Positions 1 through 64,000 of a stretch of 64,000 bases of DNA are shown in pieces. The notes under the pieces are model-generated. The model had not been told where the DNA came from. It saw only the letters and a list, made by a program, of their open reading frames with translations, and did not search any database. A program made the translations under genes and the position numbers. The DNA is from Allorhizobium ampelinum S4 (lineage in GTDB: Bacteria > Pseudomonadota > Alphaproteobacteria > Rhizobiales > Rhizobiaceae). The stretch covers positions 682,001 through 746,000 of the forward strand of contig NC_011988.1 in NCBI RefSeq assembly GCF_000016285.1, given 5' to 3'. Within the stretch, counting starts at the first letter, position 1; every line of letters begins with the position of its first letter.

Positions 1-342
1 GCCCTCCGCGCCAATGATTGTCAGTCCGAGGCGCGCCGGAAGTGCCACGCAGAGTGCGGTCAGCAGCAGCGGGGCTGCCCGGCTAAGGGCATTTTGCAGT
101 GAAAACCACGAGCCGAAGCCGCCCGCAAACATCAGCTGGAACAGTTGCAGCGGCGATTTGCCGATGGCGATAATGAACAGGCTGAACAGGCCAAGCCCCA
201 TCAGCACGGCCAGCAAAGTGATGGCCACCGGCTCGGCGCGGCGGGCCAGCCATTCCACCACCGGACGCAGCGCGTGACGCCCCGCAGACTTGGGTTGCAA
301 GCCATGCGGCTGGGGTGTCCGGCTCTCAGGTGTCGTGGTCAT
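1..342 (-). CDS. BMP-family ABC transporter permease, N-terminal part (cut by window edge)
   Basis: Partial gene: 114 codons are visible and the frame runs off the left edge. The start at 342 is preceded by GGAGG with 8-nt spacing; an in-frame ATG at 357 is possible but lies against the upstream stop. The product begins with a hydrophilic arm of about 35 residues, then a hydrophobic segment (about 38-58) and a second one after 'QNALSRAAPLLLTAL'. That last phrase is typical of permeases of the nucleoside/simple-sugar BMP-type importers (PnrC/YufP class). The gene follows the BMP binding protein at 19 bp, so both belong to one operon. The remaining ATPase and second permease should lie beyond position 1. 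Confidence 0.8.
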   Translation of the reverse strand, partial: MTTTPESRTPQPHGLQPKSAGRHALRPVVEWLARRAEPVAITLLAVLMGLGLFSLFIIAIGKSPLQLFQLMFAGGFGSWFSLQNALSRAAPLLLTALCVALPARLGLTIIGAEG

Positions 343-361
343 GGCCCGCGCCTCCATTGGT

Positions 362-1486
362 TCAGCCCATCGACCCCATGACGCCTTCGACCAGGTAGTT
401 CATGCTTTCCAGCTCGATGGCGTCTTCGGCATAGTCCTTGCCCAAGGGGATGACGGTATTGCCCTTGTTGTCCTTCTGGCCGCCCTTGAACACGGAGAAA
501 CCGCCTGCCTTCATGGTGGCAAGCGTGGCTTCAAACTTGGTGCGGGCCTCAGGGGAGACGCCGGGGCCAAGCGGGCTCATCTTGACGAAACCGTCCTTCA
601 ACCCGCCGCGCACGAAATTGCCGAGCTTTTCACCAGCCTGCGCCTTCTTGACGAAATCGGTATAGACATTGCCCCAGGCCCATTCTGCGCCCGTCAGGTA
701 TTTCTCAGGGGCCAGCGGGCTCTGGTTGGCATGGTAGCCGCAGACGAAAGCGCCGCGACCAGCGGCGGTCTGCACCACGACCTTCGGGCTATCGACATGG
801 CAGGTGATGACATCGACGCCCTGATCGACCAGCGCATTGGTGGCTTCGGCCTCCTTGACGGCCAGCGACCATTCGCCCGTGAAAATCACCTGGCAGGTGA
901 TGGACGGATCGACGGAGCGGGCACCGAGCAGGAAGGCATTGATATTCTGTACCACCTGCGGAATGGGCTTGGCGGCGACGAAGCCGATCTTCTTCGACTT
1001 GGTGGCATAGGCGGCGGCAATGCCGTTCAGATATTGGCCCTGGAAGATGTAGCCGAAATAGGAGCCGGTATTGTCTGGGTTCTTGCCCTTTTGCCAGAGG
1101 CCGCCGCAATGGCGAAATTGAACGTCAGGATATTTCTGCGCGACCGCCAGCATATGGGGGTCGAAATAGCCGAAAGAGGTCGGAAACAGCAGGCTGGCAC
1201 CATCCAGATTGATCATCGATTCCATGGTCTTCTGGACATCGACGGTTTCAGGTACGTTTTCTTCCTCGACGACAGTTACGCCGGACAAGGCCTTGACCAC
1301 GGCAGCGCCCTCGGCATGGGCCTGGTTATAGCCATAATCATCCTTCGGCCCGACATAGATGAAGCCGACGGTGAGATCGGCAGCCTGGGCGGAACGCAGC
1401 ATGCCGGGAGCAGCGATGGTGGCAGCGACACCCAGGGCGGAGGTTTGCAGGAAATGACGGCGGGTAAAGGAAGGCGATCTGGTCAT
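362..1486 (-). CDS. BMP-family ABC transporter substrate-binding protein (Tat signal)
   Basis: 374 residues from the ATG at 1486, chosen over the longer frame to 1630 because it has an AGGGGAA ribosome site and opens a proper signal peptide. R9-R10 followed by a hydrophobic run and 'AQA' near residue 35 is a twin-arginine signal. The mature part begins 'ADLTVGFIYVGPKDDYGYNQAH', the usual opening of basic-membrane-protein (Med/PnrA-like) periplasmic binding proteins. These bind nucleosides or, in proteobacterial homologues, purines and related small molecules; the ligand here is not evident. It is the first gene of an operon continuing into the permease at 342, and its promoter region carries two of the three TGTATGCA motifs. 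Confidence 0.87.
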   Translation of the reverse strand: MTRSPSFTRRHFLQTSALGVAATIAAPGMLRSAQAADLTVGFIYVGPKDDYGYNQAHAEGAAVVKALSGVTVVEEENVPETVDVQKTMESMINLDGASLLFPTSFGYFDPHMLAVAQKYPDVQFRHCGGLWQKGKNPDNTGSYFGYIFQGQYLNGIAAAYATKSKKIGFVAAKPIPQVVQNINAFLLGARSVDPSITCQVIFTGEWSLAVKEAEATNALVDQGVDVITCHVDSPKVVVQTAAGRGAFVCGYHANQSPLAPEKYLTGAEWAWGNVYTDFVKKAQAGEKLGNFVRGGLKDGFVKMSPLGPGVSPEARTKFEATLATMKAGGFSVFKGGQKDNKGNTVIPLGKDYAEDAIELESMNYLVEGVMGSMG

Positions 1487-1829
1487 CGATAGGTTCCCCT
1501 GTTTGATCCGGCTCTCGTCCGGTGCGGATGATTTGAGAAAGTGTATGCAATCACCATGCCAGATCTGAAGGCTATGCTTGAAAGGAGTTTCTTGGCGGTC
1601 TCTGGTTGCTGCCAGTGCATCTGTATGCACTTTTAAAATTCAGATGAATATTTTTTGAGCGCGACTATTAAATTTGCTAAATCCTTCAGGGAAAAGCTCC
1701 TGATCTCGCACGAAAGTTGTGTATTTTTGTGAAAATCGTGCTTTGATATCAGTAGGGCAGTGGGTTAACCTGCCAAAACAAGTGATTTTTAAAACTGCAT
1801 ACAGACGATAATAAGACTGGGAAATCTCA
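1487..1829. promoter_or_regulatory. Divergent regulatory region with three TGTATGCA operator-like motifs
   Basis: This 343-bp gap separates the BMP operon and the GntR gene. TGTATGCA occurs at 1542-1549 and 1622-1629, and its reverse complement TGCATACA at 1796-1803. The middle copy sits in a perfect interrupted palindrome, GTGCAT-CTGT-ATGCAC (1615-1630). The third lies 27 bp before the GntR start. GntR/FCD regulators commonly bind short AT-rich palindromes of this kind in divergent promoters, so autoregulation plus control of the BMP operon is inferred. The rest of the gap is AT-rich, without other recognisable features. Confidence 0.6.
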
Positions 1830-2513
1830 ATGAATCAGCCGAGGGTGCGCGAACTTGTTCGTGCCGGCAACACGGTCGAACAGCTGGTGCGCGCCATTGC
1901 CGACCTGATTATCGTCGGTGATTTGCAGCCGGATGATAAACTGGATGAAGGATCGCTTGCCGCCCGCTTTGAGGTGTCACGCACGCCGGTGCGCGAGGCG
2001 CTTCGACAATTGTGCGCCATGGGTCTGGTGGAGCGCAAGCCGAACAAGAGCGCTGTTGTCACCAACGTCACCGGCGGGTTTCTGACCTCGATGTTCGAGG
2101 CGATGGCGGAGCTTGAAGGGATGTGCGCCAGACTTGCAGCAGAGCGCATGACGCTGGAGGAGCGCCGGTTGCTGGAGCGGATGCATCGCGATTCAATCCG
2201 CATCGTCCAAGCGGGGCAGACGGAGGATTATTCCGCCTATAATATCGAGTTTCACAACCGGATCTATCAGGGCGCCCATAACCAGCATATTCTGGAACTG
2301 GTGACGCAAACCCGGTCGCGGCTGGCACCGTTTCGCCGCGCCCAGTTTCGCTTGACGGGCCGCTTGTCTCTGTCTTTCCAGGAACATGAAGCCATCGTCA
2401 ATGCCATCCTGCGCGGTGAAAAGACTGCCGCTGCCGAAGCGGCCTATCGCCATGTCGAAATTGTCGGCGATGCCAGCAGCACATTGACCCAGCATACGGT
2501 TGGCAGGGATTGA
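1830..2513 (+). CDS. GntR-family transcriptional regulator (FadR/FCD type)
   Basis: 227 residues. The N-terminal winged helix-turn-helix covers about residues 15-80, with the recognition stretch 'FEVSRTPVREALRQL' near 48-62, almost the family consensus. The C-terminal part (about 88-215) is helical and fits the FCD ligand/metal-binding domain, with acidic and His residues such as 'EFHNRIYQGAHN'. It is divergent from the BMP importer and three copies of a short palindromic motif lie between them, so it probably senses the imported ligand and represses that operon. It converges on the peptide-transporter ATPase gene that ends at 2532. Confidence 0.9.
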   Translation: MNQPRVRELVRAGNTVEQLVRAIADLIIVGDLQPDDKLDEGSLAARFEVSRTPVREALRQLCAMGLVERKPNKSAVVTNVTGGFLTSMFEAMAELEGMCARLAAERMTLEERRLLERMHRDSIRIVQAGQTEDYSAYNIEFHNRIYQGAHNQHILELVTQTRSRLAPFRRAQFRLTGRLSLSFQEHEAIVNAILRGEKTAAAEAAYRHVEIVGDASSTLTQHTVGRD

Positions 2514-2531
2514 GGTCTCGAAATCCAGGCC

Positions 2532-4193
2532 TCACGGATTGATGCGGTAGGTCCTCACCAGTTCCGGGTCCTGTTGCAGCGTATCGAGCCAGGTCGGGTC
2601 GAGTTTCGGCACCGAGGAAAACAGCAGTTTCGAATAGGGATGCTGCGGGGCGGTAAGCTGTTGCGGCGAGATCTGCTCGACCTTCTTGCCCGCATACATC
2701 ACTACGATCTCGTCGCAGATCGCTTCCACCACCGAAAGATCGTGGCTGATGAAAATGTAGGACAGGCCAAGTTCGCGCTGCAATTCCTTCAAAAGCGCGA
2801 TGACGGCGGCGGCGACCACGGTGTCGAGCGCAGAGGTGATTTCATCGCACAGAATCAGCTTTGGTTCCGCTGCCAGCGCCCGGGCGAAATTGATCCGCTG
2901 TTTCTGGCCGCCAGACAGTTCCGAGGGGCGGCGCTGGCGCAGCGATTGCGGCAGATGCACCATGTCGAGCAATTGGTTGATGCGGGCATCGCGCGCCTTG
3001 CCCTTCATTCCATGGTAAAAGGTCAGCGGACGGCCGAGGATGTCCTCGATGGATTTGGCTGGGTTCAGCGCCGTATCGGCGGATTGGAAGACGATCTGCA
3101 TTTCACGTAGCTGGTCGCGGGTGCGGTCGCGGGCATGACGGCCCAGTTCGCGGCCATTGAAAATGATATGGCCTGCCGCCAATGGCAGGAGCCCGGCAAT
3201 GCTGCGCGCTAACGTGGATTTACCGCAACCGGATTCGCCGATAATGCCGAGGTTGCGGCCATTACGCACCGTCAGGCTGACGGACTGCACCGCCTGAACG
3301 AGTGGCAGGCCATCCGCTTGCAGATCACCATAGCCAGCAATCAGGTTTTCGATTTCCAGCAGGGGCTTGAGGCTCTTGTCTTCGGCAAGCGGTGTTGTGC
3401 GGGGCTTCGGTTCAAAGGCAGACAGAAGTTCACGGGTATAAGGATGTTGCGCATGCGCCAGCAGCTCGGCGGTGGTGCCGGTTTCCTGCACTTCGCCACC
3501 CTTGAGCACGACGATCCGGTCGGCAATCTGGGCGACGACGGCCAGATCATGGGAAACATAGACCCCGGAAATGCCGTCCTTGCGCATCACTGACTTGAAG
3601 GCGCGCAGCACTTCGATCTGCGTCGTCACGTCAAGCGCCGTGGTCGGCTCGTCGAAAATCACCAGTTTCGGGTCTCCTATCAGCGCCATGGCCGCTGACA
3701 GGCGTTGTAACTGGCCGCCGGAGACCTGATGCGGATAGCGTGTGCCAATCGTTTCGGGATTGGGGAGGGACAGCGCCCGAAACAGCGCCACGGCGCGGGT
3801 GCGGGCTTCATCCTTCGACATCAGGTCGTGAATGCGGGTGACCTCGATCACCTGATCCATGATGCGGATGGCCGGATTGAAAGCCGCCGCCGCCGATTGC
3901 GGCACATAAGCGACATCGGTTCCGCGAATACCGGCGCGATCACGCTCGGAAAGTGCGGCCATATCCTTGCCCGCGACACTGATCGTGCCGCCGGTTATAC
4001 GGCATCCGGGGCGGGTATGGCCCATCAAGGTCAAGGCGATGGTGGTTTTTCCAGAGCCGCTCTCGCCGATCAAGGCAACGATTTCACCCTGCGGTATGTC
4101 CAGGCTGATGCCCTTGATAATCTCGACCTTGCGGCCGGAATCGGTGGTGGCCTGGACCTTCAGGTCGCGGATTTCCACGAGGTTTGCCATCAT
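2532..4193 (-). CDS. ABC transporter ATP-binding protein, fused dipeptide type (DppD-DppF)
   Basis: 553 residues with two complete ABC domains. The first has Walker A GESGSGKT at about 43-50, signature 'SGGQLQR' and Walker B '[12 protein letters not shown]'. The second has Walker A GESGCGKS, signature 'SGGQKQR' and 'LILCDEITSALD'. The oligopeptide-transporter C-terminal extension ('QHPYTRELLSAF', 'QHPYSKLLFSSV') follows each domain. Single-chain fusions of this kind are common in rhizobial peptide/opine importers. The start overlaps the upstream permease stop by 4 bp, and a second ATG at 4190 is equally possible. Confidence 0.92.
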   Translation of the reverse strand: MMANLVEIRDLKVQATTDSGRKVEIIKGISLDIPQGEIVALIGESGSGKTTIALTLMGHTRPGCRITGGTISVAGKDMAALSERDRAGIRGTDVAYVPQSAAAAFNPAIRIMDQVIEVTRIHDLMSKDEARTRAVALFRALSLPNPETIGTRYPHQVSGGQLQRLSAAMALIGDPKLVIFDEPTTALDVTTQIEVLRAFKSVMRKDGISGVYVSHDLAVVAQIADRIVVLKGGEVQETGTTAELLAHAQHPYTRELLSAFEPKPRTTPLAEDKSLKPLLEIENLIAGYGDLQADGLPLVQAVQSVSLTVRNGRNLGIIGESGCGKSTLARSIAGLLPLAAGHIIFNGRELGRHARDRTRDQLREMQIVFQSADTALNPAKSIEDILGRPLTFYHGMKGKARDARINQLLDMVHLPQSLRQRRPSELSGGQKQRINFARALAAEPKLILCDEITSALDTVVAAAVIALLKELQRELGLSYIFISHDLSVVEAICDEIVVMYAGKKVEQISPQQLTAPQHPYSKLLFSSVPKLDPTWLDTLQQDPELVRTYRINP

Positions 4194-5065
4194 GCACTCC
4201 TGTCGCGGATCTTGCGGGGAAGATTATCGATCAGCATGTTGACGCTGATCGTCAGGCTGGCAATCGCCAGCGACGGGAAAATCACCGCTGGTGCCGCAAA
4301 GGGCAGGCCGCCGATATTTTCACGCACCAATGCGCCCCAATCGGCATTGGGCGGCTGGACACCGAGGCCCAGAAACGAAAGCCCCGAGAGTAGCAAAACG
4401 ATGAAGACAAAGCGCAGCCCAAAATCCGCCAGCACCGGTCCGGTAATATTCGGCAGGATTTCAGAGCGGATGATGTAGAAAATAGTCTCGCCCCGGATGC
4501 GTGCGACGCTGATGAAATCCATGGCATTGATGTTGACGGCAAGCGCCCGGGCAAATCGATAGGCGCCGGGCGTGTAGATCACCGACAGGGTGATGACCAG
4601 AACCGGGATCGACGATCCGACGGCAGCGACCACCACCAGACCGAAAAGCTTGCTGGGAATGGAGTTCATCGCATCGAGAAAGCGGCTGAGCACGGTATCG
4701 ATCCAGCCACCGGCGACGGCGGCGATCATGCCAAGCACAACGCCGGAAAAACAGGCGATAGTGACGGCGGCCAGCGAAATGCCGACCGTGTAGCGCGCAC
4801 CCATGATGATACGCGACAGCATGTCCCGACCGAGATAGTCGGAGCCCAGCCAGAGCGTGTTGCTCATCGGCCCGAAATAGTCGAAATCGACGATCTCACC
4901 GACTGGATGGGGAATGAGCAGGGGCGCGAAGATCGCCACCAATGCCCAGGCAGCAATAACGGTGAGACCGGCAATGCCAACGGCGTTGATGCGATAGCCG
5001 AATGACCGATGTCTGCGGACGACTGGTGCTGTTGATGGCGTGCCGTTCAGTTGCGTCATAGTCAT
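4190..5065 (-). CDS. ABC transporter permease, DppC type
   Basis: 291 residues with a cytoplasmic arm of about 25 residues, one membrane helix, a periplasmic loop containing 'WLGSDYLGRDMLSRIIMGARYT', then five helices. That loop sequence is the hallmark of DppC/OppC permeases, and the EAA-like loop reads 'MDFISVARIRGETIFYIIRSEILPN'. The gene overlaps its neighbours at both ends by 4 bp, indicating translational coupling with the DppB-type permease and the ATPase. Confidence 0.92.
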   Translation of the reverse strand: MTMTQLNGTPSTAPVVRRHRSFGYRINAVGIAGLTVIAAWALVAIFAPLLIPHPVGEIVDFDYFGPMSNTLWLGSDYLGRDMLSRIIMGARYTVGISLAAVTIACFSGVVLGMIAAVAGGWIDTVLSRFLDAMNSIPSKLFGLVVVAAVGSSIPVLVITLSVIYTPGAYRFARALAVNINAMDFISVARIRGETIFYIIRSEILPNITGPVLADFGLRFVFIVLLLSGLSFLGLGVQPPNADWGALVRENIGGLPFAAPAVIFPSLAIASLTISVNMLIDNLPRKIRDRSA

Positions 5066-6018
5066 CGCAGCCTCGGATTGGAGAGAATGGAAACGATATC
5101 GGCAATGGTGATCAACACGAGATAGCCGACGCAGAAGATCATCGCGCAGCTCTGGATCAGCGGCAGGTCACGGGTGGCGACGGCATCGACCATCAGCTTG
5201 GCAATGCCGGGATAGTTGAAGATCGTCTCGACGATAATGACCCCGCCGATCAGATAGGACAGTGATAGCGCCATGGCATTGACGATTGGCCCCAGCGCAT
5301 TGGGCAGCGCATGGCGCAGCACGATGCGGCGGCGTGAGGCGCCTTTCAGCAACGCCATTTCCACATAGGGCGTATCGAGGGTTTCGATCACAGCTGCCCG
5401 GGTCATGCGGATCATCTGGGCTGAAACGCCGAAGGTCAGGGTGATGACGGGCATGGCATAGACGCGCACCAGGCCAGCAAATGTGTGAACCTCATTGGCA
5501 AAGGACAGCGCTGGCAGCCATTTCAGATAGACCGCAAACAGCAGAACGGCAGAGGTGGCAATCATGAATTCCGGCACGGAAATCACCCCAATGGTCACCA
5601 CGGTGACGCAGCGGTCATAGAGAGAGCCGCGCAGCATGGCCGAGGTAATACCCAGCGTCAGTGCGATGGGAACAGCCAGGAGGGCGGTAATGCCGGCAAG
5701 CTTCATGGAATTGACCAGACGGCCGGAAATCAGCTCAGCAATCGGCATGTTATTGGCATAGGACGTGCCGAGATCGCCTTGCAACAAGCCCGTTGCCCAA
5801 CGCAGGAAACGCAAGATTGCGGGATCGTTGAGATGCATGGCCCGACGCAGGCCCTCGACGGCTTCCGGTGTCGCGGCCTGACCGAGCAGCATGGTCGCCG
5901 TATCGCCTGGCAAGAGCGCAGTCGCCATGAAAACGGCCAGCGACACGATGATCAAGGTGATCAGGGCGATCATCAGCCTGTTGACAACAAGGGAAAAGGC
6001 TCGGGCGTTCACGCACAT
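5062..6018 (-). CDS. ABC transporter permease, DppB type
   Basis: 318 residues. Features are an N-terminal helix, a periplasmic domain with 'LLPGDTATMLLGQAATPEAVEGLR' and five further helices. The coupling loop 'VIETLDTPYVEMALLKGASRRRIVLRHALPNAL' is the DppB/OppB signature. The ATG at 6018 is the first candidate, and a GTG two codons later is an alternative. It is separated from the binding-protein gene by 180 bp (6019-6198) with no supported gene. Confidence 0.91.
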   Translation of the reverse strand: MCVNARAFSLVVNRLMIALITLIIVSLAVFMATALLPGDTATMLLGQAATPEAVEGLRRAMHLNDPAILRFLRWATGLLQGDLGTSYANNMPIAELISGRLVNSMKLAGITALLAVPIALTLGITSAMLRGSLYDRCVTVVTIGVISVPEFMIATSAVLLFAVYLKWLPALSFANEVHTFAGLVRVYAMPVITLTFGVSAQMIRMTRAAVIETLDTPYVEMALLKGASRRRIVLRHALPNALGPIVNAMALSLSYLIGGVIIVETIFNYPGIAKLMVDAVATRDLPLIQSCAMIFCVGYLVLITIADIVSILSNPRLR

Positions 6019-6198
6019 GCTCCAGCTGGGTTAGGGCGATCAATCTTCGGCAATCGCTTCGGGTAATCGGAATGCGGATGACCGTGATAGTGTGCCGCCA
6101 GGCTGGCAAACGGTTTTGCCGCGATGCGCTGGATAAAGCACGCATCGATCCAAAGCCATTTGCCAAGGCCCGCTCGTAGAAGGTCTGCCGAATTGGTA

Positions 6199-7812
6199 TC
6201 AGGCTTCCAGCCAGACATATTCGGCGAAGGCATAACCCATCATGCCACCCAGCGGGCTGGGTTCAAGCCCTTTCAGCTTGGCGGTGATGGCATCGACATT
6301 GGAAAGATAGGCGGGAATAACCGTCCCTGCTTCCTCTGCGATCATCACCTGCATTTCGCCATAGATTTCCTTGCGCTTGGCCTGATCGAGAAGGCCACGA
6401 GCTTCGAGCAGCATCTTGTCGAATTTCGGCGACTTATACTGGCTTTCGTTCCACGGAGCATCGGAAGAATAGAGCAGCGAGAACAGGATATCTGGTGTTG
6501 GACGTGGGTTGATATTGCCGAAATGGACCGGTGCCTTCAACCAGTATTTGTCCCAATAACCATCGGAGGGTACGCGCTGGACATCGAGCTTCATGCCGAT
6601 TTCTGCCGCCGATGCCTGGATAATCATCGCCATGTCTATCGAAGAGCTTGCGGCTTCTGATGCGATAACCGGGATGGACTGGCCAAGCACGCCCGCCTTC
6701 TGGAAGTGGAATTTTGCCTTGTCGGGATCGAAGGCCTTCGGCTTCAGGTCGGCATTATGATAGAAGCTGGCAGACGACAGCGGCTGGTCGTTGCCGACTT
6801 CGCCCAGCCCACGCAATGCGGATTTGACGATCTGCTCCCTGTTAACGATCAGCTTCATGCCGTCGATGAAGTCTTTCTTATTGCCCGGCGCCATGTCCAT
6901 GCGCATGTTGAGATTGGTGTAATTGCCCGATGTCGTCTTCGACAGCACGAAGCCGTCCTGGGTATCGACCAGACGCATGGAGCGCGGATTGATGGAGGCG
7001 GCCAGTTGGATGTCACCCGACAGGAGCGCGTTGACACGGGCATTGTCCTCGCTGATGGCGAAAAATTCGAAACTGTCGACATTCGGGCCGCCAGCTTTCC
7101 AGTAATTGCCATTGCGCTTCATGATCGAGCGGACGCCGGGCTCGAATTTTTCGAGAACGAAGGCACCGGTGCCATTGCCCTTGGAGAAATCCTTGGTGCC
7201 ATCGGCAACGATCATGAACTGATGGATGGCGAGAATGGACGGCATGTCAGCATTGGCATGCGCCAGGGAGATTTCCACGGTCTGCTTGTCGACGGCCTTG
7301 ATGCCGGTCATCTGGGCGGCGATCTTGGCAACCTTGGAGCCGGTGGCCGGGTCGAGATGGCGCTTCAGCGAATAGACCACGTCGTCTGCGGTCAGCGTCT
7401 TACCGTCGTGGAAGGTCACGCCGCTTTTCAGCTTGATGGTCCAGACCTGAGCGTCCTTACTTTCAACCGATTCTGCCAGCTCCATCTGTGGGGCGCCGGA
7501 CTTGTCGAGAATGGTCAAACGGTTATAGAGCGCGCAGCAGCGCACATAGTCGGTGGAAAGCGAGGCCTTGGCCGGGTCCAGCGTATCGGCATTGGAGGCA
7601 GAGTAGCCGGCGGCTTTCAAAGATCCGCCCTTGACCGGCGTTGCGGCCAGCGCGCTTGAGGCGCGGCCCATGATGGAGCCGGCGGCGGTGAGGGCAACGC
7701 CACCAGCCAGCATCATCTGCATCAGTTCGCGGCGGGTGGCACCACGGCGAATGGCGTTTTCCACCATGGCATCGTCAGCGCCGGTCCAGTTTGTCGTCTG
7801 CTTGTCTGTCAT
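6199..7812 (-). CDS. Family 5 ABC transporter substrate-binding protein (Tat signal)
   Basis: 537 residues from the ATG at 7812, which has AAGGGGAA just upstream; the longer frame to 7866 lacks a ribosome site. R27-R28 followed by a hydrophobic stretch and 'ALA' near residue 56 makes a twin-arginine signal. The mature protein has the SBP_bac_5 features 'DTLDPAKASLSTDYVRCCALYNRL', 'WTIKLKSGVTFHDGKTLTADDVVYSLKR' and 'KFHFQKAG'. It binds peptides or similar amide/amine compounds in the periplasm. It heads the operon 7812-2532, and the neighbouring amine/acyl catabolic genes suggest an N-acylated amine, opine or small peptide as ligand. Confidence 0.9.
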   Translation of the reverse strand: MTDKQTTNWTGADDAMVENAIRRGATRRELMQMMLAGGVALTAAGSIMGRASSALAATPVKGGSLKAAGYSASNADTLDPAKASLSTDYVRCCALYNRLTILDKSGAPQMELAESVESKDAQVWTIKLKSGVTFHDGKTLTADDVVYSLKRHLDPATGSKVAKIAAQMTGIKAVDKQTVEISLAHANADMPSILAIHQFMIVADGTKDFSKGNGTGAFVLEKFEPGVRSIMKRNGNYWKAGGPNVDSFEFFAISEDNARVNALLSGDIQLAASINPRSMRLVDTQDGFVLSKTTSGNYTNLNMRMDMAPGNKKDFIDGMKLIVNREQIVKSALRGLGEVGNDQPLSSASFYHNADLKPKAFDPDKAKFHFQKAGVLGQSIPVIASEAASSSIDMAMIIQASAAEIGMKLDVQRVPSDGYWDKYWLKAPVHFGNINPRPTPDILFSLLYSSDAPWNESQYKSPKFDKMLLEARGLLDQAKRKEIYGEMQVMIAEEAGTVIPAYLSNVDAITAKLKGLEPSPLGGMMGYAFAEYVWLEA

Positions 7813-7894
7813 GACATTCCCCTTATTGTTGTTGACTGTGTTGCGTGCCTTTTGGTGGCACGTCATCGTATGCTGATTTTATCGAGTGTTGCCT

Positions 7895-8641
7895 TCAGGC
7901 GGCGCGATCCAACTCTACAGCCTCGGTAAGTCCCGCCATGGAGGTGAAGTGAAAATCGGGTTTCACAAATGTTTCCGGCTCGATCGTGCCGCCATAGCCT
8001 TTTTGGGCATGGCGTCGCTCGATCCAGCAATTGGTTAAGCCGAGCTGCCGTGAAATGCCGATGTCGTGATACTGGCTTTGTGCCACATGCAGGATATCGG
8101 CGCGGCTATTGCCTTCCTTTTCAACGAAAGCGAAAACAGTTTCGAAAAACGCCGGATCAGGCTTTTCCGTCGCTGTGTCGTCGGTGGTGAAGGCGGCATG
8201 AAAGGGCTCGCCCAAGGCTTCATCGAAATACGCAAAGGCCCAGCGTTGCGCATTGGTCATGGCAATCAGCCGGTAGCGGGTTTTCAACTTCGCCAGCGCA
8301 GCAACGCTATCGGCAAAGGGCTTCCAATCGGTGACGGAGCTACGCAGACGCTCGCCAAAGGCAGCGTCTGCCGGCAGGCCGAGGGCGGGGGCGATCTTTA
8401 GGTAGACCCGCGCGAGATCGTCGGGAAAAAGCAAGGCTTCATCGTCATAGCGGGCCGCACGATAGAGCGAAAGAGCTTGTTCTCCATCCATCGTCACACC
8501 TGTCTCTGCGGCAATCTCAGCGAGGCAATCGGTAATGCCGCTCTCAAAATCAATGAGCGTGCCGACCACGTCGAAGGTGAGATATTTGAAATCCGCAAAG
8601 GCCTTTGCCATCATTGCATCCTCTGGCTTGTCCATCTTCAT
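7895..8641 (-). CDS. HAD-superfamily hydrolase, haloacid-dehalogenase type II-like (copy 1)
   Basis: 248 residues from 8641; an internal start at residue 10 or 11 (MMAKAF) is possible. Motif I is 'LTFDVVGTLIDF' with nucleophile Asp24, motif II 'IAMTNAQRWAF', Lys in 'TEKPDPAFF', and motif IV 'LHVAQSQYHDI'. The length and cap match L-2-haloacid dehalogenases, but the usual FDxYGT reads FDVVGT and the Ser-x-Asn near motif IV is replaced by AQSQYHD. A substrate other than a haloacid, for example a phosphate ester, is therefore plausible. It lies directly upstream of the peptide-transporter operon, same strand. A second HAD of this class is at 11473. Confidence 0.82.
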   Translation of the reverse strand: MKMDKPEDAMMAKAFADFKYLTFDVVGTLIDFESGITDCLAEIAAETGVTMDGEQALSLYRAARYDDEALLFPDDLARVYLKIAPALGLPADAAFGERLRSSVTDWKPFADSVAALAKLKTRYRLIAMTNAQRWAFAYFDEALGEPFHAAFTTDDTATEKPDPAFFETVFAFVEKEGNSRADILHVAQSQYHDIGISRQLGLTNCWIERRHAQKGYGGTIEPETFVKPDFHFTSMAGLTEAVELDRAA

Positions 8642-8859
8642 GCATCAGGCTCGGCAAATGCCGTTCCTGTCACTCACGATCCCTTGGTTTCCTCGCTTAA
8701 CTTTTATTTTTATCTTGAATGCGCCCTGGCATTTTCTACTGAGGCGCACCCGAAGTATTACAGGAGCTACGGGCTGTTTCTTCCCGAATGCCGATCTTAA
8801 GACGGCAGAAAATTCTGAATCTGATCGTTCGGCGGTATTTCGCCTGACTGGCTGTGGTC
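8642..8859. other. 218-bp intergenic region between two minus-strand genes
   Basis: This holds the promoter region for the HAD gene at 8641 and the 3' trailer of the aminotransferase gene. I see AT-rich patches around 8700-8725 and no convincing terminator, operator or small gene. Confidence 0.4.
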
Positions 8860-10233
8860 TCAGGCCATGGCAGTGCGAACGTCCGGATCTTCCAGCGTCT
8901 GATCCAGCGTCTTTTTGGTGCGCTCGACAATGGCGTCGATTTCGCTTTCCGTGCAGCACAGCGGCGGCGCATAGCCCAGAATGCCATTGGCAAAGGCGCG
9001 GATGACAAGGCCATTGTCCCAGGCGCGTTCAAACACCCGGGTGGCGGGGGCAGCAGCGGCTGGCAGAGGGGTTTTCTTATCCTTGTCCACCACCATTTCA
9101 ATGGCGGCCAGCATGCCACGACCGCGCACATCGCCCACCAGCGGGTGGTCTTTCAGGCTTTCCAAGCCCGCAATCAAACGTGCGCCCATTTTGCGGCCGT
9201 TGTCCAGCAAGCCGTCTTCGTAAAGCTTCAGCACGGCAAGGCCAACAGCGGCACTGACCGGATGGGCCGAATAGGTATAGCCATGGCCAATGGCGGCTGA
9301 TCCGGCACCATCGGCAATGGTGTTGTAGATTGTATCGGACAGGAACACCGCACCCATCGGCACATAGCCAGAGGTGAGGCCCTTGGCGGTGGTCATCAGA
9401 TCCGGCACCACGCCATCATCGGCACAGGCAAACAACGGCCCGGTGCGGCCAAAGCCGGTGATGACTTCATCGGCCACGAACAGAATGTCCAGCTCGGTGC
9501 AGACATCGCGCATGGCTTTTAGCCAGCCATCTGGCGGAACAATCACGCCGCCGGAGCCTTGAATTGGCTCCACATAAAAAGCGGCCACACGCTCTGCACC
9601 CAGTTCCTCAACCTTTGCCCGCAAGGCGGCAACCGATGAAGCGATAATAGCGGCGGGATCATTGCCGACCGGGTTGCGATAGGCGTAGTGCGACGGAATT
9701 TTATGCTGCCAGTCAAATGGCAGGCCGAACCCGGCGTGGAACAGCGGCAGAGCCGTCAGGCCTGCGCCGACCGTGGATGAGCCATGATAGCCCTGTTCCA
9801 CCGAGATGAACTGGTCCTTCTGCGGTGTGCCTTTGCAATGGTAGTAATAACGGATGAAGCGGATGGTGCTGTCGATAGCGTCTGAGCCGCCCAGAGTGAA
9901 ATAGACGTGGTTGAGATCGCCGGGTGCCCGGTCAGCCAGTTCGGCAGCCAGCCGGATGGCGGGTTCCGAGCCGAGGCTGAAATAGCCGGTGGCGTAAGGC
10001 AGTTCACGCAACTGCTTGGTTGCTGCCTCGATAATGCTTTCCTGGCCGTAACCGGCATTCACGCACCACAGACCGGCAAAGCCGTCGAGCAGTTGACGTC
10101 CGGTGGAATCAGTGACGGTTGCGCCGCTGGCCGATTTCAGAACGCGCACGCCAGCTTTTTCATGGCTGCGATAGGAGGCAACCGGATGCACCAGATGGGC
10201 GCGGTCCAACTCAATAAGAGAATTGCTCAACAT
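8860..10233 (-). CDS. Class III PLP-dependent aminotransferase (polyamine/omega-amino acid:pyruvate type)
   Basis: 457 residues, typical for the family. Visible features are 'GFAGLWCVNAGYG' near the N-terminus, 'YFTLGGSDAIDSTIRFIRYY' (cofactor phosphate loop), 'LFVADEVITGFGRTG' with the PLP-ring Asp, and 'TTAKGLTSGYVPMGAVFLSD' with Schiff-base Lys at about 284. The pattern resembles SpuC-like putrescine:pyruvate and beta-alanine:pyruvate aminotransferases. With the FAD oxidoreductase (12145) and aldehyde dehydrogenase (13899) it fits conversion of a primary amine to an aldehyde and acid. Exact substrate unknown. Confidence 0.88.
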   Translation of the reverse strand: MLSNSLIELDRAHLVHPVASYRSHEKAGVRVLKSASGATVTDSTGRQLLDGFAGLWCVNAGYGQESIIEAATKQLRELPYATGYFSLGSEPAIRLAAELADRAPGDLNHVYFTLGGSDAIDSTIRFIRYYYHCKGTPQKDQFISVEQGYHGSSTVGAGLTALPLFHAGFGLPFDWQHKIPSHYAYRNPVGNDPAAIIASSVAALRAKVEELGAERVAAFYVEPIQGSGGVIVPPDGWLKAMRDVCTELDILFVADEVITGFGRTGPLFACADDGVVPDLMTTAKGLTSGYVPMGAVFLSDTIYNTIADGAGSAAIGHGYTYSAHPVSAAVGLAVLKLYEDGLLDNGRKMGARLIAGLESLKDHPLVGDVRGRGMLAAIEMVVDKDKKTPLPAAAAPATRVFERAWDNGLVIRAFANGILGYAPPLCCTESEIDAIVERTKKTLDQTLEDPDVRTAMA

Positions 10234-10251
10234 TATCAGATCTCCAAAAAA

Positions 10252-11097
10252 TCAGCCGAGGGCCTGGCTGGCGAGTGCGTAGGTTTTAACGGAAGCCGAT
10301 TCATTCGGATCTATCTGTGCCGCATTGCGTCGCATCGGCACGCCGCTGCCCACGTGAACAAGGCCTTGCTGCGTCAACCAAGGCGCAAGGCCTGTTGCAA
10401 CGGCTGTGTCGACGCGCAGAAATGATCCTGTTCTTGCAGCGAACACAAAGGACAGAAGGGCTTTTGCATCGTCCTGATTGGCCGCCACGACCGGCCCCGC
10501 GACTTCACCGCGACCAAAAGGACGCAGGGCGATATAGCCGGTGATGCGGCCAGCATCTCTGAGAATGGCAAACTTGCCGGTTTCCGCGAGCTTGCTCAGC
10601 AGACCACTCCGATCCGCGCCAAAGGCAGCCGCATCAAGGGTGGCCAAATCTTGCGCCACGTCCTGATCAGCCCAGGAGATTGCAGAATTGGCGATAGCGC
10701 CATCTTCGACAATGCCTTGATGCTGGATAATTTCACCAGCGGCGACAAAGCCAAGCTTTTCGTAGAGGGGCAGGCCATCCTGCGTTGCCACCAGACGGCA
10801 TTCGCGCCCATCTGCGGCATTTAAGGCCATGTCCATCAATTTGCGGCCAAGCCCGCGACCGCGCATGGAGGCGTCGACGATGACCATGTTGACGGTGGCG
10901 CAGGTCTCTGCGTAAAGCGTCGCCATGGCGGTTCCCACCACGCGGTTGCCTTCAAGCGCCACAAAGCCCTTGCTCAAGGACAGCACAAAGGCCCAATCTT
11001 CCCGGCGATGTGGCCATTGGGCTTGCTGCGACAGCATAAATGCGCCGTCGATGTGTTCGGGACCAAAAGAAATAATGTCGATCTGGCTTGCCTGCAT
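10252..11097 (-). CDS. GNAT-family N-acetyltransferase with C-terminal extension
   Basis: 281 residues from the ATG at 11097; the longer frame to 11211 runs into a palindromic repeat and lacks a ribosome site. The acetyl-CoA loop is 'MRGRGLGRKLMD' (Q/R-x-x-G-x-G/A) at about residues 83-94, with 'LPLYEKLGF' in the usual place. A second, GNAT-like half follows (about 145-260), ending in '...LVHVGSGVPMRRN'. It lies 18 bp upstream of the aminotransferase, so co-transcription is likely and the acceptor may be an amine of the same pathway. Confidence 0.82.
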   Translation of the reverse strand: MQASQIDIISFGPEHIDGAFMLSQQAQWPHRREDWAFVLSLSKGFVALEGNRVVGTAMATLYAETCATVNMVIVDASMRGRGLGRKLMDMALNAADGRECRLVATQDGLPLYEKLGFVAAGEIIQHQGIVEDGAIANSAISWADQDVAQDLATLDAAAFGADRSGLLSKLAETGKFAILRDAGRITGYIALRPFGRGEVAGPVVAANQDDAKALLSFVFAARTGSFLRVDTAVATGLAPWLTQQGLVHVGSGVPMRRNAAQIDPNESASVKTYALASQALG

Positions 11098-11120
11098 GGC
11101 ACTATCCTGAAATCTGTTGG

Positions 11121-11184
11121 CTTTTTGTTTGAGTTTGTCTTTTCGGGAAAACCGGTGGCCACTTTTCCCAAGGCAAACTCTAGT
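11121..11184 (+). repeat. Rhizobial-type palindromic intergenic repeat, copy 1
   Basis: The core is GGGAAAA (11145-11151) pairing with TTTTCCC (11163-11169) across a CCGGTGGCC-containing loop, preceded by TTTTTGTTT...GTCTTTTC and followed by AAGGCAAACTCTAG. The same layout recurs at 13826-13891, 37631-37740 and 42625-42692. It sits in the 5' leader of the GNAT gene. Confidence 0.75.
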
Positions 11185-11472
11185 GCTTCTCAGTGATAGC
11201 CCCGCGCGCAAAGAAGATCATCCCGACGATCGCGTGTCCTTGGTATGTTTGGCCGTTCCGACAGATCATTGCCGCATCTTATGCCGTGAGAGTGCATTTC
11301 TTCCGTGTGTCTGGACAACGGCTCTTAGGGGTTTGCAAAACTCTCTGCCAAATCCTCCGCTGCAAACGCAACATTGTGCTTTGAGAGGTAGCAATTGCGG
11401 TGAATGGGTGGGCTTGGCTCTGCCTATGATGGGGAAACCCGAACGATATGCTTTGCAAGGATCAAGAAACCC
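11185..11472. other. Divergent promoter region between GNAT and second HAD gene
   Basis: 288 bp with no supported gene. It should contain promoters for the minus-strand GNAT/aminotransferase operon and the plus-strand HAD/oxidoreductase operon. I see no clear palindrome or sigma-54 site; the AAGGA at about 11458 serves the HAD start. Confidence 0.4.
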
Positions 11473-12141
11473 ATGGCTCCCTTCCGTCCGAAATTCATCA
11501 CCTTCGATTGCTACGGTACGCTCATCAATTTCCAGATGGCGGAAGCGGCCCGCGATATTTACGGCCCCCAGCTGGATGCTGCCCACATGGATGCGTTTGT
11601 GAGGGACTTCTCAGCCTATCGTCTGGATGAGGTGTTGGGCGATTGGAAGCCCTATGCCGATGTGGTCCATAATGCCATTGAACGCACCTGCAAGAGAAAC
11701 GGCGTAACGTTCCGCGATGAAGACGCCAAGACCGTGTATGAGCGCGTGCCCAGCTGGGGTCCGCACCCGGACGTGCCTGCTGGTCTTGCCAAAGTGGCCA
11801 AGGAAATTCCGCTGGTGATTCTATCCAACGCCATGAATTCGCAGATCATGTCCAATGTGGAAAAGCTCGGCGCGCCTTTCCATGCGGTCTATACGGCAGA
11901 GCAGGCGCAATCCTACAAGCCGCGCATGAAGGGCTTTGAATATATGTTCGACATGCTCGGCTGCGGACCAGAAGACATTACCCATGTGTCGTCTTCCTTC
12001 CGCTATGATCTGATGACGGCCCATGATCTGGGCATCAAGAACAAAGTCTGGGTCAACCGTGGTCACGAGCCAGCCAATCCCTATTATGGCTATCAGGAAA
12101 TCGCAGGCGTTCACGATCTGCCCGGCGTGTTTGGTCTTTAA
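11473..12141 (+). CDS. HAD-superfamily hydrolase, haloacid-dehalogenase type II-like (copy 2)
   Basis: 222 residues from the ATG at 11473, supported by AAGGA upstream and motif I at the very N-terminus: 'FITFDCYGTLINF' with Asp12. Motif II is 'VILSNAMNSQIM', the lysine is in 'AQSYKPRMKGF', and motif IV is 'HVSSSFRYDLMTAHDLG'. It keeps the FDxYGT and SYKP signatures of L-2-haloacid dehalogenases better than the copy at 7895. It lies 3 bp before the FAD oxidoreductase gene and is surely co-transcribed with it, so its substrate is probably an intermediate of the amine pathway rather than a haloacid. Confidence 0.84.
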   Translation: MAPFRPKFITFDCYGTLINFQMAEAARDIYGPQLDAAHMDAFVRDFSAYRLDEVLGDWKPYADVVHNAIERTCKRNGVTFRDEDAKTVYERVPSWGPHPDVPAGLAKVAKEIPLVILSNAMNSQIMSNVEKLGAPFHAVYTAEQAQSYKPRMKGFEYMFDMLGCGPEDITHVSSSFRYDLMTAHDLGIKNKVWVNRGHEPANPYYGYQEIAGVHDLPGVFGL

Positions 12142-12144
12142 GCC

Positions 12145-13419
12145 ATGAAATATCTCTCCTACTGGCACGACACCGCCCCGCAATTTGCCGAGGGCATCAC
12201 CGGCGCAATTGAAGGCGATTTTGATGTCGCCGTGATTGGCGGCGGCTTTACAGGCCTCGCTGCCGCCCGCCAACTGGCGAAAGCGGGGGCAAAGGTGATC
12301 GTGCTGGAGGGGCGGCGCATTGGTTGGGGCGCCTCTGGCCGCAATGGCGGGCACCTCAACAATGGTTTGGCTCACAGCTATCTGGGGGCCAAGGCGGAGC
12401 TGGGCAAGGAGAGGGCGATTGCGCTTTACAAAGCGCTCGACAGTTCCATCGATACCATCGAGGCGCTGATTGCCGAGGAAGGCATTGATTGCAATTTCCG
12501 CCGTGCCGGAAAGCTGAAACTCGCCTCCAAGCCACAGCATTTCGAGGGGCTTGCCCGCAATTTCGAAGCGCTGCATGCTGAGGTTGATCCCGATACGGCG
12601 CTGTTGTCGCCATCGGAGTTAAAAAGTGAGGTTGGCTCACCTTTTTTTGGTGCCATGCTCTCCAAAAAAAGCGCCATGATGCATATGGGCCGCTATGTGG
12701 TGGGCCTTGCGAATGCCGCCCACCGCCACGGCGCTCTGATTACTGAGCAGGCCTCTGTCACCTCTGTTGAAAAACAAGGCGACCGCCACCACCTGGCCAC
12801 TGCGCGGGGCCGCGTGACCGCCAAGGATGTGCTGGTTGCCACCGGGGCCTATACCACGCCCAATTTCAGCTTCTTCCGCCGCCGTATCATTCCGGTCGGC
12901 AGCTTTCTGATTGCCACGCGGCCTTTATCAGACATGGAAGTGGCGAGCGTGATGCCGGGCAACCGCACTTGCGTGAACACCATGAACATCGGCAATTACT
13001 GGCGTCTTTCACCCGACAATCGGCTGATTTTCGGCGGTCGCGCCCGTTTTTCCGCCACATCCGATCAGCAATCGGACGCCAAAAGCGGCGAAATCCTGCG
13101 CCAGTCCCTTGCCGCGATTTTCCCACAGCTTGCCAAGGTCGAGATCGACTATTGCTGGGGCGGTCTGGTGGATATGACCAAGGACCGCTATCCCCGCGCA
13201 GGCTATCAGGATGGGATGTGGTATGCCATGGGCTATTCCGGCCACGGTGCTCAGCTTTCCACCCACCTCGGCATGATCATGGCCGATACCATCATGGGCA
13301 AGCCTGATGCCAATCCACTGAAAGGCCTCGATTGGCCCGCCGTGCCGGGGCACTTTGGCAAGCCATGGTTTTTGCCGTTGGTGGGCATGTATTATAAGAT
13401 TCTCGATAGATTTCAGTGA
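12145..13419 (+). CDS. FAD-dependent amine oxidoreductase (gamma-glutamylputrescine oxidase-like, DAO family)
   Basis: 424 residues. The dinucleotide-binding motif VIGGGFTGLAAA is at about 30-41, followed by 'GRRIGWGASGRNGGHLNNG', the DAO-family segment near the flavin. 'WGGLVDMTKDRYPRAG' and the C-terminal 'YAMGYSGHGAQLSTHLG' are typical of PuuB-like oxidases. The family oxidises primary or secondary amines to aldehydes with release of ammonia and hydrogen peroxide. Immediate coupling to a HAD hydrolase upstream and the nearby aldehyde dehydrogenase and M20 deacylase support a polyamine- or amino-acid-conjugate pathway. Confidence 0.87.
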   Translation: MKYLSYWHDTAPQFAEGITGAIEGDFDVAVIGGGFTGLAAARQLAKAGAKVIVLEGRRIGWGASGRNGGHLNNGLAHSYLGAKAELGKERAIALYKALDSSIDTIEALIAEEGIDCNFRRAGKLKLASKPQHFEGLARNFEALHAEVDPDTALLSPSELKSEVGSPFFGAMLSKKSAMMHMGRYVVGLANAAHRHGALITEQASVTSVEKQGDRHHLATARGRVTAKDVLVATGAYTTPNFSFFRRRIIPVGSFLIATRPLSDMEVASVMPGNRTCVNTMNIGNYWRLSPDNRLIFGGRARFSATSDQQSDAKSGEILRQSLAAIFPQLAKVEIDYCWGGLVDMTKDRYPRAGYQDGMWYAMGYSGHGAQLSTHLGMIMADTIMGKPDANPLKGLDWPAVPGHFGKPWFLPLVGMYYKILDRFQ

Positions 13420-13604
13420 GAAGGGCAGCCTTCAATCGTGCAGGATCATTGGATTTGCGGATGCATGAAAGCTTTGCGCGTCTGCTTGATATGTTTTCCC
13501 AAGCCATCGTCTGGCGTCGCGCTTGCGACAAAACGCACGTGTCATGTGTGGCTGTATTATTCTATGGGAGACCGCATTGATGAATCTCTGAAAGGAAATG
13601 GCCA

Positions 13605-13808
13605 ATGACGAGCGACTGGGTGGACTGGTTCCCTATCGTCTTCTTTCCGGCAAAGATTATCGTGTTGGGCACGGCCATGTTCTTCGCCATAAAATGGCAT
13701 CACGATCAGGATAAAGCAGAGAAGAAGAAAAACGAAGCCAACGAAGCGGACGCGCCCGAGGAAAAGAACGGTGACGCCTCAAGCGAGCGCCTGTCGGGTT
13801 CAGATTGA
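13605..13808 (+). CDS. Small single-pass membrane protein, unknown function
   Basis: 67 residues with a GAAAGGAA ribosome site 9 nt before the ATG. The N-terminus 'MTSDWVDWF' leads into one hydrophobic helix (about 10-29). The rest is highly charged ('HHDQDKAEKKKNEANEADAPEEKN'), so a cytoplasmic or periplasmic low-complexity tail on a membrane anchor. I recognise no family. It is 185 bp after the oxidoreductase and converges with the aldehyde dehydrogenase, with a palindromic repeat between. It may be independent of the catabolic genes. Confidence 0.65.
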   Translation: MTSDWVDWFPIVFFPAKIIVLGTAMFFAIKWHHDQDKAEKKKNEANEADAPEEKNGDASSERLSGSD

Positions 13809-13825
13809 ACCGGACAGATTCTCGA

Positions 13826-13891
13826 TTTTCTTGTTTTCGTTTTTCTTTTCGGGAAAATGAGTTTCCATTTTTTCCTGAAAAAACTCTCAAT
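13826..13891 (+). repeat. Rhizobial-type palindromic intergenic repeat, copy 2
   Basis: Same layout as the copy at 11121: TCTTGTTTTCGTTTTTCTTTTC, then GGGAAAA (13851-13857) and TTTTTTCC (13868-13875), then GAAAAAACTCT. The stem is weaker than in the other copies. It lies between convergent genes, where it could also act as a terminator. Confidence 0.65.
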
Positions 13892-13898
13892 GGGCGGT

Positions 13899-15362
13899 CT
13901 AAAGCCCAATCAACACACTCTTGCTCTTGCGATTGGCATGGTAGGCCTCGCGGCCCAAATCCTTGCCAATGCCGGATTGCTTGTAACCGCCTGTGGGTAA
14001 AATATGATCCCGTGAGCGGCCATAACGGTTGACCCAAACAGTCCCCGCCTGAAGCGAGCGTGTCAGGCGAAGGGCGCGGGAGAGATCGCGGGTAAACAGG
14101 CCTGCACAAAGCCCATAGGTGGGGTGGTCTGCCAAAGCCAGCGCTTCGTCCTCATGCTCAAAAGACTGCATGGTCAAGACGGGGCCGAAAATTTCCTGTG
14201 TCACAGCCGGAGAATGCTGATCGACATGGGAGAGCAAGGTTGGCGTATAAAAATACCCATCGCCTTCCATGATGTCGCCACCCGTCAGGCACTCAGCCCC
14301 GGCATCAATAGCGGCCTTGACGATGCTGTCGATCCGCTCGCGCTGGCGGTGTGAAATAATCGGCGAATATTGTGTTGTTGCATCCCAGGTTGGGCCTGCC
14401 TTCACCGCCTTCATTTTGGCGATGATCGCTTGTGCCAAAGGCTCCATCACACTGCGCTCAACAATCAGGCGTGAGCCAGCAACACAGGCTTGGCCCGCGT
14501 TGGAAAGAATGCTGTGGGCAATGGCGGTGGCGGCTTTGTCCAGATCGGCATCGGCAAACACCAGTTGCGGACTTTTGCCGCCCAGTTCCAGTGTCATGGG
14601 TTTGACGCCCGTGCGGGCAATATTGCCCATAATCGCCTGACCCGCTCCGGTGGAGCCGGTAAAGCTGACCTTGGCGATATCCGGGTGGCCGGTGATGGCA
14701 TTGCCAGTGACAGCGCCATCGCCCAGCACGATATTGATCAGCCCCGCCGGAATCCCGGCCCTCAAGGCCAATTGTGCCAGATAGATGCTGGAAAAGGGTG
14801 TCATTTCTGATGGTTTTAGTACCACGGCGTTGCCAGCGGCCAGTGCTGGCCCAAGCTTCCAGCCCGCCATGGAAACCGGAAAATTCCATGGCGTGATCGC
14901 TCCGACCACGCCATAAGGCTCGCTCATGATCATGCCGAGACTATCACCATCCGTCGGCACCAGCGCATCGCCTTCCTTGTCTGCCATTTCGGCAAAGAAG
15001 CGGATTTGCTCTGCGGTCACAGCAATATCCCCGGCAATCAGATGGCCGACCGGACGGGTGGAGGAGAGAGCCTCCAGCTTGGCCAATGTTTCGGCCTCGC
15101 GCTCAATCAGGTCTGCCCAGCGTTGGAGCACAATCGTGCGTTCGCGTGGGCGCACGCTGCCCCATTGGCTGGTTTTTAGCGCCTGTTTTGCGGTTTGAAC
15201 GGCCCGATCCACCATGTCCTCATTGGCAATCGGACACCCCGCATAGGCCTTGCCATCGGATGGGCGGTACATGTCGAGTGCGCCATTGGCAGCCACCAGC
15301 GCATCGCCAATGAAATGGCCGATGGGCAGGGCAATAGTGTCTGGATCGAAGCTGAGGGTCAT
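13899..15362 (-). CDS. Aldehyde dehydrogenase (PuuC/betaine-aldehyde type, NAD(P)-dependent)
   Basis: 487 residues. Features are 'GVVGAITPWNFPVSMAGWKLGPALAAGNAVVLKPSE' (cofactor site), 'VSFTGSTGAGQAI', Glu in 'TLELGGKSPQ', and the catalytic Cys at about 293 in 'NAGQACVAGSR'. 'EIFGPVLTMQSF' and 'GGYKQSGIGKDLG' complete the family pattern. It probably oxidises the amino-aldehyde produced by the aminotransferase or FAD oxidase of this cluster. It forms an operon with the cupin and M20 deacylase upstream on the same strand (24-bp and 15-bp gaps). Confidence 0.9.
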   Translation of the reverse strand: MTLSFDPDTIALPIGHFIGDALVAANGALDMYRPSDGKAYAGCPIANEDMVDRAVQTAKQALKTSQWGSVRPRERTIVLQRWADLIEREAETLAKLEALSSTRPVGHLIAGDIAVTAEQIRFFAEMADKEGDALVPTDGDSLGMIMSEPYGVVGAITPWNFPVSMAGWKLGPALAAGNAVVLKPSEMTPFSSIYLAQLALRAGIPAGLINIVLGDGAVTGNAITGHPDIAKVSFTGSTGAGQAIMGNIARTGVKPMTLELGGKSPQLVFADADLDKAATAIAHSILSNAGQACVAGSRLIVERSVMEPLAQAIIAKMKAVKAGPTWDATTQYSPIISHRQRERIDSIVKAAIDAGAECLTGGDIMEGDGYFYTPTLLSHVDQHSPAVTQEIFGPVLTMQSFEHEDEALALADHPTYGLCAGLFTRDLSRALRLTRSLQAGTVWVNRYGRSRDHILPTGGYKQSGIGKDLGREAYHANRKSKSVLIGL

Positions 15363-15386
15363 GGTATTTCCTTAGGCAAGCTTGGC

Positions 15387-15743
15387 TTACGCCATGATGG
15401 TGACGTAGATTTTCTTCACCGTTTCAATGGTCTTCCAAACGCCAACAAAGCCCGGCTTCATGATGAAATGATCGCCCGCCTTGTAAATCACCGGCTCGCC
15501 GCCTTCAGGCGTAATCTCCACCACGCCCGATAGGATATGGCAGTATTCAAAGCTCTCGCCTTTGATGGATTTGGTCTCGCCGGGGGTGGCTTCCCACACG
15601 CCAGTGTGGATCATCTCTCCACGGCAGACATCCTGCGGCCAAGTCTTGAAGGCCGGATCACCAGAGATCAAACGTTCTGGCAGGGCCTTGGATTCTTTCG
15701 GGGTGAACGTGGGGTTGGTGTCGATTGTTTTCAAAAGAGACAT
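15387..15743 (-). CDS. Single-domain cupin protein
   Basis: 118 residues forming one small beta-barrel. Key stretches are 'MIHTGVWEATPGETKSIKGESFEYCHILSGVVEITPEGG' and 'YKAGDHFIMKPGFVGVWKT', the two cupin motifs of the cupin_3 (EutQ/ureidoglycine-hydrolase-like) group. The metal site is partly unusual, with Glu and Cys-His in motif 1. It lies between deacylase and aldehyde dehydrogenase genes and may bind or isomerise a pathway intermediate, or act as a small sensor; neither can be shown from sequence. Confidence 0.78.
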   Translation of the reverse strand: MSLLKTIDTNPTFTPKESKALPERLISGDPAFKTWPQDVCRGEMIHTGVWEATPGETKSIKGESFEYCHILSGVVEITPEGGEPVIYKAGDHFIMKPGFVGVWKTIETVKKIYVTIMA

Positions 15744-15758
15744 GGATTGGTCCTTGGT

Positions 15759-16889
15759 TCAGAGTTTGCAGCAGTGGTCTGCGAGAGCGGTGATCGTGGT
15801 CTGGCAGGTGGCCAGTTCATCCATCAGGATATATTCGTTGGGCTTGTGGGCACGGCTGATATCGCCGGGGCCGCAGATGATGGCATCGATACCCGCTTGC
15901 TGGAAAAGCCCGGCTTCGGTGCCGTAGCTGACGGCCGCCAGCGGCTCGACGCCTGTGAGCCTGTGCAGAAGCGCGGCAAGGGGTGCGTTTTGGGGGAGTG
16001 AGAGTGCGGGGTAGGCACTCATTTCAGCCCATTCCACGCCAAAGCCTTTGTCTTTCAACGCTTCCGCTGTCCGGCGCACCGGCTGCAAAAGCGCTGCGGG
16101 ATTAACGCCGGAAATAGCGCGGGCCTCAAACTCGGCCTCACAGGTATCAGGAATGATATTGACGGCTTGTCCCCCGCGCACGGTTCCCACTTGCAGCGAG
16201 GAATAGGGCGGCTCAAACACCGCTTCAAACGGGCCGCTCGTTAAATCAGAGGCAGCATCGCGGGCAGCAATCAGAACCTCACTCATCGCATGAATCGCAT
16301 TCAGGCCCAGATCGGGCCGCGATGAATGGCCGGAGTGCCCGGTAATGGTGACGCGGGCCGCAGCCTTGCCTTTGTGGGCGCGGATTGCCCGCATGCCGCT
16401 GGGTTCGCCAATAATGGCCCCAAGCGGGCTTTCGCAAAGGCTCGGCAGTTGCGCCAGCATATGCGGCACGCCACGGCACCCGGCCTCTTCATCATAGGAA
16501 AAAGCAAGATGGATGGGACGGGCCAGCGGCATGGCGGCAAGCTTTGGCACGCAGGCCAAAGCGCAGGCCAAAAACCCCTTCATGTCGCTGGTGCCGCGGC
16601 CAAAAAGCCTGTCGCCCTCGCGTCGCAACTGGAATGGATCGCTCACCCAGCCGCTTTCGCCTGCTGGCACCACATCCATATGGCCTGACAGAATATAGCC
16701 GGGCACATGCCTGGGGCCGATGGTGGCAAACAGATTGCTGCGATCGCCCTCCGGCCCGGGAAGCACGCTCACTGCCGCGCCGTGGTTTTGCAGATAGTCA
16801 CGAATGAAGCTGACGATCTCGCCGTTGGCTGTGCCGACAACGGAAGGGAAGGCCACGAGGCGTTCGAGAATGTCCAAGGGTCGCTCCAT
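15759..16889 (-). CDS. M20-family deacylase (acetylornithine deacetylase/ArgE-like)
   Basis: 376 residues from the ATG at 16889, which has GAGG upstream; the frame extends to 16931 but that part overlaps a palindrome. Metal-site motifs are 'LSGHMDVVPAG', 'LFGRGTSDMKGFLAC' and 'FSYDEEAGCRG', and the dimerisation domain starts near 'HKGKAAARVTITGHSGHSS'. The C-terminal His is in 'ISRAHKPNEYI'. The family cleaves N-acyl bonds of amino acids. Here it could deacylate an imported or acetylated polyamine or amino acid; an arginine-biosynthetic role is less likely given the catabolic surroundings. Confidence 0.86.
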   Translation of the reverse strand: MERPLDILERLVAFPSVVGTANGEIVSFIRDYLQNHGAAVSVLPGPEGDRSNLFATIGPRHVPGYILSGHMDVVPAGESGWVSDPFQLRREGDRLFGRGTSDMKGFLACALACVPKLAAMPLARPIHLAFSYDEEAGCRGVPHMLAQLPSLCESPLGAIIGEPSGMRAIRAHKGKAAARVTITGHSGHSSRPDLGLNAIHAMSEVLIAARDAASDLTSGPFEAVFEPPYSSLQVGTVRGGQAVNIIPDTCEAEFEARAISGVNPAALLQPVRRTAEALKDKGFGVEWAEMSAYPALSLPQNAPLAALLHRLTGVEPLAAVSYGTEAGLFQQAGIDAIICGPGDISRAHKPNEYILMDELATCQTTITALADHCCKL

Positions 16890-16901
16890 CGATCCGGCCT
16901 C

Positions 16902-16918
16902 GCAGTGCGGCGCACTGC
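16902..16918. promoter_or_regulatory. 17-bp palindrome near the ArgE-like start
   Basis: GCAGTGCG-G-CGCACTGC is a perfect 8-bp inverted repeat about one base, ending 12 bp upstream of the start codon at 16889. Position next to the ribosome site of the first gene in the ArgE/cupin/ALDH operon suggests an operator or a translation-blocking hairpin. Confidence 0.4.
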
Positions 16919-17083
16919 TGATAAGACGCAAAGCTCAATGCCTTGGAAAGGCCGAGTGCGTCGGATCTGGAATCTACAAGCCAAGCGGTATTTTTACTGC
17001 TGAAAGCAGGGGATATTTGGTGGAATCTTTGGTTCCGGAGGCTAAGGGGAGCGGATTATACCGACGCCACCGAGACAGATGGA

Positions 17084-17755
17084 TCAGGCCTTCCCAGGCT
17101 GTTTATGGAATGTAGAACAGTCCTGGCTTTGCATGCCGAACCCCACCAGAGCAATCCGGACGAATTGCTGTGCATACGGTACGAGCTGGAAATTATCCCT
17201 GCCGAAGGCCCATTCGCCGATCAGGCCCGATATGGTCGCGCTCAGGGTCATGGCTGCGGAGGCCGGGTTCCAGGGCGCAGTCAACTGGCCCCTGTCGGCG
17301 GCAACCTGGAAGAGGGGCAGCAGCTTGCCCTTGAGCGTGCTCAGAATGCCATCCGAGTCGGTTTCCTTTATCGAAAGGTCCAGATGGAGGCTGACCCGGA
17401 TCACACCGCGCCGCCGCTCGTCGGCCTGAAGATGCGCCAGCATGTCGAACAATATCTGTTCAAGGGCGGCAAACACGTCGACGGAACTGTCCGCCGGAAG
17501 CCGAGCCGCCAAGTGCTCGAAAGGCTTGAAAGCCTGGTTGCGCAGGGCTTCGAGAATGCCGCGCTTGTTCTTGAAGTGCCAATGGACAGCACCGCGCGTC
17601 ACGCCAACCGCCTGGGCAATTTCGTCCAATGACGTCTGGTCAAAGCCCTTGGTGAGGAAAAGTTGCTCGGCAGCGTTCAGGAGCTGCATGTGGGTTTCGG
17701 CTGCTTCTTCCTTGGTTCTCCGCAATGGGTCCTCCTGGGCGAATTTATTGGGCAC
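17084..17755 (-). CDS. TetR-family repressor of RND efflux (AcrR/TtgR type)
   Basis: 223 residues. The N-terminal DNA-binding domain (about 18-65) reads 'LLNAAEQLFLTKGFDQTSLDEIAQAVGVTRGAVHWHFKNKRGIL', very close to the AcrR/TtgR/MexR-like TetR consensus. The remainder is the helical ligand-binding, dimerising domain of normal length for AcrR. It is divergent from the RND pump genes, and the 110-bp gap contains a TtgR-like operator, so it very probably represses the pump and itself and releases DNA on binding pump substrates. Confidence 0.92.
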   Translation of the reverse strand: MPNKFAQEDPLRRTKEEAAETHMQLLNAAEQLFLTKGFDQTSLDEIAQAVGVTRGAVHWHFKNKRGILEALRNQAFKPFEHLAARLPADSSVDVFAALEQILFDMLAHLQADERRRGVIRVSLHLDLSIKETDSDGILSTLKGKLLPLFQVAADRGQLTAPWNPASAAMTLSATISGLIGEWAFGRDNFQLVPYAQQFVRIALVGFGMQSQDCSTFHKQPGKA

Positions 17756-17804
17756 GGCGCGTCGTTTTCTAATTCATCACATATTTGTACGCTGCGATCA
17801 ATCC

Positions 17805-17835
17805 TATTTACAAACGGTATGTATGTATATATATC
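17805..17835 (+). promoter_or_regulatory. TtgR-like operator overlapping the RND-pump promoter
   Basis: TATTTACAAACGGTATGTATG followed by TATATA closely resembles my memory of the Pseudomonas TtgR operator core (TATTTACAAAC...ATGTAAGTA). A promoter is embedded in it: TTTACA (17807-17812), 17-bp spacer, TATATC (17830-17835). This geometry would let the TetR protein block RNA polymerase. Confidence 0.6.
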
Positions 17836-17865
17836 GGAGAGGCTACCGTTGGAGTGTTCCTAGCC

Positions 17866-19026
17866 ATGCAAAAAACAAAGCGATTTCTTGTTGCGGGTTG
17901 CGCTATTGCAGCCCTTTCCTTTTCCACCCCATCATTTGCGCAGATGCCAAATGCTGGACCGCCGGCCGTCGGCGTCACGATTGCCAAGCTGAAGCCGATC
18001 AATGACACGACCGAGGTCAATGGCCGGGTCGAGGCGAAGGATTCCGTCAATCTCGTCGCCCGTGTGACCGGATTCCTGGAAGAACAACTTTTCAAGGAAG
18101 GTTCCGAGGTCAAGAAGGGCCAGGTCCTGTTCCGCATCGAGCGGCAGTCCTATGAGGCTGATCTGGATTCCAAGAAGGCCACTCTTGCCGAGAACCAGGC
18201 CACCCTTGAAAATTCGAATATATCCCTTGCTCGTAATGAACAACTTCGAGCCGGGGGCAGCGGCAGCCAGAGCAATCTGGACGACGCACGCGCCACCCAG
18301 CGGACCTCGATTGCCAAGGTCGCGGAATCCGAAGCGGATGTGCGCACCTCGCAGATCAATCTCGGCTATACCGATATCATCGCGCCTATCGATGGTCGTA
18401 TCGGCCTTGCTTCTGTCACGGTCGGCAATGTCGTGTCGTCTTCATCGGGAACCTTGGCCACAGTGGTCAGTCAGGACCCGATGTATGTGAAATTCCCGAT
18501 ATCGGTGCGCCGTCTCATTGAATTGAGACAGCGGTTCGACAAGGAAGGCGGTCTGGAAAAGAGCGTGAAGCTCAAGATCCGCTTGCCCGATGGCAGACTA
18601 TACGCTCAGGAAGGCACGCTTGATTTCTACGACATCAGCGTTTCCGAGAATACTGATTCCATCACCCTGCGTGGCACGATCCCCAATCCGCTGCTGCCAA
18701 CGGGACATCGGGAACTGGTGAATGACGAATTCGTCCGCGTGATCCTCGAAACCGTCGAGCCAACCAACTACCTCACCATTCCGCGCGCCTCGGTCATGAT
18801 CGACCAGCAGGGCTCCTACGTCTATGTGGTTGATGACAAGAGCGTTGCGCAGGTGCGCCGTGTGACGCTTGGGCAATCCACGCCTGACATGGCTGTTGTC
18901 ACCAATGGCCTCAAGGAAGGCGACAAGGTGATTACCGACGGCATCCAGCGTGTTCGGCCCAATACACCGGTTAATGCACAGCCGGCCGACCAGGCTCCTT
19001 CACCCGCCGCACCAAAGCAGGGCTAA
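17866..19026 (+). CDS. RND efflux membrane-fusion protein (AcrA/MexA type)
   Basis: 386 residues from the ATG at 17866 (GGAG 11 nt upstream); this start gives a clear signal peptide ending 'PSFAQ' at about residue 26. No lipobox Cys is evident at the cleavage site, unlike AcrA. Lipoyl-like half-domains ('VEAKDSVNLVARVTGFLEEQLFKEGSEVKKGQ' and 'IIAPIDGRIGLASVTVGNVVS') flank an alpha-helical hairpin (about 90-150). The periplasmic adaptor links the inner-membrane pump to an outer-membrane channel. It is followed after 3 bp by the pump gene. Confidence 0.92.
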   Translation: MQKTKRFLVAGCAIAALSFSTPSFAQMPNAGPPAVGVTIAKLKPINDTTEVNGRVEAKDSVNLVARVTGFLEEQLFKEGSEVKKGQVLFRIERQSYEADLDSKKATLAENQATLENSNISLARNEQLRAGGSGSQSNLDDARATQRTSIAKVAESEADVRTSQINLGYTDIIAPIDGRIGLASVTVGNVVSSSSGTLATVVSQDPMYVKFPISVRRLIELRQRFDKEGGLEKSVKLKIRLPDGRLYAQEGTLDFYDISVSENTDSITLRGTIPNPLLPTGHRELVNDEFVRVILETVEPTNYLTIPRASVMIDQQGSYVYVVDDKSVAQVRRVTLGQSTPDMAVVTNGLKEGDKVITDGIQRVRPNTPVNAQPADQAPSPAAPKQG

Positions 19027-19029
19027 GCG

Positions 19030-22000
19030 ATGTTTTCCAATATTTTCATTGATCGTCCACGCATGGCAATCGTCATTGCCATCGTGCTGACGATTGCCGG
19101 TGGGCTGGCGCTGACCAGAATATCGGTATCCCAACTTCCCGATATCGTGCCGCCACAGGTCCAGGTGACGGCCTCCTATCCCGGCGCTTCCGCCGAGGTG
19201 CTGGAACAGACCGTCGCGCAACCGATCGAATCCAAGGTGATCGGGGTCGACAAAGCTCTCTATATGAAAAGCACCAGCGGTAATGATGGCAGCTATTCGC
19301 TGACTGTCAGTTTCGCGCTGGGCAGCGATGCTGACATTAACACCGTTAACGTCAACAACCGCGTGCAGACGGCTCTGTCCTCGCTGCCCAGCGACGTTCA
19401 AAGTCTGGGTGTCTCGGTCAGCAAGAAATCCTCGTCCATCCTGCAATTTATCATGTTGCAGAGCGACAAGGGCAAGTTTGACCCGTTGTTCATGACCAAT
19501 TATGCGACGATCAACGTCCTGGACGAGATTTCCCGTGTTCCAGGCGTCGGTTCGGCATCGCTCTTCAGCAACATGAAGTATTCGATGCGCATCTGGTTCG
19601 ATGTCGACCGCTTGTCCAGCCTTGGCCTGGTGCCTTCGGATGTCACAAGTGCGATTTCAGCCCAGAACGTTCAGGCACCCGTTGGCCGTATCGGTGCACG
19701 TCCGGTGCCTGATGACCAGGCATTTCAATACAACGTCCAGACCCAGGGCCGCCTTGAGACGCCGGAGGAATTCGGCAATATCGTGCTGCGTGCCAATAAG
19801 GACGGCTCTGTCCTGAAGGTGAAGGATGTCGCCCGTGTTGAACTGGGCGCACAGAACGATGACACGGTCTCCCGACGCGAAGGCGATCCGGGTGTTGCCA
19901 TGGGCATTTACATGTCTCCCGGTGCGAATGCGCTGAATACGGCTGCGGCCGTCAGCGCCAAGATCGCGCAATTGAACAGCCGGATGCCGGAAGGCATGCG
20001 CGCCAATGTCATGTATGACTCGACCACCTTCGTTCAGGATACGATTGAATCCGTCATTCATACATTGATCGAAGCTTTCGTGTTGGTGGCTGTGGTCGTC
20101 TTCCTGTTTCTCGGCAATGTCCGGGCGACGATCATCCCGATCATCGCCGTACCGGTCAGCGTTATCGCCACATTCGCGGTATTGCTGGCGCTTGGCTATT
20201 CGGCCAATACGGTCTCGCTTCTCGCCCTTGTTCTCGCCATCGGCATCGTCGTTGACGACGCGATTGTCGTCGTGGAAAATGTCGAGCGCGTGATGGAGGA
20301 GGAGCCGGAGCTGACCCCGGTTGCCGCCACCAAGAAGGCCATGGGACAGGTCACCGGTCCGATTATTGCGATCACGCTTGTCTTGCTCTCGGTTTTCGTT
20401 CCCATCGGCTTCATCTCCGGTATCTCAGGGGAATTGTTCCGGCAGTTCTCGGTCACCATCAGTGTTGCCATGCTGATTTCGGCCATCAACGCCTTGACGC
20501 TGTCGCCGGCTCTCTGCGCCGTCTTCCTGCGCCATACCGGCGAAAAACGCGGCATCATGGGCTGGATCAGTCGGCGTATCGACAATACCCGCGACGGCTA
20601 TGCCTGGGCAGTCCAGAAAATGGTCCGCATGGCGGTCCTATCCCTGCTGATCATCGGGGTCGGTGGCGCTGGTATCTATGGCATGTCGAAGATCACCCCG
20701 AGCGGCTTCCTACCGGAAGAAGACCAGGGCACGTTCTTCATCGCGGTACAATTGCCCGATGGCGCTTCGGTGGCGCGGACAAGTGGTGCTGTTGGACAGG
20801 TGGAGGATTTGCTGAAGGCTATTCCTCAAATCGATAACGTCTCCTCGGTTATCGGTTATTCCTTCCTTGACAGCTATTCGGCCAGCAACTCCGCCTTCAT
20901 GATCGTGCGGCTGAAACCCTTCGCGGATCGTCCCGCAGCCCTGGACAAGGTCCAAGCGGTCATCGGCCAGACGTTCGGCATGGTCCAGCAGGTCAAGGCC
21001 GCCACGGTTCTGCCCTTCAATCTTCCGCCGGTTCTTGGTCTTTCCACCAGCGGCGGTTTCGAAGCGATGATCGAATCGCTTGAGGGTGCTGATCCGGCAA
21101 CCATGGCCAATGTGGCCTATGGTGTGGTTGGTGCGGCCAATCAGAACCCGCAATTGGCACGTGTCTTTACCACCTATGGTGCCAATGCGCCGTCGATCTA
21201 TCTCGATATCGACCGTGAAAAAGCCCAGGCGCTCGGTATCAGCATCAGTGATATCTTTAACGCCCTACAGGCGACGCTCGGTGGCTCTTATGTCAACGAC
21301 TTCAACGAGTTCGGACGCACCTGGCAGGTCAAGGTCCAGGGCGATGCCGCCAATCGCCGCGATACATCGGCGCTTTGGAACATCTATGTCCGCAACTCCA
21401 ATAGCGACATGGTGCCTCTCCAGTCGATTGCCGAGGTAAAGACAATTGTCGGCCCGCCGGTCATTACACGCTATAACAACTATCGCGCCGTGACCATCAA
21501 CGGTTCGCCTTCTCCCGGCACGTCTTCCGGGGATGCCATGGAGGCTTTCAAGCAGGTGGTCGCCAAGACCCTGCCATCCGGCTTTGCGCTGGAATGGACA
21601 GGTACGGCCTATCAGGAACAGCAGGCCTCAGGTCAGACGGGTATCATCCTGGCACTCGCCCTGCTGTTTGCCTATCTGTTCCTAGTGGCGCTTTACGAAA
21701 GCTGGACCATTCCCGTGCCGGTTCTGCTTTCCGTCATCGTGGGTGTGTTTGGTGCCTTTGCCGGCATGGCACTCACCCACATGACGATGGATCTCTACGC
21801 ACAGATCGGTCTTGTGGTTCTGATCGCCCTTGCCGCCAAGAACGGCATTCTGATCGTCGAGTTCGCCAAGGAAAAGCGTGAGGCGGGCATGCCGATTGCC
21901 GATGCGGCGGTTCTGGGCGCAAAGCTGCGTTTTCGCGCCGTGATGATGACATCAATTGCCTTCATCCTCGGTCTCGTGCCGCTGGTCTGGGCAAATGGTG

Positions 22001-22185
22001 CCTCAATGATGGCACGGCACAATGTCAGTACGCCGGTCTTCATCGGTATGCTGACGGCCAGTACACTCGGTCTGTTCGTCATTCCAATGCTCTACGTCAC
22101 GTTCCAGACCGTGCGTGAAAAATTGAAGTCCTGGCTTGGCTTGGGTAAACCATCCGGACATCACGCGCCGCATACCGACCCTTAA
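19030..22185 (+). CDS. RND multidrug efflux permease (HAE1, AcrB/MexB type)
   Basis: 1051 residues, normal for HAE1 pumps. '[28 protein letters not shown]' opens with the first membrane helix. The proton-relay Asp pair is in '[18 protein letters not shown]', and the late conserved segments include '[21 protein letters not shown]'. It exports hydrophobic drugs, bile-salt-like or plant-derived compounds by proton antiport as a trimer. No outer-membrane TolC-like gene follows, so the complex must recruit a channel encoded elsewhere. Confidence 0.94.
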
Positions 22186-22214
22186 ATCTGATGTCTAAGC
22201 GTATCGTTTGAAAA

Positions 22215-22253
22215 GACCGGATCGGAGATTGCAACGCAGTTTCCGATCCGGTC
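22215..22253 (+). terminator. Terminator-like perfect hairpin after the RND pump
   Basis: GACCGGATCGGA (22215-22226) pairs perfectly with TCCGATCCGGTC (22242-22253), 30 bp after the pump stop codon. The following tail AATTTAC is only weakly T-rich, so Rho-independent efficiency is uncertain. Confidence 0.6.
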
Positions 22254-22375
22254 AATTTACGTGATATTCCGGCCATTTTGCGCGTTGAAGCGAGAATGGC
22301 ACCCGGTCGCCATTGCGACCTAGCCCATTGGCTATCACGGTCCCGCCTCATAAAATGTCTTTTCTGCATGATACC

Positions 22376-22398
22376 TTAAGCCGATTCCGGTTTAAGCT
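22376..22398. repeat. Short CCGATTCCGGTTT palindrome upstream of pccB
   Basis: CTTAAGCCGATTCCGGTTTAAG is a near-perfect palindrome. Its core CCGATTCCGGTTT recurs at 33531-33543 after the HlyD gene. Small rhizobial intergenic repeats of this kind are common; a function is not evident. Confidence 0.45.
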
Positions 22399-22438
22399 TT
22401 TATGCTTTAAGGTCCGCGTGACAGAGGATGAGGATCAC

Positions 22439-23971
22439 ATGCCGACAATATTGGATCAGCTGGAAAGCCGCCGCGCCGAGGCCCGTCTTGGCGGTGGTGA
22501 AAAGCGGATTGACGCGCAGCACGCCAAAGGCAAACTGACAGCACGCGAGCGGATCGAGATATTGCTCGATGAAGGCTCGTTTGAAGAATACGATATGTAT
22601 GTCACCCATCGCTGCGCGGATTTCGGCATGGATGGCCAGAAGGTGGCGGGCGATGGTGTCGTCACCGGCTGGGGCACGATCAATGGTCGGCAAGTCTATG
22701 TGTTTTCCCAGGATTTTACCGTGCTCGGCGGCTCGCTGTCGGAAACCCATGCCCAGAAAATCTGCAAGATCATGGATATGGCCGTCCGGGTCGGGGCGCC
22801 GGTCATCGGCATTAACGATTCCGGCGGCGCACGCATTCAGGAAGGTGTGGCCTCGCTTGCTGGCTATGCCGAAGTGTTTCGCCGCAATGCCGAGGTGTCG
22901 GGCGTCATTCCGCAGATCTCTGTGATTATGGGGCCATGCGCGGGTGGCGCGGTCTATTCACCAGCCATGACCGATTTCATTTTCATGGTGCGCGACACCT
23001 CCTACATGTTCGTCACCGGTCCGGATGTGGTGAAAACGGTGACCAACGAAATCGTCACGGCGGAAGAGCTGGGCGGAGCTGGCACCCATACGAAGAAATC
23101 CTCGGTAGCGGACGGCGCTTTTGAAAACGATGTCGAGGCGCTGGAACAGGTGCGCCTGCTGTTTGACTTCCTGCCGTTGAACAACCGCGAAAAGCCGCCG
23201 AAACGGCCGTTCTACGATGATCCGGCCCGGCTTGAAATGCGGCTGGATACCCTGATCCCCGACAGTTCCACCAAGCCTTACGACATGAAGGAACTGATCC
23301 ACGCGCTGGCCGATGAGGGCGATTTCTTCGAGCTTCAGGAGGCTTTTGCCAAAAACATCATCACAGGCTTTATCCGGCTGGAAGGCCAGACTGTCGGTGT
23401 GGTTGCCAACCAGCCGATGGTGCTGGCGGGCTGCCTGGATATCGACTCATCGCGCAAGGCGGCCCGTTTCGTGCGCTTTTGTGATGCCTTTTCCATTCCG
23501 ATCCTGACGCTGGTGGATGTGCCGGGCTTTCTGCCCGGTGTGGCGCAGGAATATGGCGGGGTCATCAAGCACGGCGCCAAGCTGCTGTTTGCCTATTCTG
23601 AGGCGACGGTGCCGATGGTGACGCTGATTACGCGCAAGGCCTATGGCGGAGCCTATGACGTGATGGCCTCCAAGCATATTGGCGCTGACGTGAATTATGC
23701 CTGGCCGACAGCGGAAATCGCTGTCATGGGAGCCAAGGGCGCGACCGAAATCCTCTATCGTTCCGAACTTGCCGATCCCGAAAAGATCGCGGCGCGCACC
23801 AGGGAATATGAGGAGCGGTTTGCCAATCCGTTCGTTGCGGCAGAGCGCGGCTTTATCGATGAGGTGATCATGCCACATTCGTCGCGCAAGCGCATCGCCC
23901 GGGCCTTTGCCTCGCTGCGGGGCAAGCAGGTTGCGACCCATTGGAAAAAACACGATACCATTCCGCTTTAA
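22439..23971 (+). CDS. pccB: Propionyl-CoA carboxylase beta subunit
   Basis: 510 residues from the ATG at 22439, giving the standard N-terminus '[20 protein letters not shown]'. Carboxyltransferase signatures include '[18 protein letters not shown]', '[18 protein letters not shown]' and, in the C-terminal half, '[22 protein letters not shown]'. It transfers the carboxyl group from carboxybiotin to propionyl-CoA, giving (S)-methylmalonyl-CoA, in a complex with PccA (24845). The family also includes acetyl-CoA and methylcrotonyl-CoA carboxylases, but the adjacent methylmalonyl-CoA mutase settles the assignment. Confidence 0.95.
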
Positions 23972-24050
23972 AAACGGGCCCACTTTGATAGCGGGTTCAC
24001 TTCAACAACAAGATCGGACCTGTTCCGGCAGACAAGAAAGGGCGGCATGG

Positions 24051-24428
24051 ATGTCCAAGGCCCCTGATATGACCAAGCACCGTGGATTTCCCTCCGGCAT
24101 GCCCGGAACAGGTGTACAGTTCACCATTCGCCGGGCCAATCCCCGGGGCGTCACCCCCATCAAGGCCATGCCACGCAAGGCCTATCCAGGCACCAAGGAA
24201 CACCGCATCGATGCGGCTTTCCTGCACGCGCTCTGGCATCACTTCGGCGCAGAACCCTTTGAGCGCGGCAATCTCGATGCGGCCCGGCTCAATCTGCTGT
24301 TTGGCCGCGAGGTGGTGGCGGTCGAAAAGGATTTCGATCCGCTGTCTTATGAAGCGATGCTGCGGATTGATGAGCGGGTGGCACGCCATAGCTTTCCGGA
24401 ATCCTTCGATAATGTTTTCGAGGTGTGA
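24051..24428 (+). CDS. Unknown conserved-looking small protein A (paralogue of the next gene)
   Basis: 125 residues from the ATG at 24051, preceded by AAGAAAGGG. I recognise no domain. It begins 'MTKHRGFPSGMPGTGVQFTIRRAN' after six residues and contains 'FLHALWHHFGAEPFERGNLDAARLNLLFGREVVA' and 'FDPLSYEAM'. The gene at 24465 encodes a paralogue with the same length and order of motifs, so this is a tandem duplication between the two carboxylase subunit genes. There is no signal peptide or membrane helix, so it is probably cytosolic. A carboxylase accessory or regulatory role is only an inference from position. Confidence 0.75.
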   Translation: MSKAPDMTKHRGFPSGMPGTGVQFTIRRANPRGVTPIKAMPRKAYPGTKEHRIDAAFLHALWHHFGAEPFERGNLDAARLNLLFGREVVAVEKDFDPLSYEAMLRIDERVARHSFPESFDNVFEV

Positions 24429-24464
24429 CGCGATGGTTTCCCTCCTGTTTCAACCGGATACTGA

Positions 24465-24842
24465 ATGATGGTCAAAACCTCTGAGATGCCGAAACATCGC
24501 GGCTTTCCGGCGGGCCTTCTCGGCACGCAGTGGCAATTCACGCTGCGGCGCGCCAATTCCAACGTGACAAAGCTCACCTCCATGCCGCGTCATCGCACCA
24601 TGGACCAGACCGTGGCATTGGCGGATATCGGCTTTGTGCGGGCGCTTTGGGAGTATTTTGGCGCAGAGCCTTTCGAGCGCGGCAATCTGGATGGCGAGCG
24701 GCTGTGCCGTCTATTTGGCCGGGAGCTTTTGGCCGCGGAGCGGGGTTTTGACCCGACCTCCTATACGGCCAAGCTGAAACTCAACGAAAAGCTGGCCCGG
24801 AAGAACTTTCCGCAGGCCTTTGACGACACGGCGGGAGTGTGA
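24465..24842 (+). CDS. Unknown conserved-looking small protein B (paralogue of the previous gene)
   Basis: 125 residues (ATG at 24465, or 24468 one codon later). It shares with protein A 'KHRGFP.G..GT...QFT.RRAN', the identical block 'FGAEPFERGNLD', 'RL..LFGRE..A', 'FDP.SY' and a C-terminal '.FP.(A/S)FD', while the middle (residues 35-55) has diverged. The stop codon is 2 bp before the pccA ATG, so translation is coupled to the biotin-carrying subunit. No known domain is recognised; both copies look intact and under protein-level constraint. Confidence 0.77.
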   Translation: MMVKTSEMPKHRGFPAGLLGTQWQFTLRRANSNVTKLTSMPRHRTMDQTVALADIGFVRALWEYFGAEPFERGNLDGERLCRLFGRELLAAERGFDPTSYTAKLKLNEKLARKNFPQAFDDTAGV

Positions 24843-24844
24843 CC

Positions 24845-26845
<2,001 letters not shown>

Positions 26846-26886
26846 TGGGCAAATGTGCTTTTGGCCAAAGATCGGGTAGCCAAGGA

Positions 26887-27249
26887 TCAGGCATCATCGC
26901 CCTGCCTCTCACCCAGTCGCGCCAGCATATGTCTCTGATGGTCCTGCCCGCCGAAAAAGATCGCCAAGATCTGGACCTGGTTTTTGACCTCATCGACTTT
27001 GAAATAGATGACGGCACGGTTTTTCGTCACATGCCGCAAGTCAGGCGAAATGTGTGGCAACAACGTTCCCTGAAAGGGCGTATGGACCAGCGCCTTCAAA
27101 TCATCGTCGATCGCTTGAAGACGCGCCGAGGCGCGATCGAAGGCTTCCTGTATCGCGTCTCCGAAAGACAAATAGGCTTCGACAAGGTGATCGAAGATCA
27201 GGTCAAGATCTCGATTGCTGGCGGCAGACCGCACCAAATCAAAGGCCAT
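26887..27249 (-). CDS. ParE/RelE-family toxin of a type II toxin-antitoxin system
   Basis: 120 residues. The N-terminus 'MAFDLVRSAASNRDLDLIFDHLVEAYLSFGDAIQEAFDRA' and the C-terminal beta-strands 'LRHVTKNRAVIYFKVDEVKNQVQILAIFFGGQDH' match ParE-like toxins, which poison gyrase or cleave ribosome-bound mRNA. The start overlaps the antitoxin end by 11 bp, the usual antitoxin-first arrangement. It lies antisense in the gap between pccA and the mutase gene, its stop 41 bp from the pccA stop. Confidence 0.83.
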   Translation of the reverse strand: MAFDLVRSAASNRDLDLIFDHLVEAYLSFGDAIQEAFDRASARLQAIDDDLKALVHTPFQGTLLPHISPDLRHVTKNRAVIYFKVDEVKNQVQILAIFFGGQDHQRHMLARLGERQGDDA

Positions 27250-27508
27250 AGAAAGACTTTTTGGCCGCGATTATCTGCTGGATTGTCCGGCTGCTTTCCT
27301 CGGCGTTCAGGAACGGACCTTTGCTACGCTCGTCGATTAGCGCGCGCAATGCCTGAACTTCCGCCTCCTTCATCTCTGTTTCCTCCCGCAGCAGCTCAAG
27401 ACCTCGCTGCACGACGGCGCTTAGGCTTGAATACCGCCCGTCTTCCACAAGCTTGCGGGCAAACTTGTCTTGCTGGTCGGAGATGGAAACCGAGGCTTTC
27501 ACGGACAT
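27239..27508 (-). CDS. ParD-like ribbon-helix-helix antitoxin
   Basis: 89 residues. 'KASVSISDQQDKFARKLVEDGRYSSLSAVVQRGLELLREE' is the ParD/CC2985-type ribbon-helix-helix DNA-binding domain (about 4-43). An acidic, probably disordered C-terminal tail that neutralises the toxin follows. It is divergent from the mutase gene, with 118 bp between starts, and should repress its own promoter there; that operator could also touch mutase expression. Confidence 0.85.
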   Translation of the reverse strand: MSVKASVSISDQQDKFARKLVEDGRYSSLSAVVQRGLELLREETEMKEAEVQALRALIDERSKGPFLNAEESSRTIQQIIAAKKSFYGL

Positions 27509-27626
27509 GGGGACAGGCTCCTCAAGGATTAGCTATTAAAAATACTACTCAGTCGCATTAAAATCAAGCTGAACGGAGAGGCGCTTTCATGTCGTCTTTC
27601 GTCTGCAAGGGTGGAGGGATTAATCG

Positions 27627-29765
27627 ATGTCGAAGAAGACGGTTGCAGATTGGCAGTCGCTTGCCGAAAAGGAGCTGAAGGCCAATCCGGACAGCCTGAC
27701 CTGGCAGACGCCGGAAGGCATTGCCGTCAAGCCGCTTTATACGGCAGACGATCTTGCCGGCATGGACCATCTCGATAGCCTGCCGGGCTTTGCGCCCTTC
27801 ACCCGTGGGCCACGCGCGACGATGTATGCCGGGCGGCCCTGGACGATTCGCCAATATGCCGGGTTTTCCACGGCGGAAGCCTCCAATGCCTTTTACAAAC
27901 GCAATCTGGCGGCTGGACAGAAGGGGCTTTCCGTCGCCTTCGACCTTGCCACGCATCGCGGTTATGACAGTGACCATTCCCGTGTTGAGGGCGATGTTGG
28001 CAAGGCGGGCGTGGCGATTGACAGTGTCGAGGACATGAAAATCCTGTTCGACGGCATTCCGCTGGATGAAATGTCGGTATCGATGACGATGAATGGCGCG
28101 GTCATTCCGATCCTGGCGAGCTTCATTGTGGCGGGCGAAGAACAGGGTGTGTCGCGGGATAAATTGTCGGGCACCATTCAGAACGATATCCTGAAGGAGT
28201 TCATGGTCCGCAACACCTATATCTATCCGCCCGAGCCTTCGATGCGGATTGTCGCTGATATTATCGACTATACCGCGAGGGAGATGCCGAAGTTCAACTC
28301 CATCTCGATCTCCGGCTATCATATGCAGGAGGCGGGCGCGACGCTGGTGCAGGAACTTGCCTTCACGCTTGCCGATGGCCGTGAATATGTGCGGGCAGCG
28401 CTGGCCAAGGGCCTGGATGTCGATGCCTTCGCAGGCCGGCTGTCGTTCTTCTTCGCCATTGGCATGAATTTCTTTATGGAAGCGGCAAAACTACGGGCCG
28501 CCCGGCTGCTGTGGACCCGGATCATGCAGGAATTTAACCCCAAAAAGCCCGCCTCGCTGATGCTGCGCACCCATTGTCAGACGTCAGGCGTATCGCTGGC
28601 CGAGCAGGACCCGTATAACAACATTGTCCGCACCGCTTTTGAGGCGATGTCGGCAGTGCTGGGCGGCACGCAATCGCTGCATACCAATTCCTTCGATGAA
28701 GCCATAGCGCTTCCCACCGAGTTCTCCGCGCGCATTGCCCGCAATACCCAGCTGATCTTGCAGCATGAAACCGGCGTGACCAAGGTGGTCGATCCGCTGG
28801 CTGGCTCTTACTATGTCGAAAGCCTGACCAAGGAACTGGCGGATGCGGCCTGGGCACTGATCGAAGAAGTGGAAAGCCTGGGTGGCATGACCAAGGCGGT
28901 GGCTGACGGCCTGCCCAAACGCCTGATCGAGGAGGCCGCCACCCGCCGCCAGGCGGCTGTGGACCGCCGCGAGGAGGTGATCGTTGGCGTCAACAAATAC
29001 CGGCTGGAAACCGAAGACGAGATCGACATTCTCGATATCGACAATGCCACTGTCCGTCTTGGCCAGATCAAGCGCCTTGAAGACACCAAGCGCCGCCGGG
29101 ATGTAAAAACGGTGGAGGCGAGCCTGGTGGAGATGACCCGCATTGCCAAAACAGGAGAGGGCAATCTCTTGGCCGCCGCCGTTGATGCCGCCCGCGCCCG
29201 TGCCACCGTGGGCGAAATATCGGATGCCATGCGGTCGGTGTTTGGCGATCACACTGCCGTGCCCAAAGTGGTATCCAAGGTCTACGGCGACCGCTATCAC
29301 GATGATCCAGAATATCAGACGCTTGTCGGCCAGCTATCTGACTTTGCCACAGTGCTGGGGGGCAAGCCGAAGATCATGGTGGCCAAGCTTGGCCAGGATG
29401 GCCATGACCGGGGTGCGAAAGTCATTTCCTCGGCGTTTGGCGATATCGGCTTTGATGTCATTGCCGGTCCGTTGTTCCAGACCCCGGAGGAAACCGCCGA
29501 TCTGGCCGTCAGCCACAAGGTTCAGGTCGTCGGCATGTCCTCGCTGGCGGCTGGCCATAAAACGCTTGCGCCACAACTGGTTGCTGCACTCAAGGCCAAA
29601 GGCGCGGAAAACATCATCGTCGTGGTTGGCGGTGTGATCCCAAGACAGGATTATCAGTTCCTCCTCGACCACGGCGTCGCAGCCGTCTTCGGACCTGGAA
29701 CAAACGTGCTGGAGGCCGCAAGAGCCGTCATCAATCTTATGCAGGGTCGGTTGCGAAACCAGTAA
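27627..29765 (+). CDS. bhbA: Methylmalonyl-CoA mutase (adenosylcobalamin-dependent)
   Basis: 712 residues, the length of the single-chain mutase. The ribosome site GGTGGAGGG precedes the ATG. The TIM-barrel domain contains '[23 protein letters not shown]'-like sequence at about 55-75 and '[14 protein letters not shown]'. The C-terminal B12 domain has the base-off motif DxHxxG in '[10 protein letters not shown]' with His at about 593, then 'GMSSLAAGH' and 'VVVGGVIP'. It converts (R)-methylmalonyl-CoA to succinyl-CoA, completing propionyl-CoA use. The symbol follows the Sinorhizobium gene name from memory. No epimerase gene is in the window. Confidence 0.95.
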
Positions 29766-29821
29766 GACCACGCTTGAGGCGCGGGCTCTTTTCGGAAAGC
29801 ACAGGGTTGTGGGTATTATTT

Positions 29822-29869
29822 TTATCAAAATAGTTTGAATACTAATTATATCCGTGCTATTTAGAAGTC
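29822..29869 (+). promoter_or_regulatory. AT-rich probable MarR promoter/operator
   Basis: The 104-bp gap before the MarR gene contains an AT-rich block with the interrupted repeat TAGT-TTGAAT-ACTA (about 29831-29844) and further TA-rich sequence up to the start codon. MarR-type repressors commonly bind such imperfect palindromes over their own promoter. Support is positional only. Confidence 0.35.
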
Positions 29870-30334
29870 ATGAACAATGATCTCGACACCCGCAGACGTT
29901 TGACCAGCCAGCTGTTTTCGGCCGCGCGCCTCTGGCGCCGGACGATCGATGTGATCCTGGCCGAGCATGGAATTTCCGAGGCTTGCGCTTCGCCCCTGGT
30001 GTGGATCGGGCGGTTAGGGGGCGGTATTCGCCAGATCACCCTTGCCGAACATGTCGGCATTGAGGGGCCTTCGCTGGTGCGGCTGCTTGACCAGCTTGAA
30101 GCCTCGGGAATGGTCATGCGCAAGGACGATCCCACCGACAGGCGGGCCAAGGGTCTTTGGCTGACGCCGGAAGGCACGCGCATGGCAGCACGGATAGAAG
30201 CGGTGCTGGACGAGGAAAGGGCAGGGGTCTTCGAAGGAATTTCCCAGGCGGATCTTGAAACGACTCTACGCGTTTTAATGGAGTTTCAGCAGCGCTGCGT
30301 CGATCTGCGGGCGAGCCGGGACAAGAAGGACTAG
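29870..30334 (+). CDS. MarR-family transcriptional regulator
   Basis: 154 residues. The winged helix (about 45-105) shows 'IRQITLAEHVGIEGPSLVRLLDQLEASGMVMRKDDPTDRRAKGLWLTPEG', a textbook MarR DNA-binding region including the wing 'DPTDRRAKG'. It is the first gene of an apparent operon with FUSC, DUF1656 and HlyD genes (5-bp gap to the next). MarR proteins in this setting usually respond to phenolic acids and relieve repression of the exporter. Confidence 0.92.
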   Translation: MNNDLDTRRRLTSQLFSAARLWRRTIDVILAEHGISEACASPLVWIGRLGGGIRQITLAEHVGIEGPSLVRLLDQLEASGMVMRKDDPTDRRAKGLWLTPEGTRMAARIEAVLDEERAGVFEGISQADLETTLRVLMEFQQRCVDLRASRDKKD

Positions 30335-30339
30335 GGTCG

Positions 30340-32415
30340 ATGGTCGCACCAACCTGGAGAGACTGGGTGTTTTCCGGCAAGGCTTTTGCGGCTGCCATGC
30401 TGGCCCTTTATCTTGCCCTGATGTTTGATCTGTCGCGGCCCTATTGGGCTGTTTCGGCGGTCTATATCGTTTCCAATCCCTTTGCGGGCGCAACCAAATC
30501 CAAGGCGCTGTACCGTGTGCTTGGCACATTGCTGGGTGCAAGTGCTGCGGTTTTGTTCGTGCCGGTCTTCGTCAATGCCCCGGAGCTTTTATCTCTGGTC
30601 GTGGCGCTCTGGACCGGAACTCTGTTGTTTTTGTCGATGCTCGACCGTTCGGCGCGTGCCTATGTTTTCATGTTGGCCGGTTACACGCTGCCGCTGATCG
30701 CCCTGCCCAGCGTCAGTGATCCCGGCGGCGTTTTCGATGTCGCGCTGGCGCGGTCCGAGGAAATTACCCTGGGCATTTTATGCGCCACGCTCGTCAATCA
30801 GGTGGTGTTTCCCTCCAGCATCGGTCGCTTGTTTGGGGACAGGATCAATGTTTGGCTGGCCGATGCTGGTGCCTGGGCCGAAGATATTTTGCGCGGCGAA
30901 GGTGCCATACCGTCCACCCCGCTGAAACGTCAGCAATTGGCCTCTGACGTGTCCAGTCTTGACCTGATGATCAGTCAGTTGAGTTACGATCCGGGAACCA
31001 AGGATGTCGTTGGTCAGGCGCGGGAGCTTCGTGGCCGGCTTTTGATGCTGCTGCCAGTATTTTCATCGCTGGCAGACCGCCTGCATGCCGTCAAACAGCA
31101 ATCCGGCCTGGATGACACCCTCATCGCACTGCTCAATGATATCGCCGATTGGTTCAAGCTGGGTGGCGGCGTCGAGACGGAAAAGGCTGGCGCCAGCCTG
31201 CTGGCTCGGATCAACACCATGCAGAAGCAGGATAAGCCGCATGGCTGGGATGATCTCGTCATGTCCAGCCTGCTGACCCGGCTGAAGGATGTCGTTGAAC
31301 TCTGGCAGGATTGCCTGACGCTGCGCGATCACATCGCTAGCGGCGGCCATGCGGCGGAGACTTTGCCGCTCCTGCACACCAGGCGTATCTTGGCGGGCTC
31401 ACGGCATTTCGACCATGCATTGCTCGCCATGAAAGTGGCCGTTGTGGTGGTGGGCATTCTATTGGCCTGCGCATTCTGGATTGCCAGCGGCTGGAGCCAG
31501 GGCGCGAGTTTCGTTTCCATGGTCGCGGTGTCCTGTTCGTTTTTCGCCGCCCAGGACCGGCCTGCGCCGATGATCCGCAAAATGCTGATCTGGACTGCCC
31601 TGTCGATTGTGGTGGCCTTTGTCTATCTCTTTGCCATTCTTCCGGCCGTCACGTCCTTCGAAATGCTGGTGCTGACGCTGGCGCCGATGTTCCTGTTCAT
31701 CGGGTTGAAGATGAGCAATCCGCAAATGGGGATGTTTTTCATGCTGCTGGCAGTCAACAGTGCCACGCTGATCGCCATTCAGGACCAGTATTCCGCCGAT
31801 CTGACCAGCTTTGCCAATGGCGGGCTGGCCACCTTGCTCGGTATTGGTTTTGCCCAACTCTGGGTCACCGTCGCCCAGCCTTTCGGGGCTGAACTGGCGG
31901 CTCGGCGACTGATGAAATCTGGGTGGCGCGATCTTGCCGATACGGCTTCCGGATCACGGTCGGGAGATGTCGACCGCCTTTCCAGCCGCAGTCTCGACCG
32001 GCTTGGGCAGCTTGTCCCGCGGTTGGCGGCATTGAATGTGCGCGATCTCGGCGATGTCGATGGCTTTGCCGATGTCCGGCTCGGGTTCAACGTGGTGACG
32101 CTGCAACAACAGCGGCCGTCGCTTGGGCAGGAAAGCGGTACGCTCATCTCACAGGTTCTTGCTGGCATTGCAGACCATTATCGGCGTCGGTTGAAGCTTG
32201 GTGGCTCAAGCCCGGCGCAGCCGCAATTGCAGGACACCATCGACAGGGCGCTCGAGACGGTGATGCGCAACGAGGGCGATGTCGGGCGCCGTGTGACCGA
32301 CGCATTGGTCGGCCTCAGGCGCGTGCTGTTTGGTCAATCGCCACCGCCAAGCCTTTCCCCGCAGGCCGGTGGTTCGCAGTCCGGCGCCCACCAACTTTCT
32401 TTCGCAGCAGAGTAA
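30340..32415 (+). CDS. FUSC-family aromatic-acid exporter-like protein (AaeB-like)
   Basis: 691 residues. Two blocks of closely spaced membrane helices (about 15-165 and 360-510) flank a long cytoplasmic region rich in helices, and a soluble C-terminal domain ends the protein. 'RPYWAVSAVYIVSNPFAGATKSKALYRVLGTLLGA' near residue 30 is characteristic of the FUSC/AaeB group. These inner-membrane proteins work with HlyD-type AaeA partners to export hydroxylated aromatic carboxylic acids or fusaric acid. The partner gene is at 32627. Confidence 0.9.
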   Translation: MVAPTWRDWVFSGKAFAAAMLALYLALMFDLSRPYWAVSAVYIVSNPFAGATKSKALYRVLGTLLGASAAVLFVPVFVNAPELLSLVVALWTGTLLFLSMLDRSARAYVFMLAGYTLPLIALPSVSDPGGVFDVALARSEEITLGILCATLVNQVVFPSSIGRLFGDRINVWLADAGAWAEDILRGEGAIPSTPLKRQQLASDVSSLDLMISQLSYDPGTKDVVGQARELRGRLLMLLPVFSSLADRLHAVKQQSGLDDTLIALLNDIADWFKLGGGVETEKAGASLLARINTMQKQDKPHGWDDLVMSSLLTRLKDVVELWQDCLTLRDHIASGGHAAETLPLLHTRRILAGSRHFDHALLAMKVAVVVVGILLACAFWIASGWSQGASFVSMVAVSCSFFAAQDRPAPMIRKMLIWTALSIVVAFVYLFAILPAVTSFEMLVLTLAPMFLFIGLKMSNPQMGMFFMLLAVNSATLIAIQDQYSADLTSFANGGLATLLGIGFAQLWVTVAQPFGAELAARRLMKSGWRDLADTASGSRSGDVDRLSSRSLDRLGQLVPRLAALNVRDLGDVDGFADVRLGFNVVTLQQQRPSLGQESGTLISQVLAGIADHYRRRLKLGGSSPAQPQLQDTIDRALETVMRNEGDVGRRVTDALVGLRRVLFGQSPPPSLSPQAGGSQSGAHQLSFAAE

Positions 32416-32420
32416 CGTCA

Positions 32421-32630
32421 ATGCCGACCGAATTCGATATCTATGGCGTCTATATCCCGCGCCTTTTCGTGGTGATGCTGATCGCGTTGCTGATCAGCAT
32501 GGTGATCCGCAAGCTGCTGGCCTGGATGGGTGCCTATGGGCTCGTCTGGCATCGTGGGCTTTTCGATGTTGCGCTCTTTGTCCTGCTGACGGCAGGTCTT
32601 TCCTTTCTAACACGCTGGTTTGTCTCATGA
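32421..32630 (+). CDS. DUF1656 small membrane protein
   Basis: 69 residues, ATG at 32421 five bases after the FUSC stop. 'MPTEFDIYGVYIPRLFVVMLIALLISMVIRKLL' followed by 'GLFDVALFVLLTAGLSFL' gives two membrane helices with the FDIYGVYIPP-like opening that defines DUF1656 (AaeX-like) proteins. They accompany FUSC and HlyD genes; the precise role is unknown, possibly assembly of the exporter. Its stop overlaps the next start (ATGA). Confidence 0.92.
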   Translation: MPTEFDIYGVYIPRLFVVMLIALLISMVIRKLLAWMGAYGLVWHRGLFDVALFVLLTAGLSFLTRWFVS

Positions 32631-33508
32631 CGATGTTGAAATCTCTCGGTAGGGTCGCTGTTACCCTGGTTGTCGTTGTTGCCGCGCTTTTTGCCGGCTA
32701 TCACCTCTGGGTCTATTATATGGAAGAGCCGTGGACGCGCGACGGGCGCGTGCGCGCCGATGTCGCCGAGATTGCCCCTGATGTCACCGGTCCGGTCAGC
32801 GAGGTGCTGGCGAAGGACAACGCGACCGTGCGTAAGGGCGATGTTCTGTTCAAGGTCGATGCAAAACGGTTCGAACTGGCTCTGGAGCAGGCGCAGGCCG
32901 ATCTCGATCAGGCGAAATCCTCGCTGGATGAGGCCGTCCGCGAACGCCAGCGCGAAGAGCGGCTTGGCGATTCCGCTTCGGCCCAGGCGCGCGACAAGGC
33001 GGTGTCTGCCGAAGAGCAGGCCCAGGCTTCCTATAACAAGGCCCTTGCCAGCCGCGATGTTGCCAAGCTGGATCTGGATCGCACCGAAGTCAAATCCACC
33101 GTTAACGGCACGGTGAGCAATTTCTCTCTTCAGGTCGGTGATTTCGTCAATAGAGGCACGGCTACGGTGGCTGTCGTCAACACCGATACCTTGCGGGTCG
33201 AGGCCTATTTCGAGGAAAGCAAATTGCAGCGCATTCGTGAAGGCGACCGGGCCTCCGTGCGGATCATGGGACAAAAAACCGTGCTGACTGGCCGGGTGGA
33301 AAGCATGGCGACCGGCATCCAGGACCGCGAGCGCGATTCAAGCTCCGGCCTGCTGGTCAATATCACCCCGACATTCAACTGGGTCCGGCTGGCGCAGCGC
33401 GTGCCTGTGCGCATTCATCTCGAAAATGTCCCAGAGGGTACAAGGCTGATCTCGGGCCTGACGGCCACAGTGGACATCCAACCGGAAGCGCAGGCTGGTC
33501 AGAAGTAG
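32627..33508 (+). CDS. HlyD/AaeA-type membrane-fusion protein
   Basis: 293 residues from the ATG at 32627, which overlaps the DUF1656 stop. One N-terminal membrane helix (about 10-29) precedes 'YYMEEPWTRDGRVRADVAEIAPDVTGPVSEVLAKDNATVRKGDVLF', the first lipoyl half. A coiled-coil hairpin (about 80-140) and the second half 'TEVKSTVNGTVSNFSLQVGDFVNRG' follow. It bridges the FUSC pump to an outer-membrane channel not encoded here. Confidence 0.92.
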   Translation: MTMLKSLGRVAVTLVVVVAALFAGYHLWVYYMEEPWTRDGRVRADVAEIAPDVTGPVSEVLAKDNATVRKGDVLFKVDAKRFELALEQAQADLDQAKSSLDEAVRERQREERLGDSASAQARDKAVSAEEQAQASYNKALASRDVAKLDLDRTEVKSTVNGTVSNFSLQVGDFVNRGTATVAVVNTDTLRVEAYFEESKLQRIREGDRASVRIMGQKTVLTGRVESMATGIQDRERDSSSGLLVNITPTFNWVRLAQRVPVRIHLENVPEGTRLISGLTATVDIQPEAQAGQK

Positions 33509-33585
33509 CGATACTGCATAATTCCTTCAACCGATTCCGGTTTGCGTCATTATCCAGTAAGCCACCGCGACCTCTGATATCTTGA

Positions 33586-33610
33586 GCCTCGGCATTTTTA
33601 TTGCCGAGGC
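33586..33610 (+). terminator. Hairpin terminator after the FUSC/HlyD operon
   Basis: GCCTCGGCA (33586-33594) pairs perfectly with TGCCGAGGC (33602-33610) around a TTTTTAT loop, between convergent HlyD and FAH-family genes. A short CCGATTCCGGTTT repeat lies just before it at 33531-33543. No long T-tract follows, so termination strength is uncertain. Confidence 0.55.
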
Positions 33611-33680
33611 CGATATACTGCTGACGGCGAGCCTGTGGTGATTCGCACCGAACCACGAGGACGCAGCAACCACAAAAACC

Positions 33681-34523
33681 TTAGATATCGGCGATGAATG
33701 CCTGTTTCTGGGTGCCGAGACCTTCGATGCCCAGTTCGACCACATCGCCCGCTTTCAGGAAGCGTGGTGGCTTCATGCCCAGGCCGACGCCGGGCGGCGT
33801 GCCGGTGGAAATCACATCGCCGGGATGCAGGCTCATGAATTGGCTGAGATAGGACACGAGAAAGGCGACGCCGTAGACCATGGTCTTGGAGGAGCCGTCC
33901 TGCATGGTCTCGCCATTGACGGTCAGCCACATTTTCAGGTTCTGCGGATCGGCAATCTCGTCCTTGGTGACCAGCCAGGGACCGATCGGGCCAAAGGTGT
34001 CGCAGGATTTGCCCTTGGTCCATTGACCGGCCCGTTCGGTCTGGAAGGCGCGCTCGGACACGTCATGGGAAACGCAGTAACCTGCGACATAGTCCATGGC
34101 GTCTGCTTCTGACACATATTTCGCCGTCTTGCCGATGACGACGCCAAGTTCGACTTCCCAATCGGTTTTTTCCGAACCGCGAGGGATCAATACTTCATCA
34201 TTAGGACCGCAAATCGCTGAAGTCGCCTTCATGAAGATCACCGGTTCAGGCGGAACGGTTGCGCCGGTTTCTGCTGCATGGTCGGAATAGTTGAGGCCGA
34301 TGCAGATGAACTTGCCGGTGCCGGAGACGCAGGCGCCGATCCTGCCGGGCGCAAGTTCCGGCAGCGTTTCGGGATTGAGCGCCGCCAGTTGCGACAGCCC
34401 CTCCGGCGAAATCGCGGCGCCGCCGATATCGGTGACATGGGCGGAGAGATCGCGGATCTTGCCATCGCTATCGAGAAGGGCTGGCTTTTCCTGGCCAATC
34501 GGGCCAACGCGCATCAGTTTCAT
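33681..34523 (-). CDS. Fumarylacetoacetate-hydrolase-family protein (2,4-diketo-3-deoxy-sugar-acid hydrolase-like)
   Basis: 280 residues. The N-terminal part 'MKLMRVGPIGQEKPALLDSDGKIRDLSAH' and the catalytic domain with 'FICIGLNYSDHAAETG', 'DWEVELGVVIGKTAKYV' (metal-binding Glu residues) and 'GDVISTGTPPGVGLGMKPP' match bacterial FAH proteins annotated as diketo-deoxyfuconate hydrolase or ureidoglycolate lyase. Paired with the SDR gene immediately upstream, a step after oxidation of a 2-keto-3-deoxy sugar acid is favoured. The last gene of the minus-strand sugar-acid locus. Confidence 0.88.
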   Translation of the reverse strand: MKLMRVGPIGQEKPALLDSDGKIRDLSAHVTDIGGAAISPEGLSQLAALNPETLPELAPGRIGACVSGTGKFICIGLNYSDHAAETGATVPPEPVIFMKATSAICGPNDEVLIPRGSEKTDWEVELGVVIGKTAKYVSEADAMDYVAGYCVSHDVSERAFQTERAGQWTKGKSCDTFGPIGPWLVTKDEIADPQNLKMWLTVNGETMQDGSSKTMVYGVAFLVSYLSQFMSLHPGDVISTGTPPGVGLGMKPPRFLKAGDVVELGIEGLGTQKQAFIADI

Positions 34524-34567
34524 CGGATGTTTCCTTTCATGTTTCGAAGTATTTTCTTGGAAATGCC

Positions 34568-35302
34568 CTAAATCGACCAGCCGCCATCGATGGCATAGGC
34601 CTGTCCCGTCGTATAGGTGGCGCCAGCCAGATAGACGGCAAGATCGGCGATCTCTTCCGGCGTGCCGATCCGCCCAATCGGCTGGCGGGCGATGAAGGCG
34701 GCGCGGGCCGCTTCATAATCGCCTTGCGCCTTCAGCCTGTCCTGAAGCGAAGGGCTTTCGACCGTGCCGGGGCAAATGGCATTGCAGCGGATGCCCTTGG
34801 CGACATATTCGGCGGAGACGGATTTGGTCAGGCCGATCACGGCGGCCTTGGTGATGGAATAGGCGCAGCGGTTGGCAACGCCTTTCACGCTGGAGGCGAC
34901 TGAAGACATATTGATGATCGCGCCATCGCCTTTTTCGATCATCGCAGGCAGGACGGCGCGGATGGTGCGCACCATGGCATGCACATTGAGGTCGAAGGCA
35001 AAGTCCAGTTCGTCGTCCTTCATGTCGAGAACCGAGCCAGCATGAACGAAACCGGCGCAATTGAACAGCACGTCGAAGGGACCGGTTTCAGTAATCACCG
35101 CCTTGACCTCTTCGTCCTTCAAAACGTTGAGCCGGCGTGTGGTGATACCAGCCTCCGCTTCCAGGCTGGCCAGCGCCTGCTCGTTGATGTCAGTGGCGAC
35201 GACCGTGGCGCCGGCGCGGGCAAAGGCCAATGCGCTGGCCCTGCCTATGCCCTGGCCAGCGGCTGTTATCAGCACCTTTTTATGATCAAGAGACGACGAC
35301 AT
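34568..35302 (-). CDS. SDR-family dehydrogenase (2-keto-3-deoxy-L-fuconate dehydrogenase/BDH2-like)
   Basis: 244 residues. The cofactor motif is TAAGQGIG (13-20), NCAG lies at 81-84, and the catalytic set is Ser133/134, Tyr148 and Lys152 ('YSITK'). 'ATDINEQALASLE' with Asp at the end of beta-2 favours NAD. The overall sequence resembles 2-keto-3-deoxy-L-fuconate dehydrogenases and the related DHRS6/BDH2 group. With the FAH hydrolase 44 bp downstream it would oxidise a 2-keto-3-deoxy acid to a diketo acid. Preceded by TCCTCC-complement (GGAGGAAA) ribosome site. Confidence 0.88.
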   Translation of the reverse strand: MSSSLDHKKVLITAAGQGIGRASALAFARAGATVVATDINEQALASLEAEAGITTRRLNVLKDEEVKAVITETGPFDVLFNCAGFVHAGSVLDMKDDELDFAFDLNVHAMVRTIRAVLPAMIEKGDGAIINMSSVASSVKGVANRCAYSITKAAVIGLTKSVSAEYVAKGIRCNAICPGTVESPSLQDRLKAQGDYEAARAAFIARQPIGRIGTPEEIADLAVYLAGATYTTGQAYAIDGGWSI

Positions 35303-35445
35303 TGGGTTTTCCTCCTGGGGTTCGGGCAGCCTTTGAGGGGACGAAGGGGTTGGGCTTTTGGTGCACGAACCACTCGTCTTCCTATCGATACCACCGGATT
35401 ATTGCAGAATTTCCGCCTGATCCTCTTCCATTTCAAGGGGAAATT

Positions 35446-35468
35446 GTAATGTATAAATAATGCATTAC
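35446..35468. promoter_or_regulatory. 23-bp operator-like palindrome upstream of the SDR gene
   Basis: GTAATGTAT-AAATA-ATGCATTAC is an inverted repeat with 8 of 9 arm positions matching, 144 bp upstream of the SDR start in the 214-bp gap after the thioesterase gene. This gap therefore probably holds a separate promoter for the SDR/FAH pair. Confidence 0.5.
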
Positions 35469-35516
35469 GGGGAATGCGCGATGAACTATAGGTCGCTGGA
35501 CGGTGTAAGGTCAAGC

Positions 35517-36752
35517 TTACTTGGCGCACTGATCTGAAGGACATCTGAGGCATTCGTCCAACCGCCAATCCAGGTCGCGGGCGAGTGTTTCGGCATTGCG
35601 GCCAATCACGATACTCTGGTGATTGCCGCGCATGTCGATCCACTCTGCGCCCGGCAAGAAAGCCTCCCATATGGTCTTCGGATCGCAATCAATCGGTGAA
35701 CCACCAAGGGCGCGATAGAATGTCAAACGACCGGTATAAAGTCGTGGCCGGTAGAGCCCCTTCATTCTCAGAAGCTGACGGGCCAGTCGATCATAGCTGG
35801 GAGGGTAATTACCGATCCATTGCGGCGCCATCGTCGGATAGTCGGGGTGACGGGGATCGCGGAAGCGAAACAGAAATGGGCGGAAATAGGCGGCAATGCC
35901 AGCGGCTAGGGTGATCATCTTTGTCCATCGGGTGCTGATGGGAAGACCTCCATCACGTCTGGTGTGCCGGTCAGGCGGTATGGCGGTCGGGTCAAGCCGG
36001 GGCTTTGCGGTCCTCAGCCGCCGCGTCAAGCGTTTCAGCATGAACCGCGACCAGACGGTTAGCGGCCAGATATACTCGCTTTGGGGTGTGTCGATCAGGC
36101 CAAGAAAGGCGACATCCTGGCCACTGTCTTTCAATGCTCTCGCCAGTTCAAGCGCCAAAACTCCGCCGAAGGAATAGCCCATCAAACAATAGGGACCGGG
36201 AATGCTCGCCTCTCGCAGGGCTGTGAGACAGGTGCGAATTTCATCCTCGACCACAGCCGGGTCACGACTGGTGTTATCGAAGGGCGTCAGGGACATGCCG
36301 AGAATTCGGCCCGGAAAGTGCAATCGTTGAATGAAGTCCTGTACTTCCAGAAAACAGCTCAAGCCTCCGGCAAAAACGATCAATGTCTTGTCCGTGGAAC
36401 CCTTCCTGATTTCGATAATCTTTGGCAGGTTCAAATAGGCCCCATTCTCGATGGCACGGGCAAGCGCCTGCGGACTTGGCCAGAGATAGAAACTGTTGAC
36501 ATCCAGTTCTATGGAGGTTTCCCGCCAGAAACGGTCAATGATGCGCAAGGCCCGGTTGATGGTCAGACCGTCTTCCAGCAGATTGTCTTCGGGCGACACA
36601 GCACGTTTCAATTCCTGGCGACAGAGATCGACCAGCAATGCCGTGACATTCATACGAACAGCCCGTTGCCGGCCCAAATCGTCTTCATTTACGATCCTCG
36701 CAGACATGATCTCGATATCCATCGCCTTAGGTGGAGAGGATAGTGAGGACAA
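35517..36752 (-). CDS. Type I thioesterase with N-terminal degenerate ACP-like domain
   Basis: 411 residues. Residues about 36-105 resemble a carrier domain ('VSPEDNLLEDGLTINRALRIIDRFWRETSIEL...FYLWPSPQALARAIENG'), but the phosphopantetheine serine motif (GxDS) reads DGLTI, so it is probably not pantetheinylated. Residues about 120-410 form an alpha/beta-hydrolase thioesterase: Ser194 in GYSFGG, Asp221 (27 residues later, as in surfactin-synthetase TE), His378 in 'GNHQSIV'. Such domains normally end NRPS/PKS enzymes; none is nearby. Location inside a sugar-acid locus is unexplained. Starts at residue 11 or 16 are also possible. Confidence 0.75.
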   Translation of the reverse strand: MSSLSSPPKAMDIEIMSARIVNEDDLGRQRAVRMNVTALLVDLCRQELKRAVSPEDNLLEDGLTINRALRIIDRFWRETSIELDVNSFYLWPSPQALARAIENGAYLNLPKIIEIRKGSTDKTLIVFAGGLSCFLEVQDFIQRLHFPGRILGMSLTPFDNTSRDPAVVEDEIRTCLTALREASIPGPYCLMGYSFGGVLALELARALKDSGQDVAFLGLIDTPQSEYIWPLTVWSRFMLKRLTRRLRTAKPRLDPTAIPPDRHTRRDGGLPISTRWTKMITLAAGIAAYFRPFLFRFRDPRHPDYPTMAPQWIGNYPPSYDRLARQLLRMKGLYRPRLYTGRLTFYRALGGSPIDCDPKTIWEAFLPGAEWIDMRGNHQSIVIGRNAETLARDLDWRLDECLRCPSDQCAK

Positions 36753-36852
36753 TCACGATGAAGCCAAAAGGCCTCGTCGTGGTCTATCTACGACATTATG
36801 CCGTTAATGAGAATGGATTTCACCAAAAAAGTCAGACCACGAGGCGCTGCGT

Positions 36853-37620
36853 TTAGTTTTGTGGCAGGGGGGCTTCGGCAAATGGTCCGCCCAGCAGGGG
36901 ACCGATGATCTCGCTTTCGCGGCCCTGGTCCATCGGCGCGTCCTGTGACCGGTCCTGCGCTTTCCAGCCGAGCTTATCGGCGTCGCTACTCACCATGCAG
37001 CCGCGATCATTGTCGGAGACGCCGTAAACCATCAGGCAGCCGAGCGTCTCGACATTGAAGGCGCGGTCGACGAGACGGGTCAGGTCATCGGCACTGATCC
37101 ATGTGGTAAGCATACGGGGGCTGCGCACCGTATCGAAGCAGGAGCCGATGCGCACGGATACCGATTGAATGCCGCATTTGTCGTGATAGGTGCGGGCCAG
37201 CAACTCACCATAGGCCTTGGACAGGCCGTAGAAACTGTCGGGCAGCATTGGCGCGGTCTCATCGATTGGCGCCCCGAACGGGTGTAAGCCGACGACATGG
37301 TAGGAACTGGCCAGCACGATACGCGGGACGCCAAGGCGTCGGGCGGCTTCGAATATGTGATAGGTGCCGCGAATATTGGCATTCAGCACGGTTTCGAACG
37401 ATGCCTCATTGGCCATGCCGCCGAGATGGATGACGCCGTCCACACCTTGCATGACGGCGCATATCGCATCGAAATCGCCGAGATCGGCACCTTTGATGCC
37501 CCGGGCCGCATTGTCATGCAGGTCGCTCAACACCAGGTCATAGCCAAGCGCGGATAGGCGCGGTGCAAGCGTGGTGCCGATATTGCCGGCGGCACCGGTG
37601 ATCAGGAGACGGGTCATCAA
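36853..37620 (-). CDS. udh: Uronate dehydrogenase-like NAD-dependent epimerase/dehydrogenase
   Basis: 255 residues. The Rossmann motif is GAAGNIG (9-15), with Tyr131 and Lys135 in 'YGLSKAYGE'. 'VIHLGGMANEASFETVLNANIRGTYHIFEAARRLGVPRIVLASSYHVVG' parallels the Agrobacterium uronate dehydrogenase sequence as I remember it, as do 'VRIGSC' and 'RMLTTWISADDLTRLVDRAF'. The enzyme oxidises D-galacturonate or D-glucuronate to the aldarolactone. The SMP-30 lactonase next to it and KdgD at 44718 supply later steps, supporting the assignment. Confidence 0.82.
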   Translation of the reverse strand: MMTRLLITGAAGNIGTTLAPRLSALGYDLVLSDLHDNAARGIKGADLGDFDAICAVMQGVDGVIHLGGMANEASFETVLNANIRGTYHIFEAARRLGVPRIVLASSYHVVGLHPFGAPIDETAPMLPDSFYGLSKAYGELLARTYHDKCGIQSVSVRIGSCFDTVRSPRMLTTWISADDLTRLVDRAFNVETLGCLMVYGVSDNDRGCMVSSDADKLGWKAQDRSQDAPMDQGRESEIIGPLLGGPFAEAPLPQN

Positions 37621-37630
37621 ACACTCCTTG

Positions 37631-37740
37631 CCTAGAGTCTGTCTCCCAAAAGTGGTTTCCGGTTTTGGGGTAAAGACATGCGTATAAACAAAAACCTAAA
37701 GCACATTCTATGAGAGCGATTAAGCGGAAAGTGCTTTAGG
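37631..37740 (-). repeat. Rhizobial-type palindromic intergenic repeat, copy 3, with second hairpin
   Basis: Read on the minus strand it follows the 11121 pattern: TTTTTGTTT, GTCTTT, then CCCAAAA...CCACTTTTGGG. The stem is kept although its GGG/CCC end is inverted to CCC/GGG. It is joined to a perfect 10-bp inverted repeat, CCTAAAGCAC (37695-37704) with GTGCTTTAGG (37731-37740). It fills the gap between udh and the lactonase gene. Confidence 0.75.
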
Positions 37741-37754
37741 TCAAATGGCCGGGC

Positions 37755-38615
37755 TCAAGCGATATAGCCGTCCGGTTTGCGCCCAGCTACCGGCAGATCG
37801 ACCGCAAAGACCAGGCCCGCGAACGCATTGCCTTCTCCCCCCGGTTTCAGGCTGGTGATGAAAGCCGTTCTGAAATCCGGCCCGCCAAAGGTGATATTGG
37901 TCGGATTGGTGGTGGGCACATGGATGACCATATCGGGGCGGCCTTTGGGATCAAGTCGCAGCACGCGCCCGCTATCGGAGGCGGCGATCCAGTAAAAACC
38001 GTCCTCGTCCACCGTTGCGCCATCTGGGCGCCCGCCGATCTCGGACAGGTCCGCGAAGAGCTGTGGGGGCTCCAGTGGCATGCCATCACTGTCAAGCTCA
38101 ATGGCCCAGACGCTAGCAAGGGTGGGATGGCTGTCAGACACGTAAAGCCGCCTGCCATCGGGCGAAAAGGCAAGACCATTCAAGGTGCGAAAGCCGTCGC
38201 GCACCACGCGAACCTGCCCTTTGTCGATGCAGAAAAGCCGCCCGAGATGGGCACGATGCGGCTCTATACTGCCGCACCAGAAGCGCCCAGCCGGATCGGC
38301 GATGCCGTCATTCATACGGGTGCCGGGCGCGGCAGTGAAAGGAGAATGCAGCAGTTCCCGGTTCAGTCGATCGCCATCCAGCGAGAGATATTCGAACCCG
38401 CGTGAGGTTCCAGCAATGAAACCGCCATCCGTTGGCGCGATGGAGGCAAGCGCGCCGTCCAGCACCCAGCGTTTCAAGCTGGCATCTTGCGGATCAAAGC
38501 GCAGCAGGCCGCCTGCCTCGATGTCGCAATACCAGAGCGCATCCTCATGCCATAGCGGGCTTTCCGCCACGGTGACGGCTGGAATATCAAGCGGTTGCGC
38601 GGTAAATTCTCTCAT
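37755..38615 (-). CDS. SMP-30/gluconolactonase-family lactonase
   Basis: 286 residues of six-bladed propeller type. Metal-ligand motifs are visible: 'ESPLWHEDALWYCDIEAGGLLRFDP' (first Glu), 'RMNDGIADPAGRFWCGSI' (Asn), 'LNGLAFSPDGRRLYVSDS' (Asn and Asp) and 'GRPDGATVDEDGFYW'. It hydrolyses sugar-acid lactones; downstream of uronate dehydrogenase the likely substrate is an aldarolactone. It overlaps the upstream ATPase gene by 4 bp, so catabolic and transport functions are translated together. Confidence 0.9.
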   Translation of the reverse strand: MREFTAQPLDIPAVTVAESPLWHEDALWYCDIEAGGLLRFDPQDASLKRWVLDGALASIAPTDGGFIAGTSRGFEYLSLDGDRLNRELLHSPFTAAPGTRMNDGIADPAGRFWCGSIEPHRAHLGRLFCIDKGQVRVVRDGFRTLNGLAFSPDGRRLYVSDSHPTLASVWAIELDSDGMPLEPPQLFADLSEIGGRPDGATVDEDGFYWIAASDSGRVLRLDPKGRPDMVIHVPTTNPTNITFGGPDFRTAFITSLKPGGEGNAFAGLVFAVDLPVAGRKPDGYIA

Positions 38616-40318
38616 TGCACCCCCATCGCCTGCGGCATGATCAGCGGTTTGCGCCGTCTCGACATATCGGGCTGCGGCACTGAGGCGATCAGCTTTTGGG
38701 TATAGGGATGCTGGGGCCGCAGGCAGATGTCGTCGGCATCGCCCATTTCGACGATCTTGCCCTTTTGCATCACCGCCACCCGGTCGCAGAAATAGCGCAC
38801 CACGGTAATGTCATGGCTGATGAAGATGAAGCTGATGCCAAGCTCGGCCCGCAATTCGGCCAGTAGATCGAGAACCTGATGGCGCAGCGACACGTCCAGC
38901 GCCGAGGTCGGCTCATCGGCGATGATCAGCCGTGGATTGGGCGCGATGGCGCGGGCGATGGAAATACGCTGACGCTGACCACCGGAAAAGGCATGCGGAT
39001 AGCGGTTGATGGCATTGGTTGGCAGGCCAACGCGGTCGAGCAGATATTCCACCCGTTCCCGCATCTGGGTGGTGGTCAGGCCCATCATCCGCATCGGCTC
39101 GGCGATGGTTTCAAACACCGTCATGCGTGGATTGAGCGAAGAATGTGGGTCCTGAAACACCATGCGCATTTCCGTATAGAGATGACGCATGGTGTTGCGC
39201 GATGCTTTGGCGATGTCAACGTCTTGCCCGTTGGCATCGGCATAATGCACATGGCCAGCCGTGGGCTTGTAGATTTGCAGCATGGTGCGGCCAAGCGTGG
39301 TCTTGCCCGATCCGCTTTCTCCGACGATCCCAAGGGTTTCGCCGGGGGCTAGCGTTAGACTAACACCGTCGATAGCCTTAACGCCGAATGTCTGTTTCAC
39401 TCCCCAGCGGCGGCGCGAGCCGAACTGCAAGTGCAGGTCGGAAACCTCCATCAGCGGCTTGGCGGCGGCGGGAAGCGTGCGGCGCGGCAAAGGTGTTTCC
39501 AGCTTCAGCACGGCGCCCAGAAGCGCTGCGGTATAGGCAGCGGCGGGACGGCGCAGAACCTGTTCCGCCAGCCCTTCCTCGACCTTTTCCCCGCGATACA
39601 TCACCATCACCCGGTCGGCGATCTCAGCCACCACGCCGATATCGTGGGTGATGAACAGCACGGCCATGCCGCGCTCACGCTGAAGCGAGACGATCAGGTC
39701 GAGAATCTCGGCCTGGGTGGTGACGTCGAGCGCCGTGGTCGGCTCATCGGCAATCAACAGGCGCGGATTGCACGACAGCGCCATGGCGATCATGGCGCGC
39801 TGGCGCATGCCGCCTGAATATTCGAAGGGATAGCGGTCGATGGCGGTTTCCGGATCGGGAATGCGCACCTGACGCAACAGGTCGATGGCGCGGACGCGCG
39901 CCTCACCCTTGTCCATTTTCTCATGCAGCAGGATCGCTTCGATGATCTGCTCGCCGATCCGATGTACGGGCGATAGCGAGGTCATCGGCTCCTGAAAGAT
40001 CATGGCGATCTGACCGCCCCGGATCGATTGCATGTCCTGGCTGGAGGATTTGAGCTTGGCGATGTCGCGGTCGGCTTTGCCGTTTTCGCCAGCGAGAAGG
40101 ATCTCACCCGATGTCAGGCGACCCGGATCGGCCAGCAGTTTCAAGATGGCGCGGGCGGTAACGCTTTTGCCCGAGCCGCTTTCGCCCAGCACGCAAAGGG
40201 TTTCGCCTTCATAGACGTCGAAGGAGACATTGCGGACAGCCTGGATCACCTGGCGATGCACGGGAAATTCGACACTGAGGTTCTTGACCTGCAAGAGGGG
40301 CTTTACGTTCGATGTCAT
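38612..40318 (-). CDS. ABC transporter ATP-binding protein, fused DppD-DppF type
   Basis: 568 residues with two ABC domains. Walker A is GESGSGKS in the first (about 44-51) and GESGSGKT in the second. Signatures are '[15 protein letters not shown]' and '[15 protein letters not shown]', and Walker B '[12 protein letters not shown]' and '[12 protein letters not shown]'. Oligopeptide C-terminal extensions follow each. Peptide-family transporters of rhizobia also import sugars (AgpA system for alpha-galactosides), and here the enzymes around it argue for a uronate-containing oligosaccharide or sugar acid. Confidence 0.93.
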
Positions 40319-40327
40319 GGAGTTACC

Positions 40328-41491
40328 TCATGCATAGGGATCGGCTGCATCGCGCAGGCCGTCGCCAAGGAAGTTCAGGCTGAGGACTGCGACCACCACC
40401 GCCACACCGGGTGCCAATAGCCACGGTGCCTGGGTCAGCGCCCGCAGGTTTTGGGCATCCTGAAGCAGCACGCCCCAGCTGACGATGGGCGGTTGCAGGC
40501 CAAGGCCTAGGAAGCTTAGCGAGGTCTCCGCCAATATCATCGTCGGGATTGCCAGTGTCACGGCGGCGATGATGTGGCTGGTGAAGGACGGCATCATATG
40601 ACGTCCGATCACCCGCATTTCGCTGGCGCCGTCCAGCCGTGCGGCGGTGACGAAATCCTCGGTGCGCAAGGACAGGAAACGACCTCGTACCACCCGCGCC
40701 ATTTCTGTCCAGCCGATTAGCGAGAGAATGACCAGGATGACGAAATAGACCTTGAGCGACGACCAGTCCTTGGGCATGGCGGCGGCCAGCCCCAGCCATA
40801 GCGGAATGGTCGGAATGGAGCGGATAAACTCGATGGTGCGCTGGATGACGCTATCGATGATCCCGCCGAAATAGCCGGAGATGCCGCCCAGGACCAGGCC
40901 GATCACCAGGCTGAGAAACACACCGATCAGGCCAATCGACATGGAAATCCGTGTGCCATAGATGACGCGCGACAAGAGATCGCGGCCAAGCCGGTCGGCA
41001 CCCAGAATATAGAAAGGCTTGGTATGATCGAGCGGGCCGATGAAGTGTAGATTGGTGGTGAACAGGCCCCACATGTCATAGCTTTCGCCACGGGCAAAAA
41101 ACTCGATGGGGATGATCGCATTGTCATCCACCTGGAAAACCCGGGTGAAAGATTTGGGATCGACGACATTCTTGTAGCCCTTCACATGCGGCAGGAATTT
41201 GCCATCGTGAAACAGGCTGATCGGCTGCGGCGGCGCGAATGTATATTGCGGCTTGAAGGTTGTCGGCAGGGTTGGCGACAGGAACTCTGCGAAAATCGCC
41301 AGGAAATAGATCGCCGCCGTGGCGATCAGACCGATCATTGCCAGCTTGTGGCGGCGGAACTTGAACCACATCAACGCCCATTGCGAGGAGACCACCATGC
41401 GGTCGCCGGTCGTCTGATTGTCCAGCAAGGGTTCGTTCGGCGTGCCAGCGCCTGTCGTGGCTTGGGGCAGGGGGGAAGATGTTACGCTCAT
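40328..41491 (-). CDS. ABC transporter permease, DppC type (long periplasmic insert)
   Basis: 387 residues, about 90 longer than usual DppC proteins. The extra length is an N-terminal arm and a periplasmic insert after the first helix ('FKPQYTFAPPQPISLFHDGKFLPHVKGYKNVVDPKSF'), also seen in OppC/AgpC-like sugar-associated permeases. 'YILGADRLGRDLLSRVIYGTRISM' and the coupling loop 'EDFVTAARLDGASEMRVIGRHMMP' give the family. The start overlaps the DppB-type stop by 4 bp. Confidence 0.91.
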   Translation of the reverse strand: MSVTSSPLPQATTGAGTPNEPLLDNQTTGDRMVVSSQWALMWFKFRRHKLAMIGLIATAAIYFLAIFAEFLSPTLPTTFKPQYTFAPPQPISLFHDGKFLPHVKGYKNVVDPKSFTRVFQVDDNAIIPIEFFARGESYDMWGLFTTNLHFIGPLDHTKPFYILGADRLGRDLLSRVIYGTRISMSIGLIGVFLSLVIGLVLGGISGYFGGIIDSVIQRTIEFIRSIPTIPLWLGLAAAMPKDWSSLKVYFVILVILSLIGWTEMARVVRGRFLSLRTEDFVTAARLDGASEMRVIGRHMMPSFTSHIIAAVTLAIPTMILAETSLSFLGLGLQPPIVSWGVLLQDAQNLRALTQAPWLLAPGVAVVVAVLSLNFLGDGLRDAADPYA

Positions 41492-42471
41492 GTCAGACGA
41501 ATCCTTGGATCGACGATGGCAAGCAGGATGTCGGACAGCAGCGTACCGACCAGGACCAGGCCACCGGTCATCAGCAGGAAGGCACCGGCCAGGTACATGT
41601 CCTGGGATTTCAGCGCCTGCAAAAGGAGAGGTCCGGCGGTGGGCAGGTTCATCACGGTGGACACGATCAACTCGCCGGAAATCAGGGTCGGCAATACCCA
41701 GCCGACGGTGGAAATGAACGGGTTGATGGCAACGCGCACCGGATACCGCAGGATCGCCCGCCGTTCTGGCAGCCCTTTGGCAAGGGCCGCTTCCACATAA
41801 GGCTTGCGCAATTCGTCAAGCAGATTGGCGCGCATGACGCGGATCAGCGCCGCCGTGCCGCTGGCCCCCAGGATGATCACGGGGATCCAGACATGCTTGA
41901 GAAAATCCCCGATTCGGGCCAGTGACCAGGGGGCATTGGCGAATTCCGGCGAGAATAACCCGCCGACGCTCTGGCCGAAGTGAATGGTCGCCACATACAT
42001 CAGCAGGATGGCCAGCAGGAAATTCGGGATTGCCATGCCGATAAAGCCCAGCAGGGTGAAAAGGTAATCGCCCGGAGAATATTTGCGCACGGCGGAATAG
42101 ATGCCGATCGGCAGGGCCGTCAGCCAGACGAACATCAGGGTGATGAAGGCGACCAGCGCTGTCATCCCCATCCGCTGCATCACCAATTGGCTGACAGGCT
42201 GGTTCCACTCGAAGGAATAGCCGAAATCGCCATGCATCACGCCGCCAATCCAGTGGACATATTGCAGCACGACCGGCTCGCCAATGCCATAGCGCTGGCG
42301 CAGGGTCTCCAACTGGGCAGGAGACATGGTATCGCCGGTTTCAGCCGCCTGGGCGGCCAGCGTCGAGACGAAATCGCCGGGCGGCAACTGGATCACCACG
42401 AAGGTCAGAAGCGAAATGGCAAACATCGCTGGGATCATGCCCAGCACGCGCAATGTGATGAACCGTAACAT
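41488..42471 (-). CDS. ABC transporter permease, DppB type
   Basis: 327 residues from the ATG at 42471, which begins directly with a membrane helix ('MLRFITLRVLGMIPAMFAISLLTFVVIQLPPGDF'). The coupling loop 'ANLLDELRKPYVEAALAKGLPERRAILRYPVRVAINPF' is the DppB/OppB signature. The frame continues upstream to 42624, but that stretch is low in family similarity and overlaps a long inverted repeat. Coupled by overlap to the DppC-type permease. Confidence 0.91.
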   Translation of the reverse strand: MLRFITLRVLGMIPAMFAISLLTFVVIQLPPGDFVSTLAAQAAETGDTMSPAQLETLRQRYGIGEPVVLQYVHWIGGVMHGDFGYSFEWNQPVSQLVMQRMGMTALVAFITLMFVWLTALPIGIYSAVRKYSPGDYLFTLLGFIGMAIPNFLLAILLMYVATIHFGQSVGGLFSPEFANAPWSLARIGDFLKHVWIPVIILGASGTAALIRVMRANLLDELRKPYVEAALAKGLPERRAILRYPVRVAINPFISTVGWVLPTLISGELIVSTVMNLPTAGPLLLQALKSQDMYLAGAFLLMTGGLVLVGTLLSDILLAIVDPRIRLT

Positions 42472-42547
42472 CGACGATCCTTTCCGGGGTCTTGCGTTCC
42501 TGTCCGTTGAGACCGGCAGGGGGAGGCGGTGTGACCAAAAGCTTTGT

Positions 42548-42609
42548 CTTCGGGGCGCCGGCCGAGCAGCGCAAGGTTGGGCAAGCGCCACACGGACGAC
42601 GCCCCGAAG
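42548..42609. repeat. Inverted repeat between permease and binding-protein genes
   Basis: CTTCGGGGCG (42548-42557) and CGCCCCGAAG (42600-42609) are perfect 10-bp inverted repeats around a 42-bp GC-rich spacer. Together with the repeat at 42625 they fill the 218-bp gap. On the minus strand this lies after the binding-protein gene and before the permeases, where a stable stem-loop would favour higher binding-protein mRNA. Confidence 0.55.
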
Positions 42610-42624
42610 TCGGGAGGAGCTCAC

Positions 42625-42692
42625 TTTGAGTTTGCCTTAGGAAAAGTGGAAACCGGCTTTCCCGAAAAGACAAACGAAAACAAAAGGCTCTA
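42625..42692 (-). repeat. Rhizobial-type palindromic intergenic repeat, copy 4
   Basis: On the minus strand: CTAGAGCC, TTTTGTTTTCGTTTGTCTTTTC, then GGGAAAGCCGG...CCACTTTTCC and AAGGCAAACTC, nearly identical to the copy at 11121. The CTAG end supplies the TAG stop codon of the binding-protein gene (42690-42692). Confidence 0.78.
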
Positions 42693-44606
42693 GTTTTGGA
42701 TGAACCATTGCTCGGTATTGCTGGGTGCCGGGCTTGGGTAGACCCAGGAGGTCGGTGCATTGTTCATCACGTTGTGCAGGTTCTTGGCCTTGACGGCGAA
42801 GCCCGCCGGCGGTGTCGAAATCGCAATCGTGTAGAACTGGTCGGCGGCAATATCGAGAATCTGCTGGAACAGCGCCGTCTGCTTGGTCTGATCGGTGGTG
42901 CCCTTGATCTGGTTATACAGATCCCACTGTTTCTTGACCGGCTCCGGCGGCTCTTCTCCGCCTTGCATCTTCAGATAAGCCTTGCCCCAGGCGACCGCAT
43001 AGTTGGATTCAATCGAGACCGGCATATAGAGGCGCGGATCAAGCAGGGCATCGACGCCATATCCTTCGCCGGTCCACAGTGCCACGTCATGGTCATTGTT
43101 GTTCTTGACCTCGTAAAACCGCGTGCGGTCCATCGATTGGAAGCGCGCATCGACACCAACAGCCTGCCAGTAGCGAATGACCAGTTCGGCAACATCGCCC
43201 CAGTTGGACAGCGCCGCAGGCGTGATGACGGTAAAGGTCAGGCGCTTGCCGTCAGGACGAAGCCGGAAGCCATCGGCATCCTTCTTGTCGAGGCCAATGC
43301 TGTCGAGCAGCTTGTTGGCCTTGTCAGGGTCGTAATCGAGATATTGATGCGCCAGCCGGTCATTGGCGTAGAGCGTGTTTTCGTTTGGCGCCACCTGTTT
43401 CGGCTGCGTCAGACCCAGATAAATCGCATCGATGACCGATTTGCGATCAATGGCGATGCTCATCGCCACCCGGAAGTCCTTGTTGCCGAAGATCTTGCGC
43501 ATCTCCGGGTCCTTGTGGGTCATATTGAAGGCAAAGGACGTATCCGCACCCTGACCGGTAATCCGGTCGATCAACTCGTAACCACCCTTATCCGCGCCGT
43601 CGTTCAAGACCGGACGGTTCTGGTTCACGCCGATATGGCGTTCCTGATAGTTGATCTTGCCGGCAATCGCCGCCAGAAGCACGGTCTGCACATCCGAATT
43701 GACGCTATAGCGGGCGCCATCGAGATAAGGCAGCTGGTTGCCCGACGGATCGACCTTCCAGTAATAGGGATTGCGCTCAAACGTCACCTGCGTGGCGCCG
43801 GACACATAGGGGTCCTTGATCTTCCAGGGGCCGAGCACGGGCATATCAGGATTGCGCCAGCGCTGCGCCTGCTCGATTTCCAGCCCGCATTTATTGGTCA
43901 AATGCTCGACCCAGCCAGCATCCCCGGCATCCTTCGCCAGCTTTTCGGCATCGGGATTGAATTTCGGCATGAACTGGCTGCAATATTGCTTCGACATCAG
44001 CGTCAACTGCGTGCCGAAAACGCCCGCGACATTCATGATGAACAGGCCGTTCGGGCCGGAGAATTTGATGGTGACGCTGGTCGGGCTGTTGACGGTCGCT
44101 ACCGGCAGCTTGCCGCCTACCAGCATCCAGGCGGGTTTGGCCGGAAACAGCTTGTCGTCGGGAAGTACGTCATTGACCATGAAGGCGATGTCTTCAGCGG
44201 TGAAATCCATGCCGTTCGACCATTTCATGCCCTTGCGCAATTCGAAGGTGAAGGTCGTGGCGTCATCGCTGGCTTTGTAGGAGGTGGCGACGTTGGGAAT
44301 GATCTTGCCGGACCATTCACGGTCCCAAGCCATCAGCGGCTCGTAGCCGGTCAGTTTAGCGAGCGCGTTGCGGTCATTGCCGCCCACCAATCCGCCGGTC
44401 TGGTAACCACCATAGACGCCGACCCGGTCCACCATGTCCTCGACGCGCGGATTTTCCGGCAGACGTTTTTCGACCGGCGGCAATTTGCCTTCCTTGACCA
44501 GCGCATCAAGCTGCGGCGCCTGATGATAGTCCTGGGCAATCGCCATGACCGGCATGCCCACCAGTGCGGCAAGCGCCACTGTGGCAAGCAGTTTTCTGGT
44601 CTTCAT
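42690..44606 (-). CDS. Family 5 ABC transporter substrate-binding protein (long form)
   Basis: 638 residues, about 100 longer than dipeptide-binding proteins and like those of Opp-type sugar uptake systems. A Sec signal peptide ends near residue 25 ('LVGMPVMAIAQ'). 'LRKGMKWSNGMDFTAEDIAFMVNDVL' and 'DFRVAMSIAIDRKSVIDAIYLG' are SBP_bac_5 features. The next genes are its permeases and ATPase. The likely ligand is a uronate-containing sugar or aldarate, judged from the enzymes, not from the binding site. Confidence 0.9.
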   Translation of the reverse strand: MKTRKLLATVALAALVGMPVMAIAQDYHQAPQLDALVKEGKLPPVEKRLPENPRVEDMVDRVGVYGGYQTGGLVGGNDRNALAKLTGYEPLMAWDREWSGKIIPNVATSYKASDDATTFTFELRKGMKWSNGMDFTAEDIAFMVNDVLPDDKLFPAKPAWMLVGGKLPVATVNSPTSVTIKFSGPNGLFIMNVAGVFGTQLTLMSKQYCSQFMPKFNPDAEKLAKDAGDAGWVEHLTNKCGLEIEQAQRWRNPDMPVLGPWKIKDPYVSGATQVTFERNPYYWKVDPSGNQLPYLDGARYSVNSDVQTVLLAAIAGKINYQERHIGVNQNRPVLNDGADKGGYELIDRITGQGADTSFAFNMTHKDPEMRKIFGNKDFRVAMSIAIDRKSVIDAIYLGLTQPKQVAPNENTLYANDRLAHQYLDYDPDKANKLLDSIGLDKKDADGFRLRPDGKRLTFTVITPAALSNWGDVAELVIRYWQAVGVDARFQSMDRTRFYEVKNNNDHDVALWTGEGYGVDALLDPRLYMPVSIESNYAVAWGKAYLKMQGGEEPPEPVKKQWDLYNQIKGTTDQTKQTALFQQILDIAADQFYTIAISTPPAGFAVKAKNLHNVMNNAPTSWVYPSPAPSNTEQWFIQN

Positions 44607-44670
44607 CGTATTTTCCTCCCGAAAAGATATTTTTATGATGGGCTGAAGTCGCTTCGCTGCATTTGCCAGC

Positions 44671-44706
44671 CGAAAAGAATAGACGCTCCCGGGTCTATTC
44701 TTTTCG
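44671..44706 (-). terminator. Strong intercistronic hairpin between kdgD and the transporter genes
   Basis: CGAAAAGAATAGAC (44671-44684) pairs perfectly over 14 bp with GTCTATTCTTTTCG (44693-44706) around an 8-nt loop. On the minus strand it stands 12 bp after the kdgD stop. It may terminate part of the transcripts or protect the kdgD mRNA end, setting enzyme-to-transporter ratios. Confidence 0.65.
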
Positions 44707-44717
44707 TCAGTTGTTTC

Positions 44718-45641
<924 letters not shown>

Positions 45642-45724
45642 TCAACTGCTCCGTGCCACACGATCTTCTTCGCGAAAGACTTGAACGGGCACCTATCCTC
45701 GTGCTTTATAATGACTGCAACCTG

Positions 45725-45762
45725 GTCATATCATGATTTCATGTGAAGTCATATTATGATTT
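45725..45762. promoter_or_regulatory. Tandem 15-bp operator-like repeats between kdgD and gntR
   Basis: GTCATATCATGATTT (45725-45739) and GTCATATTATGATTT (45748-45762) differ at one base and are 23 bp apart, about two helical turns, so they lie on one face of the DNA. Each contains a TCATNATGA-like core. The position between divergent catabolic and regulator genes fits operator sites for the GntR protein. Confidence 0.65.
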
Positions 45763-45833
45763 AAAATGCCTGTCCAGTCGAATTCCGTTCAAGATTTGCC
45801 CAAAACCCGACTTGCACCTTTATGGAGATTTCC

Positions 45834-46574
45834 ATGGCCAAAGCCCCATCGCCGAATGAAGCACAGCGCAAGCCAAGGCTGGCCGAAAGCGTCATCGAAG
45901 CCTTGCGTGCCGATATCGTCGGCGGACGGCTGGCGCTCGGCACGCAATTGCCGACCGAGCCGGGGCTGATCGAGCGGTTCGGGGTCAGCCGCACGGTGAT
46001 CCGCGAGGCCTTGGCCGAGCTACGGGCTGCTGGCCTTGTCGATGCCCGCCAGGGCAAGGGCGTGTTCGTTGTTGATGACCTGCCCGGACAGGAATTGCGC
46101 CTCAGCACGGAAGAGCAGCGGAGCATTCCTAAAACCCTGGAAATGCTGGAATTCAGGGTGGCGATCGAGACGGAAGCCGCAGCACTTGCCGCCGTGCGCC
46201 GCTCTTCGGCGCAGGAATATGAGATCCGGGCGGCCAATGAGGTGATGGCGGATCTTGTTGCTGAAAAAGCGCCGACCTCCAAGGCGGATTTCGATTTTCA
46301 CCTGGCCATCGCCCGGGCCACCAATAACAGCTATTATCTGAGCGCCTTGCAAAGCTTTGGTCCGCAGGCCATTCCGCGCTCCAACTTGCCCAACCTGGCC
46401 TCTTCACGCAGCGAAACCTATCTTTCGCAAGTGGTGGAGGAGCATGGTCGGATTGCCGACGCCATTTCCGGTCAGGACCCGCAGGGTGCACGCGCCGCGA
46501 TGCGCGAGCATATCGAGAAATCCCAGGAGCGGCATCGGGCGCTGGCCCGGAATCTGCGCAAGGAGGGCGGCTGA
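45834..46574 (+). CDS. GntR-family regulator of the uronate locus (FadR/FCD type)
   Basis: 246 residues from the ATG at 45834; an ATG four codons earlier (45822) is possible. The winged helix reads 'ESVIEALRADIVGGRLALGTQLPTEPGLIERFGVSRTVIREALAELRAAGLV', the FadR-type pattern. The C-terminal FCD domain (about 100-230) contains 'DFDFHLAIARATNN' with metal-binding residues. It is divergent from kdgD with tandem repeats between; control by a uronate or aldarate intermediate is the likely mode. Confidence 0.9.
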   Translation: MAKAPSPNEAQRKPRLAESVIEALRADIVGGRLALGTQLPTEPGLIERFGVSRTVIREALAELRAAGLVDARQGKGVFVVDDLPGQELRLSTEEQRSIPKTLEMLEFRVAIETEAAALAAVRRSSAQEYEIRAANEVMADLVAEKAPTSKADFDFHLAIARATNNSYYLSALQSFGPQAIPRSNLPNLASSRSETYLSQVVEEHGRIADAISGQDPQGARAAMREHIEKSQERHRALARNLRKEGG

Positions 46575-46656
46575 GGCGCATTGATATTTGCGCTTCTGCT
46601 TGCCTATCCTCTATGGTCTTGGCATTGCGTCGCAAAATAATCAAAAGGCAGGTTTT

Positions 46657-48036
46657 ATGACCAGAGAGATCTTCATCCGCAATGCGTCCGATTATGCGCT
46701 GGGCGGCAAGCTGGCCAAGGATCTGGCTCAGCTTATCGCACGCCGCTCGGTCAGCCAGTCGGAAGGCAGACCAGAGGATCTGCAAGCCTATCTGGTGCAG
46801 GATATTCAGCCGCTGCTGTCATCGCTTGGCTTTGCTACGGAGATTTTCGCCAATCCGCGAGAGAACGGCGCACCGCTTTTGATCGCCAGCCTGATCGAGG
46901 ACGGCAGCCTGCCGACCGTGCTGATCTATGGGCATGGCGATGTCTGTAATGGCGAGGCGCATCGCTGGCGCGAAGGGCTAGACCCTTTCGTGCTGAATCA
47001 GGAGGAGGATAAGCTCTACGGGCGCGGCACGGCGGATAACAAGATCCAGCATCTCATCAATATCAAGGCGCTGGAACTGATTTTGAAGGAGCAGGGAAAG
47101 CTCGGCTTTAACGTCAAGATCATCATGGAAATGGCCGAGGAAACCGGCTCCTACGGTTTGCGTGAGTTTTTCCAGACCAAGCGCGAAGTCCTTGCCGCCG
47201 ATGTGCTGATCGCATCCGACGGGCCGCGATTGGCCGCCGATACGCCGACCATGTTCATGGGCTCACGCGGCGGCTTTGCCTTCAACCTTGTCGTCAACCT
47301 GCGCGACGGCGATCATCATTCCGGCAATTTCGGTGGATTGCTGGCCGATCCGGCGATCATTCTCGCCCATGCCATCGCCACGATTGTTGATGCGCGGGGC
47401 CAGATCCAGATCCCGGAATGGCTGCCGACCAGCCTGACCCCTGACATTCGCGCTGCCCTCAAGGACCTGCCGTCCCGCAAGCATGACGCGGACTGGGGTC
47501 AAGCGGATCTGACGCCGTCCGAGCGGGTCTTCGGCTGGAATTCCATGGCGGTTCTGGCCATCTCCTCGGGCAATATCGAGGCGCCGCAAAATGCCATTGC
47601 CGGATCGGCGCGGGCCACCTGCCAACTGCGGTTCGTGGTGGGAACGGATATGGAGGGCATTCTGCCTGCCCTGCGCCGCCATCTGGATGCCCATGGTTTC
47701 CCCATGGTGGCGGTGGAGCCAGCCCGTGGCGAGGCCTTCCGCGCCACCCGGTTTTCCCCCGATCATCCCTGGGTGCGGTTTGTCGAGCAATCCATAGCCC
47801 GCACCAGTGGAAAGCCTGTGCATGTTCTGCCCAATCTGGCGGGGTCGCTGCCCAATGATGCCTTTACCGACATTCTTGGCCTGCCGACCATCTGGATTCC
47901 CCATTCCCATGCCGAATGCGGTCAGCACGGACCGAACGAGCACGCTCTTCTGTCCATTGCTGAAGAGGGCATGCGATTGATGACGGGCCTGTTCCTGGAT
48001 ATTGGCGAACAGGCTGCCGCGTTGAAATCCGTTTGA
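46657..48036 (+). CDS. M20-family metallopeptidase (dipeptidase/acetylase type)
   Basis: 459 residues from the ATG at 46657 (GGCAGG upstream). Metal motifs: 'VLIYGHGDVCNG' (His-x-Asp), 'LYGRGTADNKIQHLI' (bridging Asp), 'MEMAEETGSYGLREFF' (Glu-Glu), 'IASDGPRL' and the C-terminal 'IPHSHAECGQHGPNEH' (His). The length and pattern match cytosolic M20 peptidases acting on small peptides or N-acyl amino acids. It follows the GntR gene by 82 bp and precedes the arabinofuranoside locus; its link to either is unclear. Confidence 0.86.
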   Translation: MTREIFIRNASDYALGGKLAKDLAQLIARRSVSQSEGRPEDLQAYLVQDIQPLLSSLGFATEIFANPRENGAPLLIASLIEDGSLPTVLIYGHGDVCNGEAHRWREGLDPFVLNQEEDKLYGRGTADNKIQHLINIKALELILKEQGKLGFNVKIIMEMAEETGSYGLREFFQTKREVLAADVLIASDGPRLAADTPTMFMGSRGGFAFNLVVNLRDGDHHSGNFGGLLADPAIILAHAIATIVDARGQIQIPEWLPTSLTPDIRAALKDLPSRKHDADWGQADLTPSERVFGWNSMAVLAISSGNIEAPQNAIAGSARATCQLRFVVGTDMEGILPALRRHLDAHGFPMVAVEPARGEAFRATRFSPDHPWVRFVEQSIARTSGKPVHVLPNLAGSLPNDAFTDILGLPTIWIPHSHAECGQHGPNEHALLSIAEEGMRLMTGLFLDIGEQAAALKSV

Positions 48037-48067
48037 GACTTTGGGCCAGTTGATTGCATCAGGAATT

Positions 48068-48111
48068 CTGATATTCATTCGTGAAACGCCTTGTTTTCGG
48101 ATGAATATCAG
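48068..48111. promoter_or_regulatory. Operator-like inverted repeat at the ArsR-type regulator start
   Basis: CTGATATTCAT (48068-48078) and ATGAATATCAG (48101-48111) are perfect 11-bp inverted arms with centres 33 bp apart; the right arm ends 2 bp before the start codon. A related pair with the same centre spacing lies at 49195-49234. Autoregulation is the simplest reading. Confidence 0.68.
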
Positions 48112-48113
48112 CA

Positions 48114-49040
48114 ATGAGCAGAAATTTTCTTGTGATCGACCCGGAAGACGGCATGGCGGTTCTGAAAGGGCTGGCCTCGCCATTGCGGATCGCAATGCTC
48201 AAGCTATTGCATGACAAGGGGGCGATGAATGTCAATGACATCGCTGCCGAACTGTCGCTGCCGCAATCCACCGTCTCCACCAATCTTCAGGTTCTGGAAG
48301 ACGCGGGGTTGATCCGCACCGAGAGCCAGAAGGCCCGCAAGGGCAGCCAGAAGATCTGCTATCCGACTGCCGAGGAGGTATTGGTTGTCTTCAAGAGCGA
48401 GCGGCGTAAGATCGATGCCCATGCCATCGAAGTCGCGATGCCGATCGGGCTTTATACCAGCTATGAGGTGACGGCACCCTGTGGTCTGTGTTCGCCCGAC
48501 GGAATCATTGGCTTGCTGGACGTCCCCAATACCTTCCTTGATCCGGAACGGATGAAAGCCGGGCTGATCTGGTTCACCAGAGGCTATGTGGAATATCAAT
48601 TCCCCAACAATGCCAAGCTATCCGGCAGCGCGATCCGCGAAATCGAGATTGCCATGGAGTTGAGTTCGGAAGTACCCGGCACCAGTGCTGACTGGCCATC
48701 CGACATCACTTTGTCGATCAATGGCACGGATGTCGGAACATGGACCTCTCCCGGCGATTTCGGTGACAAGCGCGGTGTTTATACGCCCGACTGGTGGAAG
48801 CTGAAGGGCTCCCAATACGGCAAGCTGAAGAATTGGCGAATTTCATCAGAGGGCACGTTCGTTGATGGCGTCAAGATTTCCTCCATCGATCTCAATGCTA
48901 TCGATCTGCTGGCCCATCATTCCATCCGGGTGCGGATTGGTGTGCGCGATGATGCGCGCCATCCCGGTGGCATCAACATTTTCGGACGCGGATTTGGCAA
49001 TTACGACCAGGATATCGTGCTCCGTATCCGAACAGAGTGA
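48114..49040 (+). CDS. ArsR-type winged-helix regulator with large C-terminal domain
   Basis: 308 residues, three times a normal ArsR protein. Residues about 10-90 form the winged helix ('GLASPLRIAMLKLLHDKGAMNVNDIAAELSLPQSTVSTNLQVLEDAGLI'). The remaining ~200 residues look like a beta-rich, carbohydrate-binding-like domain with 'SSEVPGTSADWPSDITLSINGTDVGTW' and 'IRVRIGVRDDARHPGGINIFGRGFG'. I recall similar proteins beside glycosidase genes, but cannot name the domain. A Cys pair in 'APCGLCS' is notable. Upstream of the GH51 gene, it is probably an arabinoside-sensing regulator. Confidence 0.78.
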   Translation: MSRNFLVIDPEDGMAVLKGLASPLRIAMLKLLHDKGAMNVNDIAAELSLPQSTVSTNLQVLEDAGLIRTESQKARKGSQKICYPTAEEVLVVFKSERRKIDAHAIEVAMPIGLYTSYEVTAPCGLCSPDGIIGLLDVPNTFLDPERMKAGLIWFTRGYVEYQFPNNAKLSGSAIREIEIAMELSSEVPGTSADWPSDITLSINGTDVGTWTSPGDFGDKRGVYTPDWWKLKGSQYGKLKNWRISSEGTFVDGVKISSIDLNAIDLLAHHSIRVRIGVRDDARHPGGINIFGRGFGNYDQDIVLRIRTE

Positions 49041-49169
49041 ATATCAGCGTTGGTGATTGAAAGGTTTTCGGCGCGAATACCGACCGTCATGCCGTTGTCA
49101 TATTGTTGTCATTGCGATTTTGCTGTGTTGCAGCATTGATTTCCATGTCTTTTAGGTCGTTTTTCAGCT

Positions 49170-49234
49170 TGACGCTTTGTCAAAATCGCTATTTTATATC
49201 CGATAAGATGGTTTAAATCATTGTATTGGATATA
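49170..49234 (+). promoter_or_regulatory. Promoter and operator-like pair upstream of the GH51 gene
   Basis: TTGACG (49170-49175), a 17-bp spacer and TTTTAT (49193-49198) make a promoter candidate. TATATCC (49195-49201) and GGATATA (49228-49234) are inverted arms with centres 33 bp apart, matching the geometry and the ATAT(T/C)C core of the pair at 48068-48111. The 209-bp gap has no gene. Confidence 0.55.
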
Positions 49235-49249
49235 TATAGGGAGGATGAC

Positions 49250-50773
49250 ATGAAGGCGACCGTTCTGGCGCATGCCGATTTCAGCATTGCGGAGATTGAT
49301 CCACGGCTCTACGGCTCCTTCATAGAGCATCTGGGCCGGGCGGTTTACACCGGTATTTATGAACCCGATCACCCAAGCGCCGATGAAAACGGCATGCGCC
49401 GCGATGTCATCGATCTGGTGCGGGAGTTGAACGTGCCGATTGTCCGTTATCCCGGCGGCAATTTCGTTTCGGCCTATAATTGGGAAGACGGCATTGGCCC
49501 CAAAAATCAGCGCCCGGTTCGGCTTGATCTCGCCTGGCATACCTCCGAGAGCAATGAGGTTGGCCTTCACGAGTTTGCCGATTGGTGCACCTCTGTCGGC
49601 ACGGAGATGATGCTGGCCGTCAATCTCGGGTCGCGCGGGCTGGATGAGGCGCGCAATTTTCTGGAATATGCCAATCATTCCGGCGGCAGCTATTGGAGCG
49701 ATCTGCGCATCAGCAATGGCAGGCCCCAGCCTTTCGATGTGAAGCTCTGGTGCCTGGGCAATGAAATGGACGGCCCTTGGCAGATCGGCCACAAATCCGC
49801 GGATGAATATGGCCGGCTTGCCCACGAGACAGCGAAGGCCATGCGGACCTTCGATAAATCGCTGGAACTGGTGGTCTGCGGTTCGTCCAATGCCAAGATG
49901 CCGAGCTATCCGCAATGGGAAGCGACCGTTCTCGACCATACCTATAATGAGGTCGATTATATTTCCCTGCATATGTATTTTGACAACAAGGCAGGCGATA
50001 CGCCCAATTATCTCGCCCAGAACAAGAAGCTGGATGATTATATCGTCTCGGTATCGGGCGTGATTGATTTCATCAAGGCCAAGAAACGCTCTTCCAAGAA
50101 TGTCTATATTTCCTTTGATGAATGGAATGTCTGGTATCATTCCAACGAACAGGACAAGGCAATCCTCCAGGGCAATGACGGTTGGCCCTTCGCGCCGCCA
50201 TTGTTGGAAGACATCTATAATTTCGAGGATGTGTTGCAGGTCGGGCTGATTATCAACACTTTCATCCGCCGTTCCAACGTGGTGCGCATCGCCTGCCTGG
50301 CGCAATTGGTCAATGTGATCGCGCCAATCATGACGGCGCCGGGCGGTCCAGCCTGGCGGCAGACGATTTTCTATCCGTTCCTGTTCGCCTCGGTGCATGG
50401 CCGTGGCACGGCGCTGGATCTCAGGGTGAAAAGCCCGACCTATACGGCGTCTGCCGTCGGTGAGGTCGACAGTCTCGACATTGCCGCCGTGCATGACACG
50501 GCGGATGGCTCGATTGCTTTCTTCGTCGTCAATCGTTCAGAGGCGGCCATCGAGACCACATTCGATTTGCAGGGGTTTGGCACCGCGCCATCTATCGCCG
50601 ATTATCAGGTGATGACCCATGCCGATTTGAAGGCGGTCAATACGCAGGAGCGGATGACGGAGGTTGCGCCACGCCCCGGCGAGGGGCTGGTTATCGACGG
50701 CACAAGCCTGACGACGTCGTTTCCGGCGCTGTCCTACCAGATGATCCGGGTGAAGGTTCGGGATGTCTCCTAG
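49250..50773 (+). CDS. Alpha-N-arabinofuranosidase, glycoside hydrolase family 51
   Basis: 507 residues from the ATG at 49250 with GGGAGG upstream. The acid/base Glu172 is in 'LWCLGNEMDGPWQ' and the nucleophile Glu291 in 'VYISFDEWNVWYH'. 'DPRLYGSFIEHLGRAVYTGIYEP' and 'RYPGGNFVSAYNWEDG' are GH51 landmarks. There is no signal peptide, so it acts in the cytosol on arabinofuranosides brought in by the transporter encoded next. It releases L-arabinose from arabino-oligosaccharides of plant cell walls. Confidence 0.94.
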   Translation: MKATVLAHADFSIAEIDPRLYGSFIEHLGRAVYTGIYEPDHPSADENGMRRDVIDLVRELNVPIVRYPGGNFVSAYNWEDGIGPKNQRPVRLDLAWHTSESNEVGLHEFADWCTSVGTEMMLAVNLGSRGLDEARNFLEYANHSGGSYWSDLRISNGRPQPFDVKLWCLGNEMDGPWQIGHKSADEYGRLAHETAKAMRTFDKSLELVVCGSSNAKMPSYPQWEATVLDHTYNEVDYISLHMYFDNKAGDTPNYLAQNKKLDDYIVSVSGVIDFIKAKKRSSKNVYISFDEWNVWYHSNEQDKAILQGNDGWPFAPPLLEDIYNFEDVLQVGLIINTFIRRSNVVRIACLAQLVNVIAPIMTAPGGPAWRQTIFYPFLFASVHGRGTALDLRVKSPTYTASAVGEVDSLDIAAVHDTADGSIAFFVVNRSEAAIETTFDLQGFGTAPSIADYQVMTHADLKAVNTQERMTEVAPRPGEGLVIDGTSLTTSFPALSYQMIRVKVRDVS

Positions 50774-50820
50774 GGGCATGGATAATTCCTGACCTTGCTA
50801 AACCTGGGAGGAGGATAGCG

Positions 50821-51921
50821 ATGACGGCACAGATCGAAATCAGCAATGTCAGCAAGACCTACGGTGCTATGACCGTGCTGGATGGCTTGTCGCTGTCCAT
50901 TCCGGCCCATGAATTCGTGGTCTTCCTCGGTCCGTCCGGCTGCGGAAAATCGACTTTGCTGCGGATGATCGCCGGGCTTGAAAGCGTCGATGACGGTGAA
51001 ATCCGCATCAATGGCGAGCGGATTGACGGACTGCCGCCTGGTCAGCGTGACGTGGCTATGGTATTTCAATCCTATGCGCTCTATCCGCATATGACCGTGC
51101 GCCAGAACATGGCCTTCGGGCTTGAGAATATTCAGGTTTCCCGATCGGTCATTGATGCGCGCATTGCCGAAGCCGCGCGGATGCTGGAAATCGATCATCT
51201 GCTGGAGCGCAAGCCGGGGCAGCTTTCCGGCGGCCAGCGCCAGCGCGTGGCGATCGGCCGGGCGGTGGTAAAGGAGCCCAAAGCCTTCCTGTTTGATGAG
51301 CCGCTCTCCAATCTGGATGCCGCGCTGCGCACTCGCACCCGGATCGAGTTAGCGCAATTGCATCAACGGCTGCGCTCGACGATGATTTTCGTCACCCATG
51401 ATCAGACCGAAGCGATGACGCTGGCCGACAGGATCGTGGTGATGAACAATCGTCGCATCGAGCAGATTGGCACGCCGATGCAGATCTATGAGCGCCCGGC
51501 TACCCGCTTCGTGGCGGGTTTCGTCGGGTCGCCGGCGATGAATTTTCTCGATGTTACGGGTTTTTCTCCCGGCAAATCCGGCATGGTGGCCACCTGCGGT
51601 CAGAGCCTGCGTATCGAAACCCATATCGATCCGGCCAATGCGGTGTCGGCGGTGACGCTCGGTATTCGCGCCGAGGCGGTTCACGTCACGCCTCCTGAGG
51701 GCGGCGACGTTGATGGCACTATCGATGTGCTGGAGCGTCTGGGTGATCGGACACTGATCTATACACGATTGGCGGATGGCCAAAGTGTGGTGGCCGCAAC
51801 GGCGGGTCAGACGCGCCTGAAAATCGGCGATCGCATTGGCCTTGGTTTTGACGGTGAAAAAGCCCATCTGTTCGATGCGGATGGAACCGCCCGGCATGCG
51901 GAGGCGCTCTCTGATGGCTGA
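50821..51921 (+). CDS. Sugar ABC transporter ATP-binding protein (MsmK/UgpC type)
   Basis: 366 residues. Walker A is 'GPSGCGKST' at about 38-46, the signature 'LSGGQRQRVAIGRAVV', Walker B 'AFLFDEPLSNLD' and the switch His in 'FVTHDQTEAMTLAD'. The C-terminal TOBE-like regulatory domain (about 240-360) is present. The family energises disaccharide and oligosaccharide importers. It starts 47 bp after the GH51 stop in the same operon. Confidence 0.94.
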   Translation: MTAQIEISNVSKTYGAMTVLDGLSLSIPAHEFVVFLGPSGCGKSTLLRMIAGLESVDDGEIRINGERIDGLPPGQRDVAMVFQSYALYPHMTVRQNMAFGLENIQVSRSVIDARIAEAARMLEIDHLLERKPGQLSGGQRQRVAIGRAVVKEPKAFLFDEPLSNLDAALRTRTRIELAQLHQRLRSTMIFVTHDQTEAMTLADRIVVMNNRRIEQIGTPMQIYERPATRFVAGFVGSPAMNFLDVTGFSPGKSGMVATCGQSLRIETHIDPANAVSAVTLGIRAEAVHVTPPEGGDVDGTIDVLERLGDRTLIYTRLADGQSVVAATAGQTRLKIGDRIGLGFDGEKAHLFDADGTARHAEALSDG

Positions 51922-52864
51922 CCGCTCTTCTGTTCCGCCAGGTATGGGCCTGCCGGATGTGAGCCTGCGCCGCCGTTCAGCCCCTGCGTCGATGAGCATC
52001 CATGCTCCGCGCTGGAGCCATGCGTTATTCGTGGCGCCTTACCTGACATTTTTCGCCACGCTTCTGGTTTTTCCGCTGATCTGGGGCATTTGGCTGAGTT
52101 TCCATAAGGCCGATATGTTTTCGAGCGGGCGGTTCGTCGGCTTTGATAATTATCTACGGCTGTTTCGCGATACCGTTTTCATCCAGTCGATCTGGAATAC
52201 CTTCTATTTCGTGGCATTGACGGTGCCGACGCTGGCGGTGCTCGGGCTATTTCTGGCGCTGGCGCTCAACCGGCAGACGCGGACGGCGGCGGTTCTGCGA
52301 ACCCTGTTCTTTGCTTCTTCGGTTCTGTCCGTCACCATCGTCACGCTGGTCTGGCGGATTGTGTTCATTCCGCAGGTCGGCTTGCTGGCCACCATTTTCG
52401 GCTGGTTTGGCGCAACAGCGCCCGCCGCCCTCTCCGATCCCGATCTGGCGATGATTGCGATTGCCATTGCCACCGTCTGGTGGTGCCTTGGCCTGCCGAT
52501 GATGCTGTTTCTGTCGGCTTTGCAGCAAATCCCCGGCGATATCTATGAGGCGGCGGCGCTTGATAATGCCAGCCGCTGGCGGACACTGACGGCCATTACC
52601 CTGCCATCCATCAAGCGGACATTCCTCCTGGTGATCATCATTCAGATTGTCTTGCAATTCCAGCTGTTTGGCCAGGCGCTGTTGATGACGCGGGGAGGGC
52701 CGAACAATGCGACCCGCCCCATCGTTCTCTATATCTATGAAGTCACCTTCCGCCGCTGGGATCTTGGTCTCGGGGCCGCAGCCTCCGAAATCCTTTTCAT
52801 CCTGATCCTGCTCGCCGCCATGGCGCAATATCTGATCACCAGACGTAAAGGAGACGCGGCATGA
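51914..52864 (+). CDS. Sugar ABC transporter permease (MalF/UgpA type)
   Basis: 316 residues from the ATG at 51914, overlapping the ATPase gene by 8 bp. A long cytoplasmic arm (about 35 residues) precedes six membrane helices. The coupling loop 'QQIPGDIYEAAALDNASRWRTLTAITLPSIKRTF' is the CUT1 permease EAA motif. 'FVAPYLTFFATLLVFPLIWGIWLSFHKAD' forms the first helix region. Pairs with the permease that overlaps its end. Confidence 0.92.
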   Translation: MADRSSVPPGMGLPDVSLRRRSAPASMSIHAPRWSHALFVAPYLTFFATLLVFPLIWGIWLSFHKADMFSSGRFVGFDNYLRLFRDTVFIQSIWNTFYFVALTVPTLAVLGLFLALALNRQTRTAAVLRTLFFASSVLSVTIVTLVWRIVFIPQVGLLATIFGWFGATAPAALSDPDLAMIAIAIATVWWCLGLPMMLFLSALQQIPGDIYEAAALDNASRWRTLTAITLPSIKRTFLLVIIIQIVLQFQLFGQALLMTRGGPNNATRPIVLYIYEVTFRRWDLGLGAAASEILFILILLAAMAQYLITRRKGDAA

Positions 52865-53703
52865 GCGGCTTTTCCTCTTCTCACAGCAAGCTTGGCGACC
52901 GGATCGTCCTTGGGCTGGTCGTGCTGTTATCTCTCGTGATGCTTTTGCCCATTCTCTGGGTGATCGGATTGTCGCTGAAGGAAAACAGTGTGCTGATGGC
53001 CGACCCCAATTCGGTGTTTCATCCACCTTATATCATTGGCAATTATATCAATATCCTGCAAACGTCCTCGGTGTTTCGCTGGATCCTCAACAGCCTGATC
53101 GTTTCGATCAGCCTGACCATCGGCACGCTGATCCTGTCGTCGCTGGCTGGTTACGGCTTTGCCCGGCTGAATTTTCCGGGCCGAGACGTGCTGTTCGTGA
53201 TCGTTCTGTTCGGGCTCGCGGTGCCGGAGCAGGCGGTTCTGGTTGCCCGGCACCAGATTTTCAGCATGTTGAGCCTGCACAATACCTATCCGGGCCTTGT
53301 GCTGCCCGGCCTATCCAGCGCTTTCGGCGTCTTTTTGATGACGCAATATTTCCGGGCCATCCCGCGCGATCTGGATGAGGCGGCCCTTCTGGACAATGCC
53401 AGCCGGTTCCGGATCTTCTGGAAAGTGCTTTTGCCTCTGACGCTGCCCGCCCAGGCGACGCTTGGCATTTTCACGTTTCTGGCGTCCTGGAACGACTATT
53501 TCTGGCCGCTGATTTCGGCATCCAGAAAGGACATGTATACGCTGACAGTGGGGCTTGCCTCGACCCAGACCAATTTCGGCCAGTCCGAAGGCCTGGGCTT
53601 CCTGATGGCGCAGGCGGTGTTTGCTGGAGCGCCTATCCTTATCATCTATCTGTTTTTCCAAAAATATATCGTCACGGCGGTGTCGGGGGCAGCCGTTCGG
53701 TAG
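52861..53703 (+). CDS. Sugar ABC transporter permease (MalG/UgpE type)
   Basis: 280 residues overlapping the previous gene by 4 bp (ATGA). Six membrane helices, with the EAA loop 'RAIPRDLDEAALLDNASRFRIFWKVLLPLTLPA' and the typical C-terminus '...FLFFQKYIVTAVSGAAVR'. Second half of the CUT1 translocation channel for the arabinoside importer. Confidence 0.93.
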   Translation: MSGFSSSHSKLGDRIVLGLVVLLSLVMLLPILWVIGLSLKENSVLMADPNSVFHPPYIIGNYINILQTSSVFRWILNSLIVSISLTIGTLILSSLAGYGFARLNFPGRDVLFVIVLFGLAVPEQAVLVARHQIFSMLSLHNTYPGLVLPGLSSAFGVFLMTQYFRAIPRDLDEAALLDNASRFRIFWKVLLPLTLPAQATLGIFTFLASWNDYFWPLISASRKDMYTLTVGLASTQTNFGQSEGLGFLMAQAVFAGAPILIIYLFFQKYIVTAVSGAAVR

Positions 53704-53745
53704 CGTTTGCCCTGACATTACAAGAAACACGTGGGAGGAGAGACC

Positions 53746-55092
53746 ATGAAAGCGACGCCAATCAAATCGAGGATCATGAAACTGATGCGCACCACCATTC
53801 CGGTGGTGGCACTGATGATGGGCCATGCCGCCTTCGCGGCGGAGCCTGTGGAACTGAACGTCCAAAGGTTCTTCGGCGCCTGCGATGCCGAATATGGCAG
53901 CAATACAGACGTCAGCAAATCGGTCGGCGAATGTGGGATCATGACCTCGCTGATCAACAAGTTCAACGCCGATAATCCCGACATCCATGTGTCGGTGGCG
54001 ACTGTGGAATGGCCGGGCTATGACCAGCTCAACGCGCAATTTGCCTCCAACGATCCGCCTGACATCGTCACGATCCATGAATCGGCCTTGTCGGATTATC
54101 AGTCCAAAAACCTTATCATGCCGCTGGACGAGCTTTTGGCCACCCAAGGCATCAAGCCTGAAACCTTTACCGAGGCGGCGCGGCAGGGCGCGACCAAGGA
54201 CGGCAAGTTCTATGGATTGCCGATCGACAGCTGGACCATGCTCTACCATATCAATATGGATCTGTTTAAGCAGGCGGGTCTCGTCAATGCCGATGGCACA
54301 CCGATCCTGCCGAAATCCCCGGAAGAGCTTCTGGCCCAGGCCGAACAGTTCAAGCAGAAGACCGGCAAGCCTTATTTCGTGCAGAATCTTGCCAATGAGA
54401 CGGCGCTCTACATGCGCAATCTCTATACCTACCTGTTCCAGCAAAACTCTGATTTCTTCGCCGATCCAACCCATATCAAGCTCGACACGCCTGAGGCCAA
54501 GCGGGTGGTGGAGATGTACCGAACCATCTTTGCCAAGGGCTATACCACCAAGGACATGGATTACGGCGCCTCGATCACTGCCTTTCTGGCCGGTGCCGGC
54601 GGTGTTCATCTGAACGGCACCTGGATGATTGGCGATTATAATGCCTCGGCTGCCAAACCGGGCACGGCGCTGAACAAGGGCGGTTATGCCGTCTATCCCT
54701 ATCCGCAATTGTTTTCCGGCGATCACGCGCAGTTTGCCGATGGTCATACCTGGGCTGTTTCCGTCAAGGACCGGACGCCCGAACAGACCAAGGCCGTGGC
54801 GCGGTTCCTGAAATTCTTCGTCGACAATGATTTCGATTGGTCGCGCACCGGCCACCTGCCATCCGTGCAGGCTGTGCTGAACTCTGATGCCTTCAAGGCC
54901 CTGCCGCACCGCGACACGGTGTCTGATATTGCCCAGCTTGGGCGGCCACTGCCGTCGCAAGTGCAGCGCCAGTTCCCGATCCAGGACATTATCGGCGAAG
55001 AAATGAGCGCTGCGGTGACCGGTCAGAAGGATGTCGACGCGGCCTTGAAGGATGCCCAAAGCCGGGTGAATGACCTGCTTGGCAATCTGTAA
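53746..55092 (+). CDS. Sugar ABC transporter substrate-binding protein
   Basis: 448 residues from the ATG at 53746 with GGGAGGAG upstream. A Sec signal peptide ends 'GHAAFA' near residue 30. The mature protein has family 1 (SBP_bac_1) features such as 'TSLINKFNADNPDIHVSVATVEWPGYDQ', 'LPIDSWTMLYHINMDLFKQAGL' and 'GVHLNGTWMIGDY'. Three Cys near the mature N-terminus ('GACDAE', 'GECGIM') are unusual for this family and may form a disulfide. It probably binds arabinofuranosyl oligosaccharides, judging from the GH51 partner. Confidence 0.91.
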   Translation: MKATPIKSRIMKLMRTTIPVVALMMGHAAFAAEPVELNVQRFFGACDAEYGSNTDVSKSVGECGIMTSLINKFNADNPDIHVSVATVEWPGYDQLNAQFASNDPPDIVTIHESALSDYQSKNLIMPLDELLATQGIKPETFTEAARQGATKDGKFYGLPIDSWTMLYHINMDLFKQAGLVNADGTPILPKSPEELLAQAEQFKQKTGKPYFVQNLANETALYMRNLYTYLFQQNSDFFADPTHIKLDTPEAKRVVEMYRTIFAKGYTTKDMDYGASITAFLAGAGGVHLNGTWMIGDYNASAAKPGTALNKGGYAVYPYPQLFSGDHAQFADGHTWAVSVKDRTPEQTKAVARFLKFFVDNDFDWSRTGHLPSVQAVLNSDAFKALPHRDTVSDIAQLGRPLPSQVQRQFPIQDIIGEEMSAAVTGQKDVDAALKDAQSRVNDLLGNL

Positions 55093-55107
55093 AAACAAGA
55101 TAGGTGA

Positions 55108-55134
55108 GCGCCCAAAGCCAAAAGCTTTGGGCGC
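55108..55134 (+). terminator. Bidirectional terminator between binding protein and ribH2
   Basis: GCGCCCAAAGC (55108-55118), loop CAAAA, GCTTTGGGCGC (55124-55134): a perfect 11-bp stem with A-rich sequence before and TATTTTA after, between convergent genes. Confidence 0.85.
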
Positions 55135-55141
55135 TGCTATT

Positions 55142-55636
<495 letters not shown>

Positions 55637-55637
55637 T

Positions 55638-55657
55638 CAGCCAAACAGAGTTGGCTG
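55638..55657 (-). promoter_or_regulatory. Hairpin in the riboswitch expression platform of ribH2
   Basis: CAGCCAA and TTGGCTG form a perfect 7-bp stem with a 6-nt loop, followed on the minus strand by CCTTGAAAGG, itself a small palindrome that contains the ribosome site, then the ATG at 55618. This arrangement points to control at translation initiation rather than transcription termination. Confidence 0.5.
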
Positions 55658-55750
55658 GAACACCGCACGGAGGCGGCAAATTTTCCCTTGGGCGAACAGC
55701 AGGGCACACCCGTTCGGGAGACGGATCTCCGCTGGGGTATTTCCTGCATG

Positions 55751-55887
55751 CTCTCTTCCATCCGGACTATACCGTCGGCTCCGGCATCGCACCGGATCTG
55801 CTGACCTCCCAGGTTGCCCTGAAAGCGCTCGCGGGCTCCGGGCAAGCCCGATACCGCCGGTGGGGAATTTCACCCCGCCCTGAGAAC
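55751..55887 (-). ncRNA. FMN riboswitch (RFN element)
   Basis: On the minus strand it opens with GTTCTCAGGGCGGGGTGAAA and runs through CCCCACCGGCGGTA, AGCCCGCGAGCG, GGTCAGCAGATCCGGT and CCGGAGCCGACGGTATAGTC, ending with CCGGATGGAAGAGAG. These are the conserved blocks of the six-stem FMN aptamer in the right order. It lies about 130 nt upstream of ribH2 and lowers its expression when FMN is abundant. Confidence 0.96.
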
Positions 55888-55952
55888 AGTTATAACATAG
55901 AATTGAAGTTGCAGAAATTGCAAGGCCGTTTTTCTCATTATTCGGTAGGTTA

Positions 55953-56023
55953 GTGGTCCGATTCCGACATTTGCCTCCGTTTGCAGCACCCTCGAGAGCA
56001 AATGTCGGAATTTTCAGGACCAC
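55953..56023. repeat. Long palindromic hairpin element, left copy
   Basis: GTGGTCC (55953-55959) pairs with GGACCAC (56017-56023), and TTCCGACATTTGC (55962-55974) with GCAAATGTCGGAA (55998-56010). The loop contains GCAGCACCCTCGAG. It is an inverted, diverged copy of the hairpin at 56040-56118. Confidence 0.85.
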
Positions 56024-56039
56024 GAGCAGGTCTCTGTTT

Positions 56040-56118
56040 CTAGTGGAATTTAAGAATTTGACATTTGATCCTCGAGGGTGCGGCAAGGGGGTATCAAATG
56101 TCAAATTCATTCCACTAG
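56040..56118. repeat. Long palindromic hairpin element, right copy (inverted)
   Basis: CTAGTGGAAT (56040-56049) pairs with ATTCCACTAG (56109-56118), and GAATTTGACATTTGAT (56054-56069) with ATCAAATGTCAAATTC (56093-56108). The loop contains CTCGAGGGTGCGGC, complementary to the loop of the left copy. Its right end supplies the TAG stop codon of the LysR gene (56115-56117). Confidence 0.85.
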
Positions 56119-57014
56119 CGTCTGTCGGCCGCGGTTTCTTCCAATATCCAGTCTCGAAACGCCTGCAAAGGTGGGTGTGAACCACGTTCATTCGGCCAGA
56201 CGAGATAATAGGCCTCCGTGCTTTGCATCGGCCGGTCGATGGCCTTGACCAGGCGACCGGAGGCCATTTCCTCTTCGATCAGGAATTCAGGCAGCAGCGC
56301 GACGCCAAGTCCTGCCATCGCGGCTTGAGCGGCTGTCGCAAACTGGTCGAACAACATGCCGCGCACCTGGTCGGATTGCACGTCATTGCTGGCAAGCCAG
56401 CGTTCCCAGGCATCGGGGCGGGTGGTGAGATGAAGAAGAGGGGCCTGGCGCAGATCCAGCGGTGTCTGAAACCGGTAGGTGTCGCGCAACTCAGGGCTAC
56501 AGGCGGGAATGACGGTTTCAGAGCGCAGCAGCGACATTTCCGCGCCCTGCCAATCGGCCAGACCGAAGTGAATGGCAGCATCGACCGGTTCCAGCCGGAA
56601 ATCGAAATAGGAAAGCTTGGTGACGAGATTGATGGTGATGCCGGGGTGGCGGCTGAGAAATCCCGGCAGGCGCGGGGCCAGCCATCGAGTGCCGAAGGTG
56701 GGCAGGATGGCGAGATTGAGCGTCCCTCCGAACGGATTGGCCTTCAGCGTTAGCGATGCGGTGCTGATAATCCGCAGCGCATCGCGGATTTCGCGGGCAT
56801 AGATATTGCCGCCTGCCGTCAGCCGGATCGTCTGGCGTTCACGGTGAAACAACTCGACGCCGAGCTGTTCCTCCAGCGCCTTGATCTGCCGGCTGACCGC
56901 GCTTTGCGTCAGGCTCAATTCCCGCGCTGCCGCCGTGACGCTGCCGGTGCGGGCCGCGGCCTCAAAAGCCGAAAGAAGATGCAGGGATGGCAGGAAACGG
57001 CGGGGACTTTGCAT
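56115..57014 (-). CDS. LysR-family regulator (GcvA type)
   Basis: 299 residues from the ATG at 57014. The helix-turn-helix is in 'SLHLLSAFEAAARTGSVTAAARELSLTQSAVSRQIKALEEQLGVELFHRER' (about 8-58). The effector domain has the GcvA-group pattern 'FGTRWLAPRLPGFLSRHPGITINLVT' and 'GLGVALLPEFLIEEEM'. It is divergent from the pipecolate-oxidase-like gene, with 214 bp between, and probably activates it. The stop codon lies in the terminal CTAG of a palindromic repeat, so the gene end may have been reset by insertion. Confidence 0.91.
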   Translation of the reverse strand: MQSPRRFLPSLHLLSAFEAAARTGSVTAAARELSLTQSAVSRQIKALEEQLGVELFHRERQTIRLTAGGNIYAREIRDALRIISTASLTLKANPFGGTLNLAILPTFGTRWLAPRLPGFLSRHPGITINLVTKLSYFDFRLEPVDAAIHFGLADWQGAEMSLLRSETVIPACSPELRDTYRFQTPLDLRQAPLLHLTTRPDAWERWLASNDVQSDQVRGMLFDQFATAAQAAMAGLGVALLPEFLIEEEMASGRLVKAIDRPMQSTEAYYLVWPNERGSHPPLQAFRDWILEETAADRR

Positions 57015-57228
57015 GGAGGCTCCGGGTATCACCAGATCAGATGAGAATATGAGATCGTCTTCTATAGGCGGTCTTTTGCCTGAGGTCATTCCATTTGGGA
57101 AAGAACTCTTGCAGAAACATCGATAATTGCGCACTGGCGGACTGGTTCAGCACTTGCTAGTGTTTTGGCAGAATAATTGCTGCCGTTTTGCCCGGCTTCC
57201 GGTTCGGTTGCGATATAAGGGAACTGTC

Positions 57229-58512
57229 ATGCAGGGGAATCCAAGATCGCACGGGCTATGGGAGCGAACCGCGCCATCGCCGCCACCCACATCGGTGCTC
57301 ACCGACCACCTGATTGCCGATGTCGTCGTGGTCGGTGGCGGCTATACTGGGCTGTCCGCTGCCTTGCATCTGGCCGAGGCCGGGGTTTCCGTTGTGTTGC
57401 TGGAAGCGGTCGAGATCGGCTTTGGCGGCGCGGGCCGTAATGTCGGGCTGATCAACGGCGGCATGTGGGTGATGCCGGACGACGTGCCGAAGGTGCTTGG
57501 CCCTGTGCATGGAGAGCGGGCGCTGAAGCAATTGGGCGAAGCGCCGCTCTTGGTGCGCGAGACAATCGAAAAACACGGTATCGCCTGCGAGTTGGAAACC
57601 AATGGCACGCTGCATCTGGCCGTGGGTAACGCCGGGTTGGAGGAATTGCAGAACCGTCACCGGCAATGGGTGGCGCGCGGTGCGCCGGTGGAGCTTCTGT
57701 CTGCCGAGGAAACGGCATTTCGCGTCGGAAGCACTGCCTATGCCGGTTCATTGTTTGATCCCCGGGCCGGAACGCTGCAACCGCTTGCCTATGCGCGGGG
57801 GCTTGCTGCTGCCGCCATTCGCGCCGGTGTGCGGATTTTCACCGGCAGCCCGGTGGTGGAAACTGAGCGAGAAGGCGAGAACTGGGTGGTCAAGACCGCC
57901 TCCGGCCATGTCTCCTGCCGCTGGATCATCGTTTCCACCGATGCTTATTCCACCGGTCCCTGGAAAAGCGTGCGGGAAGAGCAGATGCATCTTCCCTATT
58001 TCAATTTCGCCACCGTACCGCTTGGAGAAAATTTGCGCCGCTCCTTGTTGGCGAACCGCGAAGGCTGCTGGGATACACGGGAAATCCTGTCGTCCTTCCG
58101 CATGGACCAGGCCGGTCGGCTGGTGTTTGGAAGTGTCGGCGCACTACGCCATGGCGGGGCTGCGGTGCATCGCGCCTGGGCCAAGCGCAGCCTGAAGCGG
58201 CTGTTTCCGCAATTGGGCGATGTGGAGTTCGAGACCGAATGGTATGGCAAGATCGGCATGACACGCGATGCCGTGCCGCGCTTTCACCACTTTGCCAAGC
58301 GGGTTGTCGGCTTTAGCGGCTATAATGGCCGTGGGATTGCGCCCGGCACGTCTTTCGGGCGGACATTGGCGCAATTGGTTCTGGGCGAGATCGGCGAGGC
58401 GGATCTGCCCTTGCCGCTATCCGAGCCGGAAACCATTGCGTTGCGCACGGTCAAGGAAATCTACTACGAAGCGGGCGCGCAAATCGCTCATCTGGCGGAT
58501 AGCCGGTTCTGA
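57229..58512 (+). CDS. amaA: FAD-dependent oxidoreductase, L-pipecolate oxidase-like
   Basis: 427 residues from the ATG at 57229 with AAGGGA upstream. VVVGGGYTGLSAALHLAE (about 34-51) binds the dinucleotide, and 'EIGFGGAGRNVGLINGGMWVMPDDV' lines the flavin as in DAO-family oxidases. 'EWYGKIGMTRDAVPRFHHFA' and 'GYNGRGIAPGTSFGRTLA' close the FAD site. The next gene is ALDH7-like; this pairing matches Pseudomonas amaA-amaB, where pipecolate is oxidised to piperideine-6-carboxylate. Without the neighbour it would only be called a DAO-family enzyme. Confidence 0.78.
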   Translation: MQGNPRSHGLWERTAPSPPPTSVLTDHLIADVVVVGGGYTGLSAALHLAEAGVSVVLLEAVEIGFGGAGRNVGLINGGMWVMPDDVPKVLGPVHGERALKQLGEAPLLVRETIEKHGIACELETNGTLHLAVGNAGLEELQNRHRQWVARGAPVELLSAEETAFRVGSTAYAGSLFDPRAGTLQPLAYARGLAAAAIRAGVRIFTGSPVVETEREGENWVVKTASGHVSCRWIIVSTDAYSTGPWKSVREEQMHLPYFNFATVPLGENLRRSLLANREGCWDTREILSSFRMDQAGRLVFGSVGALRHGGAAVHRAWAKRSLKRLFPQLGDVEFETEWYGKIGMTRDAVPRFHHFAKRVVGFSGYNGRGIAPGTSFGRTLAQLVLGEIGEADLPLPLSEPETIALRTVKEIYYEAGAQIAHLADSRF

Positions 58513-58571
58513 TCCGGTCGCCACTCAACATCATTCACATACAAACGACGTTTCAAGGAAAGATCATATCG

Positions 58572-60107
58572 ATGTCGAAACTCAACCTGCCTGCCGATGT
58601 ATCGCGCATTCTTACAAATCTCGGTATTTCCGCCGGGACTTTGTCGGGCGGTTCGCTGACGGTCACATCGCCTGTCGATGGCAGCACGCTTGCCACGCTT
58701 GCAACGGTGTCCAGCGATGAGGCAAGCAAGGCCATCGACAATGCACATGCCGCTTTCTTAGCGTGGCGCATGGTGCCAGCCCCCAAGCGCGGCGAATTGG
58801 TGCGCTTGCTGGGCGAGGAATTGCGCGCCCATAAGGACGATCTCGGTCGCCTCGTGTCCATCGAGGTTGGTAAGGTCACCTCTGAGGGGCTGGGCGAAGT
58901 GCAGGAAATGATCGACATCTGCGATTTCGCGGTCGGTCTGTCGCGCCAGCTTTACGGCCTGACCATCGCCACCGAACGCGGCGAACACCGGATGATGGAA
59001 ACCTGGCATCCCCTCGGCGTCACCGGCATTATCTCGGCCTTCAATTTTCCGGTCGCGGTCTGGTGCTGGAATGCGGCGCTGGCGCTGGTTTGCGGCAATT
59101 CGACGGTCTGGAAGCCATCGGAAAAGACGCCGATTACCGCCCTTGCTACTCAGGCGATTTTCGAGAAAGCCGTTCGTCGTTATGTGGCGGCTGGCGGCAG
59201 CGCGCCGGACGGGCTTTCAACCGTGCTGATCGGTGAGCGCGCCATTGGCGAAGTGCTGGTGGATCATCCGAAAGTGCCATTGGTTTCGGCCACCGGTTCG
59301 ACAGCCATGGGCCGAGCGGTCGGTCCGCGTTTGGCGGCCCGCTTTGCCCGGTCAATCCTGGAACTGGGTGGCAATAACGCCGCCATCGTCGGCCCGACCG
59401 CCGATCTCGATCTGACCCTGCGCGGCGTTGCCTTTGCCGCCATGGGCACGGCTGGTCAACGCTGCACAACGCTTCGCCGCCTGTTTGTGCATGACAGCGT
59501 TTACGACACGCTGGTTCCCCGGCTGATCAAGGCCTATGGCTCCGTCACCATCGGCAATCCGCTGGAGACCGGCACGCTGGTTGGACCGTTGATCGATGGC
59601 CGTGCTTATGAGGCGATGCAAACGGCGCTGACTGCGGCAAAGGCCGCTGGCGGCGTGGTGCATGGCGGCATGCGCGTGCGGGAAGAAGAGGCTGCCTCCG
59701 CCTATTATGTGCGCCCCGCCCTGGTGGAAATGCCCTCCCAGACCGGGCCGGTGAAGGATGAAACCTTCGCACCGATCCTTTATGTGATCCGCTACAGCGA
59801 TTTTGATGCCGCTTTGGCGCTGAATAACGATGTGCCGCAGGGCCTGTCCTCGTCGATCTTCACCAATGACCTGCGCGAAGCCGAGGCGTTTCTATCGGAT
59901 CGCGGCTCCGATTGCGGCATTGCCAATGTCAATATCGGCCCATCCGGTGCGGAAATCGGCGGCGCTTTCGGGGGCGAGAAGGAAACCGGTGGCGGGCGCG
60001 AATCCGGCTCGGATGCCTGGAAAGCCTATATGCGCCGCGCCACCAACACGGTGAATTTCGGACGCTCGCTGCCCTTGGCCCAGGGCGTGAAATTCGACGT
60101 CGAATAA
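58572..60107 (+). CDS. amaB: Aldehyde dehydrogenase, ALDH7/aminoadipate-semialdehyde type
   Basis: 511 residues. 'GVTGIISAFNFPVAVWCWNAALALVCGNSTVWKPSEKTPITALA' is the ALDH7 cofactor segment, including the typical NFPVAVWCWN. Glu in 'ILELGGNNAAIV' and catalytic Cys298 in 'GTAGQRCTTLRRLF' are present, and 'NVNIGPSGAEIGGAFGGEKETGGGRESGSDAWK' is the ALDH7 C-terminal signature. It oxidises alpha-aminoadipate semialdehyde/piperideine-6-carboxylate to 2-aminoadipate in lysine degradation. Starts 59 bp after the oxidase gene. Confidence 0.88.
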   Translation: MSKLNLPADVSRILTNLGISAGTLSGGSLTVTSPVDGSTLATLATVSSDEASKAIDNAHAAFLAWRMVPAPKRGELVRLLGEELRAHKDDLGRLVSIEVGKVTSEGLGEVQEMIDICDFAVGLSRQLYGLTIATERGEHRMMETWHPLGVTGIISAFNFPVAVWCWNAALALVCGNSTVWKPSEKTPITALATQAIFEKAVRRYVAAGGSAPDGLSTVLIGERAIGEVLVDHPKVPLVSATGSTAMGRAVGPRLAARFARSILELGGNNAAIVGPTADLDLTLRGVAFAAMGTAGQRCTTLRRLFVHDSVYDTLVPRLIKAYGSVTIGNPLETGTLVGPLIDGRAYEAMQTALTAAKAAGGVVHGGMRVREEEAASAYYVRPALVEMPSQTGPVKDETFAPILYVIRYSDFDAALALNNDVPQGLSSSIFTNDLREAEAFLSDRGSDCGIANVNIGPSGAEIGGAFGGEKETGGGRESGSDAWKAYMRRATNTVNFGRSLPLAQGVKFDVE

Positions 60108-60113
60108 TCAGTT

Positions 60114-60151
60114 GCCGCCATACTCCCGGTAGAGACGGGGAGTATGGCGGC
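60114..60151. terminator. Bidirectional terminator between convergent genes
   Basis: GCCGCCATACTCCC (60114-60127) pairs perfectly over 14 bp with GGGAGTATGGCGGC (60138-60151) around a 10-nt loop, seven bases after the ALDH stop and seven before the reductase stop. The GC-rich stem is strong; T-tracts are weak. Confidence 0.7.
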
Positions 60152-60157
60152 GATACT

Positions 60158-61030
60158 TCAATCCTTTACGGGCTGAATCTGTTGCAGCCAGAGATAATAG
60201 GCCGAGTGGTCGAGATCTGCGCCGCCTTTGTTCTGCACCAGGTCGGTGAAGCCCGCCCGCACCGTTTCCGATAGCGGCAGCGTCAAATCGTGTTCGGCGG
60301 CGACCGAAAGCGCATTATTTAAGTCTTTCAACTGCGCAGCGGATCGTCCACCCGGCGTGAAGTTGCCGGTCACCATCCGCTCACCATGCAGGTCCAGAAT
60401 CCGGCTATCGGCAAAGCCACCCCGTAAAGCGTCGCGCAGCGTTGCCGGATCGCATCCTGCCGATTGTGCCAGCCGAAAGGCTTCAGCGACCGCGCCGATG
60501 GTGACGGCGACGATCAACTGATTGGCAAGTTTCGCCGTCTGGCCGGTGCCGACCGGCCCCATCAGTGTTGGACGGCCAAGTTTTTCGAGAATCGGCACGG
60601 CGGCTGCGAAATCCTCCGGCGCGCCGCCGACGAAAATCGACAGCGACTTTGCCTTGGCCCCAGCCACACCGCCGGAGACGGGGGCATCGAGGAATCGTTT
60701 GCCCATTTGCCGGGCCAAAGACGCGAGATCGCGGTCGCAGGCCGGCTCCACCGATCCCATGTCGATGATCAGCGCGCCTTCGCCTGCCGCAGCCATTGCG
60801 CCGCTGTCTTCCAGTGTGGCGCGGGTGGCCGGACCATCGAGCAGCATGGAAATCACCACATCCGCACCCCTGGCTGCGTCTGCCGGGCTGGCGGCAACGC
60901 GGGCCACATCGGACAAGGCCTGCGCCTTTTGTGGGGAGCGATTCCAGACCACGACCTCGAAATCCGCAGCCAGATGACGGGCCATCGGCTCCCCCATCAA
61001 TCCGGTGCCGAGAAAGGCGATCCGGGTCAT
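60158..61030 (-). CDS. 3-hydroxyisobutyrate dehydrogenase-family reductase
   Basis: 290 residues. The N-terminal motif 'RIAFLGTGLMGEPMARHLAADFEVVVWNRSPQKAQAL' binds the cofactor; Asn-Arg at the end of beta-2 favours NADP(H). Substrate motif 'FLDAPVSGGVAGAKAKSLSIFVGG' and catalytic Lys in 'GTGQTAKLANQLI' identify the beta-hydroxyacid dehydrogenase family (tartronate-semialdehyde, hydroxyisobutyrate and related reductases). It overlaps the GlcG-like gene by 4 bp. A sugar-acid or glycolate/tartronate role is likely from the neighbours. Confidence 0.87.
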   Translation of the reverse strand: MTRIAFLGTGLMGEPMARHLAADFEVVVWNRSPQKAQALSDVARVAASPADAARGADVVISMLLDGPATRATLEDSGAMAAAGEGALIIDMGSVEPACDRDLASLARQMGKRFLDAPVSGGVAGAKAKSLSIFVGGAPEDFAAAVPILEKLGRPTLMGPVGTGQTAKLANQLIVAVTIGAVAEAFRLAQSAGCDPATLRDALRGGFADSRILDLHGERMVTGNFTPGGRSAAQLKDLNNALSVAAEHDLTLPLSETVRAGFTDLVQNKGGADLDHSAYYLWLQQIQPVKD

Positions 61031-61446
61031 GACAGCTCCGCCCCAATGGCGGCAAGGGCCGCGCGCGCCACGTCTTCGTCCTGTTCGCCCGAGCCGGAGC
61101 CGACGCCGATCCCACCGAGCAACATGCCGTTGACCTTAATGGGCAGGCCACCCTTCAGCCCCGTCGCTTCGCCTTGGGTTGCTGCAGCCAGCAACAGCTT
61201 GGCGTGGTCGGGAACGCTGTGGCTGGGAGCGGCAAGCGAGGCTGCCGTCCGCGCCTTGGCCCTCGCGCTTTTTAAGGAGAGGTAGCGCGAACCGCGCATC
61301 CGAAACGACGCCAGTTCTACGCCGCTGTGATCGACAATGATAATGCATTGCGGCTGACCCATCGCGGTCGCGGCATCGATTGCTGCGCGCAAAAGTGCTG
61401 CGACGCCTTCGTCGGTCAAGGCGCTTGAGGGTATCGTAAAGCTCAT
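61027..61446 (-). CDS. GlcG/HbpS-like protein (DUF336)
   Basis: 139 residues covering one GlcG domain: 'DAATAMGQPQCIIIVDHSGVELASFRMRGSRYLSLKSARAKARTAA' and 'GLPIKVNGMLLGGIGVGSGSGEQDEDVARAALAAI' are the diagnostic halves. The family is tied to glycolate-utilisation operons and to heme or corrinoid binding; biochemical role uncertain. Translationally coupled to the reductase at 61030 and divergent from an SMP-30 lactonase. Confidence 0.9.
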   Translation of the reverse strand: MSFTIPSSALTDEGVAALLRAAIDAATAMGQPQCIIIVDHSGVELASFRMRGSRYLSLKSARAKARTAASLAAPSHSVPDHAKLLLAAATQGEATGLKGGLPIKVNGMLLGGIGVGSGSGEQDEDVARAALAAIGAELS

Positions 61447-61610
61447 GGCATGCTCTCCCTTGGCAGTTTCTACCGGTCATGTTATCGATACCATATTCGA
61501 ACCGGTCCAGCTTGGCGAGTAGGAATAGGTGTCTCACCCAGCACCGTCAGTTTGATTTTTCGAACCCGAATACCAAGTCCAGACTATCAAGTGTTGGGAG
61601 GCGCTCCGTC

Positions 61611-62501
61611 ATGTCGTTCTTTGAGATATCCGATCCCGCCTTTGGCCGGTTTGTGATGGGCAATGCCCCGGTCAAGCAATTGGCAACCGGCTTTGATTGG
61701 GTGGAAGGACCTGTCTGGTTTGGCGATCTGGACTGCCTGCTGTTTTCCGACATCCCCAACAATCGTATTCTGCGCTGGATGCCGGATGGCAGCCTTACCA
61801 CCTTTCGTGCGCCCTCCAATTTTGCCAATGGCCATACCCGAGACAGGCAAGGGCGCTTGGTGAGTTGTGAGCACGGTACACGGCGTGTGACCCGCACTGA
61901 ATATGACGGCACGATTACGGTGATTGCAGATAGCTTTGAGGGCAAGCGTCTCAATTCGCCCAATGATGTGATTGTGGCTTCCGATGGGGCGATCTGGTTC
62001 AGTGACCCGCATTACGGCATCGCCACTGATTACGAAGGCACGAAAAGCGAGCAGGAATTGCCCTGCAATGTCTACCGTGTCGATCCATCCGGGGTGATTT
62101 CTGCCGTGTTAACCGATTTCAACGGTCCGAACGGACTGGTCTTCAGCCCGGATGAAAAACGGCTTTACGTGGCCGATACTGGCCGTATGCATAGCAGCGA
62201 TCCGCAGCATATCCGCGTGTTCGATGTCGGTGATGGATGGAAGCTGACCGGCGGCAACGTGTTTCATGTCATCGCCAAGGGCTGTGCCGACGGCATGCGG
62301 CTCGACTCTGACGGCAATCTCTGGTCCTCGGCTGCCGATGGCGTCCACTGCATCGCCCCGGACGGTCATTTGATGGGCAAGATCCTGGTGCCGGAAACGG
62401 TCTCCAATCTCTGCTTCGGCGGGCGTGGCAAGCATCGATTGTTCATAACCGCAACAACCAGTCTCTATGCCATTTCCCTGAACCGCAAGGGGGCTGCCTG
62501 A
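61611..62501 (+). CDS. SMP-30/gluconolactonase-family lactonase
   Basis: 296 residues from the ATG at 61611 with GGGAGG nearby. Metal-site motifs: 'FDWVEGPVWFGDLDCLLFSDIPNNRILRW' (Glu), 'RLNSPNDVIVASDGAIWFSDPHYGI' (Asn), 'GPNGLVFSPDEKRLYVADTG' (Asn, Asp) and 'CADGMRLDSDGNLW'. These match gluconolactonases closely, better than the copy at 37755. It opens a sugar-acid lactone in the cytosol. Divergent from the GlcG/reductase pair across a 164-bp gap. Confidence 0.91.
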   Translation: MSFFEISDPAFGRFVMGNAPVKQLATGFDWVEGPVWFGDLDCLLFSDIPNNRILRWMPDGSLTTFRAPSNFANGHTRDRQGRLVSCEHGTRRVTRTEYDGTITVIADSFEGKRLNSPNDVIVASDGAIWFSDPHYGIATDYEGTKSEQELPCNVYRVDPSGVISAVLTDFNGPNGLVFSPDEKRLYVADTGRMHSSDPQHIRVFDVGDGWKLTGGNVFHVIAKGCADGMRLDSDGNLWSSAADGVHCIAPDGHLMGKILVPETVSNLCFGGRGKHRLFITATTSLYAISLNRKGAA

Positions 62502-62521
62502 CAGGATCTATCTAGCAAAGG

Positions 62522-63799
62522 TCAGACCGACCATTTGCTTTTCACGCCAAGGCTTTCGATTGCAGAAATGGCCACAGCGATCCCGTCTTCTGCCCGCATG
62601 CGTTGACCAAGCGCTGTCGCATGATGGCGCATGTCGTCGCAGTCGGCAGAGATGATTGCCGAGGCTAGAGCATCGGCGGTCAAGGCAGCGCGGTCCAGCG
62701 CTGGCGGCGCAACGCCGAGTTTTTCAAGGCGGCTGCCCCAGAATGGCTGATCCCCAAAGAATGGTACAACCACTGAGGCAATGCCAGCACGTGCCGCAGC
62801 AGTGGTGGTGCCAGCGCCTCCGTGGTGAACCGCCAGCGCCATTTTGGGAAACAGCCAATCATGCGGCGCCCGGTCAATCTGGAAGATATTTCCACCAGCT
62901 TCACTGTCCGCGCCGTTGAGACCGCCCCAACCACTGGCAAGCACGATGCGTTTGCCAGTCTTGCGTACCGCTTGCAACACGATATCAGTGAAGCGGCCTC
63001 CATCCGGCCCAACCATGCTGCCGAAGCCGACATAGACGGGCGGAGGCCCACCTTTTAGAAAACGCGTCAGATCGTCCGGTGCGGCCCATGTCGAACTTTC
63101 CTGCAACTGCCAGGGGCCGGTGACTCGGACATTGGAGGGGAGCGAGGCAGGCGGCTCGACAAGCGTCGGGCTATAGGCAAACAGGCGCAGATGCGAACGA
63201 GGCTTATAGGTATAGGGACCACGCCAGGGATAAGGCGCCAACCGCAGGGCCGGGCGCACGACCTCATTATAAGCGGGGCGCAAAATATGCCAAATCAGCA
63301 TTTGCGTGGCATGGCCAAGTGCCACATTGATTGGTCCCGGCAAGCTCCTCGCCCAACCCGGCAGCGGCAGAAGCGGCGGTTGCCGCGAGGGCAGGGTGGG
63401 GACCAATTGCGTTTCCGCGACAGGAAGGCCCAGATATTCGCCGAGCGCTGCGGCAAGATGAAAGACCATACCGTTGCCAATCAGCAGATCGGCACCCTCT
63501 GTTGCTCTAAGGCCTTGGGCAGGCCAACTGGCGGCCATGGTTTTCAACCTTCGCCGCGCCGCCTTGGCAATAGCAAGCGGTGAAAGACCGTTGGACAGCG
63601 TCGTCCGATCATTGCGCATCCAGTCAAGGAAATCGCCACGCAAGGGGGCGAATTCCAAGCCGTGATGGGTGACGAGATCGGCACATTGCGGATCGGTGGC
63701 AATTCTGACCTTGTGACCGGCCTGCTTCAACCCAACGCCAAGAGCAACCAGCGGCCGCACATCGCCTTCGGTGCCAATCGTGAATATGACGATCTGCAT
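62522..63799 (-). CDS. GT1-family UDP-sugar-dependent glycosyltransferase
   Basis: 425 residues with a two-domain GT-B fold. The N-terminus 'MQIVIFTIGTEGDVRPLVALGVGLKQAGHKVRIAT' and the donor motif 'VHHGGAGTTTAAARAGIASVVVPFFGDQPFWGSRLEKLG' are those of sterol/macrolide/zeaxanthin-type glucosyltransferases. There is no signal peptide or membrane helix. No biosynthetic neighbours are visible, so the acceptor is unknown; sterol-like lipids, hopanoids or a plant metabolite are possibilities. Confidence 0.9.
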   Translation of the reverse strand: MQIVIFTIGTEGDVRPLVALGVGLKQAGHKVRIATDPQCADLVTHHGLEFAPLRGDFLDWMRNDRTTLSNGLSPLAIAKAARRRLKTMAASWPAQGLRATEGADLLIGNGMVFHLAAALGEYLGLPVAETQLVPTLPSRQPPLLPLPGWARSLPGPINVALGHATQMLIWHILRPAYNEVVRPALRLAPYPWRGPYTYKPRSHLRLFAYSPTLVEPPASLPSNVRVTGPWQLQESSTWAAPDDLTRFLKGGPPPVYVGFGSMVGPDGGRFTDIVLQAVRKTGKRIVLASGWGGLNGADSEAGGNIFQIDRAPHDWLFPKMALAVHHGGAGTTTAAARAGIASVVVPFFGDQPFWGSRLEKLGVAPPALDRAALTADALASAIISADCDDMRHHATALGQRMRAEDGIAVAISAIESLGVKSKWSV

Positions 63800-64000
63800 G
63801 GTTTACTCATTCACCAGATAGTGATGCCTGACATTGGCACCCGACATTGGACACATTCTAAAGCGGCTATTGGGCAAGTCACTCAATGCCCCATGCATTT
63901 TCTGCGATGCAACTTTCGAATTGCAATGTGCCAATGCTAGCGACTTGGCACTGCAACACGTCAGTCGTTCAGCCCCACTCCCCCTATCAAGCCTAAGAGG
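63800..64000. other. Right-edge intergenic region, no supported gene
   Basis: 201 bp upstream of the glycosyltransferase. It contains two GACATTGG copies (63830-63837, 63843-63850) and otherwise nothing I can name; the glycosyltransferase promoter should be here. Confidence 0.35.

Follow-up and report, generated by a model that had tools for sequence, protein, structure and literature searches.

A twin-hairpin repeat of the Alphaproteobacteria is very probably a non-autonomous mobile element of IS630 type

Introduction

The window analyzed here, a stretch of 64,000 nucleotides from Allorhizobium ampelinum S4, contains a short element located between a LysR-family regulator gene (positions 56115..57134, minus strand; assigned with Pfam, its TAG stop codon at 56117-56115) and the FMN riboswitch (55746..55891, minus strand; a whole-length match of 118.9 bits against a gathering score of 66.2) of a downstream ribH-like gene encoding 6,7-dimethyl-8-ribityllumazine synthase (55142..55633, minus strand; PF00885). 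The riboswitch begins some 60 bp away from the insertion and stands immediately before this single lumazine synthase gene (55142-55891, minus strand); an ABC transporter cluster and the LysR gene adjoin. The initial annotation of this locus read the element as two inverted hairpins with covarying stems and complementary loops, and proposed either a structured RNA, which could engage in kissing or long-duplex contacts, or a REP/BIME-like pair. The locus raises the question of whether its paired hairpins reflect a function of RNA or the movement of a DNA element.

Structure of the Twin-Hairpin Element

The two hairpins are arranged head to head, separated by a 19-nt linker, and are indeed inverted, diverged copies of one design, as had been proposed from the sequence of the window. 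Hairpin H1 (55953..56023, plus strand) has an outer stem GTGGTCC...GGACCAC and an inner stem GATTCCGACATTTGC/GCAAATGTCGGAATT, while hairpin H2 (56043..56115, plus strand) combines an outer stem GTGGAAT...ATTCCAC with an inner stem GAATTTGACATTTGAT/ATCAAATGTCAAATTC. The segment 55930-56140 folds at -85.7 kcal/mol, compared to -55.9 ± 4.25 kcal/mol for shuffled sequences, none of which was as good in 200 trials (z = -7.0). The outer (5′) arm of H1 follows the pattern GTGG-9nt-GACATTTG, like the right end of a clade of IS630 transposons, and the outer (3′) arm of H2 presents the same pattern on the minus strand. The inner (3′) arm of H1 carries a 4-nt bulge, TTCA (56013-56016, plus strand), which is mirrored by the bulge TTAA (56050-56053, plus strand) in the inner (5′) arm of H2. 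The linker (56024..56042, plus strand) reads GAGCAGGTCTCTGTTTCTA here and roughly CTAGCAAnnnTATGnTTCTAG in relatives, and alignments reveal that its length is conserved and its sequence partly so. The element spans 163 bp between two TA dinucleotides (55951..55952 and 56116..56117), identified as copies of a duplicated target by comparing the empty and filled alleles of sister genomes. It is gene-free, and all open reading frames of at least 80 amino acids that overlap it enter from outside. The reported lack of a transposase is accurate for the element and for the three neighboring genes tested, in which Pfam identifies a LysR regulator, a lumazine synthase and a DAO-type oxidoreductase.

Distribution of the Element

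The genome that contains the window (6.32 Mb, seven contigs) harbors four near-full copies of the element with 94–100% identity, one of them with a decayed left end, as well as several further partial or single-hairpin copies. An exact-pattern scan of named genomes yielded 21 stretches, 19 of them in A. vitis, Allorhizobium taibaishanense and Rhizobium paknamense; the other two (L035 and L038) lack the hairpin and look like chance matches. Within the genus, the element is present in at least 15 of 63 genomes. Searches with a covariance model (R1, E ≤ 0.001, own genome counted) matched 74 of 397 genomes and 36 of 142 genera of the order, 15 of 385 genomes of the class and 13 of 398 genomes drawn from the phylum, every one of the latter inside the same class; these draws overlap, and the scoring of at most seven candidates per genome makes copy numbers lower limits. 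Most listed matches span the whole R1 model, at approximately 160–170 bp, and twins are also found on plasmids of Martelella, Agrobacterium, Rhizobium, Sphingobium, Aminobacter, Ochrobactrum and Bradyrhizobium. The copies are dispersed at non-homologous sites, as those of a miniature inverted-repeat element (MITE) would be, and constitute a single dispersed repeat family.

Two associations with neighboring repeats were also observed. One locus (G135:C6:173391-173719) contains two tandem twins with 3 bp in common, an arrangement that insertion of a new copy into the terminal TA of an older one would produce and that suggests use of the element's own terminal CTAG as a target. In addition, a palindrome TGCATCGATCCAAAC...GTTTGGATCGATGCAC abuts several copies (L004, L005 and L054 and, judging by flank letters, L126 and L141-L143), indicating that small repeats form mosaics.

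Empty Sites and Target Duplication

The site occupied in the window is uninterrupted in five sister genomes (G055, G056, G058, G060 and G061), four of which have TA at the target position. In two sisters the empty allele reads GGTAGGT-TA-GCGTCTG, corresponding to GGTAGGT-TA-[GTGG...CCAC]-TA-GCGTCTG in the filled one. Nine predicted empty junctions, used as queries, recovered uninterrupted alleles for seven further sites; for the remaining two (L128 and L132), no empty allele was present among the matches listed. At six of the eight sites with empty alleles, a single TA in the empty allele becomes TA...TA in the filled one. Among the alleles fetched as loci, to which this reading applies, TA is seen in four of five at the window site (L001), three of four at L134 and all of those at the other four TA sites. 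The empty alleles of L003 and L131 have TG, TT or CT instead of TA, which may be the outcome of later mutation or of a different target. The element hence enters as a single piece; in six of the eight sites its target is TA, often as part of CTAG, and TA is left on both sides. The same TA of the window site is occupied in two other genomes, G004 and G057 (L090 and L091), by a different insert of about 61 bp with GTTTGTCAGGGAAAAGTGGAATCCGGTTTTCCCGAAAAGACAAAC; a related stretch of about 100 bp occurs in many copies per genome in the clade, mostly with at least 90% identity.

In five of the eight empty alleles (the window site, L133, L134, L135 and L138), the target TA forms the start of the stop codon that closes a gene-length frame, with 313, 266, 523, 111 and 533 codons, respectively, two of these frames running off the fetched locus. 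The stop codon of the empty allele is TAA for the LysR gene and TAG at the other four sites, and it is TAG in all the filled alleles because both ends of the element start with G. G061, whose allele is empty, has TAA as its LysR stop at the same place, whereas the TAG next to the window copy is composed of the duplicated TA and the terminal G of the element; the insertion has thus changed the stop codon and left the end of the protein as it was. The other three sites present no long frame (L002), an insertion 15 nt past a stop (L131) and an insertion 17 nt before a stop, which therefore alters the last codons (L003). Furthermore, three annotated plasmid copies start or end in the annotated stop codon of a gene, encoding a sugar-binding protein in Bradyrhizobium, an RraA-family protein in Agrobacterium and a hypothetical protein in Rhizobium.

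Across all copies, 64 long open frames enter 103 flanks and 37 of them stop at the junction TAG, but these flanks cannot be counted as independent and the frame itself imposes TAG; only the eight empty-site cases were therefore used to evaluate a stop-codon bias. We do not claim active targeting. The window contains 20 CTAG, compared to 236 expected from base composition (about 12 times fewer), and three of them, including the element's own junction, lie at stop codons. Given this rarity and placement of CTAG, the loss of insertions inside genes could suffice to generate the observed pattern.

Relationship to IS630 Transposons

A search of plasmids with the 30-nt outer end of H1 returned, among weak matches (E = 5), a sequence of Paracoccus liaowanqingii. 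The match coincides precisely with one end, flanked by TA, of an insertion sequence lacking annotation, two ORFs of which match the IS630 transposase model NF033545, and this end, GTGGTCCGAGTCTGACACTTGCTACCG, is identical to the H1 outer end at 19 of 22 positions. Relatives of this transposon were selected by the similarity of their transposases, not of their ends (10 of 700 matching records). In the Rhodobacterales these transposons have right ends resembling GTGTTCYGAGTCTGACRCTTG, and in Bradyrhizobium elkanii the right end resembles GTGTTCTGACTCATTCATTTGCATCCC and the left end is GTGTTCTGTCACTGACATTTGAATCCC.

End profiles were built from 69 H1 and 68 H2 arms of 71 twin copies. On the H1 profile, five right ends (L321, L322, L323, L329 and L330) score 17.7–24.3 bits (17.7–22.6 for those other than L321), compared to a background maximum of 3.1 bits in 2918 windows and to 9.8–36.6 bits for the element's own copies. 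Weaker right ends score 7.9–13.0 (L324-L327), 6.4 (L331) and -15.8 bits (ISRjo2, L328), and nine of 11 right ends favor the H1 over the H2 profile. Left ends, on the other hand, reach at most 10.1 bits on the H2 profile, against 9.2 for a control, and favor it over H1 in only six of 11 cases; the left end of B. elkanii obtains 15.9 bits on the H1 profile, higher than on H2. Among 12 control ends of six other IS630 transposons, a single one exceeds the background (the left end of L099 in the own genome, with 10.3 bits on H1 and 9.2 on H2), so that part of the likeness is general to IS630 ends. Taken together, these comparisons make a good case for the H1 outer end being related to the right end of an IS630 clade from other genomes, which does not represent an exact parent, whereas the H2 end lacks a clear counterpart.

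The IS630-type transposons of genomes rich in the element share its insertion habit: all 12 for which ends were found (among 30 loci) lie in (C)TAG and start with G. The own genome has two IS630 kinds, one in (C)TAG starting with G and another (L094-L098) that starts with C and lies outside CTAG. Contigs C2, C3 and C6 of this genome hold several copies of such IS630-type transposons (L094-L106), one kind having ends CTA-GTCACCKGAATCTGAAG in CTAG and being possibly IS870-like.

A resident parent was sought in several ways. The own genome yielded 14 DDE_3 matches, none with the ends of the twin among the ends found. Of 22 element-rich genomes, 13 lack any DDE_3 match at E ≤ 1e-3, which suggests that the parent is often absent today; candidates from the nine with matches were discarded, since all the ends found (12 of 30 loci) differ from those of the twin. 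Scans of seven and of two genomes for end pairs, with a pattern that sees 9-nt arms only, detected no transposase between end pairs at the length of an insertion sequence. Two end pairs in G201 were examined as candidate parents and rejected: one of 1.25 kb corresponds to two decayed twins around pur genes, and one of 2.1 kb (L226) to a twin and a single hairpin with two cytochrome-like ORFs between them.

Arm Spacing and Single Hairpins

The outer and inner arms of the twin differ in the spacing between GTGG and GACATTTG. Among the 71 copies examined, this spacing is 9 nt in the outer arms of all 66 detected H1 and of 65 of 66 detected H2, compared to 12–14 nt in the inner arms of 66 of 68 detected H1 and 62 of 66 detected H2. 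Each outer end lies in a near-perfect hairpin, owing to the inverted copy of that end located just inside. In keeping with the idea that only the outer ends are good transposase substrates, several single-hairpin copies have two arms of the outer type (L006, L182, L183 and L184, and three pairs in G201, the latter detected with a pattern that sees 9-nt arms only), and at two loci G056 has a bulged single hairpin where G058 or G060 holds a twin. Bulged single hairpins are also found at sites without a known twin (L005 and L176), and this counts against the idea that only outer ends are used.

Covariation and Alternative Explanations

The covariation originally claimed from two hairpins stands up to statistical analysis of larger alignments. 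In 31 aligned twins, 97.7% of the cells pair, compared to 92.3 ± 0.3% after shuffling, and 17 of 47 pairs have changed on both sides, compared to 7.3 after shuffling and with none of 500 shuffles as high. The window copy supplied the structure, giving it a slight advantage, and related copies inflate tests of this kind. The signal is lost when the partner is slid by one to three columns. A second alignment, of 71 twins from fetched loci (71 of 71 given matched) fitted to the model, contains 3216 Watson–Crick, 36 G-T, 42 A-C and 36 other cells, and 29 of its 47 pairs show at least two Watson–Crick types, each in at least three copies. One-sided mismatches display no strand bias, with 14 G-T and 14 A-C in the 31 twins and 36 and 42 in the 71, although this test would lose power if transcription of the copies could proceed from either strand. 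For an RNA made from a single strand, G-U should be better tolerated than A-C. The equal frequency of both mismatches hence indicates that what is maintained is an inverted repeat in DNA, and not the pairing of an RNA.

Such symmetry could conceivably arise by mutation alone, through template switching in imperfect palindromes that copies one arm onto the other, with neither the symmetry nor the bulge being selected. This proposal concerns the hairpins and is compatible with a MITE. It accords with the lack of strand bias (36 G-T to 42 A-C) and with the observation that each hairpin is symmetric even though the outer arms of H1 and H2 differ, only 512 of 711 cross-paired cells being Watson–Crick. 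Template switching would tend, however, to erase the offset of about 4 nt in the inner arms, which is preserved across orders in the 66 of 68 and 62 of 66 detected arms mentioned above, and hairpins without a bulge do exist (L113 and L183). On balance, we consider this explanation rather unlikely, while granting it appreciable weight.

The REP/BIME-like pair envisaged at the outset would be moved by a RAYT, an IS200/IS605-like HUH transposase acting on single-stranded hairpins. The inverted pair of bulged hairpins, with its linker and its frequent location beside or at gene ends, is reminiscent of such systems. REPs are palindromes of 20–40 bp in which one end carries a GTAG or CGTC tag (PMC3733652), whereas the hairpins described here measure about 70 bp and mostly have CTAG at both outer ends. 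Together with the TA duplicated on either side and the IS630-like end of H1, which point to a MITE of DDE type, these differences make a RAYT-driven origin very improbable.

The reading as a structured RNA, in which the hairpins and kissing loops of a small RNA, a cis-regulator or an attenuator are under selection, draws on the strong fold and the strong covariation, and fares somewhat worse still. A G-T excess would be expected for an RNA of this strand, and the one-sided changes are balanced in both alignments. The loops of the window copy, GCACCCTCGAG and CTCGAGGGTGC, are exactly complementary, as had been noted, but this property is not conserved: a complementary run of at least 9 nt occurs in just five of 71 twins, as does one of at least 11 nt, the window copy included, and mean loop complementarity is 4.9 nt within a twin, 4.55 nt between twins and 4.25 nt with shuffled loops. 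In one copy (L125), a typical frame encloses a wholly different H2 loop (GAGTGCTGCGCATGACGAAACCGAGGCTC), indicating that loops vary freely. Kissing loops thus suit only a few copies, and long-range pairing between H1 and H2 was rejected in view of the much poorer cross pairing of their arms (512 of 711 and 502 of 711 cells Watson–Crick in the 31 twins, against 1405 of 1453 within hairpins). Rfam assigns no family to the element at its gathering score; four miRNA families appear at E ≤ 10, all far under threshold (24.1 bits at best, against 70). Furthermore, some sister genomes lack the element at each of the eight sites read. The kissing or long-duplex RNA initially suggested is hence at odds with both the loops and the mismatches, and a selected RNA structure of any of these kinds appears highly improbable.

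Membership in the rhizobial repeat RIME1, which has a length of 106–109 bp and two large palindromes, is very unlikely: the two palindromes, the rhizobial host and the location mostly outside genes agree, but the length differs, and model R1 (E ≤ 1, under stricter filters and without a positive control) matched nothing in pSymA and pSymB of S. meliloti 1021 (3.04 Mb), replicons on which RIME copies are expected.

Discussion

The evidence gathered here makes it very likely that the twin-hairpin element is a non-autonomous transposable element, a MITE, of the IS630/Tc1-mariner type. Under this MITE model, an IS630-family transposase supplied in trans would cut both outer ends, with their 9-nt spacing between GTGG and GACATTTG, while the inner copies, in which the conserved bulge maintains a spacing of about 13 nt, would escape cleavage, so that the pair would move as a unit. 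Only the outer ends would then be good transposase substrates, a prediction that derives from the arm spacing of aligned copies. The terminal G at both ends would always remake TAG upon insertion in the TA of a stop codon, rendering such insertions nearly harmless and allowing them to persist, and the single hairpins would be products of recombination between short direct repeats.

A broader proposal, which we advance tentatively and would rate somewhat short of probable, is that these elements constitute an undescribed, class-wide family of twin-foldback MITEs. In such a family, the ends would have been copied inward as inverted repeats about 4 nt out of register, presenting the transposase with two good ends and two decoys; the pair would move as a unit, and the terminal G would make the element self-terminating in stop codons. 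Several orders would have retained this architecture, in many cases with no parent transposon resident in the genome.

The identification of a mobile DNA element replaces what had seemed a puzzling "covarying RNA," and carries a more general implication: even strong covariation does not by itself prove RNA function, and counts of one-sided G-T and A-C changes can separate DNA from RNA. For this family, empty sites are now documented, one clade stands as a candidate for the parent, and end spacing (9 nt vs. 13 nt) provides a rule that can be tested. Its behavior also accounts for insertions located exactly at stop codons, which is relevant to gene annotation in rhizobia, agrobacteria and their relatives.

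The known systems nearest to the twin include the IS630 clade represented by L321, L322, L323, L329 (ISAzs31) and L330, with which it shares the TA flanks, a terminal GTG and, at the best ends, a block like GACA or CATTTG that follows after about 9 nt. The likeness of the right ends of this clade to the H1 outer end extends, in L321, through GCTACCG. In contrast, these transposons measure about 1.15–1.21 kb and code for a transposase, their left ends have no clear H2 match, and the right end of L321 lacks the inverted end copy that would form a hairpin. IS870 of Agrobacterium vitis requires CTAG, from which it acquires its stop codon; the twin shares with it the CTAG target and the TAG stop at the junction, although IS870 is an autonomous insertion sequence. 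REP/BIME systems with a RAYT also feature an inverted hairpin pair with a linker beside genes, but the twin has larger hairpins, a TA duplication and an IS630-type end, and no GTAG or CGTC tag was seen in it.

Among smaller elements, RUP, NEMIS/Correia, ERIC and Nezha duplicate TA. Like them, the twin is a gene-free, palindromic sequence in the range of 70–300 bp, located beside genes and with TA on each side, and RUP, NEMIS, ERIC and Nezha are named among bacterial MITEs (PMC3733652). A MITE of IS630 type is a known kind of element. Unlike these four, however, the twin comprises two full foldbacks whose order is fixed, together with a conserved linker and offset inner arms, and it is present in many families of one class; as far as we can tell, this twin-foldback design with offset inner arms and its class-wide breadth are new.
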